This document shows, piece by piece, positions 1-64,000 of a DNA stretch of 64,000 nucleotides. How positions within the stretch are numbered: position 1 is the first letter of the stretch; every line of letters begins with the position of its first letter. The stretch comes from Tissierellia bacterium (lineage in GTDB: Bacteria > Bacillota > Clostridia > Tissierellales > Sedimentibacteraceae), in NCBI GenBank assembly GCA_012843025.1, contig DURT01000011.1, positions 40,997 through 104,996 on the forward strand, in the 5' to 3' direction. Position numbers and translations under genes: made by a program. Below the pieces are notes generated by a model. The model saw only the letters and a program-made list of their open reading frames with translations. It had not been told where the DNA came from and did no database searches.

Positions 1-768
1 TATTGCCTTAGGTATGTCTTTGTATTTTTCAGATAAAATTCCATCTATTACTTCTCTTGGATATGAGCCATATCCTATTCCCTTATTTTTTACCTCTATT
101 AATTCCGCCATAATTGAAACTGCAATTTCTTCAGGTGTTTCAGCTCCTATATTAAGTCCGATAGGAGTATAAACCTTGTCTAATTTTTCTCTTGGAATTC
201 CCTTCTCCTCTAAATAATCCAAAACCTTTCTAACTCTTACTCTGCTGCCTATCATTCCTATATATGCATTTTCCTTTGTAATAATTTCTTCAAGGCAATC
301 CTGGTCATGGCGGTGGCCTCTGGTTACTATAATAAAGAATGTGGACTTACTGCCTTCTATACCGCACAAAGCTTCTACAAAGGATTCACATATTACCCTA
401 TCAGCCCCTGCATTTCTTGCATTGTCGGTAAACTTGATTCTGTCATCAATTACTGTTACATGTAAGTTAAGAAGCTTGCACATTTTTATTATTGCAATAG
501 AAATATGACCTGCTCCGCAAACAACTACATTATAGTCTTGACTAATAAATTCTACATATACTTTTTCATCTTCGAAATTTATTATTTTACTTTTCTTATC
601 TGCAGGTATTAACTTAATTACACTATCCCAATTATATAATTCATTGTTTGTATAAACTTTTTCTCCATCTGATAAAAGAAGCTTGGCTCCTGAATTTTTC
701 CCTGAAATAACTGTAAAAACTATATTTTCTTTGCTCTTGTCCAATTGTTGTAATAATTCAAAAAACAT
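1..768 (-). CDS. XdhC/CoxI family accessory protein, 3' end cut by the window edge
   Basis: Minus-strand reading contains GIPREKLDKVYTPIGLNIGAETPEEIAVSIMAELI, typical of XdhC. ATG at 768 with an AGGAGGT ribosome site just upstream. No stop before the window start. Confidence 0.8.
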   Translation of the reverse strand, partial: MFFELLQQLDKSKENIVFTVISGKNSGAKLLLSDGEKVYTNNELYNWDSVIKLIPADKKSKIINFEDEKVYVEFISQDYNVVVCGAGHISIAIIKMCKLLNLHVTVIDDRIKFTDNARNAGADRVICESFVEALCGIEGSKSTFFIIVTRGHRHDQDCLEEIITKENAYIGMIGSRVRVRKVLDYLEEKGIPREKLDKVYTPIGLNIGAETPEEIAVSIMAELIEVKNKGIGYGSYPREVIDGILSEKYKDIPKAI

Positions 769-909
769 ACTACCTCCTGAGTTTAATAAATTTTGTATTG
801 TTTACGGGCTATAATTAAAAAATATCCTAACTTAGATTTATTTAATAGACCTCCTGTTTCAGTTACCTTTTTTAAAGATGCAGAGGATAGTCCGATAGAT
901 TATGGTTCA

Positions 910-1986
910 TTAACAACTACCATAAATCATATTGTATAATATTTCAGCTTGTTTTTTCCTCCTTTCTACAGTTTGCAAAGCTTCTTTATTGTTTTTATAC
1001 ATATTTTCTTTATTTGAAAATCTCTCATTGATTGTAACTAACTTATCTTTATATATTAATTTGTCTGCTAAAAACACAACTTCCTTTTCAGTAATGGCTG
1101 AACTAATACTGTTTAACTCCATATGTTCTGCAACAATTTCAGAAATTTCTTCATATCCCATATCTTTTAGCCATTGAGCTCCTACTTTTGCATGGTTAGG
1201 CTTTCCTTTTGCAATATCATGAAGTAGAGCAGCTGCCACAACCTTCTTTGTGTCAATATTATTCAGTTGCCGGCATATATTCAAAGCTTCTTCCGCTACT
1301 TTTTCACAATGCCGCTTAACCTCATCCGTCATATGGAAATAGTCTTGGATTCTTCGGCACATATCAACTGTGGGATACCTTTTATCTTCATTAAATTTAA
1401 GTAAATTTAAATAATCTTTTTGCAGGTCAGCATCCATGGCTAGGCCTGGATCCTCAAATGAAATATTTTTGCACTTTTTACCCATTTTAGCTATAACGCC
1501 CTGTAATCCCATGGTACCATCATGGTCTAAAATATCTCTGAATGCCTCTTTTTTCAATAACAATGGATGACCGTTTTTTCCCATGTAGGAGGGTTGAATA
1601 ATCTTAATACTTGGTGTATTGATTTCTTCTAACATTTTTTTAAGCGTAAACTGCTGAACAAAGGGACTGTCAGCTGGAGTTATGAAAAGAAGGTCCACTG
1701 TGTTTGCAATTTCCTTAATCCCCAAACATATGGAATCAAACATATGGCTAGTTTCGTAGCTTTCATTTTTTACAAAAATTATATCTTCATCTTTCAATAA
1801 TTCTTTTATTTTATATCCTTGGTGTCCTATAACTATGACAATTCTGTTAATTCCTAATAGCTTGTAATTTTCAATTGTTGTTTCAATAACTGTCTTATCA
1901 CCCATTGGCATCAGGGGCTTAAAGTCTTTCATACGGGAAGACATTCCTGCTGCTGCAATTAAAACACCTATTTTATACTTGTCCAT
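910..1986 (-). CDS. Molybdopterin nucleotidyltransferase-like (MobA-like NTP transferase, DVU_1551-type) fused to an HD domain
   Basis: N-terminal GVLIAAAGMSSRMKDFKPLMPMGDKTVIE (NTP transferase); C-terminal AAALLHDIAKGKPNHAKVGA (HD). The internal Met at 1986 has a better ribosome site than the ORF start at 2031. Confidence 0.8.
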   Translation of the reverse strand: MDKYKIGVLIAAAGMSSRMKDFKPLMPMGDKTVIETTIENYKLLGINRIVIVIGHQGYKIKELLKDEDIIFVKNESYETSHMFDSICLGIKEIANTVDLLFITPADSPFVQQFTLKKMLEEINTPSIKIIQPSYMGKNGHPLLLKKEAFRDILDHDGTMGLQGVIAKMGKKCKNISFEDPGLAMDADLQKDYLNLLKFNEDKRYPTVDMCRRIQDYFHMTDEVKRHCEKVAEEALNICRQLNNIDTKKVVAAALLHDIAKGKPNHAKVGAQWLKDMGYEEISEIVAEHMELNSISSAITEKEVVFLADKLIYKDKLVTINERFSNKENMYKNNKEALQTVERRKKQAEILYNMIYGSC

Positions 1987-2040
1987 AATTTCTTTCCTAT
2001 TCACCATCCCTAACACTGAATTCATAGCCATTATCTGTTA

Positions 2041-2480
2041 ATTATTCTATTACTTTTTCATAACTTTTTATTATTATGTCTCCACACTTAAGCATGTACT
2101 TACTTTCTCCATCATCAAACTTGTTTACATCTATAATATCTATAAAATCAAGGCTTCCAAATTCTTCTTCAAACCAATCGGTAAATTCATGAACCATGTC
2201 GCATTTACTTCCTCCATTTTAGCTTCTGCCTTCTCACTTATCATTATATTATATTTTCCGTCATTTTGCACTATTTCTTCGCACCAAATATCCTTCAGCA
2301 TTTTTTTAACATATATTCTGTTATATACTGCCCTTCTGAAAGTGTAGTATTTTTATTAGTGAGTAATACAAAAAAATCACTTCCTCTGGTAAATTTTTAA
2401 GTTTTTCTATGTAGGGAAGTGATGGCATAATCATGTCTCTGTTGAACATGAGTTTCTTCAACTTAGCATTAGAAAGTTCT
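2041..2480 (-). pseudogene. Decayed coding remnants
   Basis: Minus strand shows protein-like segments in different frames, e.g. RRAVYNRIYVKKMLKDIWCEEIVQNDGKYNIMISEKAEAKMEEV and MVHEFTDWFEEEFGSLDFIDIIDVNKFDDGESKYMLKCGDIIIKSYEKVIE, with no single open frame. Confidence 0.4.
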
Positions 2481-2610
2481 ACATTTTGATACTATAATTA
2501 TATATAAGTTCCATTGAAGCTTCAAGAATGTTATTGTTTACTTATATACTTTACTTTGAATCAATTTGTTAAAGAGCATTTTGGGAAACTATATAGATAT
2601 ACTTGCCAGA

Positions 2611-3216
2611 TTATTGATTTTTGCTTTCCTCTTCTTCCATCTTCTTTAATCGTCTCCACAAGGTTGTAACACTTATTCCTAATTTTTCAGCCGCCAACGT
2701 TCTGTTTCCGTTAGTTTCTTTAAGAACATTTCTGATGGTTTCGTTTTCAATATGTCTTAAAACACCTTTGTTCCCATAGGGTGATGTAGACATCATAACC
2801 GATTCATCATTTTTCTTAATTAAATTTTCCAATATATCCGTTCCAAGTAAAACCTTTGTAGGAATATAGGGTATTCCCAAGGAACCGGCTAGGAATCTGT
2901 AGGTAAGGCTCAGGCCGCTAAATTCACGGGCATCAATAGTACCCTTTTCAAAAGCCTCATTAATCCTTTCCATCCTGCCGAACCTATCTAATGAGCCTCC
3001 CCCGTAGGACAGTTTCTTAACAGCGCCAACTCCTACAAGCATATCAGTTGCCATACAAACTATAGACTGATATACATTAAGCTCCTTTTTACCCTGCCTT
3101 ATTAATTCACATATAAAGGCAATAGGACTTCTGGTAATCGCAAAACCACCAATTGCTATCTCTGCACCATTAGGTATTTCTCTTACGGCATCTGTTAAAT
3201 TCATTATTTTACTCAT
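2611..3216 (-). pseudogene. Chimeric ORF: CoA-transferase family I alpha-subunit N-terminus joined to a Fis-type HTH from a sigma-54 activator
   Basis: MSKIMNLTDAVREIPNGAEIAIGGFAITRSPIAFICELIRQGKKELNVYQS is CoA-transferase-like. The C-terminus ENETIRNVLKETNGNRTLAAEKLGISVTTLWRRLKK is a Fis-type HTH. Confidence 0.65.
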
Positions 3217-3217
3217 A

Positions 3218-3661
3218 TTATTTTGCCTCTACTACGGCTGAATCAGCTATTTTTGCACATCTGATGCCGCAGTTACCTCCATCTAATTCTACTGGAAGCA
3301 ATTCAGGAGAAAGACCTAACTCACTTTCAATAGCACTCATAAACATATTAGCAATTGGACAGCTTAATGGTTGCGTACCCCTATCAATAAATGAATTACA
3401 TATATTATAAAGACAACATTTTTTCATCTTAGCTCTGAACTCAATCTCATCTTGCCATATTTCAATATCCTCCAAGAATTTCTTTTCAACTAGCCATTTT
3501 TTTAATTCATCAATGTCATTGGCCTTTTCTCCCAGCTGGGATTTTATATAAGGAACGCCTGCTAAAGTTAATCTATATCTTGCCCCCTTGCCTCTTTCGT
3601 CATAGAATGCCTTTTGAATTTCATATAAGAGTTGATCTTTAAAATTATTTAAATCGCTCAT
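3218..3661 (-). CDS. Hypothetical Cys-containing protein
   Basis: 147-aa ORF with conserved-looking cysteines (KKCCLYNICNSF...LSCPIANMF...GGNCGIRCAKI) and a ribosome site before the ATG. Confidence 0.6.
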   Translation of the reverse strand: MSDLNNFKDQLLYEIQKAFYDERGKGARYRLTLAGVPYIKSQLGEKANDIDELKKWLVEKKFLEDIEIWQDEIEFRAKMKKCCLYNICNSFIDRGTQPLSCPIANMFMSAIESELGLSPELLPVELDGGNCGIRCAKIADSAVVEAK

Positions 3662-3720
3662 TCCATATCCTCCTTTTAGTAATATTGCTCATTTCTATTA
3701 TTCTTGGCAGTAAGCTACTC

Positions 3721-4380
3721 CTATTCTTCGTAGTAAGCTACTCCAAATTTTTCATTAAACACTAAATCTTTCAAAGGAATTCTAGGTCTTGGGTTGGGTA
3801 TTCTTGCAGGTACTCCTATGGAAATAATAGCAAACAACTTATATTCATCGGTTATTTCGAAATATTCCTTCATTCTAAGCTCATCCCTAATATCAATACA
3901 GGGAGCAACTAACCAACATGCACCTAATCCAAGGCTTGTTACTGTCAAGAGCATGTTTTCAATAGCTGCAGATGTATCAAAGGGGGCATCCCAAACATCT
4001 TTTTTACCTAGCACTATTATGTTTATATCTGCTTCACTTACAAATGCAGAAACATTTCCGGAAGTCAATTTCTTATATGCTGCAATCTTCTTTTCTTCAT
4101 CCTTAAGATCTTTAAATCTTTCCTGCATTTGCTTACTGAGAAACTCACCGGTGAATCTTCTTCCGCTACCATGTTTTCCCACGTAAGACAAGAAGTTTTT
4201 ACTTTCCTGGTCCTTTACTACGATAAATCTCCATGGCTGTGCATTTTCTCCTGAAGGTGCTTGTCTTGCACTTTCCAAAATAAGTCTCAAATCTTCTTCC
4301 GTAACCTTTTCATCAGTGTACTTTCTAATACTCCTGCGGTCTTTAATAACTTGAAAGAATGTGTCTTTTTTGTCTTGCAT
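3721..4380 (-). CDS. Nitroreductase family protein
   Basis: DRRSIRKYTDEKVTEEDLRLILESARQAPSGENAQPWRFIVV is the nitroreductase FMN-binding signature. Confidence 0.9.
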   Translation of the reverse strand: MQDKKDTFFQVIKDRRSIRKYTDEKVTEEDLRLILESARQAPSGENAQPWRFIVVKDQESKNFLSYVGKHGSGRRFTGEFLSKQMQERFKDLKDEEKKIAAYKKLTSGNVSAFVSEADINIIVLGKKDVWDAPFDTSAAIENMLLTVTSLGLGACWLVAPCIDIRDELRMKEYFEITDEYKLFAIISIGVPARIPNPRPRIPLKDLVFNEKFGVAYYEE

Positions 4381-4689
4381 ACTGCACTCTCCTTTACATA
4401 TTTTTATATCATCACATAATCTAAGGATTATGTAAACGTTTCCCGATTTGATATCGTTTTCCTGCCTTTCTGATTATTGGGTAAATTTCTGAGATTTTTA
4501 CTTGCACCTATTTATTATGCAAATTAAGTGCCATACAAGGTTCATTTTTTTATAAAAATAAACCTTGAATTACAGCACTATATCGTGAATTAAAACTTAA
4601 GAAGTATATGTTTATTTCATTTTGAAATAGAATTGTATTAAAAGTTGCATTTTAATCTTTAAAATTGAAAAGTTGTGTGAGAAAGTATA

Positions 4690-5736
4690 TTATAGTCTTG
4701 AAATTTCATATTTATCCGCTATCTTATTTAATAATTCTACAACCTCGATGTCAATGGGAATTCCTTCCTTAATCCTCATATCCATCAAGTTGTGTTCAAT
4801 CTCACCAGCCATAAATATTTCGTTATCTCCCTTGGGAGGAAGAGCTTTAATTTTATTGATTACTTTATCTACGTTACTTTTATATAGGTTAGGCTCTATA
4901 AAACTTGCAATATTTATTGCTACGAATACATGGCTGGTCTTAGCCGGACCGCTCATATCAGTAACTGTTTTAACTTCACCAGTCATGGCAGTATCCGTCA
5001 AAATACCTGTCAGTAAATCTATTATGAGAGATAATCCAGAGCCTTTAACGCCACCAATAGGAACTAAACTTCCTTTTAAGGCTTCATTTGGATCAGAGGT
5101 GGGATTACCATCCTTATCCAGCCCCCAATCCATAGGCATTTCTTTATTTTGCAATGCATACATTCGGATTTTTCCTCTAGCTACTGTTGACATGGACATG
5201 TCTAACACTATGGGCTTATTGTCTTTAGCTGGAACAGCAATAGTCAATGGATTTGTGCCAAGGAGGGGCGTCTTTGTTCCAAAAGGAGCGATTGCCGGTG
5301 AAGAATTAGTAATTACTAGACCAATCATGTCCTTTTCCAATGCCATCATAGAGTAGTAGGATGCAACTCCGAAATGATTGGAATTCTTTACCGCTACCAT
5401 TCCGATACCATACAAACTTGCTATATCCATGGCCTTTTTCATAGCCTTGTAACCTGCAATTTGTCCCATACCATTATCTGCATCCAACAAAGAAACTGCC
5501 GCTGCCTGATTGTTGGTAAACTCCATGACAGCATTCTTGTTTATAAGACCTTTTTCCATCCTTTCAACGTAAGTAGGAAGCCTTACGATGCCATGGGAAG
5601 TAATATTTCTCATTTCCGCAAAAAGCAATGTGTCACTTATAATTTCAGCATCCCTTGAGTTAAAACCGGCTTTGATAAGGATGTTTATACAAAACTCATT
5701 CAGTACATCAATATCATATAATATTGGTCTGTCCAC
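4690..5736 (-). CDS. Ldh2/malate-lactate dehydrogenase family oxidoreductase
   Basis: ITSHGIVRLPTYVERMEKGLI, NSNHFGVASYYSMMAL and GTNPLTIAVPAKDNKPIVLDMSMSTVARGKI motifs. Confidence 0.88.
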   Translation of the reverse strand: MDRPILYDIDVLNEFCINILIKAGFNSRDAEIISDTLLFAEMRNITSHGIVRLPTYVERMEKGLINKNAVMEFTNNQAAAVSLLDADNGMGQIAGYKAMKKAMDIASLYGIGMVAVKNSNHFGVASYYSMMALEKDMIGLVITNSSPAIAPFGTKTPLLGTNPLTIAVPAKDNKPIVLDMSMSTVARGKIRMYALQNKEMPMDWGLDKDGNPTSDPNEALKGSLVPIGGVKGSGLSLIIDLLTGILTDTAMTGEVKTVTDMSGPAKTSHVFVAINIASFIEPNLYKSNVDKVINKIKALPPKGDNEIFMAGEIEHNLMDMRIKEGIPIDIEVVELLNKIADKYEISRL

Positions 5737-5765
5737 AATACCACCTCATTACACTGAATTTTATA

Positions 5766-6941
5766 TTACAGTTGTGCCACTCCCGTGTCTCTTGCGGTCT
5801 GTGCAACTGCCTTCGCAACAGCTGGTCTCACTCTTTCATCAAAAGGCATGGGTATAATATAGTCTTCTGTAAGTTCTTCATCAGAAATAAGTTGTGCCAA
5901 AGCTTCAGCTGCTGCTATTTTCATTTCTTCATTAATTGTTTTTGCCCTGACATCAAAGGCGCCTCTGAATATTCCAGGAAAGGCAAGTACATTGTTTATT
6001 TGGTTAGGATAGTCGCTTCTACCAGTACCAACAACTTTAGCTCCAGCCTTTTTAGCTAATTCTGGATCTATTTCAGGAACTGGATTAGCCATTGCAAATA
6101 TTATAGGATCCTTATTCATGCTTCTAACCATTTCTTCCGTAACTATATTTGCTTCCGACACACCTATAAATACGTCAGAACCTACAAGGGCATCGGCTAA
6201 AGTTCCTTGCTTATTATTTTTATTGGTAATCTCTGCTAATTCTTCTTTAGCCCAATTCATTCCTTTTTCTCTGCCCTTATAAATTATTCCTGTTCTATCT
6301 ACAAGTAATAAATCCTTAACTCCTACATTAAGAATTATTTTTGCTATGGCAACACCTGCTGATCCAGCACCGTTAATTACCACAACCAAGTCTTCCATTT
6401 TTTTGCCTGTAACCCGCAGTGCATTCATTAATCCTGCCAAAGTTATTATTGCGGTACCGTGCTGATCATCATGGAAAACAGGAATTGATAGTCTTTCCTT
6501 AAGTTTATTTTCAATTTCAAAACATCTGGGAGCAGAAATATCCTCCAAGTTAATTCCCCCGAACACCGGCTCGATCATTTCTACTATTTTAACTATTTCA
6601 TCTGGATCCTTTGTTTTAACACATATAGGAAAGGAATCCACACCACCGAACTCTTTAAATAAAACAGATTTTCCTTCCATAACTGGAATGGCCGCATAAG
6701 GTCCTATATCCCCTAGTCCCAGTACAGCGGAACCATCTGAAATTACCGCTACTAAGTTTCCTTTTGATGTATAGTCGTAAACAGCATTTACATCTTTATC
6801 TATTTCCTTGCAGGGTTCGGCAACACCAGGAGTGTAGGCTAAACTTAAACTTTCTTTATCCTTTACAGCTACCTTGCTCATTATATTTAATTTTCCCTGA
6901 TTATCCTTGTGTAATTTTAATGCACTATCTCTTAATGACAT
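5766..6941 (-). CDS. NAD(P)-dependent malic enzyme
   Basis: AYTPGVAEPCKEI, DGSAVLGLGDIGPYAAIPVMEGKSVLFKEFGGVDSFPI, FHDDQHGTAIITLAGLMNAL. Confidence 0.95.
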   Translation of the reverse strand: MSLRDSALKLHKDNQGKLNIMSKVAVKDKESLSLAYTPGVAEPCKEIDKDVNAVYDYTSKGNLVAVISDGSAVLGLGDIGPYAAIPVMEGKSVLFKEFGGVDSFPICVKTKDPDEIVKIVEMIEPVFGGINLEDISAPRCFEIENKLKERLSIPVFHDDQHGTAIITLAGLMNALRVTGKKMEDLVVVINGAGSAGVAIAKIILNVGVKDLLLVDRTGIIYKGREKGMNWAKEELAEITNKNNKQGTLADALVGSDVFIGVSEANIVTEEMVRSMNKDPIIFAMANPVPEIDPELAKKAGAKVVGTGRSDYPNQINNVLAFPGIFRGAFDVRAKTINEEMKIAAAEALAQLISDEELTEDYIIPMPFDERVRPAVAKAVAQTARDTGVAQL

Positions 6942-6953
6942 ATCATACCTTCC

Positions 6954-7505
6954 TTATACTATTTTGTATTTTTCTTTACCTATTCTATACAGGTCATTAC
7001 CTTCCCTGTCAATTACTACGGTAACCGGAAAATTTTCAACTCTTAATTTATATATTGCTTCTGCTCCTAAGTCGGGAAATGCTATTACTTCAGACTCTTT
7101 TATAGCTTCCGCAAGTAATGCTCCTGCTCCACCTATGGCAGCAAAATAAACACAGTTGTATTTTCTTATTGCATCTACTACCTCCTTATTCCTGAGTCCC
7201 TTTCCGATCATTCCTTTTAATCCATGTTTCATTAATAAGGGGGCATATGCATCCATTCTGCCGCTAGTAGTGGGACCTGCGGAACCAATTACCTGTCCTG
7301 GTTTTGCTGGGCAAGGGCCTACATGGTAAATAGTCTGATTTTCAATGTCCATGGGAAGTCTTTCTCCCTTTCTAATTAATTCCACCAACCTTTTATGAGC
7401 CGCATCACGACCTGTATATATAATTCCGTTCAATAATACCCTGTCCCCTGCTTTAAGTTCATTTATTACTTCATCCGTTAAGGGAGTGTTTATTATTTTA
7501 GACAT
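6954..7505 (-). CDS. Fe-S hydro-lyase, fumarate hydratase beta-type subunit
   Basis: LKAGDRVLLNGIIYTGRDAAHKRLVELI and GPTTSGRMDAYAPLLM. True start probably ATG at 7505 (MSKIINTPLTDEV) with a ribosome site, not 7568. Confidence 0.92.
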   Translation of the reverse strand: MSKIINTPLTDEVINELKAGDRVLLNGIIYTGRDAAHKRLVELIRKGERLPMDIENQTIYHVGPCPAKPGQVIGSAGPTTSGRMDAYAPLLMKHGLKGMIGKGLRNKEVVDAIRKYNCVYFAAIGGAGALLAEAIKESEVIAFPDLGAEAIYKLRVENFPVTVVIDREGNDLYRIGKEKYKIV

Positions 7506-7515
7506 GTGCCACCTC

Positions 7516-8361
7516 CTAAATAATTGCTTCCTGATGCCTTGCCACATGGCACTGAATATTAATAGCAACAGGCATGCTTGCTATATGGGCCGGGAAAGTT
7601 TCAATGTTTACCGCCAAAGCAGTAGTCCTTCCCCCAAATCCCTGAGGACCTATACCTAATTTATTAATTTCTTCAAGTAATTCTTTTTCCAACTTGGCTA
7701 TCTCAGGATTAGGATTATGTTGGCCGACAGTCCTTAGCAAGGCTTCTTTAGCAATTAAGGTAGTTTTTTCTATGGTACCTCCTATACCTATTCCCACAAT
7801 AATCGGAGGACAAGGATTTGAACCAGCCTTATCAACGGTATCAATAACAAATTTCTTTATTCCTTCCACTCCATCTGAAGGTTTAAGCATGGCTAAAGCA
7901 CTCATGTTCTCACTCCCGCCGCCCTTTGGTGCCAAAATGATCTTTACTTTATCCCCAGCTACTATCTTTGCATGTATTATTGCAGGAGTATTGTCCCCAG
8001 TATTTTTTCTTACAAGGAAGGGATCATCTACCGCTGACTTTCTCAAATATCCATTTTTGTATCCTCGCCTTACCCCTTCATTAATGGCCTCGTTTAAATC
8101 TCCTCCCGTTAATCGAACATCCTGACCTAATTCCAAAAAAATTACTGCAAGTCCTGTATCCTGACAAATAGGAACCTGGGTTCTTCTTGCTATTTCCTGA
8201 TTTTTTAATATGTCTTGCAAAATTTCCTTCGCAAGGGGAGATTCCTCTTTTTTTAATGAATCCTGCAAAGCTTCTTTTACATCCTCAGGAAGATAATAAT
8301 TCGATTCTATACAGAGCCTTTCTATAACATTCGCTATTTCTTTGACATTTACTTCTCTCAT
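7516..8361 (-). CDS. Fe-S hydro-lyase, fumarate hydratase alpha-type subunit
   Basis: VPICQDTGLAVIFLELGQDV, IILAPKGGGSENMSALAMLKPSDG. Start at MREVNV (8361) preferred. Confidence 0.92.
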   Translation of the reverse strand: MREVNVKEIANVIERLCIESNYYLPEDVKEALQDSLKKEESPLAKEILQDILKNQEIARRTQVPICQDTGLAVIFLELGQDVRLTGGDLNEAINEGVRRGYKNGYLRKSAVDDPFLVRKNTGDNTPAIIHAKIVAGDKVKIILAPKGGGSENMSALAMLKPSDGVEGIKKFVIDTVDKAGSNPCPPIIVGIGIGGTIEKTTLIAKEALLRTVGQHNPNPEIAKLEKELLEEINKLGIGPQGFGGRTTALAVNIETFPAHIASMPVAINIQCHVARHQEAII

Positions 8362-8436
8362 CTTCCCACATCCTTCCGGCATATATTAAATTATAACTCT
8401 CCCGTGCTTATATAATAAACACAGGAGAGGAAAAAA

Positions 8437-9348
8437 CTAGTCTGCTACTTGAGGGCTTCCTTCTCCGGCTTTCAATTGGATTGCTTCCGGATAGTATCTA
8501 CGAACCATTTCAATTACTATTGATGCCTGTCTTGCCATGTCTATTCCATTTTGAGCTGTTGTTAGTTGACCGTGACCACCAACACAAGAGTTACCGGTCT
8601 TTAGGTATACAGGTGCACAGCAACGAACCATTTCAGGTGCTTCATAAACACGGATAAATCCGCCTGATCCGGGAGGATTGTCTGTATGTAAATCTAGGGG
8701 TACATCCACAGCCTGTCTTAAAGCTGCTAACATTGGAAGGGTTAGGTCTCTTACAGGGTTAATTGAGTCAGCTCCTAATCTTTCTAACAATTTAAAGCTT
8801 GCAGGATTTCCTTGTCCGTTGTGGGCAGAGTTTTTAAATTCCATGTCTGCAGGAAGTTCTCCAGCCTTTCTAGCTTCATTTAATACCCATAATAAACCTT
8901 CATCATAAACTATAAGTCCTCTTATACCTGCTTCAGCAATACGTTTTGCATCTTCGATAGCTCTAGCAACTTGTTCCTGTCCTCTAAGTCTGTAAGCAAT
9001 AACTCTTCCCTGTTCGCTCATACGAGTGGCACTAGTGTCGTAAGCTGCCCTAGGTCCTATGGAAATATTTAATCCTGCACCGTGAGCTTTACAAATTGCA
9101 GCATACTCTTTTAATTCTGAAAAGGTGTGGCGAAAAGCACCGTAAGTTTCATCAACTCTGTTAATTTGAATTCCCAATCTTTCTGCCTCTTCGATTAAAG
9201 CTTTGCAAGCTACAGCAGTATTAATAGTAGGAACTTCTATTCCGAAATGAGCTCCGCTGGGGAATCTTTTTTCGGAAGTAGGTAAATCATACGCATCACC
9301 TTTTGGTAATCCTATACTGGCTAAAAATTCTCTCGTTTTTTCCATCAT
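8437..9348 (-). CDS. TIM-barrel 'peptidase'-annotated family protein, function uncertain
   Basis: 303-aa ORF with ATG and ribosome site; conserved-looking VDVPLDLHTDNPPGSGGFIRVYEAPEMVRCCAPVYLKTGN. Confidence 0.5.
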   Translation of the reverse strand: MMEKTREFLASIGLPKGDAYDLPTSEKRFPSGAHFGIEVPTINTAVACKALIEEAERLGIQINRVDETYGAFRHTFSELKEYAAICKAHGAGLNISIGPRAAYDTSATRMSEQGRVIAYRLRGQEQVARAIEDAKRIAEAGIRGLIVYDEGLLWVLNEARKAGELPADMEFKNSAHNGQGNPASFKLLERLGADSINPVRDLTLPMLAALRQAVDVPLDLHTDNPPGSGGFIRVYEAPEMVRCCAPVYLKTGNSCVGGHGQLTTAQNGIDMARQASIVIEMVRRYYPEAIQLKAGEGSPQVAD

Positions 9349-9734
9349 TTTTGGTAATCCTCCATAATCTTTTTAGTAGTAATCAAGCTTGAATTATAAA
9401 TGCATATGCCATTCCGGACTTGGCACTAATATTTATTTGAAAATATTTAGAGCAATTACCATGCCAATTTCTTAAATAATTATAAAAAATATTTTCGAAA
9501 AAGAATAAATAGTTTAATTTCAATCATTTTCATATGAAATACTTTCATACTTTTGTGCAGATTATATATTTCAGGAGCCATCTTAGGTTTACATTCTTTT
9601 CAATTTGAAATGCTTGAAAACAATTTGAAAGAATTTTGAAATGTCCAATGATAATTTATTTTTAATATATATTGTAATAATTTTCTTTTTGTGTTAAATT
9701 AAAAGTATCTAAGCTTAAGGATTTTTTCTAAGAG

Positions 9735-9790
9735 CAAGGAGTAAATTTTATATTAAATTTATTATTCCTTGTCGTGCAAGGAATTTTTTT
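9735..9790 (+). promoter_or_regulatory. Candidate attenuator leader with mutually exclusive hairpins
   Basis: Terminator-like ttccttg-tcgtg-caaggaa followed by ttttttt. The upstream caaggagtaaattt can instead pair with aaatttattattccttg, overlapping the terminator 5' arm. Confidence 0.5.
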
Positions 9791-9804
9791 GTTAAGGAGT
9801 GTTT

Positions 9805-10077
9805 ATGGATAAAAGAATCGGCGTTATAGGCATCGTAATTGAAGATTTGACCAATATTTCAGAAGTCAACAACCTTCTTCATGAATATTCCGAAATAATT
9901 ATTGGAAGAATGGGTGTTCCTTACAAGGAAAGAGGAGTTAATGTTATTTCCCTCATTGTTGACGGTACCACCGATCAAATAGGAGCTCTTAGCGGAAAAT
10001 TAGGTAAGCTTAAAGGACTTAGCGTTAAAAGCGCTTTGTCAAAAAAATTAATAGGAGGCAAAAATGAAAAAAATTAG
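9805..10077 (+). CDS. TM1266-family putative regulator (iron-only hydrogenase system-associated)
   Basis: MDKRIGVIGIVIEDLTNISEVNNLLHEYSEIIIGRMGVPYKERGVNVISLIVDGTTDQIGALSGKLGKLKGLSVKS; ATG at 9805 after AAGGAG. Confidence 0.8.
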   Translation: MDKRIGVIGIVIEDLTNISEVNNLLHEYSEIIIGRMGVPYKERGVNVISLIVDGTTDQIGALSGKLGKLKGLSVKSALSKKLIGGKNEKN

Positions 10078-11101
10078 TTTATTATTAGTAATTGTCTTGG
10101 TATTAAGCTTATTTGCAGGCTGCAGCAATGAAACTCCGGATAATGGCTCTGAACCTGAAAACATCCCGGAAGAAGTGGTTGAACCTGAAGCTTCAGAATC
10201 CGAAGATAACGAGCCTGTTAATGTAACTATAGCAGGATTAAAAGGCCCTACTTCTATAGGTATGATTAAAATGATTGATGAAGTAGCTCTCAACAGCGAT
10301 AAGTACAAGGTGGAATATATTGCAGAAAGTGCACCAGATTCACTTACGGGCAAAATTATAAACGGTCAAATCCAAATATCTTCAGTACCAATAAATTTAG
10401 CATCTGTCTTATACAATAAAACAGAAGGTGCAGTACAAATAATGGCGGTTAATACCATAGGTAATTTATACATAGTAGGTAGCGAAGACATTAGTTCAGT
10501 AGATGAATTAGAAGGTAAAACCTTGGCCATAAGTGCGAAAGGTTCCACCCCTGATTATGCCATGAACTATATTTTAAAACAAAAGGGTCTCGATGATAAA
10601 ACAGAGCTAAATTATGTTTTAGACCATCCTACTTTAGCCCAATCGGTAATAGCAGAAGATACTAAGGTAGCATTGTTACCCCAGCCTTTCGTGACACAGG
10701 TTATGATGAAAAACGAAAATGTTAAAATGTTAATAGATTTAAACGAATCCTGGAAAGGTGTAACAGCCGGAGAAAGCGAGTTAATTACAGGATGTATAAT
10801 CGTAAATAAAGAGTTTGCTATGAACAACAAGGAGTTCGTTAGTAAATTTCTAAAAGAATACGAAGAGTCTGTAAACTGGGTTTTAGAAAATCCAAAGGAT
10901 GCATCCTTGTTAGTTGAAAAACATGAAATTATGCCCAGTGCACCCTTAGTTGAAAGAGCAATACCCTACTGCGGCATAACATTTAAAAAAGCTTCGGATA
11001 TAAAAGAAAGTTTAAACAGCTTTTATAAAATCTTATTCGATTCTAACCCAGCCTCAATAGGAGGAAGTATGCCGGATGAAGAATTCTATTATACGGAATA
11101 A
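10064..11101 (+). CDS. ABC transporter substrate-binding lipoprotein (NMT1/SsuA-like)
   Basis: Lipobox LSLFAGCSN; periplasmic-binding-protein features including SVDELEGKTLAISAKGSTPDYAMNYIL. Confidence 0.85.
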   Translation: MKKISLLLVIVLVLSLFAGCSNETPDNGSEPENIPEEVVEPEASESEDNEPVNVTIAGLKGPTSIGMIKMIDEVALNSDKYKVEYIAESAPDSLTGKIINGQIQISSVPINLASVLYNKTEGAVQIMAVNTIGNLYIVGSEDISSVDELEGKTLAISAKGSTPDYAMNYILKQKGLDDKTELNYVLDHPTLAQSVIAEDTKVALLPQPFVTQVMMKNENVKMLIDLNESWKGVTAGESELITGCIIVNKEFAMNNKEFVSKFLKEYEESVNWVLENPKDASLLVEKHEIMPSAPLVERAIPYCGITFKKASDIKESLNSFYKILFDSNPASIGGSMPDEEFYYTE

Positions 11102-11819
11102 AAACAAACTATTAATTATATTATTTTGGATATTAATATGGGAGGTACTATCTCTGATAGTTAATCAGGAGATTTATCTCCCATCTCCTACTAGTACCTT
11201 TTCTGCTCTTTTAAATCTTCTATGCGAAAAGGAAACGTATATTACTATTTTTTACAGCACCTACAGAACTTTGACAGGATTTTTCATTTCTTGCGCTACA
11301 GGAATTATACTAGGATATATTTGCGGCATAAATAAGTTTTTTTACAATCTGTTAAATCCCTTGGTAGTAATTATTCGCACAATTCCGGTAATGTCTATAA
11401 TAATAATTGCAATTATGTGGTTCAGAGACACTAATGTTCCAATTTTTGTAGCTTTCCTTATGTGTTTCCCCATAATCTGGACTAATACGGTGACAGGAAT
11501 AATTTCTACGGATATTAAAATTTTGCAAATGTGCCGTGTATATAAAATAAGGAAGATAAGAATTATTAAATCTGTATACTTTTACTCTGCTCTTCCCTAT
11601 ATAAAATCCGCCATGATTTCAGCCTTAGGAATAGGATGGAAAGTAACTTCTGCTGCTGAAGTACTAAGTCTTCCCAAATACTCCATAGGCCGTTTTTTGT
11701 ATGATTCAAAAGTATACCTTGAAATTCCAAGCTTATTCGCCTGGACAATAATTATAATATTTTTGAGTTTTATTTTCGAAAACCTATTAAAAGTATTATT
11801 TAAGGGGAGAGTAGTATGA
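11076..11819 (+). CDS. ABC transporter permease (SsuC/TauC-like)
   Basis: Multiple hydrophobic segments; context between SBP and ATPase; ALGIGWKVTSAAEVLSLP resembles the EAA-loop region. Confidence 0.85.
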   Translation: MKNSIIRNKNKLLIILFWILIWEVLSLIVNQEIYLPSPTSTFSALLNLLCEKETYITIFYSTYRTLTGFFISCATGIILGYICGINKFFYNLLNPLVVIIRTIPVMSIIIIAIMWFRDTNVPIFVAFLMCFPIIWTNTVTGIISTDIKILQMCRVYKIRKIRIIKSVYFYSALPYIKSAMISALGIGWKVTSAAEVLSLPKYSIGRFLYDSKVYLEIPSLFAWTIIIIFLSFIFENLLKVLFKGRVV

Positions 11820-12481
11820 TTAAACTTATAAACATTTCAAAGAAATATAATGATTTAGAATTGTTAAGAGATTTCAACATTTCTTTTGAAAGGAACAAAA
11901 TAACGTGTTTATTCGGTCCTTCCGGAGTGGGAAAGACAACAATAGCCAACATTGTAGCAGGAATAGTACCCATAGATAAGGGGCGGATAGAAGGGATTGA
12001 GAATTCATTATTATCCTATGTATTTCAGGAACCACGTCTTCTCAATTGGTACAGTGTATACGATAACTTAGATTTCGTACTAAAAGATGTTTACCCTTCC
12101 GATAAAAGGGTAAGTATAATAAACAACTACCTAAGTATGGTTGAATTATTAGAATATAAAAATTTTAAGATCGATGCCCTTAGCGGTGGCATGGAACAAA
12201 GAGTATCATTGGCAAGAGCCTTTGCCTATCCTTCCGACATACTTATAATGGATGAACCTTTTAAGGGACTCGATTATAAACTTAAACAGGAAATGATTTC
12301 TCTTTTCAAATCCATGTGGCAAAAAAGCAAGAGAACTGTAATATTTATAACTCACCAGGTAGATGAAGCTATAATTCTATCCCATACAATTTACAAGCTG
12401 AAAAACAGACCCATTGATATAGTAAACAAAATAAATGTAAATAATAATATAGAAGAAATAAAAAATTTACTTTTAACTTAA
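11816..12481 (+). CDS. ABC transporter ATP-binding protein
   Basis: Walker A FGPSGVGKTTIAN, signature ALSGGMEQRVSLARAF, Walker B ILIMDEPF. Confidence 0.95.
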   Translation: MIKLINISKKYNDLELLRDFNISFERNKITCLFGPSGVGKTTIANIVAGIVPIDKGRIEGIENSLLSYVFQEPRLLNWYSVYDNLDFVLKDVYPSDKRVSIINNYLSMVELLEYKNFKIDALSGGMEQRVSLARAFAYPSDILIMDEPFKGLDYKLKQEMISLFKSMWQKSKRTVIFITHQVDEAIILSHTIYKLKNRPIDIVNKINVNNNIEEIKNLLLT

Positions 12482-12509
12482 GCAATATTGTGAAATAAGG
12501 GGGTGCACC

Positions 12510-12776
12510 ATGAATATTGAAATTACAGACAGAGCTAAGGAAAAGCTTCAATTGATGAAGGACAATAATGTACCCATAGCCTTGACCAGGTATCCAGTAG
12601 GGTGCTCTAGTTTCAAATATAAAATCGTTTCCATAAAACCATCTAACAGGGATAAGGTATACAATGTTGACGGATTCGATATAACTGTAACTGATGACAG
12701 CGAATTTAAATTAAAGGGCGCCAAAATTGATTATGGTGGTTTGATTAAAGATTTTATTGTAACTCCTAAATTTTAA
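12510..12776 (+). CDS. HesB/IscA-like small protein
   Basis: MNIEITDRAKEKLQLMKDNNVPIALTRYPVGCSSFKYKIV...VYNVDGFDITVTDDSEFKLKGAKIDYGG is IscA-like; only one Cys is present. Confidence 0.6.
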   Translation: MNIEITDRAKEKLQLMKDNNVPIALTRYPVGCSSFKYKIVSIKPSNRDKVYNVDGFDITVTDDSEFKLKGAKIDYGGLIKDFIVTPKF

Positions 12777-12786
12777 TATTAACAAA

Positions 12787-12817
12787 ATTAACCTGCCAAG
12801 AGGCAGGTTAATTTTAA
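12787..12817 (+). terminator. Intrinsic terminator
   Basis: taacctgcc-aagag-ggcaggtta hairpin followed by a T-rich tract. Confidence 0.7.
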
Positions 12818-13074
12818 TCGTACAAAATAACTAACAACAAGAAGAAAAACAGCAGTGTATCTAATTCAATATCACAATCACCATTACATACAATTGCAAC
12901 TAGTAGCAAAAAGAAAAACAATAATGAAGAATCAATTCCTCTATCCCCTAAAATGCCATCTCGTTTACAGTCTCGATCTCTTCTTCCTGTATCACCGCGT
13001 ACCCTTCCGCAATCACTTTGAGTATTTACAGTATCACTAACCTCTACAATATCTTTAGGTTTATTGCACTCCAT
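12814..13074 (-). CDS. Small protein with two LLFFFLLLV hydrophobic segments
   Basis: 86-aa ORF with ATG and a ribosome site (AGGAGGTAAT); charged N-terminus followed by SSLLFFFLLLVAIVCNGDCDIELDTLLFFFLLLVILYD. Confidence 0.6.
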   Translation of the reverse strand: MECNKPKDIVEVSDTVNTQSDCGRVRGDTGRRDRDCKRDGILGDRGIDSSLLFFFLLLVAIVCNGDCDIELDTLLFFFLLLVILYD

Positions 13075-13232
13075 AATTACCTCCTATATAGAAATATGCA
13101 TTTTTTTATTTATTATATTCACCTAGAAAATTTATGTTAATGAATGTATTTTCAACTATTTTTGAATTTGTGCATAATTTAGAATTTTTTTGAAATAATA
13201 TCTTATATATTAAATTTAAGGAGGATAATTAA

Positions 13233-13430
13233 TTGGATAAATTTGCATTAGTATTAGTTATAATCGGAGCTATTAATTGGGGGCTAATTGCATTATTTCA
13301 GTTTGACTTAGTTGCAGCTATATTCGGTGGCCAAATGGCAATGTTTAGCCGCTTAGTTTATGGTTTAGTAGGATTAGCTGGTCTGTATTGCATAACATTA
13401 TTATTTAATGAAAGAGAAAGAGTGGATTAA
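13233..13430 (+). CDS. DUF378 family small membrane protein
   Basis: MDKFALVLVIIGAINWGLIALFQFDLVAAIFGG...RLVYGLVGLAGLYCI is characteristic; TTG start with AAGGAGG upstream. Confidence 0.85.
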   Translation: MDKFALVLVIIGAINWGLIALFQFDLVAAIFGGQMAMFSRLVYGLVGLAGLYCITLLFNERERVD

Positions 13431-13435
13431 TTATT

Positions 13436-13456
13436 CCTAACCCAAGACTTCGACCG
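13436..13456 (-). repeat. 21-bp fragment of a dispersed palindromic repeat
   Basis: cctaacccaagacttcgaccg is the exact reverse complement of 42075-42095. Confidence 0.7.
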
Positions 13457-13493
13457 ACAGGTAGGAGGAACCTACGATTGAATAAAAAGAAAT

Positions 13494-13530
13494 CAAAAAG
13501 ACAATCATTTTGATTGTCTTCTTTAGTTTT
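13494..13530. terminator. Intrinsic, possibly bidirectional, terminator
   Basis: aaagacaatc-attt-gattgtctt hairpin between convergent genes. Confidence 0.7.
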
Positions 13531-13531
13531 A

Positions 13532-14884
13532 TTATTCTCCTGCTATTGCCAAGCTTTTGACCTTTAAGGAAGGGGAACCTATATATGCTTCTCCAGGCAA
13601 ACCGAATTTTAAATCGCTGCCTACTTCTTCTATATTTTTAATCATTTCAAAATAATTTCCTGAAACTATTATTTGTTCAACAGGTCTTACAATTTTACCT
13701 TCTTCTATTAAGTATCCCAAAGCCGCCAAGGAAAAGTCCCCCGATACGGAATTTAGCCCCGAATGAAGTCCCTGTAATTCAGTTATCATAATAGCTTTAT
13801 CGCTACTCTTTATTATCTCTTCCAAGGTTTTTTCGCCTTTTTCCACATAGAAATTGGAAGGGGCAATACTAATTGATGATTTATAGGAGCCCTTGCTGGC
13901 ATTTCCCGTTGTTTCAACTCCATCTTTCCTTGCTGTTTTTAGATTATGCAAGTATGTTTTTAGAACACCTTTGTCAATAACTTTCTTATACTTACAGGCA
14001 ACTCCTTCCCCATCAAAGGACCTGCTTGCCAAGCCTCCCTCCATGTAGGGATCGTCTATCAAGGTGAATCTTTCACTTGCTATTTTTTCATTTAACTTTC
14101 CTTTTAACAGAGAAAGATTTTTTTGTACTGCTTCAGCAGAAAATATTCCCGTAAATGCCTCCAGCAAGTCCGCTGCTGCAGAATTTCTTAAAATTACAGG
14201 ATAGTTACCAGATTTTACCGACTTGGCTCCTAAGAGGCCTATCGCCTCCTCTACGGCTTCTTTAGCAATTTCTTTTACATTAAATTTATAAAAATCATTG
14301 CCTGTACGATAGGCCATACCCGTCTTAATATCATTCCCTTCCTTGGCATCAACCACAATGTAGGTATAGGCAATGTTGCTTTTATCATGGAGATACAATC
14401 CCTTAGTATTAGACATTATTACTTCTCCATATCCATCGCCATAAACACAAGTTTTTACAGAAGATATTCTTTTATCAATTTTATAGGCTTCTTCTTCAAG
14501 ACTCTTAACAAATTTTATTTTATCTTCTTCTTTTACATTAGACAGCTCTGTGTTAAATGAATCCACTTTCTTGTATTCTTTTGAACCTTCGAAGATAACT
14601 TCCTCGTCATCGGAATCAATTATAGTGGCATTTTCCACAACATTATTAACTAATTGCTCAATAGATGTTTCATCTACTTTCTCCGTATAGGAATATCCCA
14701 TTTTCCCCTTGTATACTCCCCTTAAAGAAAGTCCTTCACTTTCAGAAAGGCTGTAGCCGTCTAATTCTTTTTGAAATACTTTTAGCGAAAGGCTGTTACC
14801 GGCGGAATAATAAACTTCCATATCTGTAAGGCCTTTCTTTTTACCTTCTGAGAATATTTTTTCAATTAATGATTTCATTTCCAT
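13532..14884 (-). CDS. TldD/PmbA family protein (PmbA/TldE-like)
   Basis: SLSLKVFQKELDGYSLSESEGLSLRGVYKGKMGYSYTE, ASRSFDGEGVACKYKKVIDKGVLKTYLHNLKTARK; no HExxxH. Confidence 0.9.
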   Translation of the reverse strand: MEMKSLIEKIFSEGKKKGLTDMEVYYSAGNSLSLKVFQKELDGYSLSESEGLSLRGVYKGKMGYSYTEKVDETSIEQLVNNVVENATIIDSDDEEVIFEGSKEYKKVDSFNTELSNVKEEDKIKFVKSLEEEAYKIDKRISSVKTCVYGDGYGEVIMSNTKGLYLHDKSNIAYTYIVVDAKEGNDIKTGMAYRTGNDFYKFNVKEIAKEAVEEAIGLLGAKSVKSGNYPVILRNSAAADLLEAFTGIFSAEAVQKNLSLLKGKLNEKIASERFTLIDDPYMEGGLASRSFDGEGVACKYKKVIDKGVLKTYLHNLKTARKDGVETTGNASKGSYKSSISIAPSNFYVEKGEKTLEEIIKSSDKAIMITELQGLHSGLNSVSGDFSLAALGYLIEEGKIVRPVEQIIVSGNYFEMIKNIEEVGSDLKFGLPGEAYIGSPSLKVKSLAIAGE

Positions 14885-16275
14885 TAAACTTCACCTTCCC
14901 TTCCCCCAACAGTTATTTCTGAAACCCTTATCATAGGCTGACCTACGTTTGCTGGAATACTTCCACTTACAGAGCCGCACATTCCCTGGCTTAACTGTAA
15001 ATTATTTCCTACCATGTCTATTTTATTAAGTACTTCAGTTCCCTTGCCTATTAAAGTCGCACCTCTTACAGGTTCTTTTATTTTACCATTTTCGACCAAG
15101 TAGCCTTCCATTACAGCAAAGTTGAATTCTCCCGTACTTGGATTCACGGAACCTCCTCCCATGTACTTGGCATAGAGACCTTTTTCCGTATTGGCAATAA
15201 TTTCTTCGGGAGTAGATTCTCCTGCATCTATATATGTATTGGACATACGGGATGTAGGTGCAAATCTGTAGGATTGCCTTCTGGATGAACCAGTTACATC
15301 CATATTCATTCTTCTTCCATTTAACTTATCTACCATGTATCCCTTGAGTATACCCTTTTCAATAAGTACATTTTTCCTTGAAGGAGTTCCTTCATCGTCT
15401 ATAGAATAAGAACCCCACTCACCTGGTATTGAACCATCATCAATGGCAGTTACTAAAGGAGATGCTATTTGTTCCCCTATTTTTCCTGCAAATACAGACA
15501 GACCCTTTGCAACAGATGTAGCTTCCAATCCGTGGCCACAGGCTTCATGAAAAATTACACCACCAAATCCGTTATCAATAATTACAGGCATTTTTCCGCT
15601 GGGGCTGTACTTTGCATTTATCATAGTTACCGCAATTCTTGATGCTTCCTTTGCATAATGGTCAATATCCAAATTTTCAAAAAACTCATAACCCTTACTT
15701 GCCCCCGGTCCGAAATATCCAGACTGCATCTCTCCATTTTTGCTGGCTACTGACGAAATACCAAGTCTGGAACGGACACGGGTATCTTCTTTCCATAACC
15801 CTTCAGAATTTGCAACCATTATATTTTGTATGTAATCTGTATAATTAACTGTAACCTGAGTTATTAACTCATCATAGTTAAAAGCAATATCATATACCTT
15901 CCGCATAAGTTGAACTTTTTTTGTTTTTTCTACTGTGGATGGGTCTATTTGAATAGTATTAATTTTTTTTACATCCGACTTAATAAGATTTATTGTAATA
16001 TCGCCAGAAATTCCTTCTATTGCTGCAGCAGCTTTTTTCGCTGTCTCTATAAGGGTTTCTCTGTCTGATTTATTGGTATAGGCATAAACACTGTTAAATC
16101 CTTTGAAGATGCGTATCCCAACACCATAATCCCTTCCGGATACAGTACTTTCTACTTTACCTCCAATCATAACAATTCCGTTATTAGTTCTGTCTTCTAC
16201 AAATATTTCAGCAAAATCACCACCTGTAGATAAGGCAGCTGTTAATATATCTTCAATTAATTGCTTATTTAACAC
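14884..16275 (-). CDS. tldD: TldD metalloprotease family protein
   Basis: HEACGHGLEATSVAKGLSVFAGKIGEQIASPLVTAIDDG contains the TldD HExxxH site. Likely GTG start (VLNKQLIEDIL). Confidence 0.92.
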   Translation of the reverse strand: MLNKQLIEDILTAALSTGGDFAEIFVEDRTNNGIVMIGGKVESTVSGRDYGVGIRIFKGFNSVYAYTNKSDRETLIETAKKAAAAIEGISGDITINLIKSDVKKINTIQIDPSTVEKTKKVQLMRKVYDIAFNYDELITQVTVNYTDYIQNIMVANSEGLWKEDTRVRSRLGISSVASKNGEMQSGYFGPGASKGYEFFENLDIDHYAKEASRIAVTMINAKYSPSGKMPVIIDNGFGGVIFHEACGHGLEATSVAKGLSVFAGKIGEQIASPLVTAIDDGSIPGEWGSYSIDDEGTPSRKNVLIEKGILKGYMVDKLNGRRMNMDVTGSSRRQSYRFAPTSRMSNTYIDAGESTPEEIIANTEKGLYAKYMGGGSVNPSTGEFNFAVMEGYLVENGKIKEPVRGATLIGKGTEVLNKIDMVGNNLQLSQGMCGSVSGSIPANVGQPMIRVSEITVGGREGEV

Positions 16276-16350
16276 ATTCTCACTCCTTTTATCGTAATAT
16301 AAATATTTTACCATAATTTCCTTAAAGTATTAATAAATTTTTAAATAAAA

Positions 16351-16376
16351 GAGGAGACCTTCGTCTCCCCTAGGCT
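16351..16376 (-). terminator. Intrinsic terminator after tyrS
   Basis: gaggagacc-ttc-gtctcccct hairpin with AT-rich flanks. Confidence 0.5.
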
Positions 16377-16406
16377 GCTAAATCCCTTTTTATTTTCCTT
16401 TAGGGA

Positions 16407-17639
16407 TTATATTAATTTAATTCTATGATATACTTTCTTTCCTTTTCTAATCATAAGTTTTCCTTCTTCAAAATCAGTTTCCGTAACGGTGGCTCCTATA
16501 TCCTCCACTATTTCATCATTTACTGAAACCCCTGACTGTTCTATCAATCTTCTTCCTTCACTCTTTGACTTGATTAAACCAGCCTTAACCATGAGATCAA
16601 TTACAGTCATACCTTCCCCTAGTTCAGCCTTGCTTATTTCTGTAGTAGGAACATTTTCTGAATCGGCTCCTCCTCCGAACAAGGCCTTAGCAGCTTCTTG
16701 AGCTTTTCTTGCATCTTCTTCCGAATGAATAAGTTTAGTTACTTCAAATGCTAAAACTTCCTTTGCCTTATTTATTTCAGCACCTTCTAATGCTCCCAAT
16801 CTCCTTACTTCATCCATGGGCAGGTATGTAAGAAGAGCCAAACATTTTTCCACATCCTCATCATCAATATTTCTCCAGTACTGATAGAATTCATATGGAC
16901 TGGTTTTATTTCTGTCCAGCCATAGGGCTCCTTTTTCCGTCTTGCCCATTTTCTTGCCTTCTTTGTTTGTTAGAAGAGAGAAGGTCATTCCATATGCTTG
17001 TTTTCCAGCTTTTTTCCTAATTAGTTCAACTCCAGCAATAATATTTGACCACTGGTCGTTTCCTCCAAACTGCATCTTACAATCGTATTTTTGATTCAAT
17101 ACATAGAAGTCATAAGCCTGCATGAGCATGTATCCAAATTCAAAAAATGTTAGTCCCTGTTCCATTCTATTTTTATAGCACTCAGCTGCAATCATTCTGT
17201 TTACAGAAAAATGGACCCCCACTTCCCTCATGAATTCAAGATAATTTAAAGGTAAAAGCCACTCTGAATTCCTGGGCATAATGGCCTTTCCTTCTGAAAA
17301 ATCCAAAAATTTCTCAAATACCTTCTTAAAGTTTTCTGCATTTTTAGTTATAGTATCAAAGGACATAATGGAACGCATACCCGTTCTGTCGCTGGGGTCA
17401 CCTATCATTGTAGTCCCATCTCCTAAGAGGGCTATAGGCTTGTGACCATATTGCTGCATAATGGACATAACCATTATTTGAATATAGTGACCAATGTGGA
17501 GACTGTCTGCAGTAGGGTCAAAACCTATATAAAATGTTACAGACTCCTTTCCTAATAACTCCCTTATTTCTTCTTCATGAGTACATTGTTCTATATAACC
17601 TCTTTCTTTTAGTACATCAAAAACATTTCTTTTTTCCAT
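16407..17639 (-). CDS. tyrS: Tyrosine--tRNA ligase
   Basis: [16 protein letters not shown] (HIGH region), [24 protein letters not shown] (KMSKS-type), S4 domain at the C-terminus. Confidence 0.97.
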
Positions 17640-17694
17640 TGTACCTCCTCCAAAATATTATTCCTTATGTATTATAGATTAGAATAGGGGTAAT

Positions 17695-17925
17695 GTTATA
17701 GAAAAGGGCTATCCCATCCAAAGGACGAGATAACCCGTGGTACCACCTTAATTCGCTACTGCCTCTTCCTGATATAACGGTCAGATAAGCCGCCGTACTT
17801 TTCATACAGAACTCCGGAATCGTATTTCACATTTTGTACTGCTAACCTCTCACCAACCGGTCAGCTCTCTGAATTGTAACCAAAATGTTACTTAAGTTCC
17901 TTCATAGTTATAGTAGTATTATAGT
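17695..17925 (-). promoter_or_regulatory. T-box leader for tyrS, specifier UAC (Tyr)
   Basis: Minus strand has AATTAAGGTGGTACCACGGGTTATCTCGTCC; terminator GGGTTATCTCGTCC...GGATGGGATAGCCC then TTTT; specifier region GTGAAA-TAC-GATTCCGGAG. Confidence 0.92.
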
Positions 17926-18265
17926 TCGAATAATAATATAATTTTGTAATGTTGTCAAGATATTAATAATTCTGTGTTAAAATCATCCGCTCCATACAAA
18001 TAAATCCTAATTCCTTAAAGCTTTATTAAGTATTATTGAAAAAGGGCTTTAATTCCTTAATAAAGATGTATTAATTTCTATTTATTGCAAAATAGTGTAA
18101 TATAATTGTGAGATCTGGAAGCTTAAGAAGTTATTGTGTGTTTTTTTCCCCATATTCTGATGCTATAATTTCCATATTGAAAAACTCATTAACATGTTCT
18201 AAGAGTTTCAAAGAGGCAGGGCCTACCTGCTTCCCAAAAAATCTAAAGACTAAGAGGAGTGTATT

Positions 18266-19072
18266 ATGAAAAAAAGAATTATAGCATTAACATTAACAGC
18301 AGCATTAGCCTTATCATCCACATCTGCTTTTGCGGCAACTACAAATTGTACAAGGGTAAATAATAAATATTACAATAGCTTTTTTGGAAACAGCATAAAT
18401 AAGAATGCAAAAACAGATCAGTACAAAATAGTTATAAATGGAAAAGAAACTAATTTAAAAGATATTGATTGGAAATCTATATTAAAGAAGGCAGCACCTG
18501 CTTATAAAGCAGAAAAACCTGTTGAAGTAGCTGAAGAACCTACTACACCTATTGAAGTTAAAGAACCAGCTGCACCTGTTGAAAAACCAACTACTCCAGT
18601 CGAAGAATCAACTCCAGTTGAAAAGCCAGTAGCTCCTGCTGAGAAAGTAGAAGTACCTGTTGAAAATAATACAACAGTTTCTTCATCAGATTTAACCTAT
18701 GAACAAAAAGTTGTAGAACTTGTAAATATAGAAAGACAAAAAGCCGGCTTACCAACGCTGACTATGGACGATGCAATTTCCAACGTGGCAAGAGCCAAGT
18801 CAAAAGACATGGCAGTTAACAACTATTTTGCCCACCAGTCACCTACTTATGGAAGTGCTGGAGACATGTTAAGACAATTTGGAATTAGATGGTCAGCATG
18901 GGGAGAAAACATTGCATACGGTCAAAGAACACCAGAAATTGTAGTAAATGCATGGATGAACTCTCCAGGCCATAGAGCAAATATCCTTTCACCTAATTTC
19001 TCAAAAATTGGAGTTGGATATGTAACAAACTCAAATGGAACACCTTACTGGACACAAATCTTTACGAACTAA
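18266..19072 (+). CDS. Secreted CAP/SCP-domain protein with a Pro/Glu/Val-rich linker
   Basis: Signal peptide MKKRIIALTLTAALALSSTSAFAA; CAP domain VVELVNIERQKAGLPTLTMDDAISNVARAKSKDMAVNNYFAHQSP...WGENIAYGQ...WMNSPGHRANIL; PVEKPT-like linker repeats. Confidence 0.92.
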   Translation: MKKRIIALTLTAALALSSTSAFAATTNCTRVNNKYYNSFFGNSINKNAKTDQYKIVINGKETNLKDIDWKSILKKAAPAYKAEKPVEVAEEPTTPIEVKEPAAPVEKPTTPVEESTPVEKPVAPAEKVEVPVENNTTVSSSDLTYEQKVVELVNIERQKAGLPTLTMDDAISNVARAKSKDMAVNNYFAHQSPTYGSAGDMLRQFGIRWSAWGENIAYGQRTPEIVVNAWMNSPGHRANILSPNFSKIGVGYVTNSNGTPYWTQIFTN

Positions 19073-19086
19073 ATTAAACCCAAATA

Positions 19087-19132
19087 AAACGCTTAGAACC
19101 CACCATTGAGTTTCTAAGCGTTCATTATTTTA
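19087..19132. terminator. Intrinsic terminator between convergent genes
   Basis: aacgcttagaa ... tttctaagcgtt hairpin. Confidence 0.7.
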
Positions 19133-19144
19133 CCTACCTACTGA

Positions 19145-20125
19145 CTACAAATTTCCTATAACCTTTTTATTATAATTTTTTACAGTCTCTTTCTCTTCTA
19201 TTTTTGCATACATATTTGCTAAAATTGCCCCAGATATATTGTGCCATACACTGAACACAGCCCCTGGAATCGTTGCTAATGGATATTGGGCAAAAGATGT
19301 AGCTGCTAAGGAAGTTGCCAATCCTGAATTTTGCATCCCTACTTCTATTGATATAGCTTTTCTTTTAGGTAAACTCATACCAAAAGCTTTGCTTGCAATA
19401 TAACCTGTTGCATACCCAAGAAGGTTGTGTAATATTACTACTCCAATTATTAATAAACCACTGGTCATTATTCTTGCAGAGTTGGCGGAAACAACGGAAG
19501 CTACAATGGCTACTATTGCAACAACAGAAACTAAGGGTAGTACTTTAATAAACCTTTCCGTTATTTCTCCAAAGAATTTATTAATTACAAAACCTAAACC
19601 TATTGGCAGTATAACAACCTTTATTATTGATAAAAACATGCTCATAACATTAACTTCCACTGTTGCCCCTATTAGCAGTTTAGTTAAAAAGGGTGTCAGT
19701 ATGGGGGCAAATATGGTTGAAAAGCTGGTCATTGTAACTGAAAGGGCTACATCTCCTTTAGCTAAGTAGGTCATGACATTTGAAGATGTTCCACCAGGAC
19801 AAGTTCCCACAAGAACTACACCTACAGCTAATTCCGGGGGTAATCTAAATACCTTTACTAGAAGAAATGCTATTGCTGGCATTAATATAAATTGAGTGCA
19901 AAATCCTATTACTACATCTGTAGGTCTGCTTAATATAAGTTTAAAGTCCTCAAATTTAAGGGTTAACCCCATTCCAAACATAACTACCATCAACAGTGGA
20001 TTTATATAGGACGTCTTTATCCATGTAAATGTTGTTGGTACGAAAAGTGATATTGCCGCTATGACAAGTACTATTCCTGCCATATATTTTCCTGCTAAAC
20101 TGCTTAATTTTTCTAAAAATTTCAT
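19145..20125 (-). CDS. Bile acid:sodium symporter family protein
   Basis: NPLLMVVMFGMGLTLKFEDFKLIL, VGTCPGGTSSNVMTYLAKGDVALSVTMTSFST, EVGMQNSGLATSLA. Confidence 0.92.
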   Translation of the reverse strand: MKFLEKLSSLAGKYMAGIVLVIAAISLFVPTTFTWIKTSYINPLLMVVMFGMGLTLKFEDFKLILSRPTDVVIGFCTQFILMPAIAFLLVKVFRLPPELAVGVVLVGTCPGGTSSNVMTYLAKGDVALSVTMTSFSTIFAPILTPFLTKLLIGATVEVNVMSMFLSIIKVVILPIGLGFVINKFFGEITERFIKVLPLVSVVAIVAIVASVVSANSARIMTSGLLIIGVVILHNLLGYATGYIASKAFGMSLPKRKAISIEVGMQNSGLATSLAATSFAQYPLATIPGAVFSVWHNISGAILANMYAKIEEKETVKNYNKKVIGNL

Positions 20126-20138
20126 CTTTCTCCTCCAT

Positions 20139-21815
20139 TTATTTATTATTTTTAGGAACTTCCAATACAGCTCCCCTATTTCCCGATGTTACTAATTCTG
20201 CATATCTTGCCAGGTAGCCGGTGGTTATTTTAGGCTCTCTTGGTTTCCAGTTTTTCCTTCTTCTTTCTAACTCCTCATCAGAAACAACAAAATCTATTTT
20301 ATTTCTATTAATATCTATTTTTATAATATCTCCCTCTTCAACTAAAGAAATATTACCTCCTACTGCTGCTTCAGGTGAAACATGTCCAATAGATGCTCCC
20401 CGGGTGGCTCCCGAGAAACGGCCATCCGTTATTAGAGCAACACTTTCTCCTAATCCTCTTCCAATAATTGCCGATGTAGGATTTAGCATTTCTCTCATAC
20501 CAGGGCCTCCCTTCGGTCCTTCGTAACGTATTACAACTACATCTCCAGGAACAATTTTTCCTTCGTTTATTGCTTTTATGGCATCTTCTTCACAGTCAAA
20601 AACCCTTGCAGGTCCTTCATGTACCATCATTTCAGGTGCAACAGCTGAACACTTAACAACACAGGTATCGGGAGCTAAGTTTCCTCTTAATACCGCTATA
20701 CCTCCTGTTTCACTGTAGGGATTGTCAATGGGTCTTATTACTTCAGGATTTGTATTCACACATCCTTTAATATTTTCACCTACTGTCAGTCCGGTACATG
20801 TAAGCACGTCTAAATAGAGTAGGTCCTTTTTGCTTAATTCATTCATTACAGCATATACACCACCTGCTTCATCTAAGTCTTCCATAAAAGTATTTCCTGC
20901 TGGTGCAAGGTGACACAGGTTGGGGGTTTTCGCACTTATTTCATTGGCAATGTCCAAGTTTAACTCTATTCCCGCTTCATGGGCTATGGCAGGTAAGTGA
21001 AGGATACTGTTTGTACTGCAACCTAAAGCCATATCTACTGTCAATGCATTTAAAAATGCTTCCTTAGTCATTATATCTCTTGGTTTTATATCTTTTTCAA
21101 ACAGCTCCATTACTTTCATACCAGCATATTTTGCAAGTTTAATTCTTTCCGAATAAACTGCAGGAATTGTACCATTTCCCTTTAATCCCATACCAAGGGC
21201 TTCTGTCAAACAATTCATACTGTTGGCAGTATACATGCCCGAACAGGAACCACAAGTGGGGCATGCTTTATTTTCATATTCTTCAAGTTCTTCCATTGAG
21301 ATTTTACCTGCATTGTATGCTCCAACTGCTTCAAACATATCTGAAAGGCAAGTCCTCTTACCATTCATTCTACCTGCCAACATGGGACCACCACTTACAA
21401 AGATTGTTGGCACATTTACTCTTGCGGCAGCCATTAATAAACCGGGTACATTTTTATCACAGTTAGGAACCATTACCAAGGCATCAAATTGATGGGCCAA
21501 TGCCATTGCTTCTGTAGAATCTGCAATCAGCTCCCTGGTAGCCAATGAATACTTCATTCCCGTATGTCCCATTGCAATACCATCGCATACAGCAATTGCC
21601 GGAAAGACTACGGGAGTTCCTCCTGCCATTGCTACTCCCATTTTTACTGCATCCACAATTTTGTCCAAGTTCATATGTCCCGGAACTATTTCATTGTATG
21701 AACTTACAATTCCTACAATGGGTTTGTTTAATTCCTCTCTGGTATAACCTAAGGCATTAAACAATGAGCGATGAGGTGCTTGCTGCACTCCTTTTTTAAC
21801 TGAATTACTTCTCAT
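20139..21815 (-). CDS. ilvD: Dihydroxy-acid dehydratase
   Basis: [72 protein letters not shown]. Start at 21815 preferred to 21881. Confidence 0.96.
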
Positions 21816-21899
21816 ACTTTCCTCCTTATATATAATTTCTTTTTTCACTACATTGCTTTCCCTATCACTTGAAGGCTGCATAAGACCTACTCGAACAAA

Positions 21900-22240
21900 T
21901 AGGGTTAGGGCTATAAAAAAAACCTTTCGTCTCTATATACATACAGATGTATATAGGGACGAAAGGTCTTTCCGTGGTACCACCCTATTTTACGATACAA
22001 AAAAATCGCCTCCTTCAAGTCGAAAAAACATATCCATATAGTTTTTTGAACTCTATCCTTGTAACGCAGGAATACGTCCTTGCTTACTTAATTCAGCTCG
22101 GAAGCTCAGGAGTGATCATTATACTTCATACCATCGGTTCACACCAACCACCGACTCTCTTTAGATACTTCCAAGTACTTTTGTCTCCGTCAACGCTTAT
22201 AGGCTTATATATTTTCCTCATTATAACCATAAACTCTTAG
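21900..22240 (-). promoter_or_regulatory. T-box leader for ilvD, probable specifier AUC (Ile)
   Basis: Minus strand has AAAATAGGGTGGTACCACGGAAAGACC; terminator ACCTTTCGTCCCTATATAC...GTATATAGAGACGAAAGGTTTTTTTT; AATG-ATC-ACTCCTGAG aligned to the tyrS specifier region. Confidence 0.9.
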
Positions 22241-22478
22241 CTTGTCAACCAGTTTTTTTATAGTACGCATTAATGCAACTTGTTTTTAGAAAGTTGTAAT
22301 TTGCTTCATATGAAAAAATTATTTTTAACTTTGTTGAAATTCTATCAAGCTCAACTTGCAGACTCCTGCATAAAAAGTGGACTCTTTGCAAGTTTTTCTA
22401 TTTTTTTTGAAACTTTTACTTTACAAATTGCATTTTAAATGTTATAATAAGCAATAATCACAAATAGGAGGTAGACAC

Positions 22479-22631
22479 ATGGCAATTCCAATGAAAGATA
22501 TCAGGGATGTAGTTGCAAAAATGAAATTCAGTAAATGTGGCACCATTACTTGCATATATAATATTGATGGAAAATGCAGTCAAAGCGAATGTGAACTCCA
22601 TGAAAGAGGATTGAAACAAGAGGAAGATTAA
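22479..22631 (+). CDS. 50-aa Cys-rich small protein
   Basis: MAIPMKDIRDVVAKMKFSKCGTITCIYNIDGKCSQSECELHERGLKQEED; strong AGGAGG ribosome site; four Cys; followed by a terminator. Below the length cutoff of the ORF track. Confidence 0.7.
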   Translation: MAIPMKDIRDVVAKMKFSKCGTITCIYNIDGKCSQSECELHERGLKQEED

Positions 22632-22675
22632 GGAGAAGGGTCTCTTATGATAAAATTGAATATAAAAGTGTGAAG

Positions 22676-22710
22676 CGAAAGAAAGCTGGCGGTTTTCTTT
22701 CGTTTTTTAT
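22676..22710 (+). terminator. Intrinsic terminator
   Basis: cgaaagaaa-gctggcggt-tttctttcg followed by ttttttatt. Confidence 0.8.
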
Positions 22711-22776
22711 TGTCAAGGTCTATAACACAATAGCATTGATTCCCTTGTTGGGTAGGGTTCCTTGTCCATAATATAT

Positions 22777-22826
22777 AGGGGGACAGTTTTTACCGGTACC
22801 TAGTAAGCCAATAAAAACCGTCCCCT
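22777..22826. repeat. Long imperfect inverted repeat (REP-like or bidirectional terminator)
   Basis: ggggacagtttttaccgg ... ccaataaaaaccgtcccc. Confidence 0.55.
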
Positions 22827-22831
22827 ATTGT

Positions 22832-24400
22832 TTATTCTACAAATATATTTTCAGATATTCCAGCCTTTTCTATAATTCTTTTTATATGAGGTTTAACCTT
22901 TATAAAGGAGAAGTTAATAGCCATATTTTGTCCAGTCTCTACTAACTTGTCCAAGGCATTTAACCCTGTAGCATCGATAAGAATAACTTTATTAAAATCT
23001 AATATTACCAATTCTGCTTGATTGGTCAGTTTCTTTTCTAATTCTTTTATGCTATGAGCAAACCCAAAGAATAATGGGCCGTCAATTTCATAGGTAATTA
23101 TAGTCTTTTGCTCCTTTAATGGTTCATGCTCTCTTACTTCCTGAATGCTGCTTACCCTGATCATACGAACGGTAAAAAGCATTGATGCTAAAAACACACT
23201 GGATATTATTGCAATTGAAAGGTCTAAAATCACTGTAAGGATGAAAGTAATAAGCATAATTAACAGGTCTGCTATGGGTGCTCTTATCATCTTTTTTATG
23301 CCTTTCCATTCTACCATATTAAAGGAAACTATGAAAAGAACGGCTGATAGAGCAGTCATAGGAACCATACTTAAAAAAGGCATTAAAACTAAGTTGCAAA
23401 TCATAATCACCAAAGAATGAACTAAGCCTGATAGGGGGGTTCTTGCTCCGCTCTTCACGTTGGCAGCGGTTCTAGCTATAACTCCTGTACATGGAAGTCC
23501 CCCTATCAGGGCGCTTACTAAATTAGCCCCTCCTTGAGAAATAAGCTCCATTCCAGGATCATGACTTTCTCCTGTTACCCCATCTGCCACCACTGCAGAA
23601 AGCAATGTTTCTAACGATGATATAAAGGCAATAGTAAATGCAGGGAATATCAATAATTTAATTTTGCTTAACTCTAACTCCGGAAAAACAAAGGAAGGCA
23701 ATGTAGCAGATACGTTACCAAATCTTGTTCCAATAGTTTCTACTGGCAATGCCATCCCTTGGGATACGATAGTTGCAACTATTAAGGCAATTAAGTATCC
23801 GGGTATTTTCTTGTTATATTTGTTCCATACTACTATTACAATAATAGACAGAGTTCCAATAATAAAGGCATAAATATTCAGGCTCTGTATTGCTTCCATA
23901 TAAGCAATAATTCTTCCTGCCGTTTGAACCGGTGGATTATTTAGAGTCAGCCCTAGATAATCCCCTAATTGCCCTACAGTTAAAACAAATGCTACCCCTG
24001 ATGTAAATCCTAGTACAACAGGGTGAGGTATATACCTTATTACTTTGCCTAAATTAAGTAAACCAAGAATAACAAGAATTATGCCTGCCAAAAAAACAGC
24101 TGTCAGAAGACCACCATAGCCATATAGCGAAATAGTGCTATACGAAATTACAACTAAGGTTGCGGAGGGCCCAGTAATTTGCTGAGGACAGCCCGCCAAA
24201 AACGCTGCCACAAAGCCGGCAAGAGCAGAGGTCCAAAGTCCTGCTTCAGGTGTGGAGCCAGAAGCAATAGCTAGGGCAATGGAAAGCGGTATAGCAATAA
24301 TGCCTACGCTTATTCCTGCAGTTATATCTGTAAGTAAGGTTGCTTTATTAAATGTTTTGCTCCAATTAAACAATACCGGCTTATATTTCATGAAATTCAC
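22832..24400 (-). CDS. SulP family anion transporter with C-terminal STAS domain
   Basis: LLTDITAGISVGIIAIPLSIALAIASGSTPEAGLWTSALAGFVAAFLAGCPQQITGPSATLVV; STAS LVILDFNKVILIDATGLNALDKLVE. Confidence 0.93.
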   Translation of the reverse strand: MNFMKYKPVLFNWSKTFNKATLLTDITAGISVGIIAIPLSIALAIASGSTPEAGLWTSALAGFVAAFLAGCPQQITGPSATLVVISYSTISLYGYGGLLTAVFLAGIILVILGLLNLGKVIRYIPHPVVLGFTSGVAFVLTVGQLGDYLGLTLNNPPVQTAGRIIAYMEAIQSLNIYAFIIGTLSIIVIVVWNKYNKKIPGYLIALIVATIVSQGMALPVETIGTRFGNVSATLPSFVFPELELSKIKLLIFPAFTIAFISSLETLLSAVVADGVTGESHDPGMELISQGGANLVSALIGGLPCTGVIARTAANVKSGARTPLSGLVHSLVIMICNLVLMPFLSMVPMTALSAVLFIVSFNMVEWKGIKKMIRAPIADLLIMLITFILTVILDLSIAIISSVFLASMLFTVRMIRVSSIQEVREHEPLKEQKTIITYEIDGPLFFGFAHSIKELEKKLTNQAELVILDFNKVILIDATGLNALDKLVETGQNMAINFSFIKVKPHIKRIIEKAGISENIFVE

Positions 24401-24417
24401 CTCTTAGGTCAAACAAT

Positions 24418-24963
24418 TTAAATCCAATAAGATGGGTAGCTTCTCTTTTTATCTAAGTTATTAACAACAAGGGCTACAATTATTAAAATAATACTACCTA
24501 TTGCAACCGGGTTTAATACCCACATATAATTCCCTGCCGAACCAGTTACACCTACGAATGCTGTAGCACCTGCAGGTGGATGTATAAGGTTAAACTTAAC
24601 CATTAGTGCAATAGCTAGACCTACACCTACAGCTATGGCGAAATAGGATGTGCCCAGAAGGTTGTTAATAGTAACCCCTACTATTGCTGCTAATATATGA
24701 CCACCTACAACATTTCTAGGTTGTGAAAAAGGAGCAGCAGGTGCACCGAAAAGTAGAACAGACGATGCGCCAAAAGGTGCGAAAGGACTTGGAACATTAA
24801 CACTTTGTGCTAAATATGATACTATAAACAGAGCACAGAAACCACCAATAAAGGACCATAAAGCCTGATCAAATCCTACCTTAGGTAAATCAGCCTTAAA
24901 GGTTTTACCTTTCCATTTTTCAAAATAGGTTATTGTTTTTTCGGCATTTTTAGGTTCACTCAT
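24418..24963 (-). CDS. HPP family membrane protein
   Basis: SPFAPFGASSVLLFGAPAAPFSQPRNVVGGHILAAIVGV and NLIHPPAGATAFVGVTG motifs. Confidence 0.92.
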   Translation of the reverse strand: MSEPKNAEKTITYFEKWKGKTFKADLPKVGFDQALWSFIGGFCALFIVSYLAQSVNVPSPFAPFGASSVLLFGAPAAPFSQPRNVVGGHILAAIVGVTINNLLGTSYFAIAVGVGLAIALMVKFNLIHPPAGATAFVGVTGSAGNYMWVLNPVAIGSIILIIVALVVNNLDKKRSYPSYWI

Positions 24964-25045
24964 ATTGCATCCTCCTTCTTATTAAAAAGTATTGAAAATG
25001 CCGGTATACACCGACATTTTCAATATTCCGACTAATTAAAAATAC

Positions 25046-25534
25046 TTACCAAGGATATTTGCCATTATAGCTGTATGGCAAGAACTTACCGTCTAGAGTA
25101 ATAACAACTCTATCAACGCCATTTACAGTAACTCTATCAACTGATACTGAGAAATCGATAGCACTCATGATACCGTTACCCATTTCAGGGAATTTCTCAT
25201 GAATTATTTCTTTTATTGTGGGGCCAAACGTATCAAATACTTCGTGTAAACGATATAAAATGGGGTCTACATTTCCTTTGTATGGATGTGTAGTAAGTGT
25301 AGCAACTTCATCGTTTGTCAAATCTAATAATTTTGCAAGTTTTTCTGCATACGCAGGTGGTACAAACTGTTGTCCAAGGAAAGCGCTTGCTATCCAAGCT
25401 TCGCTAACTCCTAATTCTTTTGCAATTTGCTCATAGGTCAAACCTTTCTTAGCTTTTGCTGCCCTAATCACCTCAAGGGCTTCTTCACGATAACTCCATA
25501 AATATTCTTTGTTGTTAATTGGTGTTGCTGACAT
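25046..25534 (-). CDS. cynS: Cyanate hydratase (cyanase)
   Basis: AKAKKGLTYEQIAKELGVSEAWIASAFLGQQFVPPAYAEKLAKLL...DPILYRLHEVFDTFGPTIKEIIHEKFPEMGNGIMSAIDFSVSVDR...RVVITLDGKFLPY. Confidence 0.97.
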   Translation of the reverse strand: MSATPINNKEYLWSYREEALEVIRAAKAKKGLTYEQIAKELGVSEAWIASAFLGQQFVPPAYAEKLAKLLDLTNDEVATLTTHPYKGNVDPILYRLHEVFDTFGPTIKEIIHEKFPEMGNGIMSAIDFSVSVDRVTVNGVDRVVITLDGKFLPYSYNGKYPW

Positions 25535-25849
25535 AACTCATCATCCTTTCTTTTTTTATTTTTATATTTGGCTGCTAACCGCTGACTATATATTAGCAAA
25601 CATATGAAATATATGTAATCCACTGAAAGTGTCATTTATAGTCCTAACTTTCTGTGGCTAATTGTGCCTACTATATATAGTAAAATTATATGTAATATAG
25701 TACTTAAGAACTAAATCTAAAATAGTGACAGAATTAATAATTTGTGATAAACTTATAATTAATCGATTTAGAGCGAAAAGCCTGCTAAGTATAGGACAAC
25801 CTAACTATTAGGAAGGAATCTATCTCGAAATCCATAGGAGGTGTGTATT

Positions 25850-27352
25850 GTGTTAGTACCTTTAGAGCTGCGCCTGAAGTCAGTGCTTGATTCGATTGAT
25901 GATGCTATCTTGATGATAAACAACGACCTGAAAGTAGTAATATGCAATAAACAATTTGAGAATTTTTTCGGCTTAAGTGCATCCACCATACTTTATCAGG
26001 ACAAACGCAAAGCTATAACTGAACAAATTAAATGGAGGGTGCAAAACCCTGATGAGTTTGAAAAGAGATTGTTTTGGCTATACGATCATTTCGAAGTAGT
26101 TTCAAACGATGAGGTTGAGGTTGTTATTCCGAGAAGGCGTATACTCAAGCGTTTTAGTGGACCGGTTTATGATGATGAAGGACAACTTTTAGGAAGGGTG
26201 GAAGTTTATTCGGACATTACAAATGAAGTGGAACTAACCAGGGGACTAAAAGAAAAAAATACACAACTTTTTATTCTTAACGCTGCCGCTACCTCTATTA
26301 GCCAATCTTTTACCATGCAAAACTTTTGCGACACTTTTTTAAGGCGTCTAGCTCAGGCCCTTGAAGCCCAATTTGGACTACTGTACGTTAAAACAAGCAA
26401 AGATAACTTTTCCCTAATATCCCAAATTGGACTAGACCCTAAATCTACATACATACCTAATCAGCTTAATGTCCATCTTCCAGAAAAATATTATAGAGGA
26501 CATACTTCAGAAAAATCAGAGTTTAAATTCCTTCACAAGATTTTGGATTCCGGATATTTCTTAGCCTTCCAGTCTTATAATAATCAAGGGATTTCAAGCG
26601 GACTTTGTATACTTGTATGGCGTAACTTAGATGAAGTAATACTTAACAAATCGTTGTTTGACAGTATTAGCATTCAGATGGGCATAGGAATAAATAATGC
26701 ACTTCTTTATAACGAAGCCATGCGTAGTGCCATCCTCCAGGAACGGGATCGCTTAGCTATGGAAATGCATGATGGCCTTGCCCAAACCCTTAGCTACTTG
26801 GGCTTGGGGCTGGATTCAGCTAAATTAAGGTTGAAAAATGGAAATTTTGAAGGTTGTGCACAAGTTTTAGATGAACTTCGGGAAGTAGTCGATAATTCTT
26901 ATCAGAACGTAAGAGAAGCTATTATTGGCTTGCGAGTAGATGTGAATCAAGATGAAAACCTAGTTGATGGAATTAAAAGGTACATTAGGGAATTCAATAA
27001 GCTTTCTAATGTCAACGTTACCCTGAATACAGAAGGCGAATGTCCTCATTTAAAGTTTGAAGATCAGCTTCATATAATCCGAATTGTTCAAGAAAGCCTT
27101 GCAAATGTACGCCGTCACTCCAAGGCTAGCCTTGCATGTGTAACTATTACTTTTTCCGAGGAAGACATTGTAATTACCATTTCAGATAATGGACAAGGTT
27201 TTAATAAAGAAGAGGTAAGCACTGATTCTATATTGCACCAGGGTATGCGTATAATGAATCAGAGGGCAAGGGCACTTAAAGGACAGTTGGACATACAAAC
27301 AGAAGAGGGACAGGGAACTACCATATGTCTAAAGATACCACTTTATCATTAG
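25850..27352 (+). CDS. Cytosolic sensor histidine kinase (PAS, GAF-like, HisKA_3/NarL-type)
   Basis: PAS-like N-terminus; RDRLAMEMHDGLAQTLSYLGL phospho-His motif; ATPase GQGFNKEE. GTG start at 25850 after AGGAGG. Confidence 0.9.
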   Translation: MLVPLELRLKSVLDSIDDAILMINNDLKVVICNKQFENFFGLSASTILYQDKRKAITEQIKWRVQNPDEFEKRLFWLYDHFEVVSNDEVEVVIPRRRILKRFSGPVYDDEGQLLGRVEVYSDITNEVELTRGLKEKNTQLFILNAAATSISQSFTMQNFCDTFLRRLAQALEAQFGLLYVKTSKDNFSLISQIGLDPKSTYIPNQLNVHLPEKYYRGHTSEKSEFKFLHKILDSGYFLAFQSYNNQGISSGLCILVWRNLDEVILNKSLFDSISIQMGIGINNALLYNEAMRSAILQERDRLAMEMHDGLAQTLSYLGLGLDSAKLRLKNGNFEGCAQVLDELREVVDNSYQNVREAIIGLRVDVNQDENLVDGIKRYIREFNKLSNVNVTLNTEGECPHLKFEDQLHIIRIVQESLANVRRHSKASLACVTITFSEEDIVITISDNGQGFNKEEVSTDSILHQGMRIMNQRARALKGQLDIQTEEGQGTTICLKIPLYH

Positions 27353-27362
27353 GAGTACCAAT

Positions 27363-28067
27363 ATGAAAAATGATTTAGAGCGATTATCAAAACTTAATTT
27401 TTTATTAGTAGATGACCATAGTCTTTTCAGGGAAGGTCTTAGACGTATTTTAGAAGATTATAATATTACAAATATTATGGAAGCCTCCAGCGGGGAAGAA
27501 GTATTATCCAAACCTCTATCTCACAAACCTGATGTTGTTCTTATGGACTTTTACATGAAGGAGCTAAACGGTATTGAAACAACACGAAGATTACTGGAAA
27601 TGTACCCAGGCCTTACGATAGTTTTACTTACCGTCAGCGATGATGATAATACTATAGCAGAAGCTTTACGTGCTGGAGCACAGGGTTTTCTTAACAAAAA
27701 TATGCATTCTAAAGAGATTATACAATCCCTGATTCAGCTCCTTGCTGGGAAAATTCCCCTTTCCAAGCCTATAAGCAGAGCCTTGCTCAGTAATCTAACG
27801 GCTCCCGCTAAAAATAAGGAAAGCTATAAAGAAGAGGAAAATAAAAGTATATCTATAAAACTTTCTCCCCGTGAAGAAGAAATTCTCTTCCTTCTTGGAC
27901 TAGGAAGAAGCAACAGAGAAATTGGACAGCAATTATTTATTAGTGAAAGTACAGTTAAAAATCATGTAAGAAACATCTTTAAAAAGCTTGATGTTACCAA
28001 CCGTACTCAAGCTATAACCACTGCCGTAAAGTTAGGTTTAATCCATATTACTAACGAAAGAAAGTAA
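27363..28067 (+). CDS. NarL/LuxR-family response regulator
   Basis: LLVDDHSLFREGLRRIL, DVVLMDFYMKELNGIETTRRLLE; C-terminal LSPREEEILFLLGLGRSNREIGQQLFISESTVKNHVRNIFKKL. Confidence 0.95.
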   Translation: MKNDLERLSKLNFLLVDDHSLFREGLRRILEDYNITNIMEASSGEEVLSKPLSHKPDVVLMDFYMKELNGIETTRRLLEMYPGLTIVLLTVSDDDNTIAEALRAGAQGFLNKNMHSKEIIQSLIQLLAGKIPLSKPISRALLSNLTAPAKNKESYKEEENKSISIKLSPREEEILFLLGLGRSNREIGQQLFISESTVKNHVRNIFKKLDVTNRTQAITTAVKLGLIHITNERK

Positions 28068-28080
28068 TGATAGTTTATTA

Positions 28081-28113
28081 AAAGCTCGTTAATCGTAAGA
28101 TTAGCGAGCTTTT
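28081..28113. terminator. Intrinsic terminator between convergent genes
   Basis: aaagctcgttaatc-gtaa-gattagcgagctttt hairpin. Confidence 0.75.
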
Positions 28114-28115
28114 AT

Positions 28116-29132
28116 CTATATAATTATTTTATCTCTGTTAATATCACTTATTTTACTGCAACCAGTCATTATCATAGTTTCCCTTAATTCAGCACCTATC
28201 TTTTCAGTGTAAAGTGCTACACCTTCTGCTCCTCCACCAAAGGCTGCAATAACATAGGGCCTGCCTATTAATACAGCATCTGCACCTAAGGCAATTGCTT
28301 TAAATACATCTGCTCCTGAACGAATACCTCCGTCTACGAAAATTTTAATTTTATCTCCAACAGCTTCTCTGATTTCAGGAAGCACTGCACAAGTAGCTGG
28401 AGCATCTTGAAGAACCCTTCCACCATGAGAAGATACTACAATTCCATAAGCACCAGCTTCCAATGCTTTCAGTGCTCCTTTTGCTGTCATTACTCCCTTT
28501 ACAATGAAGGGAATTTTCGTTGCCTGGCTTAATTCTTTTAGTTCATCAACACTCTTAGGAGATACAGGTTTACCTGCAAGAGCTAAGTTAATAAGTCCTG
28601 CAGAATCTATATCCATTGCAAAAGCCATTGCATTTACTTCTTCTATTTTTCTGATTTTTTCAATGGCTTTATCATTTTTCCAGGGTTTTATTGTAGGAAC
28701 TGCAAGTCCACCTACTTCTTTTATAGCTGGCAATGCATCCAATAGTATATGGTCTGGAGCTCCATCACCTGTAAAGGCTGCTGTTCCTGCTTTATTGGTA
28801 CCTTTAACTACTGCTTCAGCATATTCTGCTTCCGTAATGGCACCGTTGTAATTAAAATCCATACCTCCAATGGGAGCTGCAAAAAATGGATACTTAAATT
28901 TTTTCCCAAATAATGATATAGAAGTGTCCTGGCCATTGTCTTCATATATTGTATCCATGTTGATTTTAACAGAAGCTAAGAAATCAACACAAACCTTGAA
29001 GGCATTGCCATTACCTTTCCCGCCGGTACCTGGGATTTCACCCTTACATGCAACTCCGTTACATTCCTTGCACACTCGGCAATGAGGTGCCATTTTTTTC
29101 CTTGCCTTGTCTAATAACTCCTGGTAGTTCAT
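28116..29132 (-). CDS. Alpha-hydroxy-acid oxidizing (FMN) family protein
   Basis: FIVKGVMTAKGALKALEAGAYGIVVSSHGGRVLQDAPATCAVLPEI...IFVDGGIRSGADVFKAIALGADAVLIGRP; Cys-rich N-terminus CRVCKECNGVAC. Confidence 0.9.
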   Translation of the reverse strand: MNYQELLDKARKKMAPHCRVCKECNGVACKGEIPGTGGKGNGNAFKVCVDFLASVKINMDTIYEDNGQDTSISLFGKKFKYPFFAAPIGGMDFNYNGAITEAEYAEAVVKGTNKAGTAAFTGDGAPDHILLDALPAIKEVGGLAVPTIKPWKNDKAIEKIRKIEEVNAMAFAMDIDSAGLINLALAGKPVSPKSVDELKELSQATKIPFIVKGVMTAKGALKALEAGAYGIVVSSHGGRVLQDAPATCAVLPEIREAVGDKIKIFVDGGIRSGADVFKAIALGADAVLIGRPYVIAAFGGGAEGVALYTEKIGAELRETMIMTGCSKISDINRDKIII

Positions 29133-29202
29133 ACTTTCCCCCTCAAATTTATTTTTAAGCCAGGTATTTCCATTGGTTAATCAGGAAATACCTTAGCTAT
29201 TT

Positions 29203-31854
29203 TTATTTTTTCATTTGTTCCAATCTTTCAACTACTTTTTCCATCATAGACTGATACTTTTGCAATTTTTCTCTTTCTTCATTAACAACTTTTTCAGGAG
29301 CTTTGCTTACGAATTTTTCATTGTTTAACTTTCCTTGAACTCTTTTTAGTTCCCCTTCAAGTTTTGTTTTTTCCTTTTCTAGTCTTTCAATTTCTTTTTC
29401 ATAATCGATTAAATCAGCTAAGGGTAAATATATTTCTGTTCCATCAATAACTGAGGAAGCTGTATCTTCACCTATATCTGATTTATCATCTACAATTTTA
29501 ATTTCAGTAATATTTGCCAATGTAGCAAAATATTGTTCTCCCTTTTCAATATATAACTTAGCATCACTCTTTGAAGGAACAAATATTGCTCTTGCCTTTC
29601 TTGAAGGAGCAACATTCATTTCTGCTCTTATATTACGGATGCTTCGCACTGCTTCCATAATAAATTCCAAGTTTGCTTCTGCTTCTGCAAAATTTTCTTC
29701 TTCCTTATATTCTGGCCACTGAGCTCTTATTAATCTCGTAGATGTTTCTGGTAGGTATGACCAAATTTCCTCTGTAATAAAGGGCATGAAAGGATGTAAT
29801 AATTTAAGCATATCCTTTAATACCTTTATTAAAACAAATCTTGCAGTGTCCTTATCTATACCGTCTTCTCCGTAAAGTCTGGGCTTTACAATTTCTATAT
29901 ACCAGTCACAATACTCACTCCATATAAAATCATATACCCTCTGAGCTGCTATTCCCAGTTCGAATTTTTCCAAATTTTCGGTAGCATCTTTGGCTGCCTT
30001 GTTTACTCTGCTTATAATCCATTTATCTTCTGCCTTGTAGTGTTTCTTTGCCAGTTCTTCATCTATTAAATCTCCATCTATGTTCATTAAAACAAATCTT
30101 GAAGCATTCCACAGCTTATTGGCAAAATTACGGCTTGATTCCAATCTGTCAAATTTAAACCTGGTGTCATTTCCAGGAGATATGCCCGTCATAAGCATGA
30201 AACGAAGAGCATCAGCGCCATAGTTTTCTATTATATCCAAGGGATCGATACCGTTGCCTAAGGATTTACTCATTTTTCTTCCTTCTGCATCCCTTACCAA
30301 GCCGTGAATAAATACATGCTTAAATGGTACCTTACCCGTAATTTCCAAAGCAGAAAATACCATTCTTATAACCCAGAAGAATATAATATCATAACCCGTT
30401 ACTAATACATCTGTAGGATAAAAATATTTTAAGTCTTCCGTTTCATAAGGCCAACCTAAGGTTGAAAATGGCCACAATCCTGATGAAAACCATGTATCCA
30501 GCACGTCTTCATCCTGTTTAATATTGCTACTTCCACACTTACTGCATTTTTCAGGGGAATTTTTTTGCACCATTATTTCGTTACAGTCTAAGCAATAATA
30601 TGCAGGTATTCTGTGACCCCACCACAATTGACGGGATATACACCAATCCTTTATATTTTCAAGCCAGTGGTTGTATATTTTTGTAAACCTTTCAGGAACT
30701 AACTCCACATCTTTCTCTTCAGCCGCTTTTAATGCTGGTTTTGCCAGTGGTTCCATCTTTACAAACCATTGGTCGGAAATTCTCGGCTCTATAACGTTGT
30801 GACATCTGTAGCAAGTACCTACATTATGGTCTGTATCTTCTATTTTTAAAATATATCCCTTTTCTTGCAGATCTTTTACGAATGCTTTCCTGCATTCAAA
30901 ACGGTCCATACCTTCATACTTGCCTGCAACTTCATTCATAGTACCGTCTTCGTTCATACAGCTTATTTGCTCTAAGTTATGACGAAGACCAATTTCAAAG
31001 TCGTTAGGATCATGGGAAGGTGTAATTTTTAAAGCTCCTGTTCCCTTTTCCATATCTGGATATTCATCTGCTATTATGGGAATTTCTCTTCCTACCAAGG
31101 GAACTATTACCTTTCTTCCAATTAAATGTTTATATCTTTCATCCTCTGGATGAGCAGCTATGGCTACGTCACCAAAGATTGTTTCCGGCCTCGTGGTGGC
31201 TACTACAAAGTATTCATCTTTATTGTCTGCATAGGGGTATTTTACATAGTAGTATTTACCAGGTATATCTTCATGTTCAACCTCTGCATCAGAAAGAGTA
31301 GTTTCACAATCAGGACACCAGTTAATAATTCTATTTCCTCTGTATATAAGTCCTTTCTCATAAAGGCGGATGAAAAATTCCGTAACCGCTTCGTTGCAGC
31401 CTTCATCCATGGTGAATCTTTCCCTTGACCAGTCACAGGAATTACCTAACTTTTTAACCTGTTCAACTATTTTGCCGCCAAACTCTTCTTTCCACTGCCA
31501 GGCTCTTTTTAAAAACTCTTCTCTTCCTATTTCTTCCTTTGTTTTTCCTTCTTCTTTTTTAAGTCTTTCAACTACTTTAACTTCTGTAGCAATGCTGGCA
31601 TGGTCTGAACCCGGAAGCCATAAAGCTTCAAAGCCCATCATTCTCTTCCACCTAATAAGAACATCTTGTAATGTTTGGTCGAGGGCATGCCCCATGTGAA
31701 GTTGACCAGTAATATTAGGTGGTGGCATAACTATAGTAAAGGGTTTCTTATCTTTATTTACTTCTGCCCTGAAACAATTCTCATCCATCCATATTTTATA
31801 GATTTTTTCTTCGAAATCTTTTGGATTATACTTACTTGGTATATTTGTTGCCAT
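29203..31854 (-). CDS. valS: Valine--tRNA ligase
   Basis: [47 protein letters not shown]-terminal coiled coil. Confidence 0.98.
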
Positions 31855-31924
31855 AGTTTCATTCCTTTCATTATCATAGTAATATTCAATTATTTTATTA
31901 GGCTTTTATCGCAAGCATGAAGGC

Positions 31925-32039
31925 GCAGGCTTCATCACCAATTTGCTCCCTCCTTCCGTCGCGCAAATTGGGATTGCGCTGCGTCTGACCTACCATCCAT
32001 TTTTCAGAAAAAACACTCTGAAAAATGGGATTAGGTCAT
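31925..32039 (-). repeat. Dispersed palindromic element, copy A (115 bp), in the valS 5' UTR
   Basis: gcaggcttcatcaccaatttg...caaattgggattgcgctgcgtctgacctaccatc + inner hairpin ccatttttcag/ctgaaaaatgg + ttaggtcat; homologous to 41988-42099. Confidence 0.85.
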
Positions 32040-32280
32040 TAAAAAAAGCGGGTTTCTTCATCAAAGGACGAGAAAACCCGCGGTACCACCTTATTTCCAT
32101 AATGGCTCTTAGAATATATAACGGTAAACCCGTTTAATCCTACTCTTATTTCAGATTAAATGCTCAAAAGCTACCTTCAGCCCACATTGACCTATGGAAT
32201 CTTACAGCCCGTGGATTCCAATCTCTGCAAGGTTTATGAACCTACTCCTCTTTCTCATTGCAAATATTTAATTACATAAC
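32040..32280 (-). promoter_or_regulatory. T-box leader for valS, specifier GUA (Val)
   Basis: Minus strand AATAAGGTGGTACCGCGGGTTTTCTCGTCC...GAAGAAACCCGCTTTTTTT; specifier region CTGAAG-GTA-GC. Confidence 0.92.
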
Positions 32281-32366
32281 ATATTATAAAAAATAATTAA
32301 ATTTGTCAATAATTTTTATAGGATAGTTCTAATATAATTCATCCAACTTATATTAAAGGATTCAGT

Positions 32367-33938
32367 CTAAAAATTGAAATCCTGCAATATAACCTTTAAT
32401 CTTTTCTGTATTTCAATTACATATTCCCAACAATCTATTGCCTTTGTAACAGGTAATCTTCCTCTGTGGGCAGAAGGATTCCTGTAATCAAGTCTTACCT
32501 TTTCAATAGATTCAACGCAATTTAATAATTTGTTTTTCCTTTGAACCTGAGAAATTTTATTGTTATATAATATATCCCTTGCATACATGTCAAATTCAAT
32601 AAAAAATTCAGGCCTCTCAATTTTATTAACCCGCACTGGTTTGCCGTTGGGATACAATCCTATAAAATACATGACAGAACCTAGGGTGAAATTATCAGGT
32701 TCGATTTCTTTATTTTTTAACACACTTAAAGTACATTCTGGCCAGGAAACGTAATCTTTGCCGTACTTTTCATTTAAATATTTTATATATCCCGAATAAA
32801 CCCTTGTGAACATTTCCATTTCCATGGCTTTTGTTACCAACAAACATACTCCCGAATAATCTAATTCATCGGAGCCTTTCATTCTTTCCATACTGTCATA
32901 GGTTAACTTTGCGGTAGTTAAAAAAACCTTGCTTTCATCAGATAACTTGTCCCACACATCTGTTCCTAAGTATTCAAATAAATCAACTTCATAATTTTCT
33001 TTTGATAAGGTATTACAATAATCTCTCGTCAAATTGCAAATTTCATTTACTATTCTGTCTTGAAGTTTTTTGTATATAATTTCTTTGTCCTTCTCAGTAA
33101 GGGAAGCAGATAGTTTTTTACCATAAATATTTTTCAATTCTTTTATAATTTTATATGTTTCCTGTAATTTATCTATTGGTATACCTGCAGCCACACATAC
33201 CTGCTCCAAAAAGCCTTTGTAACTTTCCATTTCTGCTAGTTTTTTTCGTAACTTTTCATTTTCAGCTTCCAATAAAGCTTTTTCTTTTTCTATTTTTTCA
33301 GTTATTATTTTTTCGATTTTCTTGACAATATCTTCTTCCAACTGCTGGATTGTTCTCATTTTTAGCTCAGCCTGTTCCAATATGCTGTCCTTTTCTTCCA
33401 CTGGAGCAGCACTTACATCTCTTACATCCAATACTTTATTAAGTCCGAACACAACACAATATCTTTGTTTCATAAAGGTATGGTTTATGCCCATTTCAAT
33501 ATATGTAGTATTGTCCGACTCAATTTCCTGACCAAAGATTCCAAAGGAAACAATGGTTGCATCTAAATCCTTTAAAAGAGGCATAATTTTTTTACGAGCA
33601 TAGGTTCTTAAATCAAATAAGAAGATGTAAGAAAATGAAGCTAAATTTATCTGAGAATCACTTTGTGATAAAAATTTACTATATGTAAGTAAGCATATCC
33701 TATCATCATTAGGGTTAATTCCCTGTCTTTTTATCATTTCTGCAAAATTATATTGGAGAGCAAGTGTATCAAAGACCACCAATACTTTCCCCTTTTCCAC
33801 CATCTCCCTGGCTAATCTGCTTGACAGCATTGTCATGCCTGTACCAGGAATTGACATAAGGGAAACCCTTTTATATCCCTCATTTATCTTACTATATATT
33901 TTATTTAATGTTTCACTATGGAATTCTTTTATATCCAT
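32367..33938 (-). CDS. Uncharacterised protein: degenerate SF2-like/P-loop N-terminus, coiled coil, HEPN-like C-terminus
   Basis: MSIPGTGMTMLSSRLAREM, KVLVVFDTLALQYNFAEMIKR, ICLLTYSKFL, YIFLFDLRT; Glu/Lys-rich coiled coil; C-terminal LDYRNPSAHRGRLPVTKAIDCWEYVIEIQ with Rx4H. Confidence 0.6.
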   Translation of the reverse strand: MDIKEFHSETLNKIYSKINEGYKRVSLMSIPGTGMTMLSSRLAREMVEKGKVLVVFDTLALQYNFAEMIKRQGINPNDDRICLLTYSKFLSQSDSQINLASFSYIFLFDLRTYARKKIMPLLKDLDATIVSFGIFGQEIESDNTTYIEMGINHTFMKQRYCVVFGLNKVLDVRDVSAAPVEEKDSILEQAELKMRTIQQLEEDIVKKIEKIITEKIEKEKALLEAENEKLRKKLAEMESYKGFLEQVCVAAGIPIDKLQETYKIIKELKNIYGKKLSASLTEKDKEIIYKKLQDRIVNEICNLTRDYCNTLSKENYEVDLFEYLGTDVWDKLSDESKVFLTTAKLTYDSMERMKGSDELDYSGVCLLVTKAMEMEMFTRVYSGYIKYLNEKYGKDYVSWPECTLSVLKNKEIEPDNFTLGSVMYFIGLYPNGKPVRVNKIERPEFFIEFDMYARDILYNNKISQVQRKNKLLNCVESIEKVRLDYRNPSAHRGRLPVTKAIDCWEYVIEIQKRLKVILQDFNF

Positions 33939-33958
33939 TTTAATCTCCTTTTGTCATA

Positions 33959-35251
33959 TCAATAATTAACCTTCTTTTTTCCCTTTCCTCTCATAAGTAC
34001 TCTCTCTTGTATTTCACCAACCTTTTGTAAAACATTATTTATATCTTTTGTAAGCTTTCCGTCAAATTTTAGAAACTCTCCTTCTACCATGGTATACCTT
34101 ATGTTGCTGGCATCGGAACTATAAATTATTGAAGTTAAGGGATCATAGACAGGAAATGTACTGGCCTTGTTTAAATCCCATAGGAGTAAGTCTGCATCAT
34201 AACCTTCTGCAATTGTTCCTGTATTAAATTTAAGGGCTTTATGACCGTCCATTAGTCTTTTCCATATTTCTTTAGTCTCAAAATTAGTTGCATCACCTGT
34301 AATAAATTTTCCATTTAAAGCAAACATTCTTGCCTGCTCCAAAGGACTTAAAGTATTTGAACTGGCTGCACCGTCTGTTCCAAAAGAATAATTCAACTTA
34401 TCTTTTAATTCATATATATTTCCCTTCCCCATACTTAACTTCATGTAAGTTTTAGGGCTGAAGACAAATACACACTTTTCACTTATATACTTTAAGTCTT
34501 CCTCTAAAGTCCAAAGACCGTGAGCAATGATTACATCTATATCAAATCCTCCGCTTTCATAAAGTACCTGTATGGGGGATTTTCCAGTTTGCTTTATACT
34601 ATCTTCCACCTGTTCCTTAGTTTCGGAAACATGGATGTGTATGCCCACATTTAGCTTTTTGGCTGTATCCACTATTTCTTTTAACTTTTCACCAGGACAG
34701 GTATAGGGAGCATGGGGGCCTAATCTTAATTTAATTCTATTATTCTTGTCTTTATATTTGTTAATAAAACTTTCAGCATTTTTTAACTGCTCTTCATAAT
34801 CATCTACAAGCCCGAATACAGTTGGGGCAATATCTGCTCTTATACCCACATCTTCTACAGCCTTGTAAACGGATTCTTCAAAGAAATAATGGTCTGCAAA
34901 TGCAATAACTCCGTTATTTATCATTTCCAGTGATGCTATTACGGTTCCCCAATAAACATCATCTGCTTCTAATTTACTTTCATAGGGAAAAATTCTCTCA
35001 TTAAACCAATTTTCAATGGAAATATCCTCTGCTATTCCCTTCATAATGTTCATGGGAGAATGGGTGTGTAAATTCACAAAACCCGGTGTAATGTAGAGAT
35101 TACTGCAATCAATTACCTGGTAATCTCCTTCTTCTACTTCTCCAGAAATCTTTTTAATCTTACCTTCTTCAATATAAATATTCTTATTTTTGCCCAGGCT
35201 TCCGTCTTCATAAATAATAGTTCCGTTTTTTAATAATATTTTTTTATCCAT
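33959..35251 (-). CDS. Amidohydrolase (MTA/SAH deaminase-like, TRZ/ATZ family)
   Basis: LYITPGFVNLHTHSPMNIMKGIAED, GPHAPYTCPGEKLKEIVDTA, HVSETKEQVEDS, SFGTDGAASSNTLS. Confidence 0.88.
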   Translation of the reverse strand: MDKKILLKNGTIIYEDGSLGKNKNIYIEEGKIKKISGEVEEGDYQVIDCSNLYITPGFVNLHTHSPMNIMKGIAEDISIENWFNERIFPYESKLEADDVYWGTVIASLEMINNGVIAFADHYFFEESVYKAVEDVGIRADIAPTVFGLVDDYEEQLKNAESFINKYKDKNNRIKLRLGPHAPYTCPGEKLKEIVDTAKKLNVGIHIHVSETKEQVEDSIKQTGKSPIQVLYESGGFDIDVIIAHGLWTLEEDLKYISEKCVFVFSPKTYMKLSMGKGNIYELKDKLNYSFGTDGAASSNTLSPLEQARMFALNGKFITGDATNFETKEIWKRLMDGHKALKFNTGTIAEGYDADLLLWDLNKASTFPVYDPLTSIIYSSDASNIRYTMVEGEFLKFDGKLTKDINNVLQKVGEIQERVLMRGKGKKKVNY

Positions 35252-35268
35252 AACATCACTCCATTTAT

Positions 35269-36102
35269 TTAATTTATATAAAGTTCTTTCAATAAAGCTA
35301 TTTCTTTTCCGTGACCTTCCAGATCATTGGGTGTTTCTAAAAAGAAGGGTAAGTTTCTTAATTTTGGATGATTAATAATCCTTTTAAAGGCATCTATACC
35401 AATGTAACCCTCTCCTATGGTTGCATGACGGTCTTTATGGCTACCTATTGGATTTTTACTGTCGTTTAAATGAATTGCATATAATTTTTCAAGACCTATA
35501 ATTTCATCAAAATCACCAAGAACACCATCCAAGTCATTTACTATATCGTAACCTGCATCATATACATGGCATGTATCTAAGCATACACCGATTTTATCTT
35601 TAAGATCAACATTATCTATAATAAGCTGTAATTCTTCAAAAGTTCTCCCTATTTCAGTTCCTTTTCCCGACATAGTTTCTAATAGCACTGTTGTCGTTTG
35701 CTCCTGTTTCAATATATTATTAAGTGCATCTACAATATATTTAATCCCTATTTCTAATCCTTGTTTTACATGGCTTCCCGGATGGAAATTATATAAATTA
35801 TTTGGAATATATTCCATTCTTTTTATATCATCTTCCAATACCATTAATGCAAATTCTCTTGCCCTCACATTATTAGAGCAGATATTCAAGGTATAGGGCG
35901 CATGGCCTAGAATTTTTGCAAAATTATTTTCTTCCATTAAATTTTTCAACTTTTCTATATCATTTACATCAATATCTTTAGCTTTGCTGCCTCTGGGATT
36001 GCGGGTAAAAAATTGAAATGTATTGGCTCCAATTGATATGGCATCTTTCCCCATTGCTTCATATCCTCTTGATACTGATAAATGACAACCTATTTTTAGC
36101 AT
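35269..36102 (-). CDS. nfo: Deoxyribonuclease IV (apurinic endonuclease)
   Basis: [91 protein letters not shown]. Confidence 0.96.
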
Positions 36103-36256
36103 AATTCCTCCCTAATAGTCATAACATACAAATAAATATACCACAAAAAATTAATTTTAACTATACTTACGAACAAATTACCCAATCTTATGCCTTATCA
36201 CAATTGACAATTGAACTAGATTGTACTATACTTAACTTAACTTTATATTTCAATAT

Positions 36257-36435
36257 TGGTGCGCTGTAGTGCGATAATAGGGAATTAGGTTAAAATCCTA
36301 AACAGTCCTGCTGCCGTGATGAGATAGCGGTCTTTATGCGATAAGCAACCACTGGATATATCCGGGAAGGTAAAGTAACCGCCATGACCTCTAAGTCGGA
36401 AAACCTGCCAATATTGTTGCGTAAAAGCCGCAAAT
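36257..36435 (+). promoter_or_regulatory. Cobalamin (B12) riboswitch
   Basis: gggaattaggttaaaatcctaaacagtcctgctgccgtgatg and the B12-box aagtcggaaaacctgcc, directly upstream of a BtuFCD-like operon. Confidence 0.92.
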
Positions 36436-36571
36436 TACTATGCTCTTCAGGTCAAAGAGCCATAGTCGAAGTTAATATTTCATTTAATTTGTGGATTTTA
36501 CGTTTCGGAAACGAGACGTTTTTTTATTCCCTTTATGACCTAATACCGATGATGAACCTATGGAGGAAAAA

Positions 36572-37528
36572 ATGAAAAGAAAATATTTACTGTCACTGAC
36601 TTTAATAGTATTAATTTTCCTTGTGGCATGTACCTCAGGTACTGAACAGCCAAATCAATTAGAAAAACACAGTGAACAGAATAAACAAGGTATTGAGTTG
36701 CCAGCAACTGACAGAGCCGGAAATGAAATATCCATTCCGGAAGAAATAAACAGAATTATATCCATGTCTCCAGGCAATACAGAATTATTGATAGAATTAG
36801 GTTTTAAAGACAAAATAATAGCTACAGATACATATTCTGCACACTTGGTACCGGAAGGAACACCCTTATTTGACATGATGACACCAGATGCAGAACAAAT
36901 GGTAGCTTTAGAACCAGACATAATTTTCGCAACAGGAATGAGTATGGCAGGAGGAACTGACCCTTATAAGCCAATTAAGGATATGGGCATATGTGTTGCC
37001 TACATACCAGCCAGCGACAGTATAGAAAGCATATATGAAGATATAATGTTTTTTGCAAATTCTCTTAAAGTTCCTGAAAAAGGCAGAGAAATTGTTGACA
37101 ATATGAAATCAAAAATTAAAGAGTTCCAGAAAATTGGTGAAACAATCAAGGATAAAAAGACAGTCTATTTTGAAATTTCCGCTGCTCCTTACATTTACAG
37201 TTTTGGAAATGGAGTATTTTTAAATGAAATGATTGAAATAATCGGAGCCGAAAATATTTTGGCAGATCATAGTATGTGGATTTCCGTTTCTGAAGAAACT
37301 GTAATTTCTGCAGACCCTGATGTAATCATAACTAATGTTGACTACTTGGATGATCCTGTTGCAGAAATAAAATCCCGTCCTGGATGGCAAAATATAAAAG
37401 CCTTAAAAAATAATAATGTATACCGGGTAGAAAATGATGTAACTTCCCACAGCAATCACAAAATTATAGAAGGCCTTAAACAGATGGCTGAGGCTGTGTA
37501 TCCGGATATTTATCAATATGAAAACTAA
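36572..37528 (+). CDS. btuF: Corrinoid/iron-siderophore ABC substrate-binding lipoprotein
   Basis: Lipobox IFLVACTSG; NRIISMSPGNTELLIELGFKDKIIATD; located behind the B12 riboswitch. Confidence 0.88.
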   Translation: MKRKYLLSLTLIVLIFLVACTSGTEQPNQLEKHSEQNKQGIELPATDRAGNEISIPEEINRIISMSPGNTELLIELGFKDKIIATDTYSAHLVPEGTPLFDMMTPDAEQMVALEPDIIFATGMSMAGGTDPYKPIKDMGICVAYIPASDSIESIYEDIMFFANSLKVPEKGREIVDNMKSKIKEFQKIGETIKDKKTVYFEISAAPYIYSFGNGVFLNEMIEIIGAENILADHSMWISVSEETVISADPDVIITNVDYLDDPVAEIKSRPGWQNIKALKNNNVYRVENDVTSHSNHKIIEGLKQMAEAVYPDIYQYEN

Positions 37529-38537
37529 ATCCAAGATTTTATCATCTATTGTAATCAGTATTATTATATTAATAATGGGAGTTGGATTAGGAAGCGTCAG
37601 GGTGCCTGCTACAGAAATAATAAATGTAATAATGCATAAAATATTTTCAACTCCCTTGATACCCAGTATGCCCGGTATTTCTGTATCCATAGTATGGAAT
37701 TTAAGGTTGCCCCGTACTCTTTTGGCTTTTATGGTAGGAGGAGCTCTTGCAGTAAGCGGTGCAGTAATGCAATCAGTATTAAAAAACCCCTTAGCTTCTT
37801 CCTATACATTAGGGGTGTCTTCAGGAGCATCTTTGGGAGCAGCCATAATAATAGTAACAGGATTCAATATTCCTTTTTTAGGACTATTTACATTACCCTT
37901 AACTGGTTTAACCTTTGGTCTTTTAACCGTATTCTTGGCCATAAAATTTGCTTATAAATTGGACCAGAATTTAGAAAATAACACTATTATTTTAGTCGGT
38001 ATGGTTTTTTCCTTATTTGTTAATGCCATACTCACCCTTATAACAGCAATGGCCCGTGACCACTTAGCCCAGCTCACCTTTTGGCAAATGGGAAGCTTTT
38101 CTTTAAAAGACTGGTCTAATGTAATTATCCTTTTCCCTATTGTAGTTGCTGGAACTATAATAATACAAAGTTTCTCCAAGGAAATGGATATACTGACTTT
38201 CGGTGAAGAGCAAGCTATGACTATGGGAGTAGATGTTCAAAGAGTTAAATGGCTTTTATTAGGACTGGCAGCAGCTCTTACAGGAAGTGCCATTTCCTTC
38301 GTAGGAGTAATTGGATTTATAGATTTAATGGCACCTCATGTAGTAAGGAAAATATTCGGTTCCAGCCACAAAACAGTAATTCCCATGTCAATGATTTTTG
38401 GCGGTTCATTCATGGTTCTTTGTGATTTACTAGCCAGGACACTAGTCTCACCTTCCGAGTTGCCAGTAGGGGCAATCACAGCAATGGTAGGCGCACCATT
38501 TTTCGCATATGTATATTTTTCAAAAAGAAGGGGATGA
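37518..38537 (+). CDS. btuC: FecCD-family ABC permease, probable B12 uptake
   Basis: WNLRLPRTLLAFMVGGALAVSGAVMQSVLKNPLASSYTLGVSSGASLGAA; GFIDLMAPHVVRKIFG. Confidence 0.92.
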   Translation: MKTKSKILSSIVISIIILIMGVGLGSVRVPATEIINVIMHKIFSTPLIPSMPGISVSIVWNLRLPRTLLAFMVGGALAVSGAVMQSVLKNPLASSYTLGVSSGASLGAAIIIVTGFNIPFLGLFTLPLTGLTFGLLTVFLAIKFAYKLDQNLENNTIILVGMVFSLFVNAILTLITAMARDHLAQLTFWQMGSFSLKDWSNVIILFPIVVAGTIIIQSFSKEMDILTFGEEQAMTMGVDVQRVKWLLLGLAAALTGSAISFVGVIGFIDLMAPHVVRKIFGSSHKTVIPMSMIFGGSFMVLCDLLARTLVSPSELPVGAITAMVGAPFFAYVYFSKRRG

Positions 38538-39346
38538 AAATGCTTATATTAAAGAATGTATCTGCAGGATACAACGGCATTGATGTAATAAATAATATTT
38601 CATTAAAAGTAGCCGAAGGTGAAAACCTTTGTGTTATAGGTCCTAACGGGTGTGGTAAAACTACACTTATTAAAGCAATTTCTGGCATAATTCCACATAG
38701 GGGAACTATAACGATTAACGGGACTGACATAAATAAAATGAAAAGGGCTGATATAGCAAAAAAGGTTGCTGTCATGAGCCAAGTATCAACTATCTACTTT
38801 TCATATACAATCTATGAAACCGTCCTTTTAGGCAGGTATCTTCATATGAAGGGAAAAACCTTTAAAGAACCGTCCTCGAGAGATAAAGAGTATACAGACA
38901 AATGTTTAAAAGCAGTAGGCCTTTACAATATAAAAGACAAACAAATTAACACCTTGTCAGGAGGACAGCTTCAAAGGGTTTATTTAGCAAGAACCTTAGC
39001 TCAGGAACCAAGTATAATATTGCTTGATGAACCAACAAATCACTTGGATCTGAAATATCAGACAGAATTAATAGAATTTCTTAAAAATTGGTCAAAAGAA
39101 GAAGGTCATTCCATTATTGGTGTACTTCACGATCTAAACTTAGCAATGAATTTAGCTGACAAAATGCTTTTGTTAAGTAATGGAAATATTGCTGCTTACG
39201 GAAATACTCAAGAAGTTATTTCATCTAATTTGTTAAATAAAGTATATGGTATGAACGTAAGAGAGTACATGGTGGATTCTCTTAGACATTGGGAAAGTAT
39301 AAGAGATAGAAACTATTATAAAGTTCCCTTACGCAAAATTAATTAA
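38534..39346 (+). CDS. btuD: ABC ATP-binding protein, probable B12 uptake
   Basis: Walker A GPNGCGKTTLIKAI; LSGGQLQRVYLARTLAQEPSIILLDEPTNHLDLKYQ. Confidence 0.93.
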   Translation: MKMLILKNVSAGYNGIDVINNISLKVAEGENLCVIGPNGCGKTTLIKAISGIIPHRGTITINGTDINKMKRADIAKKVAVMSQVSTIYFSYTIYETVLLGRYLHMKGKTFKEPSSRDKEYTDKCLKAVGLYNIKDKQINTLSGGQLQRVYLARTLAQEPSIILLDEPTNHLDLKYQTELIEFLKNWSKEEGHSIIGVLHDLNLAMNLADKMLLLSNGNIAAYGNTQEVISSNLLNKVYGMNVREYMVDSLRHWESIRDRNYYKVPLRKIN

Positions 39347-39368
39347 TCGGCCTAGCCGATTTTTTTAT
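39344..39368 (+). terminator. Intrinsic terminator of the btu-type operon
   Basis: aatcggc-cta-gccgatt followed by ttttttatt. Confidence 0.85.
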
Positions 39369-39452
39369 TTACTGCCTTGTTGGGTGGGGATTTGTAATTA
39401 ACTACTAATTTAATGGGCATAATAGATTAAAGAACATCAAAAGGAGGTTTCA

Positions 39453-40472
39453 ATGAAAAAAATAATATTGATTTTAATCACTGTCTTGGTGACAGCCTGT
39501 AATATAAGTTCTTCCCCGGAACAGAATAATGGAATTACTGAAAGTACTACTATAGAAGATTATTTTCCAATTAAAGAAAATACAAAATACTCCTATGAAG
39601 GAAAGGGAAATGAATTCGCAACTTATACAGAATTTGTTGACTATGTTGCTAATAATCGGATTCAAACCCGAACAAATAACGGCGGTACAGAATCAGTAAA
39701 GGTAATGGAAATAAAAGATGGTGAACTATTACTTTTATACCACCGAGGGGAAACCTATTTTAGATATAATTTTTTAGAGGAAGAATATAATAATGGAAAA
39801 ATACTCCTGAAAGAACCTTTAGAAGAAGGAAATTCATGGGATTATGACGAAAATACAACTGCTAAGATTACCCATATTTCAAAGGAAGTAGTAACTCATT
39901 TAGGTAATTTTAATGCTATAGAAGTTACCTTAGAAGGGGAACAGGGTAAGACAGTTAATTATTACGCAAAAGACATGGGATTAATTAAAACAATTACTTC
40001 AGGAGAAGGTTACGAAGTATCTTCCACCCTTTCATCCATTGAAAAAAATGTACCTTTAATGCAGACTATAAAATTATATTATCCTGATACAGACGGTATC
40101 CACTTGAACACAATTGATGTACCTATAGAATTTTACACCAATGAGGAACCAGAATATATAGTAGAGAAAAACATTAAGGATTTATCCGTTTATGAAATTA
40201 TTAGTCCAAATACAAAAATTAACCAGATTGCTTTCAATGAAGAGGAAAAGAGTGTCCACGTTGATTTGTCGGAAGATTTTGTTACAGAAATGAATGCAGG
40301 TGCTGGCTTTGAAGGGATGATACTTCAAAGTTTAACCAACACATTAGGCAACTACTATGGGGTTGAAAAAGTATATATTACCATAGATGGAGGTCCTTAT
40401 GAATCGGGACATATAATAATTGAAGAAGGGGAACCCTCCCTAGTAAACTACGATAATGTAAAAGAAGAATAA
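39453..40472 (+). CDS. GerMN-domain lipoprotein
   Basis: Lipobox LVTACNISS; C-terminal INQIAFNEEEKSVHVDLSEDFVTEMNAGAGFEGMILQSLTNTLGNYYGVEKVYITIDG. Confidence 0.8.
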   Translation: MKKIILILITVLVTACNISSSPEQNNGITESTTIEDYFPIKENTKYSYEGKGNEFATYTEFVDYVANNRIQTRTNNGGTESVKVMEIKDGELLLLYHRGETYFRYNFLEEEYNNGKILLKEPLEEGNSWDYDENTTAKITHISKEVVTHLGNFNAIEVTLEGEQGKTVNYYAKDMGLIKTITSGEGYEVSSTLSSIEKNVPLMQTIKLYYPDTDGIHLNTIDVPIEFYTNEEPEYIVEKNIKDLSVYEIISPNTKINQIAFNEEEKSVHVDLSEDFVTEMNAGAGFEGMILQSLTNTLGNYYGVEKVYITIDGGPYESGHIIIEEGEPSLVNYDNVKEE

Positions 40473-40475
40473 TCA

Positions 40476-40494
40476 GGGGACATTCCTTGTCCCC
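40476..40494. repeat. Short palindromic REP-like hairpin
   Basis: ggggac-attcctt-gtcccc. Confidence 0.5.
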
Positions 40495-40500
40495 ATTCCT

Positions 40501-41058
40501 TTATATTGCATATTCATTTAAACTGATTATCTTACTTCCCTTTTTAACTTCTACAGCTGGAATTCCCACAACCGTTGAATTAGGACTAGTATCCTTCAAT
40601 ACTACTGCATTAGCTCCTATCTTGGTTCCAGAAGCAATATAAATATTTCCTAAAACTTTTGCCGACGCTCCTATTACCACATTATCTCCCACAGTCGGAT
40701 GTCTTTTTCCTTTTTCATTTCCCGTGCCTCCCAAGGTAGCTCCATGAAACATGGTAACATTATTGCCTACTACTGCAGTTTCTCCTATTACCACGCCCAT
40801 ACCATGGTCGATAAAAAGTCCTTTCCCTATAGTTGCTCCTGGATGAATTTCAATTCCTGTCCTGTGTCGGGCTATATTGGATATTAATCTGGCTAAAAAG
40901 TACCTTTTCTTCAAATATAGCTTATGGGCAATTCTATGGGCTATCAAAGCTTTAATATGAGGATACAGGAAAAACACTTCCAGTCTGTTTCTTGCTGCAG
41001 GATCTCTGGGAAACACAGAATCTATATCTTCAATAATCGACTTAATAAACCTAATCAT
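40501..41058 (-). CDS. cysE: Serine O-acetyltransferase
   Basis: [72 protein letters not shown]. Confidence 0.95.
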
Positions 41059-41072
41059 AATACCATTCCTTT

Positions 41073-41960
41073 CTAATACTTTATCAGTGACAAATATTTC
41101 TCTCCGCCATCGGGAGATATGGTAAGAATCTTTTTCTTATCACCATATTTTCTTGCTAGTTTTCTTGCCGCCGCTATGTTGGCTCCCGATGAAATACCTA
41201 TTAGCATTCCTATTTTTGCCGAAGCTTCAACGGCAGTATCAATTGCTTCCTCATCAGTAACAGTATATACTTCATCTACATATTCTCCATGATAGGTTCC
41301 TGGTATAAAACCCGCACCTATTCCTTGAATTCTGTGAGGTGAGGGATTTCCTCCCGATAAAACCGGTGATTTTGCAGGCTCAACCCCTGCTGTAATAATA
41401 TTTTTATTAAATTCTTTCAGCCTTTTGGAAACTCCGGAAATTGTTCCTCCCGTTCCCACACCGGCAACGAATATATCTAAGTCACTTAATTGCTTAATTA
41501 TTTCTTCACCTGTAGTTTCATAATGAATTTTAGGATTTGCCGGGTTGTTAAACTGATCGGGCATGAAACAGTTTTTATCTTCTAACAATTCATTGGCCCT
41601 TTCAATTGCTCCCTTCATTCCTTTTTGTCCTTCTGTCAGGATTAATGTTGCCCCATAGGCAGCTATAATATCTCTTCTTTCCTTGCTCATGGTTTCAGGC
41701 ATAGTAATTAGTACTTTGTATCCTTTAAGTCTTCCGATTAATGCCAGTGCAATACCTGTATTTCCGCTGGTGGGTTCCACAATAATACTGTTTTTATTTA
41801 AATAACCCTTCTTTTCAGCATCTTCGATCATTCCCAAAGCAGCTCTGTCTTTAATGCTTCCTCCAGGATTAAATTTTTCCATCTTTATATAAATATTTTC
41901 TTCCGGTAATTTTACTATGGGTGTGTTTCCTATTAAACTAAGTGTGTTATATCTACTCAT
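41073..41960 (-). CDS. cysK: Cysteine synthase A
   Basis: [18 protein letters not shown]...[20 protein letters not shown]...[11 protein letters not shown]. The track start (42062) reads through a dispersed repeat and is unlikely. Confidence 0.95.
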
Positions 41961-41987
41961 AAATCTACCTTCACTTTCACTAAATTC

Positions 41988-42099
41988 GCAGGCTTCATCA
42001 CCAATTTGTTGCTCCCTTTGGTCGCACAAATTGGGATTGCGCTGCGTTTGACCTACCATCAAGACTTCTCCCTACGGTCGAAGTCTTGGGTTAGGTCAT
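41988..42099 (-). repeat. Dispersed palindromic element, copy B (112 bp), in the cysK 5' UTR
   Basis: Homologous to 31925-32039; inner hairpin aagacttc...gaagtctt; outer arms tgacctacc / gggttaggtca. Confidence 0.85.
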
Positions 42100-42360
42100 A
42101 AAGGTCAACAAAAAATCCGTCTCAGTTAAGAGACGGATTGAATCCGCGGTTCCACTCTAATTGGCAAATGCCCACCTTACATAGCACCATCATGCTACTC
42201 CATTATAACGGATGGTTCCGCAGTAGCCTACTTAATTCGGTACTGTACTCCGAAGGGCACTTCACATATAACTCCAATAAGCATCCTTTCAGCCGGGGAG
42301 ACGCTCTCTCTGTAAATTCATTATATGCTACTTTCCTTCTTCACTGTATTTCCTACTAAT
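42100..42360 (-). promoter_or_regulatory. T-box leader for cysK-cysE, specifier UGC (Cys)
   Basis: Minus strand AATTAGAGTGGAACCGCGGATTC; terminator ATCCGTCTC-TTAACT-GAGACGGATTTTTT; specifier region GTGAAG-TGC-CC. Confidence 0.9.
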
Positions 42361-42445
42361 TTAGTTGGGTATATTTGCTTTTCATTATATTACACTTATA
42401 TGAAAAATGCAACACTTTTTTGAAAGTAATTTTGTATAAATTAAA

Positions 42446-42478
42446 CAACCTGCCTTTGTCTCGGCAGGCTGGGTTTAA
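42446..42478 (-). terminator. Terminator hairpin after the purine permease
   Basis: cctgcc-tttgtct-cggcagg hairpin at the 3' end of the minus-strand gene. Confidence 0.55.
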
Positions 42479-43798
42479 CTACATAAATATAAACCTTAAA
42501 ACAAATAGTAATGATAGTATCCACATAACCCAAGATATATCCCTGAACTTACCGGATATAAATTTTAAAATTACATATGATACCATTCCAAATACAATTC
42601 CTTCTGCAATACTATATGCGAAGGGCATCATAACTATCGTTAAGAAAGCAGGTATAGCTTCTGTATAGTCATTGAAATCTATTTTTGTTATAGGACTCAT
42701 CATAAACAAGCCTACAATAACCAAAGCAGGTGCAGTTGCAGCTGATGGAACCAATGTGAACAAGGGAGCAAAGAATAATGCAATTCCAAACATTACTGCA
42801 GTAGTAAGTGCTGTCAGTCCTGTCCTTCCACCTTCTGCTACACCAGAAGCACTTTCAACATAGGTTGTAACGGTGCTTGTGCCTAAACAGGCACCTATAG
42901 TTGTACCAATAGCATCTGCCATTAATGCTGCTCCTACTTTTGGCAATTTTCCCTCTTCATCTAACATATTAGCCTTTGTAGCAACGCCTGCCAATGTTCC
43001 AACAGTATCAAATATATCTACGAAAAGAAATGTAAATACTACAACTAACATTTCAAAAGAAAAAATTTGATCGAAACCTACAAATTTAAATGCAATATTC
43101 TTAAGTGAAGGAGGCATGCTTACGATTGTGTTAAAGTTTTCTGGTAAAACAGTAACTCCCATGGGGATTCCGATTATAGTTGTTAGAACTATTCCTATTA
43201 ACAAGGCTCCCTTAACATTTTTTATAAGCAATAATCCTGTAATAATGATTCCTATAATTGCTAATAATGGCTCGCTTGCTGTCACATCGCCCAAAGCAAT
43301 AAGGGTACCATCGCCTGCCTGTACTATTCCGGCTCCAGATAAACCTATAAAAGATATAAATAAACCTATTCCAACAGACACAGCGTTTTTCAAACTTATA
43401 GGTATGGAGTCAAATATTGCTTCCCTAGCTTTTACAACGGATAATAAAATAAATATAATTCCCTCAATTAATACTGCAGTTAAAGCAAATTCCCATGATT
43501 TACCCATAGGTCCTAGCACAACTGTAAATGCAAAGAATGCATTAAGTCCCATTCCTGGTGCTAGTGCAAAGGGATAGTTAGCAAATAAGGCCATCATCAG
43601 TGTTGCAATCATAGCTGCTAAGGCCGTAGCAGTAAATATACCACCAAAATCCATTCCAGTAGATGATAATATGATAGGATTAACAACTAAAATATAGGCC
43701 ATTGTCATGAAGGTTGTAACACCTGCCAAGACTTCTGTTTTTACATCAGTTCTGTGCTCCTCTAACTTAAAAAATTCTTTCAAAGTATTTTCCTCCAT
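42479..43798 (-). CDS. NCS2 (AzgA/PbuG-like) purine permease
   Basis: EVLAGVTTFMTMAYILVVNPIILSSTGMDFGGIFTATALAAMIATLMMALFANYPFALAPGMGLNAFFAF. Confidence 0.93.
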   Translation of the reverse strand: MEENTLKEFFKLEEHRTDVKTEVLAGVTTFMTMAYILVVNPIILSSTGMDFGGIFTATALAAMIATLMMALFANYPFALAPGMGLNAFFAFTVVLGPMGKSWEFALTAVLIEGIIFILLSVVKAREAIFDSIPISLKNAVSVGIGLFISFIGLSGAGIVQAGDGTLIALGDVTASEPLLAIIGIIITGLLLIKNVKGALLIGIVLTTIIGIPMGVTVLPENFNTIVSMPPSLKNIAFKFVGFDQIFSFEMLVVVFTFLFVDIFDTVGTLAGVATKANMLDEEGKLPKVGAALMADAIGTTIGACLGTSTVTTYVESASGVAEGGRTGLTALTTAVMFGIALFFAPLFTLVPSAATAPALVIVGLFMMSPITKIDFNDYTEAIPAFLTIVMMPFAYSIAEGIVFGMVSYVILKFISGKFRDISWVMWILSLLFVLRFIFM

Positions 43799-43830
43799 TG
43801 TTTAAAGATTTTATCATATGATTATTTCAA

Positions 43831-43880
43831 AAAATAAAGATAGCCCGTCAAGGTAGGAAGTGAAACCTACCCGACTGGGC
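43831..43880 (-). terminator. Expression-platform terminator of the tandem riboswitch
   Basis: Minus strand AGCCCAGTCGGGTAGG-TTTCACTT-CCTACCTTGACGGGCT followed by ATCTTTATTTTTT. Confidence 0.85.
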
Positions 43881-43979
43881 TTTTATCCCTTCGGTGTAAT
43901 ACCATACAGTATCTGTACCGCTCGGACCAGCAAGAAATCATAATTAATCCCAAGAAATCTCCGGAACCCTAGGTACACT
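43880..43979 (-). promoter_or_regulatory. ykkC-type aptamer, probable PRPP riboswitch (subtype 2b)
   Basis: Minus strand GTGTACCTAGGGTTCCGGAG...GCTGGTCCGAGCGGTACAG...ACACCGAAGGGATAAAAGCCC carries the ykkC core; context is purine transport. Confidence 0.8.
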
Positions 43980-43980
43980 T

Positions 43981-44052
43981 TCACTCATAGCCAAATGATT
44001 TAAGGTCATTTTGTAGAGACGTCCCAACCATATTATGAGACTTATATGAGCC
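43981..44052 (-). promoter_or_regulatory. Purine (guanine-class) riboswitch aptamer
   Basis: Minus strand CTCATATAAGTCTCATAATATGGTTGGGACGTCTCTACAAAATGACCTTAAATCATTTGGCTATGAG; C at the purine-specifying position (GGCTATG). Confidence 0.85.
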
Positions 44053-44155
44053 ATATTTACTTTTTCCAAATTGATAATATCAATATGTCCTATATATGTC
44101 AATGGAAAATTTTGTATATTTTGAGAAATTTCCGAACGTTATTAGCTATTCTTCA

Positions 44156-46528
44156 TTAATTAAACGTCTGTTCTGTTCTTTCAATAATTTCATCCTGCAA
44201 AGCTTTTTCAAGGTTGTTAAAGTGATCGGAATAACCGGCAACTCTTACAATTAAATCCTTGTATTCTTCGGGATTTTTCTGTGCATCCAAAAGTACATCT
44301 CTGTCTATTACGTTAAATTGAATATGGTGACCACCTAATTCAAAATATGACCTTATAAGAGAAGCTACATTTTCTATTCCCTCTTCTCCAGCTATGGCAG
44401 AAGGAGAGAATTTTTGATTCAGCAATGTCCCTCCAGTAGTTGTATGATCCATCTTAGAGCAGGTTTTTATCACTGCTGTAGGACCCTTTATATCTGCACC
44501 CTTTTCTGGAGATATACCATCTGCCACTGGTTTGTGAGCTAATCTTCCGTTGGCAGATGCACCCATTACAGAACCGAAGTACACATGGCAGGTAGTAGGC
44601 AGCATATCTATTTGATAAGTGCCTCCTGTTACAGTCTTTCTTCCCCTTATTATATCCCTTATATCGGTAAATACTTTAACCATTATGCTGTCAGCATAAT
44701 CATCGTCGTTTCCGTACTTAGGAGTATGGTTTGATACTAAGTTTCTAATTTTTTCATATCCTTCATAATTTGCTTCCAATGCTTTCAACAATTCAGGCAT
44801 AGTAAATCTTTTCTCATCAAATATATTGTATTTAATTGATGATAAGCAGTCAGTAATGGTAGAAATCCCTACAATTTGGATATACCTGGTGTTGTACTTG
44901 GCACCTCCTGCATTGTAGTCCCTACCCTTTTCTTTACAACCATCTGTCAACACTGACATAAATGTTGCCGGCATATGCTCTGCAAAAAGTTTTTCTATAA
45001 CATTATTGCCTTTTATTTTAATATTTATTATATAATTTAATTGTTTTAAGAAAGCCTCATATAGTTCTTCATAGGATTTGAAATCTTCAGGATTACCTGT
45101 TTTTAATCCCACTTGCTTATTGGTATATTTGTCAAAACCATTATTTAATGTAAGTTCCAATACTTTAGGTACGTTCAAATATCCCGTTAAGATATATGCT
45201 TCTCTACCGTGACAGCCAGTTTCAACACATCCGCTGGCACCTCCGAATCGGGCATCTTCCAATGTTTTACCTGCATTTAGCAGTTCCTGTATCAATTCCT
45301 CCGTATTGTAAAAGGCAGGCTGTCCCCATCCCTTCCTTGCTATTTCCACTGCTCTTTTCAAAAATTCATCAGGAGTTTTGACACTTATCTGGACATTGGA
45401 GCTGGGCTGCAGAAGCTTTAATTCATCCATGGTATCAAGGATCATGTAGGATACTTCATTTACTCCATCTTCCCCTGTATAAGGATTGATACCACCCGTA
45501 TTAATATTTGCAAAGTCCGTATAGGTTCCGCTTTCCTTTAAAGTTATTCCAACCTTGGGAGGGGCAGGTTGATTGTTAAATTTAATCCATAAACACTCCA
45601 ATAATTCTCTTGCTTTGTGGTAATCTATAGTTCCTGCTTCTTTCTCCTTTTTATAGAAAGGATAAATGTATTGGTCAAGTCTTCCAGGAGAGAAAGAATC
45701 CCAAGTATTAAGCTCTGTAGTAATCCCTATATGAACGAACCAGTACATTTGTAAAGCTTGGGCAAAAGTTTCCGGTTTATGGGCAGGTACTACATCACAG
45801 TTTTTTGCAATCCACAATAATTCCTCTTTTCGCTTAGGGTTAGTTTCCTTTGCCGCCAATTCCCTTGCATAGGCAGCGTATCTTTTACCATAGATTATTA
45901 TTGCATCACAGGAAATTGCCATTGCCTGAAGTTGAGCCTTCTTATCGTAAGCATCAGGATCGTTTAAGAAATCTAATTTTTCTATTTCTTCTTCAATTTC
46001 TCTTTTAAAATCCAAAAAACCCTTTTCATAGATTTTGCCATCTGCCACCGTATGTCCCGGAGCTCTTTGCTCCATAAACTCTGTAAACATACCCGCTTCA
46101 TAGCAATCTTTCCATTCCTGAGTCATTGCTTCAAGGATTTTATACCTCATGGAGCGCTTTTCCCAATAGGGGATAATTTTTTCCTCCTGAAGTTTTTTAT
46201 CCTCTTCCTTAACTTTAAAGCTAATATATTTTCTGTCATTCATTATGGTCATATCTTCCACAGTATGACAGCACAATTCAGGGAATGTGGGAGCAACTTG
46301 TGGACCTTCGCTCTTTTCCCCTACAATTAGTTCATCTTCACCTATATATAGTTTTCTTTTTTCCATTAAATTTTTAAAATTTAAAGCTCTCAATATGGGT
46401 GTTTCTACAGTACCGTAATATTTTTCATAAAATTCTGTCTCTATTAAAGCTCTTTCCAAGCTAATAGATGGTTGTGTAGTTACGCTTAATTCCCTTAATC
46501 TTTTTGTTCTTTCAGTATATCCTCTCAT
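44156..46528 (-). CDS. hypD: Glycyl radical enzyme, probable trans-4-hydroxy-L-proline dehydratase
   Basis: Recalled HypD-like features: EFMEQRAPGHTV, GGASGCVETGCHGREAYILTGYLN, KYGNDDDYAD, glycyl loop VRVAGYSDHFNNLEKALQDEIIERTEQTF. Confidence 0.8.
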   Translation of the reverse strand: MRGYTERTKRLRELSVTTQPSISLERALIETEFYEKYYGTVETPILRALNFKNLMEKRKLYIGEDELIVGEKSEGPQVAPTFPELCCHTVEDMTIMNDRKYISFKVKEEDKKLQEEKIIPYWEKRSMRYKILEAMTQEWKDCYEAGMFTEFMEQRAPGHTVADGKIYEKGFLDFKREIEEEIEKLDFLNDPDAYDKKAQLQAMAISCDAIIIYGKRYAAYARELAAKETNPKRKEELLWIAKNCDVVPAHKPETFAQALQMYWFVHIGITTELNTWDSFSPGRLDQYIYPFYKKEKEAGTIDYHKARELLECLWIKFNNQPAPPKVGITLKESGTYTDFANINTGGINPYTGEDGVNEVSYMILDTMDELKLLQPSSNVQISVKTPDEFLKRAVEIARKGWGQPAFYNTEELIQELLNAGKTLEDARFGGASGCVETGCHGREAYILTGYLNVPKVLELTLNNGFDKYTNKQVGLKTGNPEDFKSYEELYEAFLKQLNYIINIKIKGNNVIEKLFAEHMPATFMSVLTDGCKEKGRDYNAGGAKYNTRYIQIVGISTITDCLSSIKYNIFDEKRFTMPELLKALEANYEGYEKIRNLVSNHTPKYGNDDDYADSIMVKVFTDIRDIIRGRKTVTGGTYQIDMLPTTCHVYFGSVMGASANGRLAHKPVADGISPEKGADIKGPTAVIKTCSKMDHTTTGGTLLNQKFSPSAIAGEEGIENVASLIRSYFELGGHHIQFNVIDRDVLLDAQKNPEEYKDLIVRVAGYSDHFNNLEKALQDEIIERTEQTFN

Positions 46529-46530
46529 TT

Positions 46531-47430
46531 TTAGCCTCCTATTTTTACTAAAAATCCTTTTTCCTGAAACAATCCTTTAAAATAGTTGAGCTTTTCTTCC
46601 GAAGGCCGGCTCATCTTATCAGATTGGTATTCCAATCCTAATTTTTTGTATTTATGGATAGCTATACTGTGGTAGGGAAGCAAATTCACTTTCTTGGTAT
46701 TAGTCTTTTCCATAAGTTTGATTATTTCTATAATATTACTTACATCGGCATTAATTCCTTCTATTAAAGGTATTCTAATATTTATGTCTTTGTGAATTTC
46801 TGATAGCTTTATTAAATTTTCAATAATTAGTTTATTAGAAACACCTGTATAAAAAATATGTTTTTCTTCATCCATCAATTTAATATCGTATAGAAATAGA
46901 TCCGTGTACTTAGCTGTTCTTTCCAAAATATTAAATGCAACTGCACCACAAGTATCTACTGCAGTGTGAATATTTTCCTCTTTTAGTCTCTTCAACAGTT
47001 CTTCAATGAAATCTACATGTATTAATGGTTCTCCTCCAGATAAGGTCGCTCCTCCTCCGGAGTTTTTATAAAATACCCTATCCTTTAAAACTTCCTTAAC
47101 AACTTCATCTACTGTATATTCTTTTCCTGCAATTTCCCTGGCACCGTTAACACAGGTAATAACACAGTCTCCTTTGAAGGTACACTTGTCCAAATTTGTA
47201 AAAAGCTTATTGCCTATTATTTCTATAGCCTTGTTCTTACATTCTTTTACACAACTACCGCATAAAGTACACTTGTCCTCAGAATATAGAATTTCGAAAC
47301 CTGAATTTTGACTTTCTGGATTATGACACCAGGCACACCTTAAAGGACATCCCTTGAAAAATACCGTAGTCCTAATACCTGGACCATCATGGACGGAAAA
47401 CTTCTGTATGTTAAAAATATTAGCCTTCAT
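46531..47430 (-). CDS. Glycyl-radical enzyme activase (radical SAM)
   Basis: VHDGPGIRTTVFFKGCPLRCAWCHNPESQ (CxxxCxxC), ferredoxin insert CTLCGSCVKECKNKAI, ATLSGGEPLIHVDF. Confidence 0.95.
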   Translation of the reverse strand: MKANIFNIQKFSVHDGPGIRTTVFFKGCPLRCAWCHNPESQNSGFEILYSEDKCTLCGSCVKECKNKAIEIIGNKLFTNLDKCTFKGDCVITCVNGAREIAGKEYTVDEVVKEVLKDRVFYKNSGGGATLSGGEPLIHVDFIEELLKRLKEENIHTAVDTCGAVAFNILERTAKYTDLFLYDIKLMDEEKHIFYTGVSNKLIIENLIKLSEIHKDINIRIPLIEGINADVSNIIEIIKLMEKTNTKKVNLLPYHSIAIHKYKKLGLEYQSDKMSRPSEEKLNYFKGLFQEKGFLVKIGG

Positions 47431-47432
47431 TT

Positions 47433-48059
47433 TTACCTCTTACCGTTACCATTGGTAAGCTCTTTAATAAAGCTGTAGGTTATTTTTGCAGTTAAACCCC
47501 ATATTATATAATCATAATATTTATAAAAATATACGGGATATCTTATATTTCCCCAGTCATAATCTTTTCCGTTATTTACCATGTGGTAAGGAAAGTTTTT
47601 ATCTGCCTGAGGATAGTAATTCATATAGTATTTTTCAGGCTCGTTTTCTAAGAAAAAAGATAATGGTACAAAAAACAATTCCGATACTTCATCTTCATTA
47701 AAATCCATTTCATAAGGATCAACATCTTTTATAAGACCTAAGAAGGTGAACAGGAAGTATCCGCTTTTACTTGCAGCGTAGTGAAGTTCTGATATAATTT
47801 CTATATTATTTTTGTTTATCAGTAACTCTTCGGAAGTTTCTCTTATGGCAGCTTCCATAGGACTTTCATCATCTTCTATTCTGCCGCCGGGAAATGATAT
47901 TTCTCCAGGCTGAGCTATGGAATTTGATCTTACTTCATAAATTAAATTTAATTCCCCATCAATTTCTATTAATGGTACCAGGACGGCAAAACTAACTTCC
48001 TCATCAACGGGTTTTGGCCTTAAGTTTTTTAGTTTGTTTCTAATATATTCAATATTCAT
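47433..48059 (-). CDS. NUDIX hydrolase (CoA pyrophosphatase-like)
   Basis: ISFPGGRIEDDESPMEAAIRETSEELLI NUDIX box. Confidence 0.92.
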   Translation of the reverse strand: MNIEYIRNKLKNLRPKPVDEEVSFAVLVPLIEIDGELNLIYEVRSNSIAQPGEISFPGGRIEDDESPMEAAIRETSEELLINKNNIEIISELHYAASKSGYFLFTFLGLIKDVDPYEMDFNEDEVSELFFVPLSFFLENEPEKYYMNYYPQADKNFPYHMVNNGKDYDWGNIRYPVYFYKYYDYIIWGLTAKITYSFIKELTNGNGKR

Positions 48060-48611
48060 CTATCGTAACAACCTCATTATTCCAAATATTATAAATATCA
48101 GTCCAGATATTGTTTTAATTATATAAGAAGGAATATATTTAGTCAATGAAGAACCTATAATAATTCCAAGGAAGCCTATTGCCAACATAGCAGCTACAGA
48201 TGCGGATAATACTAAGTAGGGACAACTTGATTCCATGGCCAAAGTCATGCAAGTAAGTTGTGTCTTATCTCCCATTTCCCCTAATAAAAATGTAAAGGCT
48301 GTTGTTACTATAGGACTTAAATTATAGTGTTTTTCTATTTTATCTTCTTCTTCGAATATAATAGTAATAATTCCAAATATAATAAATATTATTCCTGCAA
48401 ATATTTGAAGTAAGCTTTGTTCCATTATATTAGATATGTAACTGCCTACTAAGACGGCAGCCCCATGATTTAAAAATACACCTATAAGTATTCCTACAAG
48501 CATTTGTATTAATGTATACTTGGTTGCTAATGTCATTAGCATTAACTGTGTTTTGTCTCCCATTTCTGCAACAAAAACCAAGGTGAATGTTTCTAAAAAT
48601 TCTTTATACAT
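48060..48611 (-). CDS. TMEM165/GDT1 family protein
   Basis: Two EMGDKTQL motifs (FVAEMGDKTQLMLMTLA and LLGEMGDKTQLTCMTLA). Confidence 0.95.
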   Translation of the reverse strand: MYKEFLETFTLVFVAEMGDKTQLMLMTLATKYTLIQMLVGILIGVFLNHGAAVLVGSYISNIMEQSLLQIFAGIIFIIFGIITIIFEEEDKIEKHYNLSPIVTTAFTFLLGEMGDKTQLTCMTLAMESSCPYLVLSASVAAMLAIGFLGIIIGSSLTKYIPSYIIKTISGLIFIIFGIMRLLR

Positions 48612-48710
48612 AACTCCCCCTGAAATTCTCTTTCAATAATTTAGGATATATATTATAATATTAAAAGCAAGGTATAAACAGAACCTATTATTGAAAGATT
48701 CGGAGGCTAT

Positions 48711-49808
48711 ATGGATAAGAATATACTAATTACAACAGCACCCTTCGGAAACGGTCATAAGATGGTTGCCACTGCATTGAAAAATGCATTTATTAATAAA
48801 GGTTATTATAATGTGTTAGTTGTAGATTTGTTTACGGAAGCTCATCCCAAGATTACAGAAGCAATTAAAAGAGCATATATAAAAAGTTACGATTTCGGAA
48901 AGGCCTACTCTAAACTTTATTACGGTTCAGAGAAACTGACTGATAAAAGAATTGTTGAGTTATACAGAAACTTTGGGTTTAAAAAATTAAAAGAAATAAC
49001 AGAGACTGTTAAGCCAGATATAATAATTAACACTTTCCCCATATTAGCATCCCTTAAGATCAAGAACGATCAAGGCAATAACATACCTGTCTTCAACATA
49101 GTTACAGATTTTTACGTACATAAGCTTTGGATAAGCGAAGAAATAGACAAATTTTATATAGCAACCCATGAATTAAAAGAAGAGTTGAAAAAAATGAATA
49201 TTCCATTAAACAAAATCGTTGTATCTGGAATTCCAATCAGGGAAGCTTTTGAAGAAGTGGATAATATTTCAAAACTTTACGCCAAGTATAATTTTAGAAG
49301 AGGCAAAAGAATTGTTTTAATTAATTCCGGTGCTTTCGGAGTATTGAAAAATATTAAAAAGGTATGTATTGAATTGTGTAAACATAAGAATATTCAAGTT
49401 GCAGTAGTTTGTGGAAACAACAAAGTTTTAAAGGAAAATTTAGAAGCCTTAGGCTTAAGAAATTTAAAAGTATTTGGATTCTTGGAAAATATCCATGAAT
49501 TATATAAAATAGCCTCCTGTATGATTACTAAATCTGGAGGAATAACATTGTCGGAAGCATTAGCAGTACAGCTGCCCCTTGTTATTACAAAGCCAGTACC
49601 GGGACAGGAAAAAGAAAATGCCCTGTATTTTGAAAAAAAGGGAGCAGCTATAATAGCAAACAACACTTATCAAGTAGTCAACAGTACTATTGATTTAATC
49701 AACAATCCCCCGCTGTTAAATGCAATGCGAAAAAATATGAAAAAAATGTACAACAAAGCATCTACCAATAAAATAGTTGATGATGTATTAGGAAGTTTAA
49801 AAGATTAA
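48711..49808 (+). CDS. MGDG synthase/UgtP-like glycosyltransferase
   Basis: ILITTAPFGNGHKMVATAL, VVSGIPIREAF, ITKSGGITLSEALAVQLPLVITKPVPGQEKENALYF. Confidence 0.92.
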   Translation: MDKNILITTAPFGNGHKMVATALKNAFINKGYYNVLVVDLFTEAHPKITEAIKRAYIKSYDFGKAYSKLYYGSEKLTDKRIVELYRNFGFKKLKEITETVKPDIIINTFPILASLKIKNDQGNNIPVFNIVTDFYVHKLWISEEIDKFYIATHELKEELKKMNIPLNKIVVSGIPIREAFEEVDNISKLYAKYNFRRGKRIVLINSGAFGVLKNIKKVCIELCKHKNIQVAVVCGNNKVLKENLEALGLRNLKVFGFLENIHELYKIASCMITKSGGITLSEALAVQLPLVITKPVPGQEKENALYFEKKGAAIIANNTYQVVNSTIDLINNPPLLNAMRKNMKKMYNKASTNKIVDDVLGSLKD

Positions 49809-49834
49809 AAGAACCCTTAGGGCTCTTTTTTTCT
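49809..49834. terminator. Intrinsic terminator between convergent genes
   Basis: agaaccc-ttag-ggctct followed by ttttttc. Confidence 0.7.
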
Positions 49835-50293
49835 TCTAAGTTGTTTATTTTTTCTAAATTCCTCATGCAGAACTTTGTAAAGGCATTTTTTGAAACTTTC
49901 GTCCTGTTCTCTTCTTCTCTTGGAAGGTCCTTTACTTTTACCTCCCTGCTTTCTTATCCGTTCACTTATATACCTGGATTGGAGGAGGGTGTCTATATTA
50001 TTCTTATTTATGAAAAAGCCTGATGTATGGATTATTGCCGATGCTTTTCCTAAAACAAGGCTGGCAAGTCCGTAATCCTGAGTAATTAATATATCTCCTG
50101 GTTTAAATATTTGAACTATTTTATAATCAACTGAATCTCTTCCCTGTTCAACAACTATAACCTGGAAATCACTGACTATATAGTGATCTATATCAACGAC
50201 TATTATTAAATCTATACCAAATTCTCTGGCAGCTTTTTCACAAATCTCTTTCACTGTCTGGGGGCAAGCATCGCCATCTATTATAATTCGCAT
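49817..50293 (-). CDS. YaiI/YqxD (DUF188) family protein
   Basis: MRIIIDGDACPQTVKEICEKAAREFG...GDILITQDYGLASLVLGKASAIIHTSG...RKQGGKSKGPSKRR. Confidence 0.95.
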   Translation of the reverse strand: MRIIIDGDACPQTVKEICEKAAREFGIDLIIVVDIDHYIVSDFQVIVVEQGRDSVDYKIVQIFKPGDILITQDYGLASLVLGKASAIIHTSGFFINKNNIDTLLQSRYISERIRKQGGKSKGPSKRRREQDESFKKCLYKVLHEEFRKNKQLRRKKEP

Positions 50294-50362
50294 GAAAAAA
50301 CTCCTTTTTTATTTAAACTATGACAGGGAAAAGCAAATGTTCATAGTTAAAAGGATAGGAAT

Positions 50363-51190
50363 TTATGAATTCTTCCTCAGCGTATATAAATCCTTCCTTA
50401 AATGTTTCAATAAAGGTAACTCATTTCTCACCTTTTTCACATAATCTAAATCTATTTCCTGAACAGTATATCCTTCTTTTTCGTCCATTCTCCTTAAAAC
50501 CTGTCCCCAAGGGGAAACTATTAGGGAATTACCGTAGGAACGATAGGTTGCTTCATAATCTCTTGCCGGGGCAACACCAATGGTATAAACCTGGTTATCC
50601 AAAGCTCTGCTTCTAAAATTTAATTCCCAGTGGGCGGGACCTGTTGTCATGTTAAAAGCTCCAGGATAAATTATTACTTCAGCTCCTGCAAGAGCCATTA
50701 GCCTGCCTAACTCCGGAAACCTTATATCATAACACACCCCAAGACCTATTTTACAAAATTCCGTATCAAAAACCGTAACATCCTTGCCGGCAGTCAACAC
50801 ATCTGATTCCTTAAAATACTGTCCTCCTTCCACATCTATGTCAAAGAGGTGTACTTTTCTGTGCTTAGCTATTTTTTCACCTTGTCTGTCAAATACATAG
50901 GAAGTATTATAAACATTATTTCCTTCTAATTCAGGAATTGAGCCACCAACAAGGTAGATGCTAAATTCTTTGGCAGCAGCACTTAATTTCTCGTAAGCAT
51001 AGCCTCCTTCTTCTTCTCCATAATCTCTGAAATAAGAAGTATTGTAAGGACAACAAAACATTTCTGGCAATACAGCAAAATCTGCACCTTCTTGGGAAAC
51101 AGTTTCAATTAGTTTGACAGCATTCTCTACATTCTTTTCTTTGTCCTCGTACACCTTAGTCTGCAATAAAGCGACCTTAAATTTTCTCAT
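50363..51190 (-). CDS. Carbon-nitrogen hydrolase (nitrilase family, omega-amidase-like)
   Basis: FAVLPEMFCCPYNTSYF (Glu), HRKVHLFDIDVEGG (Lys), GLGVCYDIRFPELGRLMALAGAEVIIYPGAFN (Cys). Confidence 0.93.
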   Translation of the reverse strand: MRKFKVALLQTKVYEDKEKNVENAVKLIETVSQEGADFAVLPEMFCCPYNTSYFRDYGEEEGGYAYEKLSAAAKEFSIYLVGGSIPELEGNNVYNTSYVFDRQGEKIAKHRKVHLFDIDVEGGQYFKESDVLTAGKDVTVFDTEFCKIGLGVCYDIRFPELGRLMALAGAEVIIYPGAFNMTTGPAHWELNFRSRALDNQVYTIGVAPARDYEATYRSYGNSLIVSPWGQVLRRMDEKEGYTVQEIDLDYVKKVRNELPLLKHLRKDLYTLRKNS

Positions 51191-51284
51191 ACTTCCCCTC
51201 CCAATTTTATTCTTTAATCAATTATAAAATATTTGTACCTAATATGCAATTGGTATAGGAGGAACTAAAGTAAAAAAGCAAACG

Positions 51285-51313
51285 AGAAACGGCAGTACAT
51301 CTGCCGTTTCCTC
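51285..51313 (-). terminator. Intrinsic terminator after pyc
   Basis: gaaacggcag-tacat-ctgccgtttc. Confidence 0.7.
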
Positions 51314-54300
51314 TTATTCTAATTCTGCAATTAATTCTCCAGCAATTACCTTCTGGCCTTCCTTAACATGTATTTTATTAACAGTTCCCGCCAGTGGAGC
51401 TAAAACATTAGTTTCCATCTTCATAGCTTCTAAAACAGCAATAGGCTGTCCTGCCGTTACTTTTTCTCCTTCTTTAACAAGAATTTTAACTACACTTCCT
51501 GGTATGTTGGCACCAATTTCAAACTGATTGCCTGTATCTGCCATAACTCTTTCAATACCTGTATTCTTAGAAAGGGGAGCATTTTTGTCTTTAATAGTAA
51601 CAACTCTGTTGTTTCCATTCACTTCAAATGTTAAATCCTTGGTTCCATTGTCATTACTTCTAATATCAACTAATTTGATGCTTAGTTTTTTACCTTCTGC
51701 AATTTTTACGCCGCAAGTTTCTCCTTCCTCCAAGCCGTGGAAAAATATGTCGCTACCCATAAGTCTTAAACTAACTTCATCTTTTGTACTCTTAATATAG
51801 TCTTCGAAAACTTTAGGATAAAGAGCATAGCTCAGTGCTTCTTCATCAGTTCCTTCCAACTCATATTTTTCCCGAAGCATCTTCTTAATGGCATCAAAAT
51901 CTTCTGGTGGCAAGAGCTCTCCCGGCCTGCATTTAATAGGCTCTCTGCCCTTTAACACCAACTTGCTTAATTTTTCTGGGAATCCTCCTTCTGGCTGACC
52001 CATCATCCCTTCAAAATACGCTACCACTGAGTCGGGGAAATCCATGTCCTTAGCTTTTTCATATATATTATCCTTGGTCAAATTATTTTGAACCATGAAT
52101 ATAGCCATATCTCCCACAGCTTTTGAAGAAGGTGTAACTTTTACTATGTCCCCAAACATTTCATTTACTGTCTTAAACATTTCCTTTACTTCTTCAAACC
52201 TATGGCCTAAGCCGAAACTTTCAACCTGGGGCTTTAAATTTGAATATTGGCCGCCAGGAATTTCATACTTATAAATTTCTGCAGTACCTGTTTTCAATCC
52301 TGATTCAAACTTATTGTATACCGGACGTACAGCTTCCCAATAATCGGAGATTTTCTGCATATCATCCAAGTTTAGTTGAGTATCTCTTTCTGTATTCATC
52401 ATAGCTGCAATTACGGAGTTTAGCGGCGGCTGGCTTGTTAGGCCTGCCATTGAATTAAAGGCTGTATCTACTATGTCCACTCCCGCATTTGCAACTGCAA
52501 ATATAGTTACCACACCATTTCCGCTGGTATCATGAGTGTGTAGGTGGATAGGAATTGTAAGTTCATTTTTCAATGCCCTTATTAATTTATCCGCTGCCAT
52601 GGGTTTTAACAAAGCAGACATATCCTTTATAGCAAGAATATGGGCTCCTCTGTTTTCTAACTTCTTAGCCAAATCTACATAGTATTTTAAAGTATATTTA
52701 TCCCTTGTTTCATCAAGGATATCCCCAGTATAACAAATACTTGCTTCAACTATTTTTCCCTGGTTAAGAACTTCATCTATAGCAACTTCCATTCCTTTAA
52801 TCCAGTTCAACGAGTCAAAGATACGGAATACATCTATTCCTGCTTTTGCTGATGCTTTTACGAATTCCTTTATTACATTGTCAGGATAATTTTTATAACC
52901 TACTGCATTAGCTCCTCTTAAGAGCATTTGTAGCAGCAAATTAGGCATTTTTTCTCTTAAGGTATGAAGTCTCTCCCAAGGATCTTCCTTTAAAAACCTG
53001 TAAGCAACATCAAAGGTGGCTCCTCCCCACATTTCCACGGAAAACAAATCACTTGCCAGGTGCGCCATAGCAGGTGCAATTTTCTCCATGTCCACAGTTC
53101 TTACACGAGTAGCCATCAATGATTGGTGAGCGTCACGCATGGTAGTATCCGTTAGCATCAGTCTTTTCTGTCTTAATACATAGTCTGCAACCGCCTTTGG
53201 ACCTTTTTCATCTAACAGTTGTTTTAAACCAGGCTTTATTTCACCGCTAACTTTTGGTACTCGGGGAACGTCAAACTGGGGTTTTATTCCCTTAGTTTCA
53301 TTAACTACTATATTACCTATATAGTTTAGAACTTTTAATTCTTTATCTCCTCCCCCTCGCACATTTAATAGAGAAGGATTTTCAGCAATAAACCCTGTAT
53401 AACACTGTCCCTTTCTGAATGTTTCATGGTTAAGGACATTTAATAAGAATCTGATATTGGTTTTAACTCCATGTACTTTTATTTCCCTTAATGCCCTTGC
53501 ATTTTTCTCTATGGCATCCTCAAAAGTTCTGGAATGGCTAATTACCTTTACCAACAAGCTGTCATAATAAGGACTAATTTCAGCTCCCGCAAAACCGTTG
53601 CCTCCATCAAGTCTTACTCCAAAACCGGAGCCAGTGCGGTATACATCGATTTTTCCTGTATCAGGAGCAAAGTTGTTGGCAGGATCTTCTGTGGTAACCC
53701 TGCATTGTATTGCATAGCCCGATCTTTTGATATCTTCCTGGGATTTAATATTTATTTTCTCCGAATCTAACCTGTAGCCTTGGGCTATAAGAATTTGAGC
53801 CTGGACTATATCTATACCCGTTACCATTTCCGTTACTGTATGTTCCACTTGAATTCTCGGATTCATTTCAATGAAATAGTGGTTTCCATCTTTGTCCACT
53901 AAAAATTCCACAGTACCTGCATTTCTGTAATTTACTGACTTGGCTAATTTCACTGCGTCACTACATATAGCCTGTCTTTGTTCCTCTGTAATACTTAAAG
54001 CAGGAGTAAATTCCACAACTTTCTGGTGTCTTCTTTGAATGGAGCAATCCCTTTCATATAGATGAACAATATTACCGTAATTATCTCCTAAAATTTGAAC
54101 TTCAATATGTTTTGGATTTTGAAGGAATTTTTCTATAAAGATATCATCGATTCCGAAGGCTTTCTTGGCCTCCCTTTGCGCACTTCTAAACTCCCTTAAC
54201 AGGTCTTCCTCCCTCCAAACTATACGCATACCCCTTCCGCCTCCTCCGGCTGAAGCCTTTAGAATAACAGGATATCCGCAATAATCGGCAAACTTCTTAG

Positions 54301-54739
54301 CTTCTTCCTCTGATTTAACAGCCTCTTCAATTCCAGGAATAATGGGAACCCCTATTTCCTTGGCAACTACTTTCGATTTTATCTTATCTCCTAATTTGTC
54401 CATCATTTTATAATCAGGACCGATAAAGACAATACCTTCTTCTTCACACTTTCTAGCAAATTCAACATTCTCTGCTAAGAATCCATATCCGGGATGAATT
54501 GCATCAACACCTTTTGATTTCGCAAGGCTAATAATTTCATCTATTCCAAGATAGGCATCGACAGGTGACTTGCCCTTTCCAACCCTGTAAGACTCATCCG
54601 CTTTAGTTCTGAAGAGGGAGTTCTTGTCTTCTTCTGAATATATGGCCACACTTCTTATACCAAGTTCTTCACAGGCTCTGAACACTCTGATTGCAATTTC
54701 ACCCCTGTTTGCAACCAAAATTCTTTTAAACTGTTTCAT
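51314..54739 (-). CDS. pyc: Pyruvate carboxylase
   Basis: Biotin carboxylase KRILVANRGEIAIRVFRACEELGI, carboxyltransferase DTTMRDAHQSLMATRVRT, biotinyl domain VLEAMKMETNVLAP. Confidence 0.98.
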   Translation of the reverse strand: MKQFKRILVANRGEIAIRVFRACEELGIRSVAIYSEEDKNSLFRTKADESYRVGKGKSPVDAYLGIDEIISLAKSKGVDAIHPGYGFLAENVEFARKCEEEGIVFIGPDYKMMDKLGDKIKSKVVAKEIGVPIIPGIEEAVKSEEEAKKFADYCGYPVILKASAGGGGRGMRIVWREEDLLREFRSAQREAKKAFGIDDIFIEKFLQNPKHIEVQILGDNYGNIVHLYERDCSIQRRHQKVVEFTPALSITEEQRQAICSDAVKLAKSVNYRNAGTVEFLVDKDGNHYFIEMNPRIQVEHTVTEMVTGIDIVQAQILIAQGYRLDSEKINIKSQEDIKRSGYAIQCRVTTEDPANNFAPDTGKIDVYRTGSGFGVRLDGGNGFAGAEISPYYDSLLVKVISHSRTFEDAIEKNARALREIKVHGVKTNIRFLLNVLNHETFRKGQCYTGFIAENPSLLNVRGGGDKELKVLNYIGNIVVNETKGIKPQFDVPRVPKVSGEIKPGLKQLLDEKGPKAVADYVLRQKRLMLTDTTMRDAHQSLMATRVRTVDMEKIAPAMAHLASDLFSVEMWGGATFDVAYRFLKEDPWERLHTLREKMPNLLLQMLLRGANAVGYKNYPDNVIKEFVKASAKAGIDVFRIFDSLNWIKGMEVAIDEVLNQGKIVEASICYTGDILDETRDKYTLKYYVDLAKKLENRGAHILAIKDMSALLKPMAADKLIRALKNELTIPIHLHTHDTSGNGVVTIFAVANAGVDIVDTAFNSMAGLTSQPPLNSVIAAMMNTERDTQLNLDDMQKISDYWEAVRPVYNKFESGLKTGTAEIYKYEIPGGQYSNLKPQVESFGLGHRFEEVKEMFKTVNEMFGDIVKVTPSSKAVGDMAIFMVQNNLTKDNIYEKAKDMDFPDSVVAYFEGMMGQPEGGFPEKLSKLVLKGREPIKCRPGELLPPEDFDAIKKMLREKYELEGTDEEALSYALYPKVFEDYIKSTKDEVSLRLMGSDIFFHGLEEGETCGVKIAEGKKLSIKLVDIRSNDNGTKDLTFEVNGNNRVVTIKDKNAPLSKNTGIERVMADTGNQFEIGANIPGSVVKILVKEGEKVTAGQPIAVLEAMKMETNVLAPLAGTVNKIHVKEGQKVIAGELIAELE

Positions 54740-54956
54740 ATTCCACCTCTCCTATCATACATATACATATTATTATATAATACCAAACAGTTTAACATTA
54801 TTATTTTAACTTTTCAACCCATAAAACTAATTTTATTAAATTTAAATATAAAAAACTTTATTTTATTCTTTTATATTAATTATAATAGGGAGAAATGGTT
54901 TTTGACTTATTATAAATATGCAAAAAATAGAAAAATAAGAACCCCATAATAATAAA

Positions 54957-54975
54957 AACCCCTTCAAAGGGGTTA
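54957..54975 (-). terminator. Intrinsic terminator
   Basis: aacccctt-caa-aggggtt hairpin, T-rich on the minus strand. Confidence 0.7.
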
Positions 54976-54976
54976 C

Positions 54977-55603
54977 TTATGCTAATGCCGTTCCTTTCAG
55001 ATGGCTTATATCGTTGAAAGATACTTTTCTTACTTCATTGTTTTCATCTACTTCTATATATGACAAACTACAGTTATAGACAACAGTTTCAATCCAATTT
55101 TCCACCCTAATAGATTTTTTCACAAAAGCTTCAATACACTTGATGGTTCCACCATGGGCAACTATTAATATAGTTTTGTTTTTATATTTTTCTAATATTT
55201 CATTCAAAGCTTTTTCTACTCTTCCATAAAATTCACGGAGACTTTCACCGTTTGGATATCTTTGGTTTAGAGGATCCGCCTCAATTTTTTCAAGTATAGC
55301 TGGATACTCTCTCTTTATTTCCTCGTACTTCATGCCTTCGAACTCACCAAGGTTAAGCTCTTTAAGACCTTCATGCTTAATAATTTCTATATCCTTATTT
55401 CCTCTTACAATTTCGGCAGTTTTATAAGCTCTGCCTAAAGGACTGGAAATAATATAGTCAATATCAATTTCTTCAATCCGTTCAGATAAAAGTTCTGCTC
55501 CTATTATTCCCTTTTCTGTCAAATCAGAGTCCTTATGTCCCTGATACTTACATTCTCTGTTCCAAACTGTTTCACCATGCCTAGTTATATAAATTTTAGT
55601 CAT
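54977..55603 (-). CDS. Histidine phosphatase family protein
   Basis: IYITRHGETVWNRECKYQGHKDSDLTEKG; SSPLGRAYKTAEI; VAHGGTIKCIE. Confidence 0.95.
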   Translation of the reverse strand: MTKIYITRHGETVWNRECKYQGHKDSDLTEKGIIGAELLSERIEEIDIDYIISSPLGRAYKTAEIVRGNKDIEIIKHEGLKELNLGEFEGMKYEEIKREYPAILEKIEADPLNQRYPNGESLREFYGRVEKALNEILEKYKNKTILIVAHGGTIKCIEAFVKKSIRVENWIETVVYNCSLSYIEVDENNEVRKVSFNDISHLKGTALA

Positions 55604-55673
55604 TTTGTTTTCCTTTCTATTTCAATTTTTCTACCTTTTAATACAAGAATATTACTCTTCCCCGCTTGTTTGG

Positions 55674-56270
55674 TTATATTAGGCCTACGAAAATGGGTAC
55701 TAAGACGGTTACTGATAGTGAAAGTATAAGCCCACTTATGAATGAAATTACCGCTACTTCCTGATTTGTATTCTTTGTTACCATGGGCAAGCCTGTATCC
55801 ATACTTATGGCTGCTCCGGCAGCTATGGTTTCCAAGTAGCCTATGCGTTTTGCAATAATAGGTATTGCCACAAAAGCCATTACTTCCCTAAATACATTGG
55901 ATAAAAAAGCTACCGTTCCCAGCTCTGAGGATATGGGAGTAATGATTATGGCGGATAAAGTATACCAGGACAGCCCTGAGGCTATGGCTAGGGCACCAAA
56001 TATATTAATATTGAATATAAAACTGCATACAATCCCGCCTAACAAACTGCCTAATATAGTTCCTATAGGTACTATAAGGATTTTAAATCCTACATTTTTT
56101 AAATTTTTAAATATATCTTTATTGCTTCCTAAATCTATTCCTACAAAAAACAGGAGAAGACAAAGGCCTATATCCATGAGGAAACCACTATTTTCATAAA
56201 AAACTTCTGGCATGAAAAGCAATCCGGAAAGTATCCCCAATACAAGCACTATTAATATTTTCTTAGTCAT
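55674..56270 (-). CDS. LysO-family transporter, C-terminal unit
   Basis: GLCLLLFFVGIDLGSNKDIFKNLKNVGFKILIVPIGTILGSLLGG, SGLSWYTLSAIIITPISSELGTVAFLSNVFREV. Confidence 0.88.
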   Translation of the reverse strand: MTKKILIVLVLGILSGLLFMPEVFYENSGFLMDIGLCLLLFFVGIDLGSNKDIFKNLKNVGFKILIVPIGTILGSLLGGIVCSFIFNINIFGALAIASGLSWYTLSAIIITPISSELGTVAFLSNVFREVMAFVAIPIIAKRIGYLETIAAGAAISMDTGLPMVTKNTNQEVAVISFISGLILSLSVTVLVPIFVGLI

Positions 56271-56571
56271 TTTTGCCTCCTGTAATATTCTTATCTGTTA
56301 TTAATCTCTTCCTTGCAAAATATACAAATAAAATACTAAGGGAGGCAGTTGTAAGGGCAAATACTGCCGCCATTATTCCTATTTGTCCTATGGATGAAAT
56401 TATTTGTTCATCCATACCAATGTTAACTCCCATAATATAAATTAATCCAAAAAGGATTACCGTCTGAATAATGGATATTTTCTTCATTATATTTTCATGA
56501 ATGGCACCTCTGCTGCTTAACAACCATCCCACCGTCAATATTCCAAAATAAAGCAAAACTCTAAATACCAT
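56263..56571 (-). CDS. LysO-family transporter, N-terminal unit
   Basis: QTVILFGLIYIMGVNIGMDEQIISSIGQIGIMAAVFALTTASLSILFVY; overlaps the downstream gene start. Confidence 0.8.
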   Translation of the reverse strand: MVFRVLLYFGILTVGWLLSSRGAIHENIMKKISIIQTVILFGLIYIMGVNIGMDEQIISSIGQIGIMAAVFALTTASLSILFVYFARKRLITDKNITGGKND

Positions 56572-56573
56572 AG

Positions 56574-58544
56574 CTATCCCCCTATTCTTTTACCGCTGTT
56601 CATCCACTGAACAAATTGGTCTTCACTAATTATTTCTATTCCTAATTCTTTAGCCTTTTTATTCTTAGATGAACTGGATAAAAGATCATTATTTATTAAA
56701 TAATCCGTTTTGGAAGTAACAGAACCTGTTACCTTTCCTCCTCTTTCTTCGATAGCTGCCTTTAATTCATCGCGATTTTTGAAGTGACTTAAAGATCCTG
56801 TTATAACAAAAGTAAGATTTTCAAAAGTTTGCTCAGTTTCCTGTTCGCTGCTTTCAAATTCAATTTCTTTCAGTACATCTTCTATAAGAGCTTTCTTTTT
56901 TTCATTTCTGAAAAAATTTACGTAGTTAGTAGCCATTACATGACCAATGCCGCTTATTTCAATTAATTCTTCATAAGTTGCACCCTGTATTCTTTCCCAG
57001 TCATCCTTAAATTCCTTGCTAATTAATTTTGCATTGGATAATCCTATATTGGGAATTCCTAAACTGTATAAAAACCTTGCTGCTGTAGTTTTTCTTGCCT
57101 TATTAACGGAATTCACCAAGTTGTTAAAGGATTTTTCTCCGAAACCTTCCATATTGGTTATTACATCTTTATGTTTTTCTATATGGAAAATATCTGCAAA
57201 TTCCTTTACTAGGCCCTTGGCAATAAATTTTTCAAGGGTAGCCTCCGAAAGCCCCTCAATGTTTAAGGCATCTCTGCTTACAAAATGTGTAAAGGCTTTT
57301 ATTTGCTTTGCCAAACATTCATCATTTGTACAATACAATGTTTTAATACCATTGTCATTATTAATAAGGGTTTCACCGCCGCACACAGGACAACTCTTAG
57401 GAATCTCTATATTATTGCTTCTTGTTAAATTATCGGATATTTGAGGTATAATCATATTAGCCTTGTATACATTTATTAAATCCCCTATGCCTAATTCCAA
57501 TTCTTCCATTATGCTTAAATTGTGTACGCTAGCACGACTTACGGTTGTTCCTTCTAACTCAACTGGTTCAAAAATAGCAATTGGGTTTATCAGCCCTGTT
57601 CTGGAAGCACTCCATTCAATATCCAAAAGCTTTGTTTCCTTTACTTCATCTCTCCATTTAAAGGCAATGGAATCCCGAGGAAACTTTGCAGTTGTGCCTA
57701 AAGATTCCCCGTAATTAATATCGTCATAGGTTAAAACCAAGCCGTCAGAAGGAAGGTCGTTTTCTTCTATATGTTCCTCAAACCACTTCACTGTTTCTTC
57801 AATATTGTCGGAAGTTACTTTCTTGTATTCAACTACGCTGAATCCTTGATTTTTAAGCCATTTTAATTGCTCTATCTTTGAATTTTTAAAATCCACATCT
57901 GCTCTTATAACAGAAAAAGCATAAAATTTTACATTTCTTTCAGCAGTTATTTTATTGTTTAGCTGTCTCACAGAACCGCTGCAAAGATTTCTGGGGTTTT
58001 TATACTTAGCTTCTACTTGATCGATTTTTTCATTCATCTTATAAAAGTCTGAATAGCTTATTACTGCTTCTCCTCTTAAAATCAAAGTTCCTTTATATGC
58101 TATAGTTAGGGGAATATTTGTAAAAACCTTGGCGTTGTTAGTAACTACCTCTCCTATTTCTCCATTACCCCTAGTAACAGCTTTTATTAGCTTCCCACCT
58201 TCATAAGTCATTACGATGGTAAGGCCGTCTAACTTCCAGGACAATACTCCTGCCTTGTTTTTAAGCCATTCTTTCAATGTAGAAACATCCTTTGTTTTAT
58301 CCAAGGAAAGCATAACATTTTCATGACGTTCCTTAGGTAAATTTGATAAGAGTTCATACCCCACCCGGACAGTGGGGCTGTTGGATAGTACTATTCCCGT
58401 TTCCTCTTCTAATTGTTTAAGCTCATCATAAAGCTTATCATATTCTAAGTTTGACATTATTTCTCTGTCTTCCTGGTAATAAGCTTTGTTTGCTTCATTT
58501 AACACCCTTATTTTTTCCTGCATTAACTGTAGTTTATCTTTCAT
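56574..58544 (-). CDS. ligA: NAD-dependent DNA ligase
   Basis: WKLDGLTIVMTYEGGKLIKAVTRGNGEIGE (KxDG), C4 zinc CPVCGGETLINNDNGIKTLYCTNDEC, HhH repeats, C-terminal BRCT. Confidence 0.97.
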   Translation of the reverse strand: MKDKLQLMQEKIRVLNEANKAYYQEDREIMSNLEYDKLYDELKQLEEETGIVLSNSPTVRVGYELLSNLPKERHENVMLSLDKTKDVSTLKEWLKNKAGVLSWKLDGLTIVMTYEGGKLIKAVTRGNGEIGEVVTNNAKVFTNIPLTIAYKGTLILRGEAVISYSDFYKMNEKIDQVEAKYKNPRNLCSGSVRQLNNKITAERNVKFYAFSVIRADVDFKNSKIEQLKWLKNQGFSVVEYKKVTSDNIEETVKWFEEHIEENDLPSDGLVLTYDDINYGESLGTTAKFPRDSIAFKWRDEVKETKLLDIEWSASRTGLINPIAIFEPVELEGTTVSRASVHNLSIMEELELGIGDLINVYKANMIIPQISDNLTRSNNIEIPKSCPVCGGETLINNDNGIKTLYCTNDECLAKQIKAFTHFVSRDALNIEGLSEATLEKFIAKGLVKEFADIFHIEKHKDVITNMEGFGEKSFNNLVNSVNKARKTTAARFLYSLGIPNIGLSNAKLISKEFKDDWERIQGATYEELIEISGIGHVMATNYVNFFRNEKKKALIEDVLKEIEFESSEQETEQTFENLTFVITGSLSHFKNRDELKAAIEERGGKVTGSVTSKTDYLINNDLLSSSSKNKKAKELGIEIISEDQFVQWMNSGKRIGG

Positions 58545-58555
58545 ACCATACCTTC

Positions 58556-60745
58556 CTATATTTTTTCAATTGGCGCAAACTTAAGACTTAAATTCATTAA
58601 CCCTTTGTTTTCAAAAGCTATAACTACAATCTGATCGTTCCCGTCATCTTTAAGCTGTACCACCGTTCCTATTCCCCAGGACTTATGCATAACTTTATCC
58701 CCTGGAACAAAGTCTGATTTTAATTTCCCTGCTGGTTTCTTTTTTTCAACTTCTATTCCTCCTCTGAAAAGAGGGATGGATTTATTTCCAAAACCTTGAG
58801 GTTTCTCATAAGACTTTTCCACTTCTTCTATACATTCTTTGGGTACTTCACTTAAAAAACTTGATTTCATTTTCATTTCATAGTTTCCATAACGCATTCT
58901 TTCCCTGGCATAAGATAAATAAAGCATTCTTTTAGCCCTGGTTATTGCCACATAGAATAATCTTCTCTCTTCTTCTAAATCGGCATCCTCATCACTGTGA
59001 ATAAAGGGAAATATTCCCTCCTCAAGGCCTGTAATAAATACGGTATCAAACTCTAAACCTTTAGCACTGTGAACAGTCATTAAAGTTACTGCATCCTTTG
59101 AATCTTCCGTCTTGTCAATATCCGCCAACAAGGCAATGTGAGCCATAAAGTCTTCTAAGGTGTTTTCCTCATATCTTTCTTCAAAATCTTTAGCCGCAGA
59201 AAGAAATTCATCTATATTTTCCACCCTGCTTCTTCCTTCCACAGTTTCGTCCTGCAGAAACATATCCTTAAGGCCGGAAGTTTCAATTACTTCCATTATG
59301 AATTCGCTCAAGGGTAAAACATCCTTTTTAATCATTAACATTTCAAGCATGGCTACAAAGTTATCAATACTTTTTTTTGCAGAAGGAGTAAGGTCCATTT
59401 CATCGGTATCAAAACATGCTTCAAATTTTGATATTTCTTTATTGATAGCATATTCAGAAATAATGCTGATGGTTTTTTGACCTATTTTTCTTCGAGGAAC
59501 ATTTATTATTCTGTCAAAGCTTATATCGTCCTTTTGGTTTAAAATGAGGTTGAGATAAGCCATTATATCTTTTATTTCTTTTCTTTCGTAGAATTTTACT
59601 CCCCCCACGATTTTATAAGGTATACCTTCCCTGATTAAACCTTCTTCTAAGGCCCTCGATTGGGCATTGGTCCTATATAAGACCGCCATATCCGAATAAT
59701 CTATGTTCTTTTCCCTATGTTCTTTTAACATTAATGCAGCTACAGTAATAGCTTCATCCTTTTCGTCTTCTGTTTCCAATACCCTAATAAGATTTCCCTC
59801 TTTGAAATCCGTATATAATTTTTTTCCCTTTCTTTGACAATTGTTTTTTATAACTTCGTTGGCAGCATCTAAAATCACCTTGGTGGAACGGTAGTTTTTT
59901 TCTAACTTTACTACTTTAGCTCCTTTAAAGTCCTTTTCAAAATTAAGAATATTATTGATATCAGCCCCTCTCCATCCATAAATGGATTGGTCTTCGTCTC
60001 CTACAACGAAAACATTGTTTTCTCCTGAGCTGTTTTTTCCTAGTATTTTTATAAGATTGTATTGGGAATGGTTCGTATCCTGATATTCATCCACCAATAT
60101 ATATTTGAATTTTTCCTGATAGTATTTTAATACTTCTTCATCAGTCTTAAGAAGTTTAAGAGTTTTTATAATTAAATCGTCAAAATCCAATGCATTTGAA
60201 ACTTTTAATTTTTTCTCATAAAGGGCATAAATTTCCCCTATATTCCTATTTTTATAAATACCGTAATTATTATTAATATATTTATCAGGACTAGTTCCAT
60301 TATTTTTTTCATTGCTTATAATTGCTTTTATATAGTTTTGGTTATAAGTCTTTGGATCTAAATCTAATTCCTTTATACAGTCTCTGATTAATATTTTCTG
60401 GTCATCTGTATCGTAAATAGTAAAGTTCCTGTCATATCCTATTCTGTCAATATGTTGTCGCAATATACGAACACAGATTGAATGAAAAGTTCCAATCCAC
60501 ATTTGACCTATTGAATAGTCTATAAGCTGTCCTATTCTTTCCTTCATTTCATTAGCTGCTTTATTAGTAAAAGTAATTGCAAGGATTTCCCAGGGCATTG
60601 CTCTTCCCGATTCAATCAAGTAGGCTATACGATGGGTTAAAACTCTGGTTTTCCCTGTACCTGCCCCTGCAATAACTAGTATTGGTCCTTTATCATGAGA
60701 AGCTGCTTCTCTTTGTTTTTCATTTAATGAATTTAATAATTCCAT
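58556..60745 (-). CDS. pcrA: UvrD/PcrA-type ATP-dependent DNA helicase
   Basis: LNEKQREAASHDKGPILVIAGAGTGKTRVLTHRIAYLI, VDEYQDTNHSQYNLI, VGDEDQSIYGWRGADI, VTLMTVHSAKGLEFDTVFI. Confidence 0.97.
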   Translation of the reverse strand: MELLNSLNEKQREAASHDKGPILVIAGAGTGKTRVLTHRIAYLIESGRAMPWEILAITFTNKAANEMKERIGQLIDYSIGQMWIGTFHSICVRILRQHIDRIGYDRNFTIYDTDDQKILIRDCIKELDLDPKTYNQNYIKAIISNEKNNGTSPDKYINNNYGIYKNRNIGEIYALYEKKLKVSNALDFDDLIIKTLKLLKTDEEVLKYYQEKFKYILVDEYQDTNHSQYNLIKILGKNSSGENNVFVVGDEDQSIYGWRGADINNILNFEKDFKGAKVVKLEKNYRSTKVILDAANEVIKNNCQRKGKKLYTDFKEGNLIRVLETEDEKDEAITVAALMLKEHREKNIDYSDMAVLYRTNAQSRALEEGLIREGIPYKIVGGVKFYERKEIKDIMAYLNLILNQKDDISFDRIINVPRRKIGQKTISIISEYAINKEISKFEACFDTDEMDLTPSAKKSIDNFVAMLEMLMIKKDVLPLSEFIMEVIETSGLKDMFLQDETVEGRSRVENIDEFLSAAKDFEERYEENTLEDFMAHIALLADIDKTEDSKDAVTLMTVHSAKGLEFDTVFITGLEEGIFPFIHSDEDADLEEERRLFYVAITRAKRMLYLSYARERMRYGNYEMKMKSSFLSEVPKECIEEVEKSYEKPQGFGNKSIPLFRGGIEVEKKKPAGKLKSDFVPGDKVMHKSWGIGTVVQLKDDGNDQIVVIAFENKGLMNLSLKFAPIEKI

Positions 60746-60992
60746 TTTTCCTCCGCCATATTGGGAACATTCATATCTCACCGGTTCACCCTAATAATTG
60801 TTCCCTACCTATATTTGTTGATATAGAATTATATCACAATAGAACATTTGTCTCAATAAATAAGATAGCTCTTTAAGTCTTAAGGTATATTTTTGTTTAT
60901 ATTAAATAGCTTTAGGTATAAATATAATAGATATGAACCTGATCTTAATCTCTTGTCCTGTCTTATAAAGTAAATAAAAAATAGGAGGAATT

Positions 60993-61442
60993 ATGAGAAA
61001 AATACTAATACCCATCGACGGATCTCCCGTATCAGTAAAAGCTGCAGAAAAAGCAGTAACGTTAGGTAAATTAATTGATGGGGAGCTTACTTTTATAACT
61101 GTTGTGAACATGCCTTCGGAAGATAAATATTCCTTTTTTGGCATAAATGTAGAAAAGCAGTTTACTGCTAACCTGAAAGAAATGCTTAAAAAGTTAATAG
61201 AAGAAGAAACAAAAATGCTAAGAGTTGTTGTAAAAAATTTGAATACGGGTACTTTAAAAGTAGAACAGAGAGTAATTGTAGGAAATCCTGCAGCAGAAAT
61301 TGTAAAATTAGCAGAAGAAGAAAACTTCGAATATATTTTCATGGGCAGAAGAGGCTTTTCTAAAGCAGAAAGATTTTTCATAGGCTCAGTAACTCAAAAA
61401 GTAATTGCCGCATCCCCTTGTCCTGTAATTGTAGTTAACTAA
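60993..61442 (+). CDS. Universal stress protein family
   Basis: RKILIPIDGSPVSVKAAEKAVTLGK...IFMGRRGFSKAERFFIGSVTQKVIAASPCPVIVV. Confidence 0.93.
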   Translation: MRKILIPIDGSPVSVKAAEKAVTLGKLIDGELTFITVVNMPSEDKYSFFGINVEKQFTANLKEMLKKLIEEETKMLRVVVKNLNTGTLKVEQRVIVGNPAAEIVKLAEEENFEYIFMGRRGFSKAERFFIGSVTQKVIAASPCPVIVVN

Positions 61443-61444
61443 AA

Positions 61445-61471
61445 GAAGTAAGGGGCAAGGTCCCTTACTTC
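61445..61471. terminator. Intrinsic terminator between convergent genes
   Basis: gaagtaaggg-gcaaggt-cccttacttc. Confidence 0.75.
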
Positions 61472-62394
61472 TATAAAACATTAAACAACCAGACGAAAAA
61501 TGGAATTGTGAAGAGAGATAATAAATGGTTTATAACAACTGCTTTAGAAGCAAATACTACATCGCCACCATATTTTTGGGCTAGTATAGGTACCAGAGCT
61601 GCCACTGGCAAGGCCGCATACATTACATATATTTGTCCTACCATTCCCCCTATTTTTAACAACTTCATAATAATTATCATAAGCAAGGGTGAAACTACTA
61701 ATCTAAAAAAGGTGGAAGGATATGTTTCCTTGTCAATAAATGAATCTTTTATGCCTATAATAGCTATTTTGCTTCCTATTATTATCATAGATAAAAAAGT
61801 TGTAGCATTTGTAAGTAAATCCAATAAATTTGTTAGAAACAAAGGCAGTTTAAGCTGAGAAAAATATAAAATAAGTCCTATATAAACGCCTATCATACCG
61901 GGATTTATCAGCAAAAGTTTATACCTGTTCTTAATTTTTTTCTTCCCTAACAAGACAGATGTTCCGTAGGTCCACATAAATAATAGATTTGGCACATGGA
62001 ACATGGTTGCATAAAACAAACCTTCAGAACCATAAATTTGATAGGCCAAAGGAAAACCCATAAAGCCGCCGTTCAATAATACTGCTGTATATTTTTCTAT
62101 TTTTTCCTTTTCTATATCTTTAGTTTTAGGTAATAAAATGTTTTCGAGTAATATTAATAAGATTATAAAAACAGATGAAATTAACAGTAAAACAGCTCCA
62201 GTTTTTAACTGTTCAATTGAAAAATCAATATTCATTGCATTTATTACCATGGCAGGGGTTGTTATGTTAACTAATAAATAAATAAGAACCCCTTCACCCT
62301 CATCGTTTAAGACTCCCTTATTTCTCAAATAAAAGCCTATGTACATTATAATTGCCATAAGAATAATGCTGTTTATCAGTATACCTATAATCAT
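61471..62394 (-). CDS. AEC family transporter
   Basis: Ten-helix hydrophobic profile; LLNGGFMGFPLAYQIYGSEGLFYATMFHVPNLLFMWTYG; C-terminal MYAALPVAALVPILAQKYGGD. Confidence 0.9.
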   Translation of the reverse strand: MIIGILINSIILMAIIMYIGFYLRNKGVLNDEGEGVLIYLLVNITTPAMVINAMNIDFSIEQLKTGAVLLLISSVFIILLILLENILLPKTKDIEKEKIEKYTAVLLNGGFMGFPLAYQIYGSEGLFYATMFHVPNLLFMWTYGTSVLLGKKKIKNRYKLLLINPGMIGVYIGLILYFSQLKLPLFLTNLLDLLTNATTFLSMIIIGSKIAIIGIKDSFIDKETYPSTFFRLVVSPLLMIIIMKLLKIGGMVGQIYVMYAALPVAALVPILAQKYGGDVVFASKAVVINHLLSLFTIPFFVWLFNVL

Positions 62395-62570
62395 GTCTGC
62401 CCCCTCCTAAATCTGTCTAAGCATTAAGAGAATTATATAATATAACTCTGACTAATTCAATTAAATATTTCATTCTTATAAGTTACATACAATAATATAT
62501 CCAACAAAAACAAATGGGATATTCTAAAAGAACACCCCATCAATTCTATTATAAAATAGTTTAATGATTA

Positions 62571-63896
62571 TCACTTCTCATTTCGGGTTGCTTCGTATTG
62601 TCTTAAAAGCTTAACGAATAATTCTGGAACCTTATACATATTTTCTGGTGTTTCCACATATGAAATACGGAATTGTGTACTTCCTGGATTCTTCTCACCT
62701 TCTTCAATATCATAGAAACCTTTCATAGGCGCAATCAATAGTGTAGTTTGTACTCCATCTATATCAACAGCACCTTCTCCTGCACAATACAGGCAGAATT
62801 CAATGGCATCAAATCCCGGCTTTACAACATTTCTCACATCTACCACCGTATAAATTGATGCATCGGGGCTTGAAACAATTAAATCTGGCTCCAAGTTCTT
62901 CAGATCAGTAGAAACTTTTTTAATTAAATTTCCGTAATATTCGCGAAGATTCCTGCACCACTCTGCAATTTGTTCCTTAGTTTCATGAGCCAATGCTCCA
63001 AATATATACTGTCCTATGGCATTTGCACATAGATTGGCTGTATACTCAGCAGTACATCTTCTGCTGAATTCAGCATTGTCTGTTATAAAAGCACCTATTC
63101 TTAAACCACATGCATTCCAAACCTTTGAGGCAGTTTCAATACTTATTCTTCTTCCTTCTATACCGGGAACATCCTCGTCAGTAATTCCCCATATACTTAC
63201 TAATTCACTGCCTTCTACATAGAATAATTCTCTATAGGCTTCATCGCTTGCCAGCCACATATTATATTTTACGCAAAGTTCTGCTAAGGATTTAAGGGTT
63301 TCCTTATCATAAAGCTGTCCTGTTGGATTGTCATAAGGTATAATAAGTAGAGCCCCAGGATTATGAGTTTTAATAACTTCTTCAATTTTGTCGATTTCAG
63401 GCAAACTGAACTTTCCATCTTCATTTAAATGGCGTTTTACCGTCACAGTCTTACGTCCTAATCTTTCTGCAAAAGAAATATAGTTGGTATATGCCGGATC
63501 AATCATCATGAGAGGTTTTTCATCTGTTCCTGCAGGCCCGCAAACTCCCAATATTAATAACTCCATAGCAGCAGAACCACCGTCTGTAACCGTAACATGT
63601 AAATTACTTGTATCAAAACCTTCACATTTAAGAATATTCTTAAAGGCTTCCTGAGTTTCATCGAATCCACCAGTCGCTGTATACCTGATTACACCTTTGT
63701 TGAAGGGACTTTCAGGAGCGTCTAAATTAAACAATCTTTTCTGCATAGCTGGATTTGTAGGCAATGAAACATTTCCTATTCCTACATTAATAACAGCCTC
63801 TGGCTTATCCTTACGTTCTGCATACTTCATTTGGGACAGTCTTACATCTGATGGCACTCTAGATTCAAAATGTGCTGACATTACAGGTTTGCTCAT
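62571..63896 (-). CDS. Pyridoxal-phosphate aminotransferase, class I/II
   Basis: RYTATGGFDETQEAFK, PYDNPTGQLYDKETLKSLAELCVKYNMWLASDEAYRELFY, ISIETASKVWNACGLRIGAFI. Confidence 0.92.
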   Translation of the reverse strand: MSKPVMSAHFESRVPSDVRLSQMKYAERKDKPEAVINVGIGNVSLPTNPAMQKRLFNLDAPESPFNKGVIRYTATGGFDETQEAFKNILKCEGFDTSNLHVTVTDGGSAAMELLILGVCGPAGTDEKPLMMIDPAYTNYISFAERLGRKTVTVKRHLNEDGKFSLPEIDKIEEVIKTHNPGALLIIPYDNPTGQLYDKETLKSLAELCVKYNMWLASDEAYRELFYVEGSELVSIWGITDEDVPGIEGRRISIETASKVWNACGLRIGAFITDNAEFSRRCTAEYTANLCANAIGQYIFGALAHETKEQIAEWCRNLREYYGNLIKKVSTDLKNLEPDLIVSSPDASIYTVVDVRNVVKPGFDAIEFCLYCAGEGAVDIDGVQTTLLIAPMKGFYDIEEGEKNPGSTQFRISYVETPENMYKVPELFVKLLRQYEATRNEK

Positions 63897-64000
63897 TAAT
63901 AAATCCTCCTATATATATTAATATTTATTTTTATTAATTTCTGTGATAATATTCATTTTTGTCCCGCCATAATTATAACTAAATTTCTTATTTATGTCCA

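Follow-up and report, generated by a model that had tools for sequence, protein, structure and literature searches.

A scattered HEPN-like domain family and a member joined to a degenerate helicase-type lobe: candidate RNase effectors

Metal-independent RNase activity is a criterion of the HEPN superfamily. The HEPN fold is built from two helical hairpins, and helices 2 and 3 are separated by an insert. Its established RNase site is an Rx4-6H motif with a polar residue after the Arg; an Ex3[KR] motif often supplies an acidic residue (PMC3710099). Fusions of HEPN domains to SF1/SF2 helicases and to parts of restriction-modification (R-M) systems are also established (Anantharaman et al. 2013, PMC3710099). 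The combination of an inactive helicase lobe with a HEPN domain is already known from eukaryotes, where Caenorhabditis HEPN-T is fused to an inactive N-terminal ATPase domain of a LAF-1/Vasa-like helicase (PMC3710099).

Within the stretch of 64,000 nucleotides analysed here (the window), a gene at 32367..33938 on the minus strand encodes a protein of 523 aa, defined by open reading frame and translation, in which a pseudo-helicase lobe, a coiled coil and a HEPN-like domain follow one another. Like HEPN-T, it combines a HEPN-type domain with a probably inactive first helicase lobe. The likeness is one of architecture; HEPN-T, unlike the window protein, carries a eukaryotic Parep1/8 HEPN domain devoid of the Arg and is a proposed RNA receptor rather than an RNase. 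The DUF4145-like and Abi2/Swt1 families (PMC3710099) have in common with the window domain an Rx4H motif with Asn after the Arg, a conserved Glu in helix 2 (predicted in the window domain), a predicted helix order in which an insert separates helices 2 and 3, and the links to R-M systems, McrBC and helicases that are seen in relatives of the window protein. In contrast to these families, the window domain has a longer insert and an additional invariant Asp, and the profile similarity is moderate. CoCoNuT systems (PMC11090510) have coiled coils, helicases, McrBC parts and RxxxxH HEPN RNases in common with the window protein and its relatives; however, they are multi-gene systems with a McrB-type GTPase, and none is encoded beside the window gene. 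HEPN-MNT toxin-antitoxin systems likewise contain a HEPN domain with Rx4H, but their adjacent nucleotidyltransferase antitoxin gene has no counterpart at the window locus, and the window protein is much larger. As its HEPN-like domain belongs to a scattered family that is often attached to R-M and other anti-phage genes, the window protein is probably related to known immunity effectors of bacteria, as a form not yet described. Within the open-licence literature covered here, a HEPN family that is recognised by neither Pfam-A nor PADLOC, together with its shortened pseudo-helicase member, appears to be new.

The gene and its C-terminal HEPN-like domain

The open reading frame comprises 523 codons with zero internal stops, as expected of an intact gene, and all peptides quoted in an earlier note on this DNA were found in its translation. 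A good ribosome-binding site, AAGGAG at 33945..33950 on the minus strand, can be read directly from the sequence 6 bases before the ATG at 33938. The GC content of the gene is 0.32 and that of the neighbouring genes ranges from 0.32 to 0.39.

Searches with the whole protein revealed no homologue among 60 relatives, of which 24 belong to its own genus, and no match in a scan of genome contigs; the same scan with the C-terminal pair returned a single locus in Schwartzia. A search of 399 genomes of the phylum yielded a C-terminal match in Schwartzia succinivorans (E 1e-23) and further, weaker matches. Profiles built from these matches detected the domain in 14/392 genomes of the class and 9/150 of the order, counts that each include the window's own genome. 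Judged by these matches, the last ~240 residues of the protein represent a domain family of scattered distribution. No full-protein homologue was found by tblastn against phage and plasmid sequences, which gave weak matches only; among these, plasmid proteins of Priestia and Chondrinema are family members by motif and alignment. Candidates at three loci (L006, L007, L019) were judged to be chance matches, and matches to a PHROG tape-measure protein and to NCBIfam AfpA were rejected as coiled-coil or low-scoring.

Based on family members and profile comparisons, the HEPN-like domain with its upstream helices spans residues 281-523 (32370..33098, minus strand). The earlier note had pointed out that Arg-486 to His-491 fits the Rx4-6H motif and had suggested a conservation check. 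In an alignment of 17 family members, Asp360, Glu373 and Arg486 are invariant, while Asn487 and His491 are each kept in 16/17; all five are among the most conserved columns. The last search added seven members that had not contributed to the profile; R[NR]xx(A)H stands at the corresponding position in every one, Arg replacing the Asn in a single case. The conservation of the predicted RNase motif, RNPSAH (Arg486-His491, 32466..32483, minus strand), bears out the suggestion, and Asn487 provides the polar residue after the Arg that is a HEPN trait. The segment from Asp360 to Glu373 (32820..32861, minus strand), both of them invariant in the 17 sequences, lies at the start of predicted helix 2 and is followed by E375-x3-R379; an Ex3[KR] pattern, at 375-379 in the window protein, starts at one of the two Glu positions in 10/17 members.

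The His is missing from two related proteins, which read RNRCGL (L008, the sole exception in the alignment) and RNRWGI (L015); therefore not every member would be an RNase, and these two domains, which have kept the Arg, are probably non-catalytic. The losses would also suit a different reading of the window protein, as a HEPN protein that binds RNA or protein without catalysis, for instance a regulator of translation or tRNA metabolism, and some HEPN domains do bind without cleaving (PMC3710099). However, Arg, Asn and His are intact in the window protein and nearly invariant in the family, and we regard such a role as improbable. Both proteins that lack the His (L008 1018-2142, L015 1063-2175) are Cys-rich, with a possible zinc ribbon, and are encoded beside a dUTPase-like gene.

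For comparison with described domains, profiles of three HEPN families (DUF4145, RiboL-PSP and Swt1) were gathered from genomes. The family matched DUF4145 with a probability of 63% (E 7e-5, one comparison), a match that in this local mode covered mainly the motif region and that falls below the 75-98% typical among HEPN families (PMC3710099). The values were 20% for RiboL-PSP and 4.6% for Swt1, the latter rising to 37% when neither the window sequence nor its closest homologue was included. Control profiles (reversed profiles, helical domains of valyl-tRNA synthetase and P-loop profiles) reached 0.1-1.0%. When profiles were compared end to end, the family reached 27.5, 10.6 and 7.1% with DUF4145, Swt1 and RiboL-PSP, respectively, whereas DUF4145 reached only 0.7% and 0.1% with the other two HEPN families. 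These comparisons favour HEPN families over the controls, with probabilities that are moderate rather than decisive. Neither Pfam-A nor PADLOC gave a significant match for the window domain, and sub-threshold Pfam matches of family members include HEPN_Swt1, HEPN_RiboL-PSP, Abi_2 and Hypoth_Ymh. Confidence in the AlphaFold models was low, with a pLDDT of 51 for the C-terminal domain and 37 for the protein as a whole. In the C-terminal model, an insert separates helices 2 and 3 and the motif falls where helices 3 and 4 meet, an order compatible with the canonical HEPN layout (PMC3710099). A Foldseek search with this low-confidence model gave no significant match; hits to Csm6', sacsin HEPN and Csx1-Crn2 were among 187 non-significant ones to a poor model and were discarded as evidence. 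Sequence searches against the PDB returned nothing relevant. We infer a HEPN fold, and consider it likely that the C-terminal domain belongs to the HEPN superfamily.

The helicase-type lobe, the coiled coil and the closest relative

Residues 1-180 (33399..33938, minus strand) resemble the first lobe of a helicase according to BLAST, profile comparison, alignment and a weak match to Pfam ResIII; lobe 2 is absent. The lobe has a degenerate P-loop, PGTGMT, in which the Walker A Lys is replaced by Met35 (ATG codon at 33834..33836, minus strand; aligned to Lys in L070/L087), and its DExx-like box reads FDLR (Asp109-Leu110-Arg111), with Leu in place of the Glu. Both replacements are present just as the earlier note had described them. 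Its assignment of the lobe to SF2 held in part: a degenerate helicase-type lobe is well supported, but SF2 membership is not. ResIII was the best Pfam match, at 18.1 bits below the cut-off of 22.5, the Walker A Lys and DExx Glu of this SF2 helicase family are replaced (GTGMT, FDLR), and an SF2 profile built here from 10 sequences gave 3.0 bits, within the range of shuffled sequences (up to 7.1). A profile of Schlafen-group-3 helicases (SF1), which was also built here and includes the G519 protein described below, scored 9.8 bits compared to a maximum of 4.2 in 300 shuffles; the match was confined to lobe 1 and did not extend over lobes 1 and 2. By BLAST, lobe 1 aligned to the PGTGKT lobe of the G519 protein (L070/L087) with E 2e-5. 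Taken together, these scores lean towards SF1 rather than SF2. Because the Walker A Lys, the DExx Glu and lobe 2 have been lost, ATP hydrolysis by the lobe is unlikely, in line with the earlier note's reading of a dead-looking ATPase.

A coiled coil was predicted at about residues 180-250 (33189..33401, minus strand), where the single-sequence model forms an unbroken helix, albeit at low confidence. The coil and the HEPN-like domain fall within one and the same BLAST alignment to L070, supporting the proposed position of a coil between the N- and C-terminal domains.

The closest relative found, the G519 protein (L087), is a helicase-coil-HEPN protein of 937 aa and is identified by Pfam as a Schlafen-group-3 helicase (PF09848, E 1e-39). 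It shares with the window protein the order of ATPase lobe, coil and HEPN domain, and the two are 30% identical over 319 alignment columns of coil and HEPN domain (E 3e-34). In contrast to the window protein, it has intact PGTGKT and DESQ motifs, a second lobe and ~240 further N-terminal residues. As the closest relative is an intact helicase-coil-HEPN protein, the window protein seems to be a shorter form whose ATPase lobe has been disabled, and may descend from an ancestor similar to the G519 protein. The missing second lobe and N-terminal part, the altered Walker A and DExx motifs and the lack of an orthologue in 60 relatives would also suit a gene in decay, namely the remnant of a Schlafen-group-3 or other helicase-coil-HEPN defence gene that is becoming a pseudogene and has no present function. 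We think this unlikely: the 523 codons are free of stops and preceded by a good ribosome-binding site, and all conserved HEPN residues as well as the coil have been kept, which a gene without constraint would be expected to lose too.

Relatives in defence contexts and a proposed mechanism

The partners of the HEPN-like domain in relatives, whether joined to it in one protein or encoded by a neighbouring gene, are methyltransferases, HsdS, McrC-like nucleases, helicases, tetratricopeptide repeats and a receiver domain. In one case (L064) the domain follows an HsdS that was assigned by sequence inspection alone. Another domain lies beside a PLD-helicase and an Eco57I-type methylase, and that on the Priestia plasmid lies with an AAA ATPase/UvrD pair and an HNH gene. 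In L088, an AAA ATPase of the McrB type and two methyltransferase-like genes, the latter named from inspection only, precede the McrC-HEPN gene. The Schwartzia locus contains a UvrD-like helicase and WYL-type genes (both recognised by inspection only), and the N-terminus of its protein matches the candidate defence family PDC-M09A (E 2e-12). Several other relatives sit among ordinary genes, as does the window copy. The link to immunity proposed in the earlier note is seen in the relatives, through their association with R-M and other anti-phage genes.

On the Chondrinema plasmid (L063 4170-8651), a RecD-like helicase carries a C-terminal HEPN-like domain and is encoded near WYL and Cas6 genes. 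The nuclease of L088 (8788-16067, G754) is a McrC-like PD-(D/E)xK enzyme with a C-terminal HEPN-like domain, and the locus is possibly a type IV/R-M hybrid with an RNase arm. Two proteins (L168, L169) combine a region that is methyltransferase-like on inspection alone with a coil and a C-terminal HEPN-like domain, L169 having a DLPW-like motif. In L065 (5438-8280, G283), the gene for a receiver-HEPN-like fusion (KRNSVAH) is overlapped by that for a predicted membrane sensor; the fusion protein is possibly a phosphorylation-controlled RNase.

A tentative reading, to which we give less than even weight, is that an undescribed HEPN clade serves as an exchangeable RNase effector on R-M enzymes, McrC-like nucleases, SF1 helicases, tetratricopeptide-repeat proteins and a response regulator, and that the window protein is a derived form whose helicase lobe has turned into a non-hydrolysing sensor. 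If so, an RNase effector family attached to many kinds of defence machinery has been missed by Pfam and PADLOC, and its members form a ready list of candidate abortive-infection proteins. The window protein would then be a small, one-gene example of an RNase under the control of a disabled helicase lobe, and would offer a direct way to ask what an ATP-incompetent pseudo-helicase senses.

For the window protein itself we favour, with modest confidence, a stand-alone HEPN RNase effector that is dimeric, gated by the non-hydrolysing lobe and active in phage defence or stress. The C-terminal domain would act as an endoribonuclease, its site formed by Arg486, Asn487 and His491 where helices 3 and 4 meet, with Glu373 and perhaps Asp360 in a supporting role. 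By pairing two chains, the coiled coil would allow a composite active site to be assembled from their two HEPN domains. The helicase-type lobe, which would not hydrolyse ATP, would serve for binding and sensing and would inhibit the RNase in the resting state. We infer that a trigger, with foreign nucleic acid, a phage protein or some other sign of stress as candidates, releases the RNase, whereupon host and phage RNA would be cut and growth would stop. Since active helicases, methyltransferases and HsdS accompany the domain in relatives, by fusion or as neighbours, and the window genome contains other ResIII-type helicases, the protein might instead be a subunit that works with an active helicase or modification enzyme from another locus of the genome, and its pseudo-helicase would then be a copy used for docking. 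However, no methyltransferase or R-M helicase was recognised beside the window copy, and we rate this possibility as very low.

Genomic neighbourhood

The gene for the favoured stand-alone effector is flanked by an mtaD-like amidohydrolase gene, nfo, a T-box and valS. As the earlier note had it, the gene lies between housekeeping genes and no antitoxin is visible; none is adjacent, nor does any defence gene adjoin it. The gap to the mtaD-like gene is 20 bases and that between the amidohydrolase and the nfo-like gene 17 bases. These short gaps and the common direction suggest one operon, of which the pseudo-helicase/HEPN gene would be the last member. On the other side, a T-box leader (32061-32267, minus strand) precedes valS. 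This operon-like row of housekeeping genes, with the AP endonuclease/amidohydrolase pair on one side and valS on the other, is the setting in which a non-catalytic regulator of translation or tRNA metabolism might be expected, but in relatives valS adjoins a btuF-like gene and the pseudo-helicase/HEPN gene is absent. The position next to valS is therefore no conserved functional link, and a conserved operon with valS was rejected on the basis of this synteny.

In the window, a block at 32367-36102, consisting of this gene and the mtaD-like and nfo-like genes, separates valS from btuF. In several congeners (loci L041, L042, L044, L045 and L057), valS is near a btuF-like gene with neither this gene nor nfo or mtaD in between, and the mtaD homologues of the genus are situated elsewhere. 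The closeness of valS and btuF in these congeners therefore marks the segment as peculiar to this genome, through either insertion here or loss elsewhere. A cobalamin riboswitch (36240-36426, plus strand) precedes the btuF-like transport operon.

Follow-up and report, generated by a model that had tools for sequence, protein, structure and literature searches.

A probable tandem guanine-PRPP riboswitch ahead of a purine permease gene in a Tissierellia bacterium, with a survey of the genes behind such RNAs

A tandem guanine-PRPP riboswitch very probably controls the transcription of a purine permease gene in the Tissierellia bacterium analyzed here (assembly GCA_012843025.1, contig DURT01000011.1). 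Judging from its architecture and from published relatives, it would act through one terminator shared by both aptamers and as an IMPLY gate, which switches the gene off only at plentiful guanine and scarce PRPP, the precursor of purine nucleotides. The window, i.e. the whole stretch of 64,000 nucleotides under analysis, carries on its minus strand a leader of about 270 bases between the gene of a trans-4-hydroxy-L-proline dehydratase (44156-46528; NF043068) and the permease gene (42479-43798, minus strand). Every element that the original prediction had named on this strand was found, namely a purine aptamer, a ykkC-type aptamer, one terminator and a permease gene, and the identity it proposed, a tandem guanine-PRPP riboswitch ahead of a purine permease, is supported by matches to RF00167, to our own PRPP model R1 and to PF00860. 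Chance is excluded by the E-values of the aptamer matches and by two congeners (L008 and L009) that preserve the entire leader. A probable promoter at 44102-44074, consisting of TTGACA and TATTAT 17 nt apart with a TG ahead of the second hexamer (11 of 12 matches in a consensus scan), adjoins the purine aptamer on its upstream side.

The upstream aptamer (44069-43968, minus strand) matched RF00167 with 74.3 bits in the Rfam search of the window (cut-off 37, E 2.5e-11) and, on checking of its junction bases, has the three-way junction with conserved J1/2, J2/3, L2 and L3 that characterizes purine riboswitches. Its P1 helix is formed by CUCAUA (44050-44045) and UAUGAG (43989-43984). In the RF00167 alignment the specificity base at 43990 is C74, which makes the aptamer of the guanine rather than the adenine type, and we identify 44069-43968, from these sequence features, as a guanine riboswitch aptamer. 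Position 73 is a G (A73G) and the L3 loop reads UUAAA in the source genus, where GUAAA is usual. The G before the specifying C had been correctly pointed out in the original prediction, yet it recurs in 13 of the 121 tandem loci considered below, 10 of them outside the source genus (among the matches listed). A73G was accordingly rejected as the mark of a new ligand, given its recurrence in unrelated tandem RNAs.

The downstream aptamer (43982-43862, minus strand) is well supported, by model scores and diagnostic bases, as a PRPP aptamer (ykkC subtype 2b). RF00442, the guanidine-I model, gave just 51.7 bits at 43983-43870, under its cut-off of 63 (E 1.6e-8), and the Rfam 15 search of the window returned no PRPP- or ppGpp-specific match. 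Thus the Rfam check suggested beforehand worked for the purine half and not for the PRPP half, for which we used our own model. A scan of a one-genome-per-species collection provided at least 119 stretches in which AGGGTTCC follows a guanine aptamer; 36 PRPP-like aptamers from tandem stretches, with the source genus left out, made up alignment A1, and model R1 was derived from A1. With R1 the window scored 100.6 bits (E 5e-29), the two congeners L008 and L009 scored 103.3 and 94 bits, and the guanidine-I RNAs of other congeners (n=6) scored 37-50 bits. Among RNAs from 391 sampled genomes of the class, those ahead of purine genes reached about 83-106 bits and those ahead of acetolactate-synthase genes at most 78.6 bits. 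The latter, which from their sequences have a 3' segment two bases shorter, are of the ppGpp type by gene context, acetolactate synthase being a published branched-chain amino acid (ppGpp) context.

A pyrimidine where guanidine-I RNAs have A is diagnostic of the PRPP scaffold, and the equivalent of G96 sets PRPP over ppGpp (PMC6031431). The window has a C at the first of these positions (GAGCG, versus GAGAG in most congener guanidine-I RNAs) and the G at the second (CCCAG), a G that is invariant in A1 and aligned at full score; the invariant columns of A1 are kept. Conserved PRPP-type tails forming the P0 helix, GAAAG and GGUAGGUUUC, bound the aptamer at 43982-43862. All the diagnostic bases are common to the 36 tandem PRPP RNAs of the model, many of which lie ahead of pur genes. 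The assignment to PRPP made in the original prediction, staked there against a ppGpp- or guanidine-type score, therefore held, with 100.6 bits for R1 against 51.7 for RF00442 and the PRPP-type bases in place. Guanidine-I membership was rejected on that subthreshold score and on the C in place of A. Likewise the ppGpp riboswitches (subtype 2a), which are recognized by the absence of the G96 equivalent, were set aside because the G is present. The guanidine-I riboswitches of congeners (L003-L007, L010) share the ykkC scaffold with the window but carry A for C at the diagnostic base, lack both the conserved P0 tails and an upstream guanine aptamer, and precede SMR-type exporters or other genes.

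A single intrinsic terminator hairpin (43881-43842, minus strand, -22.8 kcal/mol), with its U-rich tract at 43840-43829, overlaps the PRPP aptamer. Its 5' arm holds the 3' half of the aptamer P3 (GCCC) plus the conserved GUCGGGUAGG, and its loop doubles as the 3' strand of an extended P0. This helix can be lengthened from GAAA/UUUC to GAGUGAAA/UUUCACUU, with 43986-43979 pairing 43865-43858, and GAG, the first three bases of GAGUGAAA, also ends the guanine P1 at 43984. The aptamer pair and both overlaps, that of the terminator with P3 and the conserved tail and that of extended P0 with the guanine P1, are shown by the leader sequence and by comparison. The P1-to-P1 spacing of the two aptamers is 6 nt, the spacing reported for tandem RNAs being 5-7 nt (PMC5912903), and together with the single terminator overlapping the PRPP aptamer it gives the leader the structure of an IMPLY tandem. 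Folded at full length, the leader has its minimum free energy in the terminator state, and the fold z-scores are modest (-1.5 to -1.65).

Mutual exclusion between the guanine P1 and the P0 of the PRPP aptamer has been proposed from one sequence (PMC6031431), and a 2022 review considered the structural changes in tandem RNAs not established (PMC9481103). P0 pairing was examined in 70 tandem RNAs, all distinct and of standard length, among the matches listed. Each overlap pair forms in most of them (68, 69 and 63 for the three), and the four tested pairs together form in 91% of cases, a value that falls to 38-55% when the partner strand is slid by one or two bases. The middle overlap pair exceeded all 2000 of 2000 shuffles. 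Two other P0 pairs are weaker, 11 and 92 of 2000 shuffles reaching the value observed for them, and the fourth pair, with one invariant side, is uninformative. Double changes were seen as GUG/CAC in L033 and L109, as AAU/AUU in L031 and as U-A to C-G at the base ahead of GAAA. The guanine P1 also covaries across the tandem RNAs among the matches listed. RNAs without a guanine aptamer likewise extend P0, with unrelated sequence (GAAGAAA/UUUCUUC). This covariation favours a switch in which extended P0 and P1 would be mutually exclusive, as support and not as proof, the shuffles leaving kinship in. In an energy model of the leader before synthesis of the 3' arm of the terminator, extended P0 with broken P1 was 3.8 kcal/mol better than P1 with the short P0 and 2.2 above the free optimum, differences that, as modelled, are what a ligand-tipped switch would need.

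The steps taken by the ligands would follow published work on relatives, and the logic is carried over from the Bacillus megaterium RNA. Guanine binding would lock P1 and so weaken P0 and hence the PRPP aptamer, leaving the terminator to form; PRPP binding would lock P0 and P3, break P1 and block the terminator; with neither ligand bound the RNA would read through. The permease would then be off only with guanine plentiful and PRPP scarce. Of the four ligand combinations, only guanine by itself is reported to turn the assayed B. megaterium relative OFF, which stays ON with PRPP, with both ligands or with neither (PMC5912903), and in the 2022 review a single terminator makes the tandem IMPLY and not NOT-A-AND-B (PMC9481103).

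Three other readings were weighed. The original prediction had the permease expressed only when PRPP is high and guanine low, and simple serial OFF-then-ON switches do yield such PRPP AND NOT guanine logic (PMC9481103). This is very unlikely here, for it needs two terminators whereas the window has one, overlapping the PRPP aptamer, a distinction drawn in the same review; besides, the published one-terminator relative is IMPLY: it stays ON when both ligands are absent or both are present, and is switched off only by high guanine combined with low PRPP (PMC5912903, PMC9481103). More improbable still is that the guanine aptamer is vestigial, its specificity altered or lost through A73G, so that PRPP alone controls the gene. 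The G at position 73 and the UUAAA loop of the source genus would fit such decay, but A73G occurs in 10 tandem loci outside the genus among the matches listed, leaders of purine genes included, and the window retains C74, the complete three-way junction and the bases that contact the ligand, at 74.3 bits, in an aptamer conserved in congeners whose P1 covaries across the tandem RNAs among the matches listed. The least probable of the three has the second aptamer sensing ppGpp (subtype 2a) in place of PRPP, which would couple purine uptake to starvation. The two aptamers are indeed very alike, the single change G96A shifting specificity 40,000-fold (PMC6031431); against it stand the G96 equivalent, present in the window within CCCAGUCGGG, the shorter 3' segment and lower scores of the acetolactate-synthase RNAs (at most 78.6 bits, against 100.6 for the window), and the sharing of every diagnostic base with the 36 tandem PRPP RNAs of the model, many of them ahead of pur genes. 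We therefore retain the IMPLY gate with guanine and PRPP as ligands.

The permease product matched PF00860 with 158 bits. Its relatives of known structure, AZG1 and AZG2, are adenine/guanine permeases of plants, and on this ground it is assigned to the AzgA branch of the NCS2 permeases; from its family, a purine base is the predicted substrate. The listed ATG at 43798 stands five codons ahead of a TTG at 43783-43781, which is the likelier start because a GGAGGA ribosome site lies between both and the TTG aligns with the ATG start of the congener gene (L009). The permease gene probably forms a transcription unit by itself, since a terminator-like hairpin (42471-42446, minus strand, from a hairpin scan) follows it and the next gene, cysK, is served by a separate T-box leader at 42353-42126. 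That T-box, ahead of cysK-cysE, is one of four on the minus strand of the window (the others at 17718-17914, 21952-22202 and 32061-32267), and a cobalamin riboswitch lies on the plus strand at 36240-36426 (98.5 bits). The idea that the genome has a solitary permease gate for want of de novo purine synthesis was unsupported, as other contigs carry purF (above cut-off) and a divergent purC-like gene. In part of the genus such a divergent purC-like gene (G000:C29:14682-15311 and several congeners; about 140 bits, below the family cut-off of 189.9) stands in place of the usual purC or beside it.

Among 27 genomes of the family the tandem was found in three, all of the source genus (the source genome, G014 and G019), each time ahead of the same permease, and the whole leader and permease arrangement is kept in two congeners (L008, L009). 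The source genome showed no further purine or ykkC RNA besides this tandem. In a further congener (G003) the permease, 83% identical, is preceded by a guanine riboswitch alone; set beside the tandem congeners, this indicates gain or loss of the PRPP half inside the genus.

A survey of targets covered 121 tandem RNAs once duplicates and chance matches had been taken out (118 among the matches listed, the window and the two congeners). In 110 of them the sequence reached far enough downstream to classify the first gene; the fractions given here are valid for this sample of matches listed. An AzgA permease is the first gene in 52 of 110 loci, another uptake or salvage gene in 16, a de novo gene in 41, and one was unassigned. 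The 16 comprise xpt, mostly with pbuX (12), a BMP-type nucleoside-binding protein (2) and a nucleoside phosphorylase followed by a BMP protein (2), the BMP assignments being made by eye from the sequences, and the 41 are purL (15), purE (12), purD (8) and purC (6). Thirty-two of the 52 permease loci run on into pur genes; the other 20 show none, and 7 of these have at least 2.5 kb of downstream sequence. The AzgA permease is thus the commonest first gene of tandem guanine-PRPP RNAs among the matches listed, and the stand-alone layout of the window is a minority form among them, not a unique one. The novelty of a transporter output, implied in the original prediction, did not survive this survey, and the permease was rejected as a new kind of target.

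Several further observations came from the same matches. Bacilli loci (L016, L026, L032, L036, L126 and others, from Brevibacillus, Alicyclobacillus and Tumebacillus) have the tandem RNA ahead of xpt-pbuX, the classic salvage operon of guanine riboswitches, and xanthine phosphoribosyltransferase itself uses PRPP. In L033 (6713-7999) and L109 the tandem RNA precedes the gene of a BMP-family, purine nucleoside binding lipoprotein, and the strand common to P1 and P0 is altered to GUG with partner strands changed to match. In L059 (2032-3072) one complete tandem guanine-PRPP riboswitch lies ahead of purC and another, about 1 kb away on the same strand, ahead of purL; G090, G190 and G307 each show a pair of PRPP-model matches spaced by about 0.9 kb. 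Two matches from a viral collection (L130, L131) resemble Thermoanaerobacter-type chromosomal leaders with permease genes, and a third (L132) was rejected as a chance match; all three were left out of the target counts, and L130 and L131 entered the P0 pairing input, where they repeat the rows of L070 and L094/L120. Tandem RNAs also occur in Ktedonobacterales and other Chloroflexota (L012, L042, L044, L052, L082, L129), with an AzgA-like permease first in four; their P0 has an internal mismatch and several retain CGAG/CUCG. These loci lie outside the Firmicutes, to which the 2018 paper assigns the tandem class (PMC5912903).

In B. subtilis, pbuG and xpt-pbuX are governed by a guanine riboswitch that works as a simple OFF switch and has no PRPP aptamer; the window likewise has a guanine aptamer ahead of a purine permease gene, and adds the PRPP aptamer. 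By its sequence features the window RNA belongs to the known tandem guanine-PRPP riboswitches. It resembles the B. megaterium codA tandem as described by Sherlock et al. 2018 (PMC5912903), with a guanine aptamer 5-7 nt ahead of a ykkC subtype 2b aptamer and one terminator overlapping the latter, but differs in having a stand-alone purine permease as its target. With the Thermoanaerobacter mathranii tandem RNA and the PRPP aptamer structure (Knappenberger et al. 2018, PMC6031431) it shares the P0 helix, the equivalents of C49 and G96 and the predicted exclusion of P0 and guanine P1; this prediction was drawn from one sequence in that work, and the overlap is supported here by 70 distinct RNAs among the matches listed.

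As targets, the 2018 paper gives in its main text no others than de novo purine genes and codA, and its physiological argument rests on associated genes that include only de novo steps up to IMP (PMC5912903). Permeases are not mentioned in that main text, though its supplements may list them, and among the papers searched none pairs 'PRPP riboswitch' with 'permease' or 'xpt'. Among the matches listed, the survey corrects this picture, at least as the main text draws it, from 'only de novo' to mostly uptake and salvage, the first genes of which bring in bases or use them at the cost of PRPP, and the transporter output of the window is typical rather than new. By comparison across RNAs, the pairing data strengthen the case for a switching mechanism that had been put forward on the basis of one sequence and was called not established in 2022 (PMC9481103). 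We consider it reasonably likely that tandem gates are primarily devices of purine uptake and salvage (AzgA permease, xpt-pbuX, nucleoside transporters), often heading de novo operons and not de novo gates alone, and that their branch point is the guanine P1 strand common to extended P0 and kept by co-evolution, which would open the IMPLY mechanism to strand-swap mutants. Under IMPLY logic, the uptake of bases that are salvaged with PRPP would go on whenever PRPP accumulates, and base uptake would be stopped only if guanine is plentiful and PRPP too scarce for its salvage.
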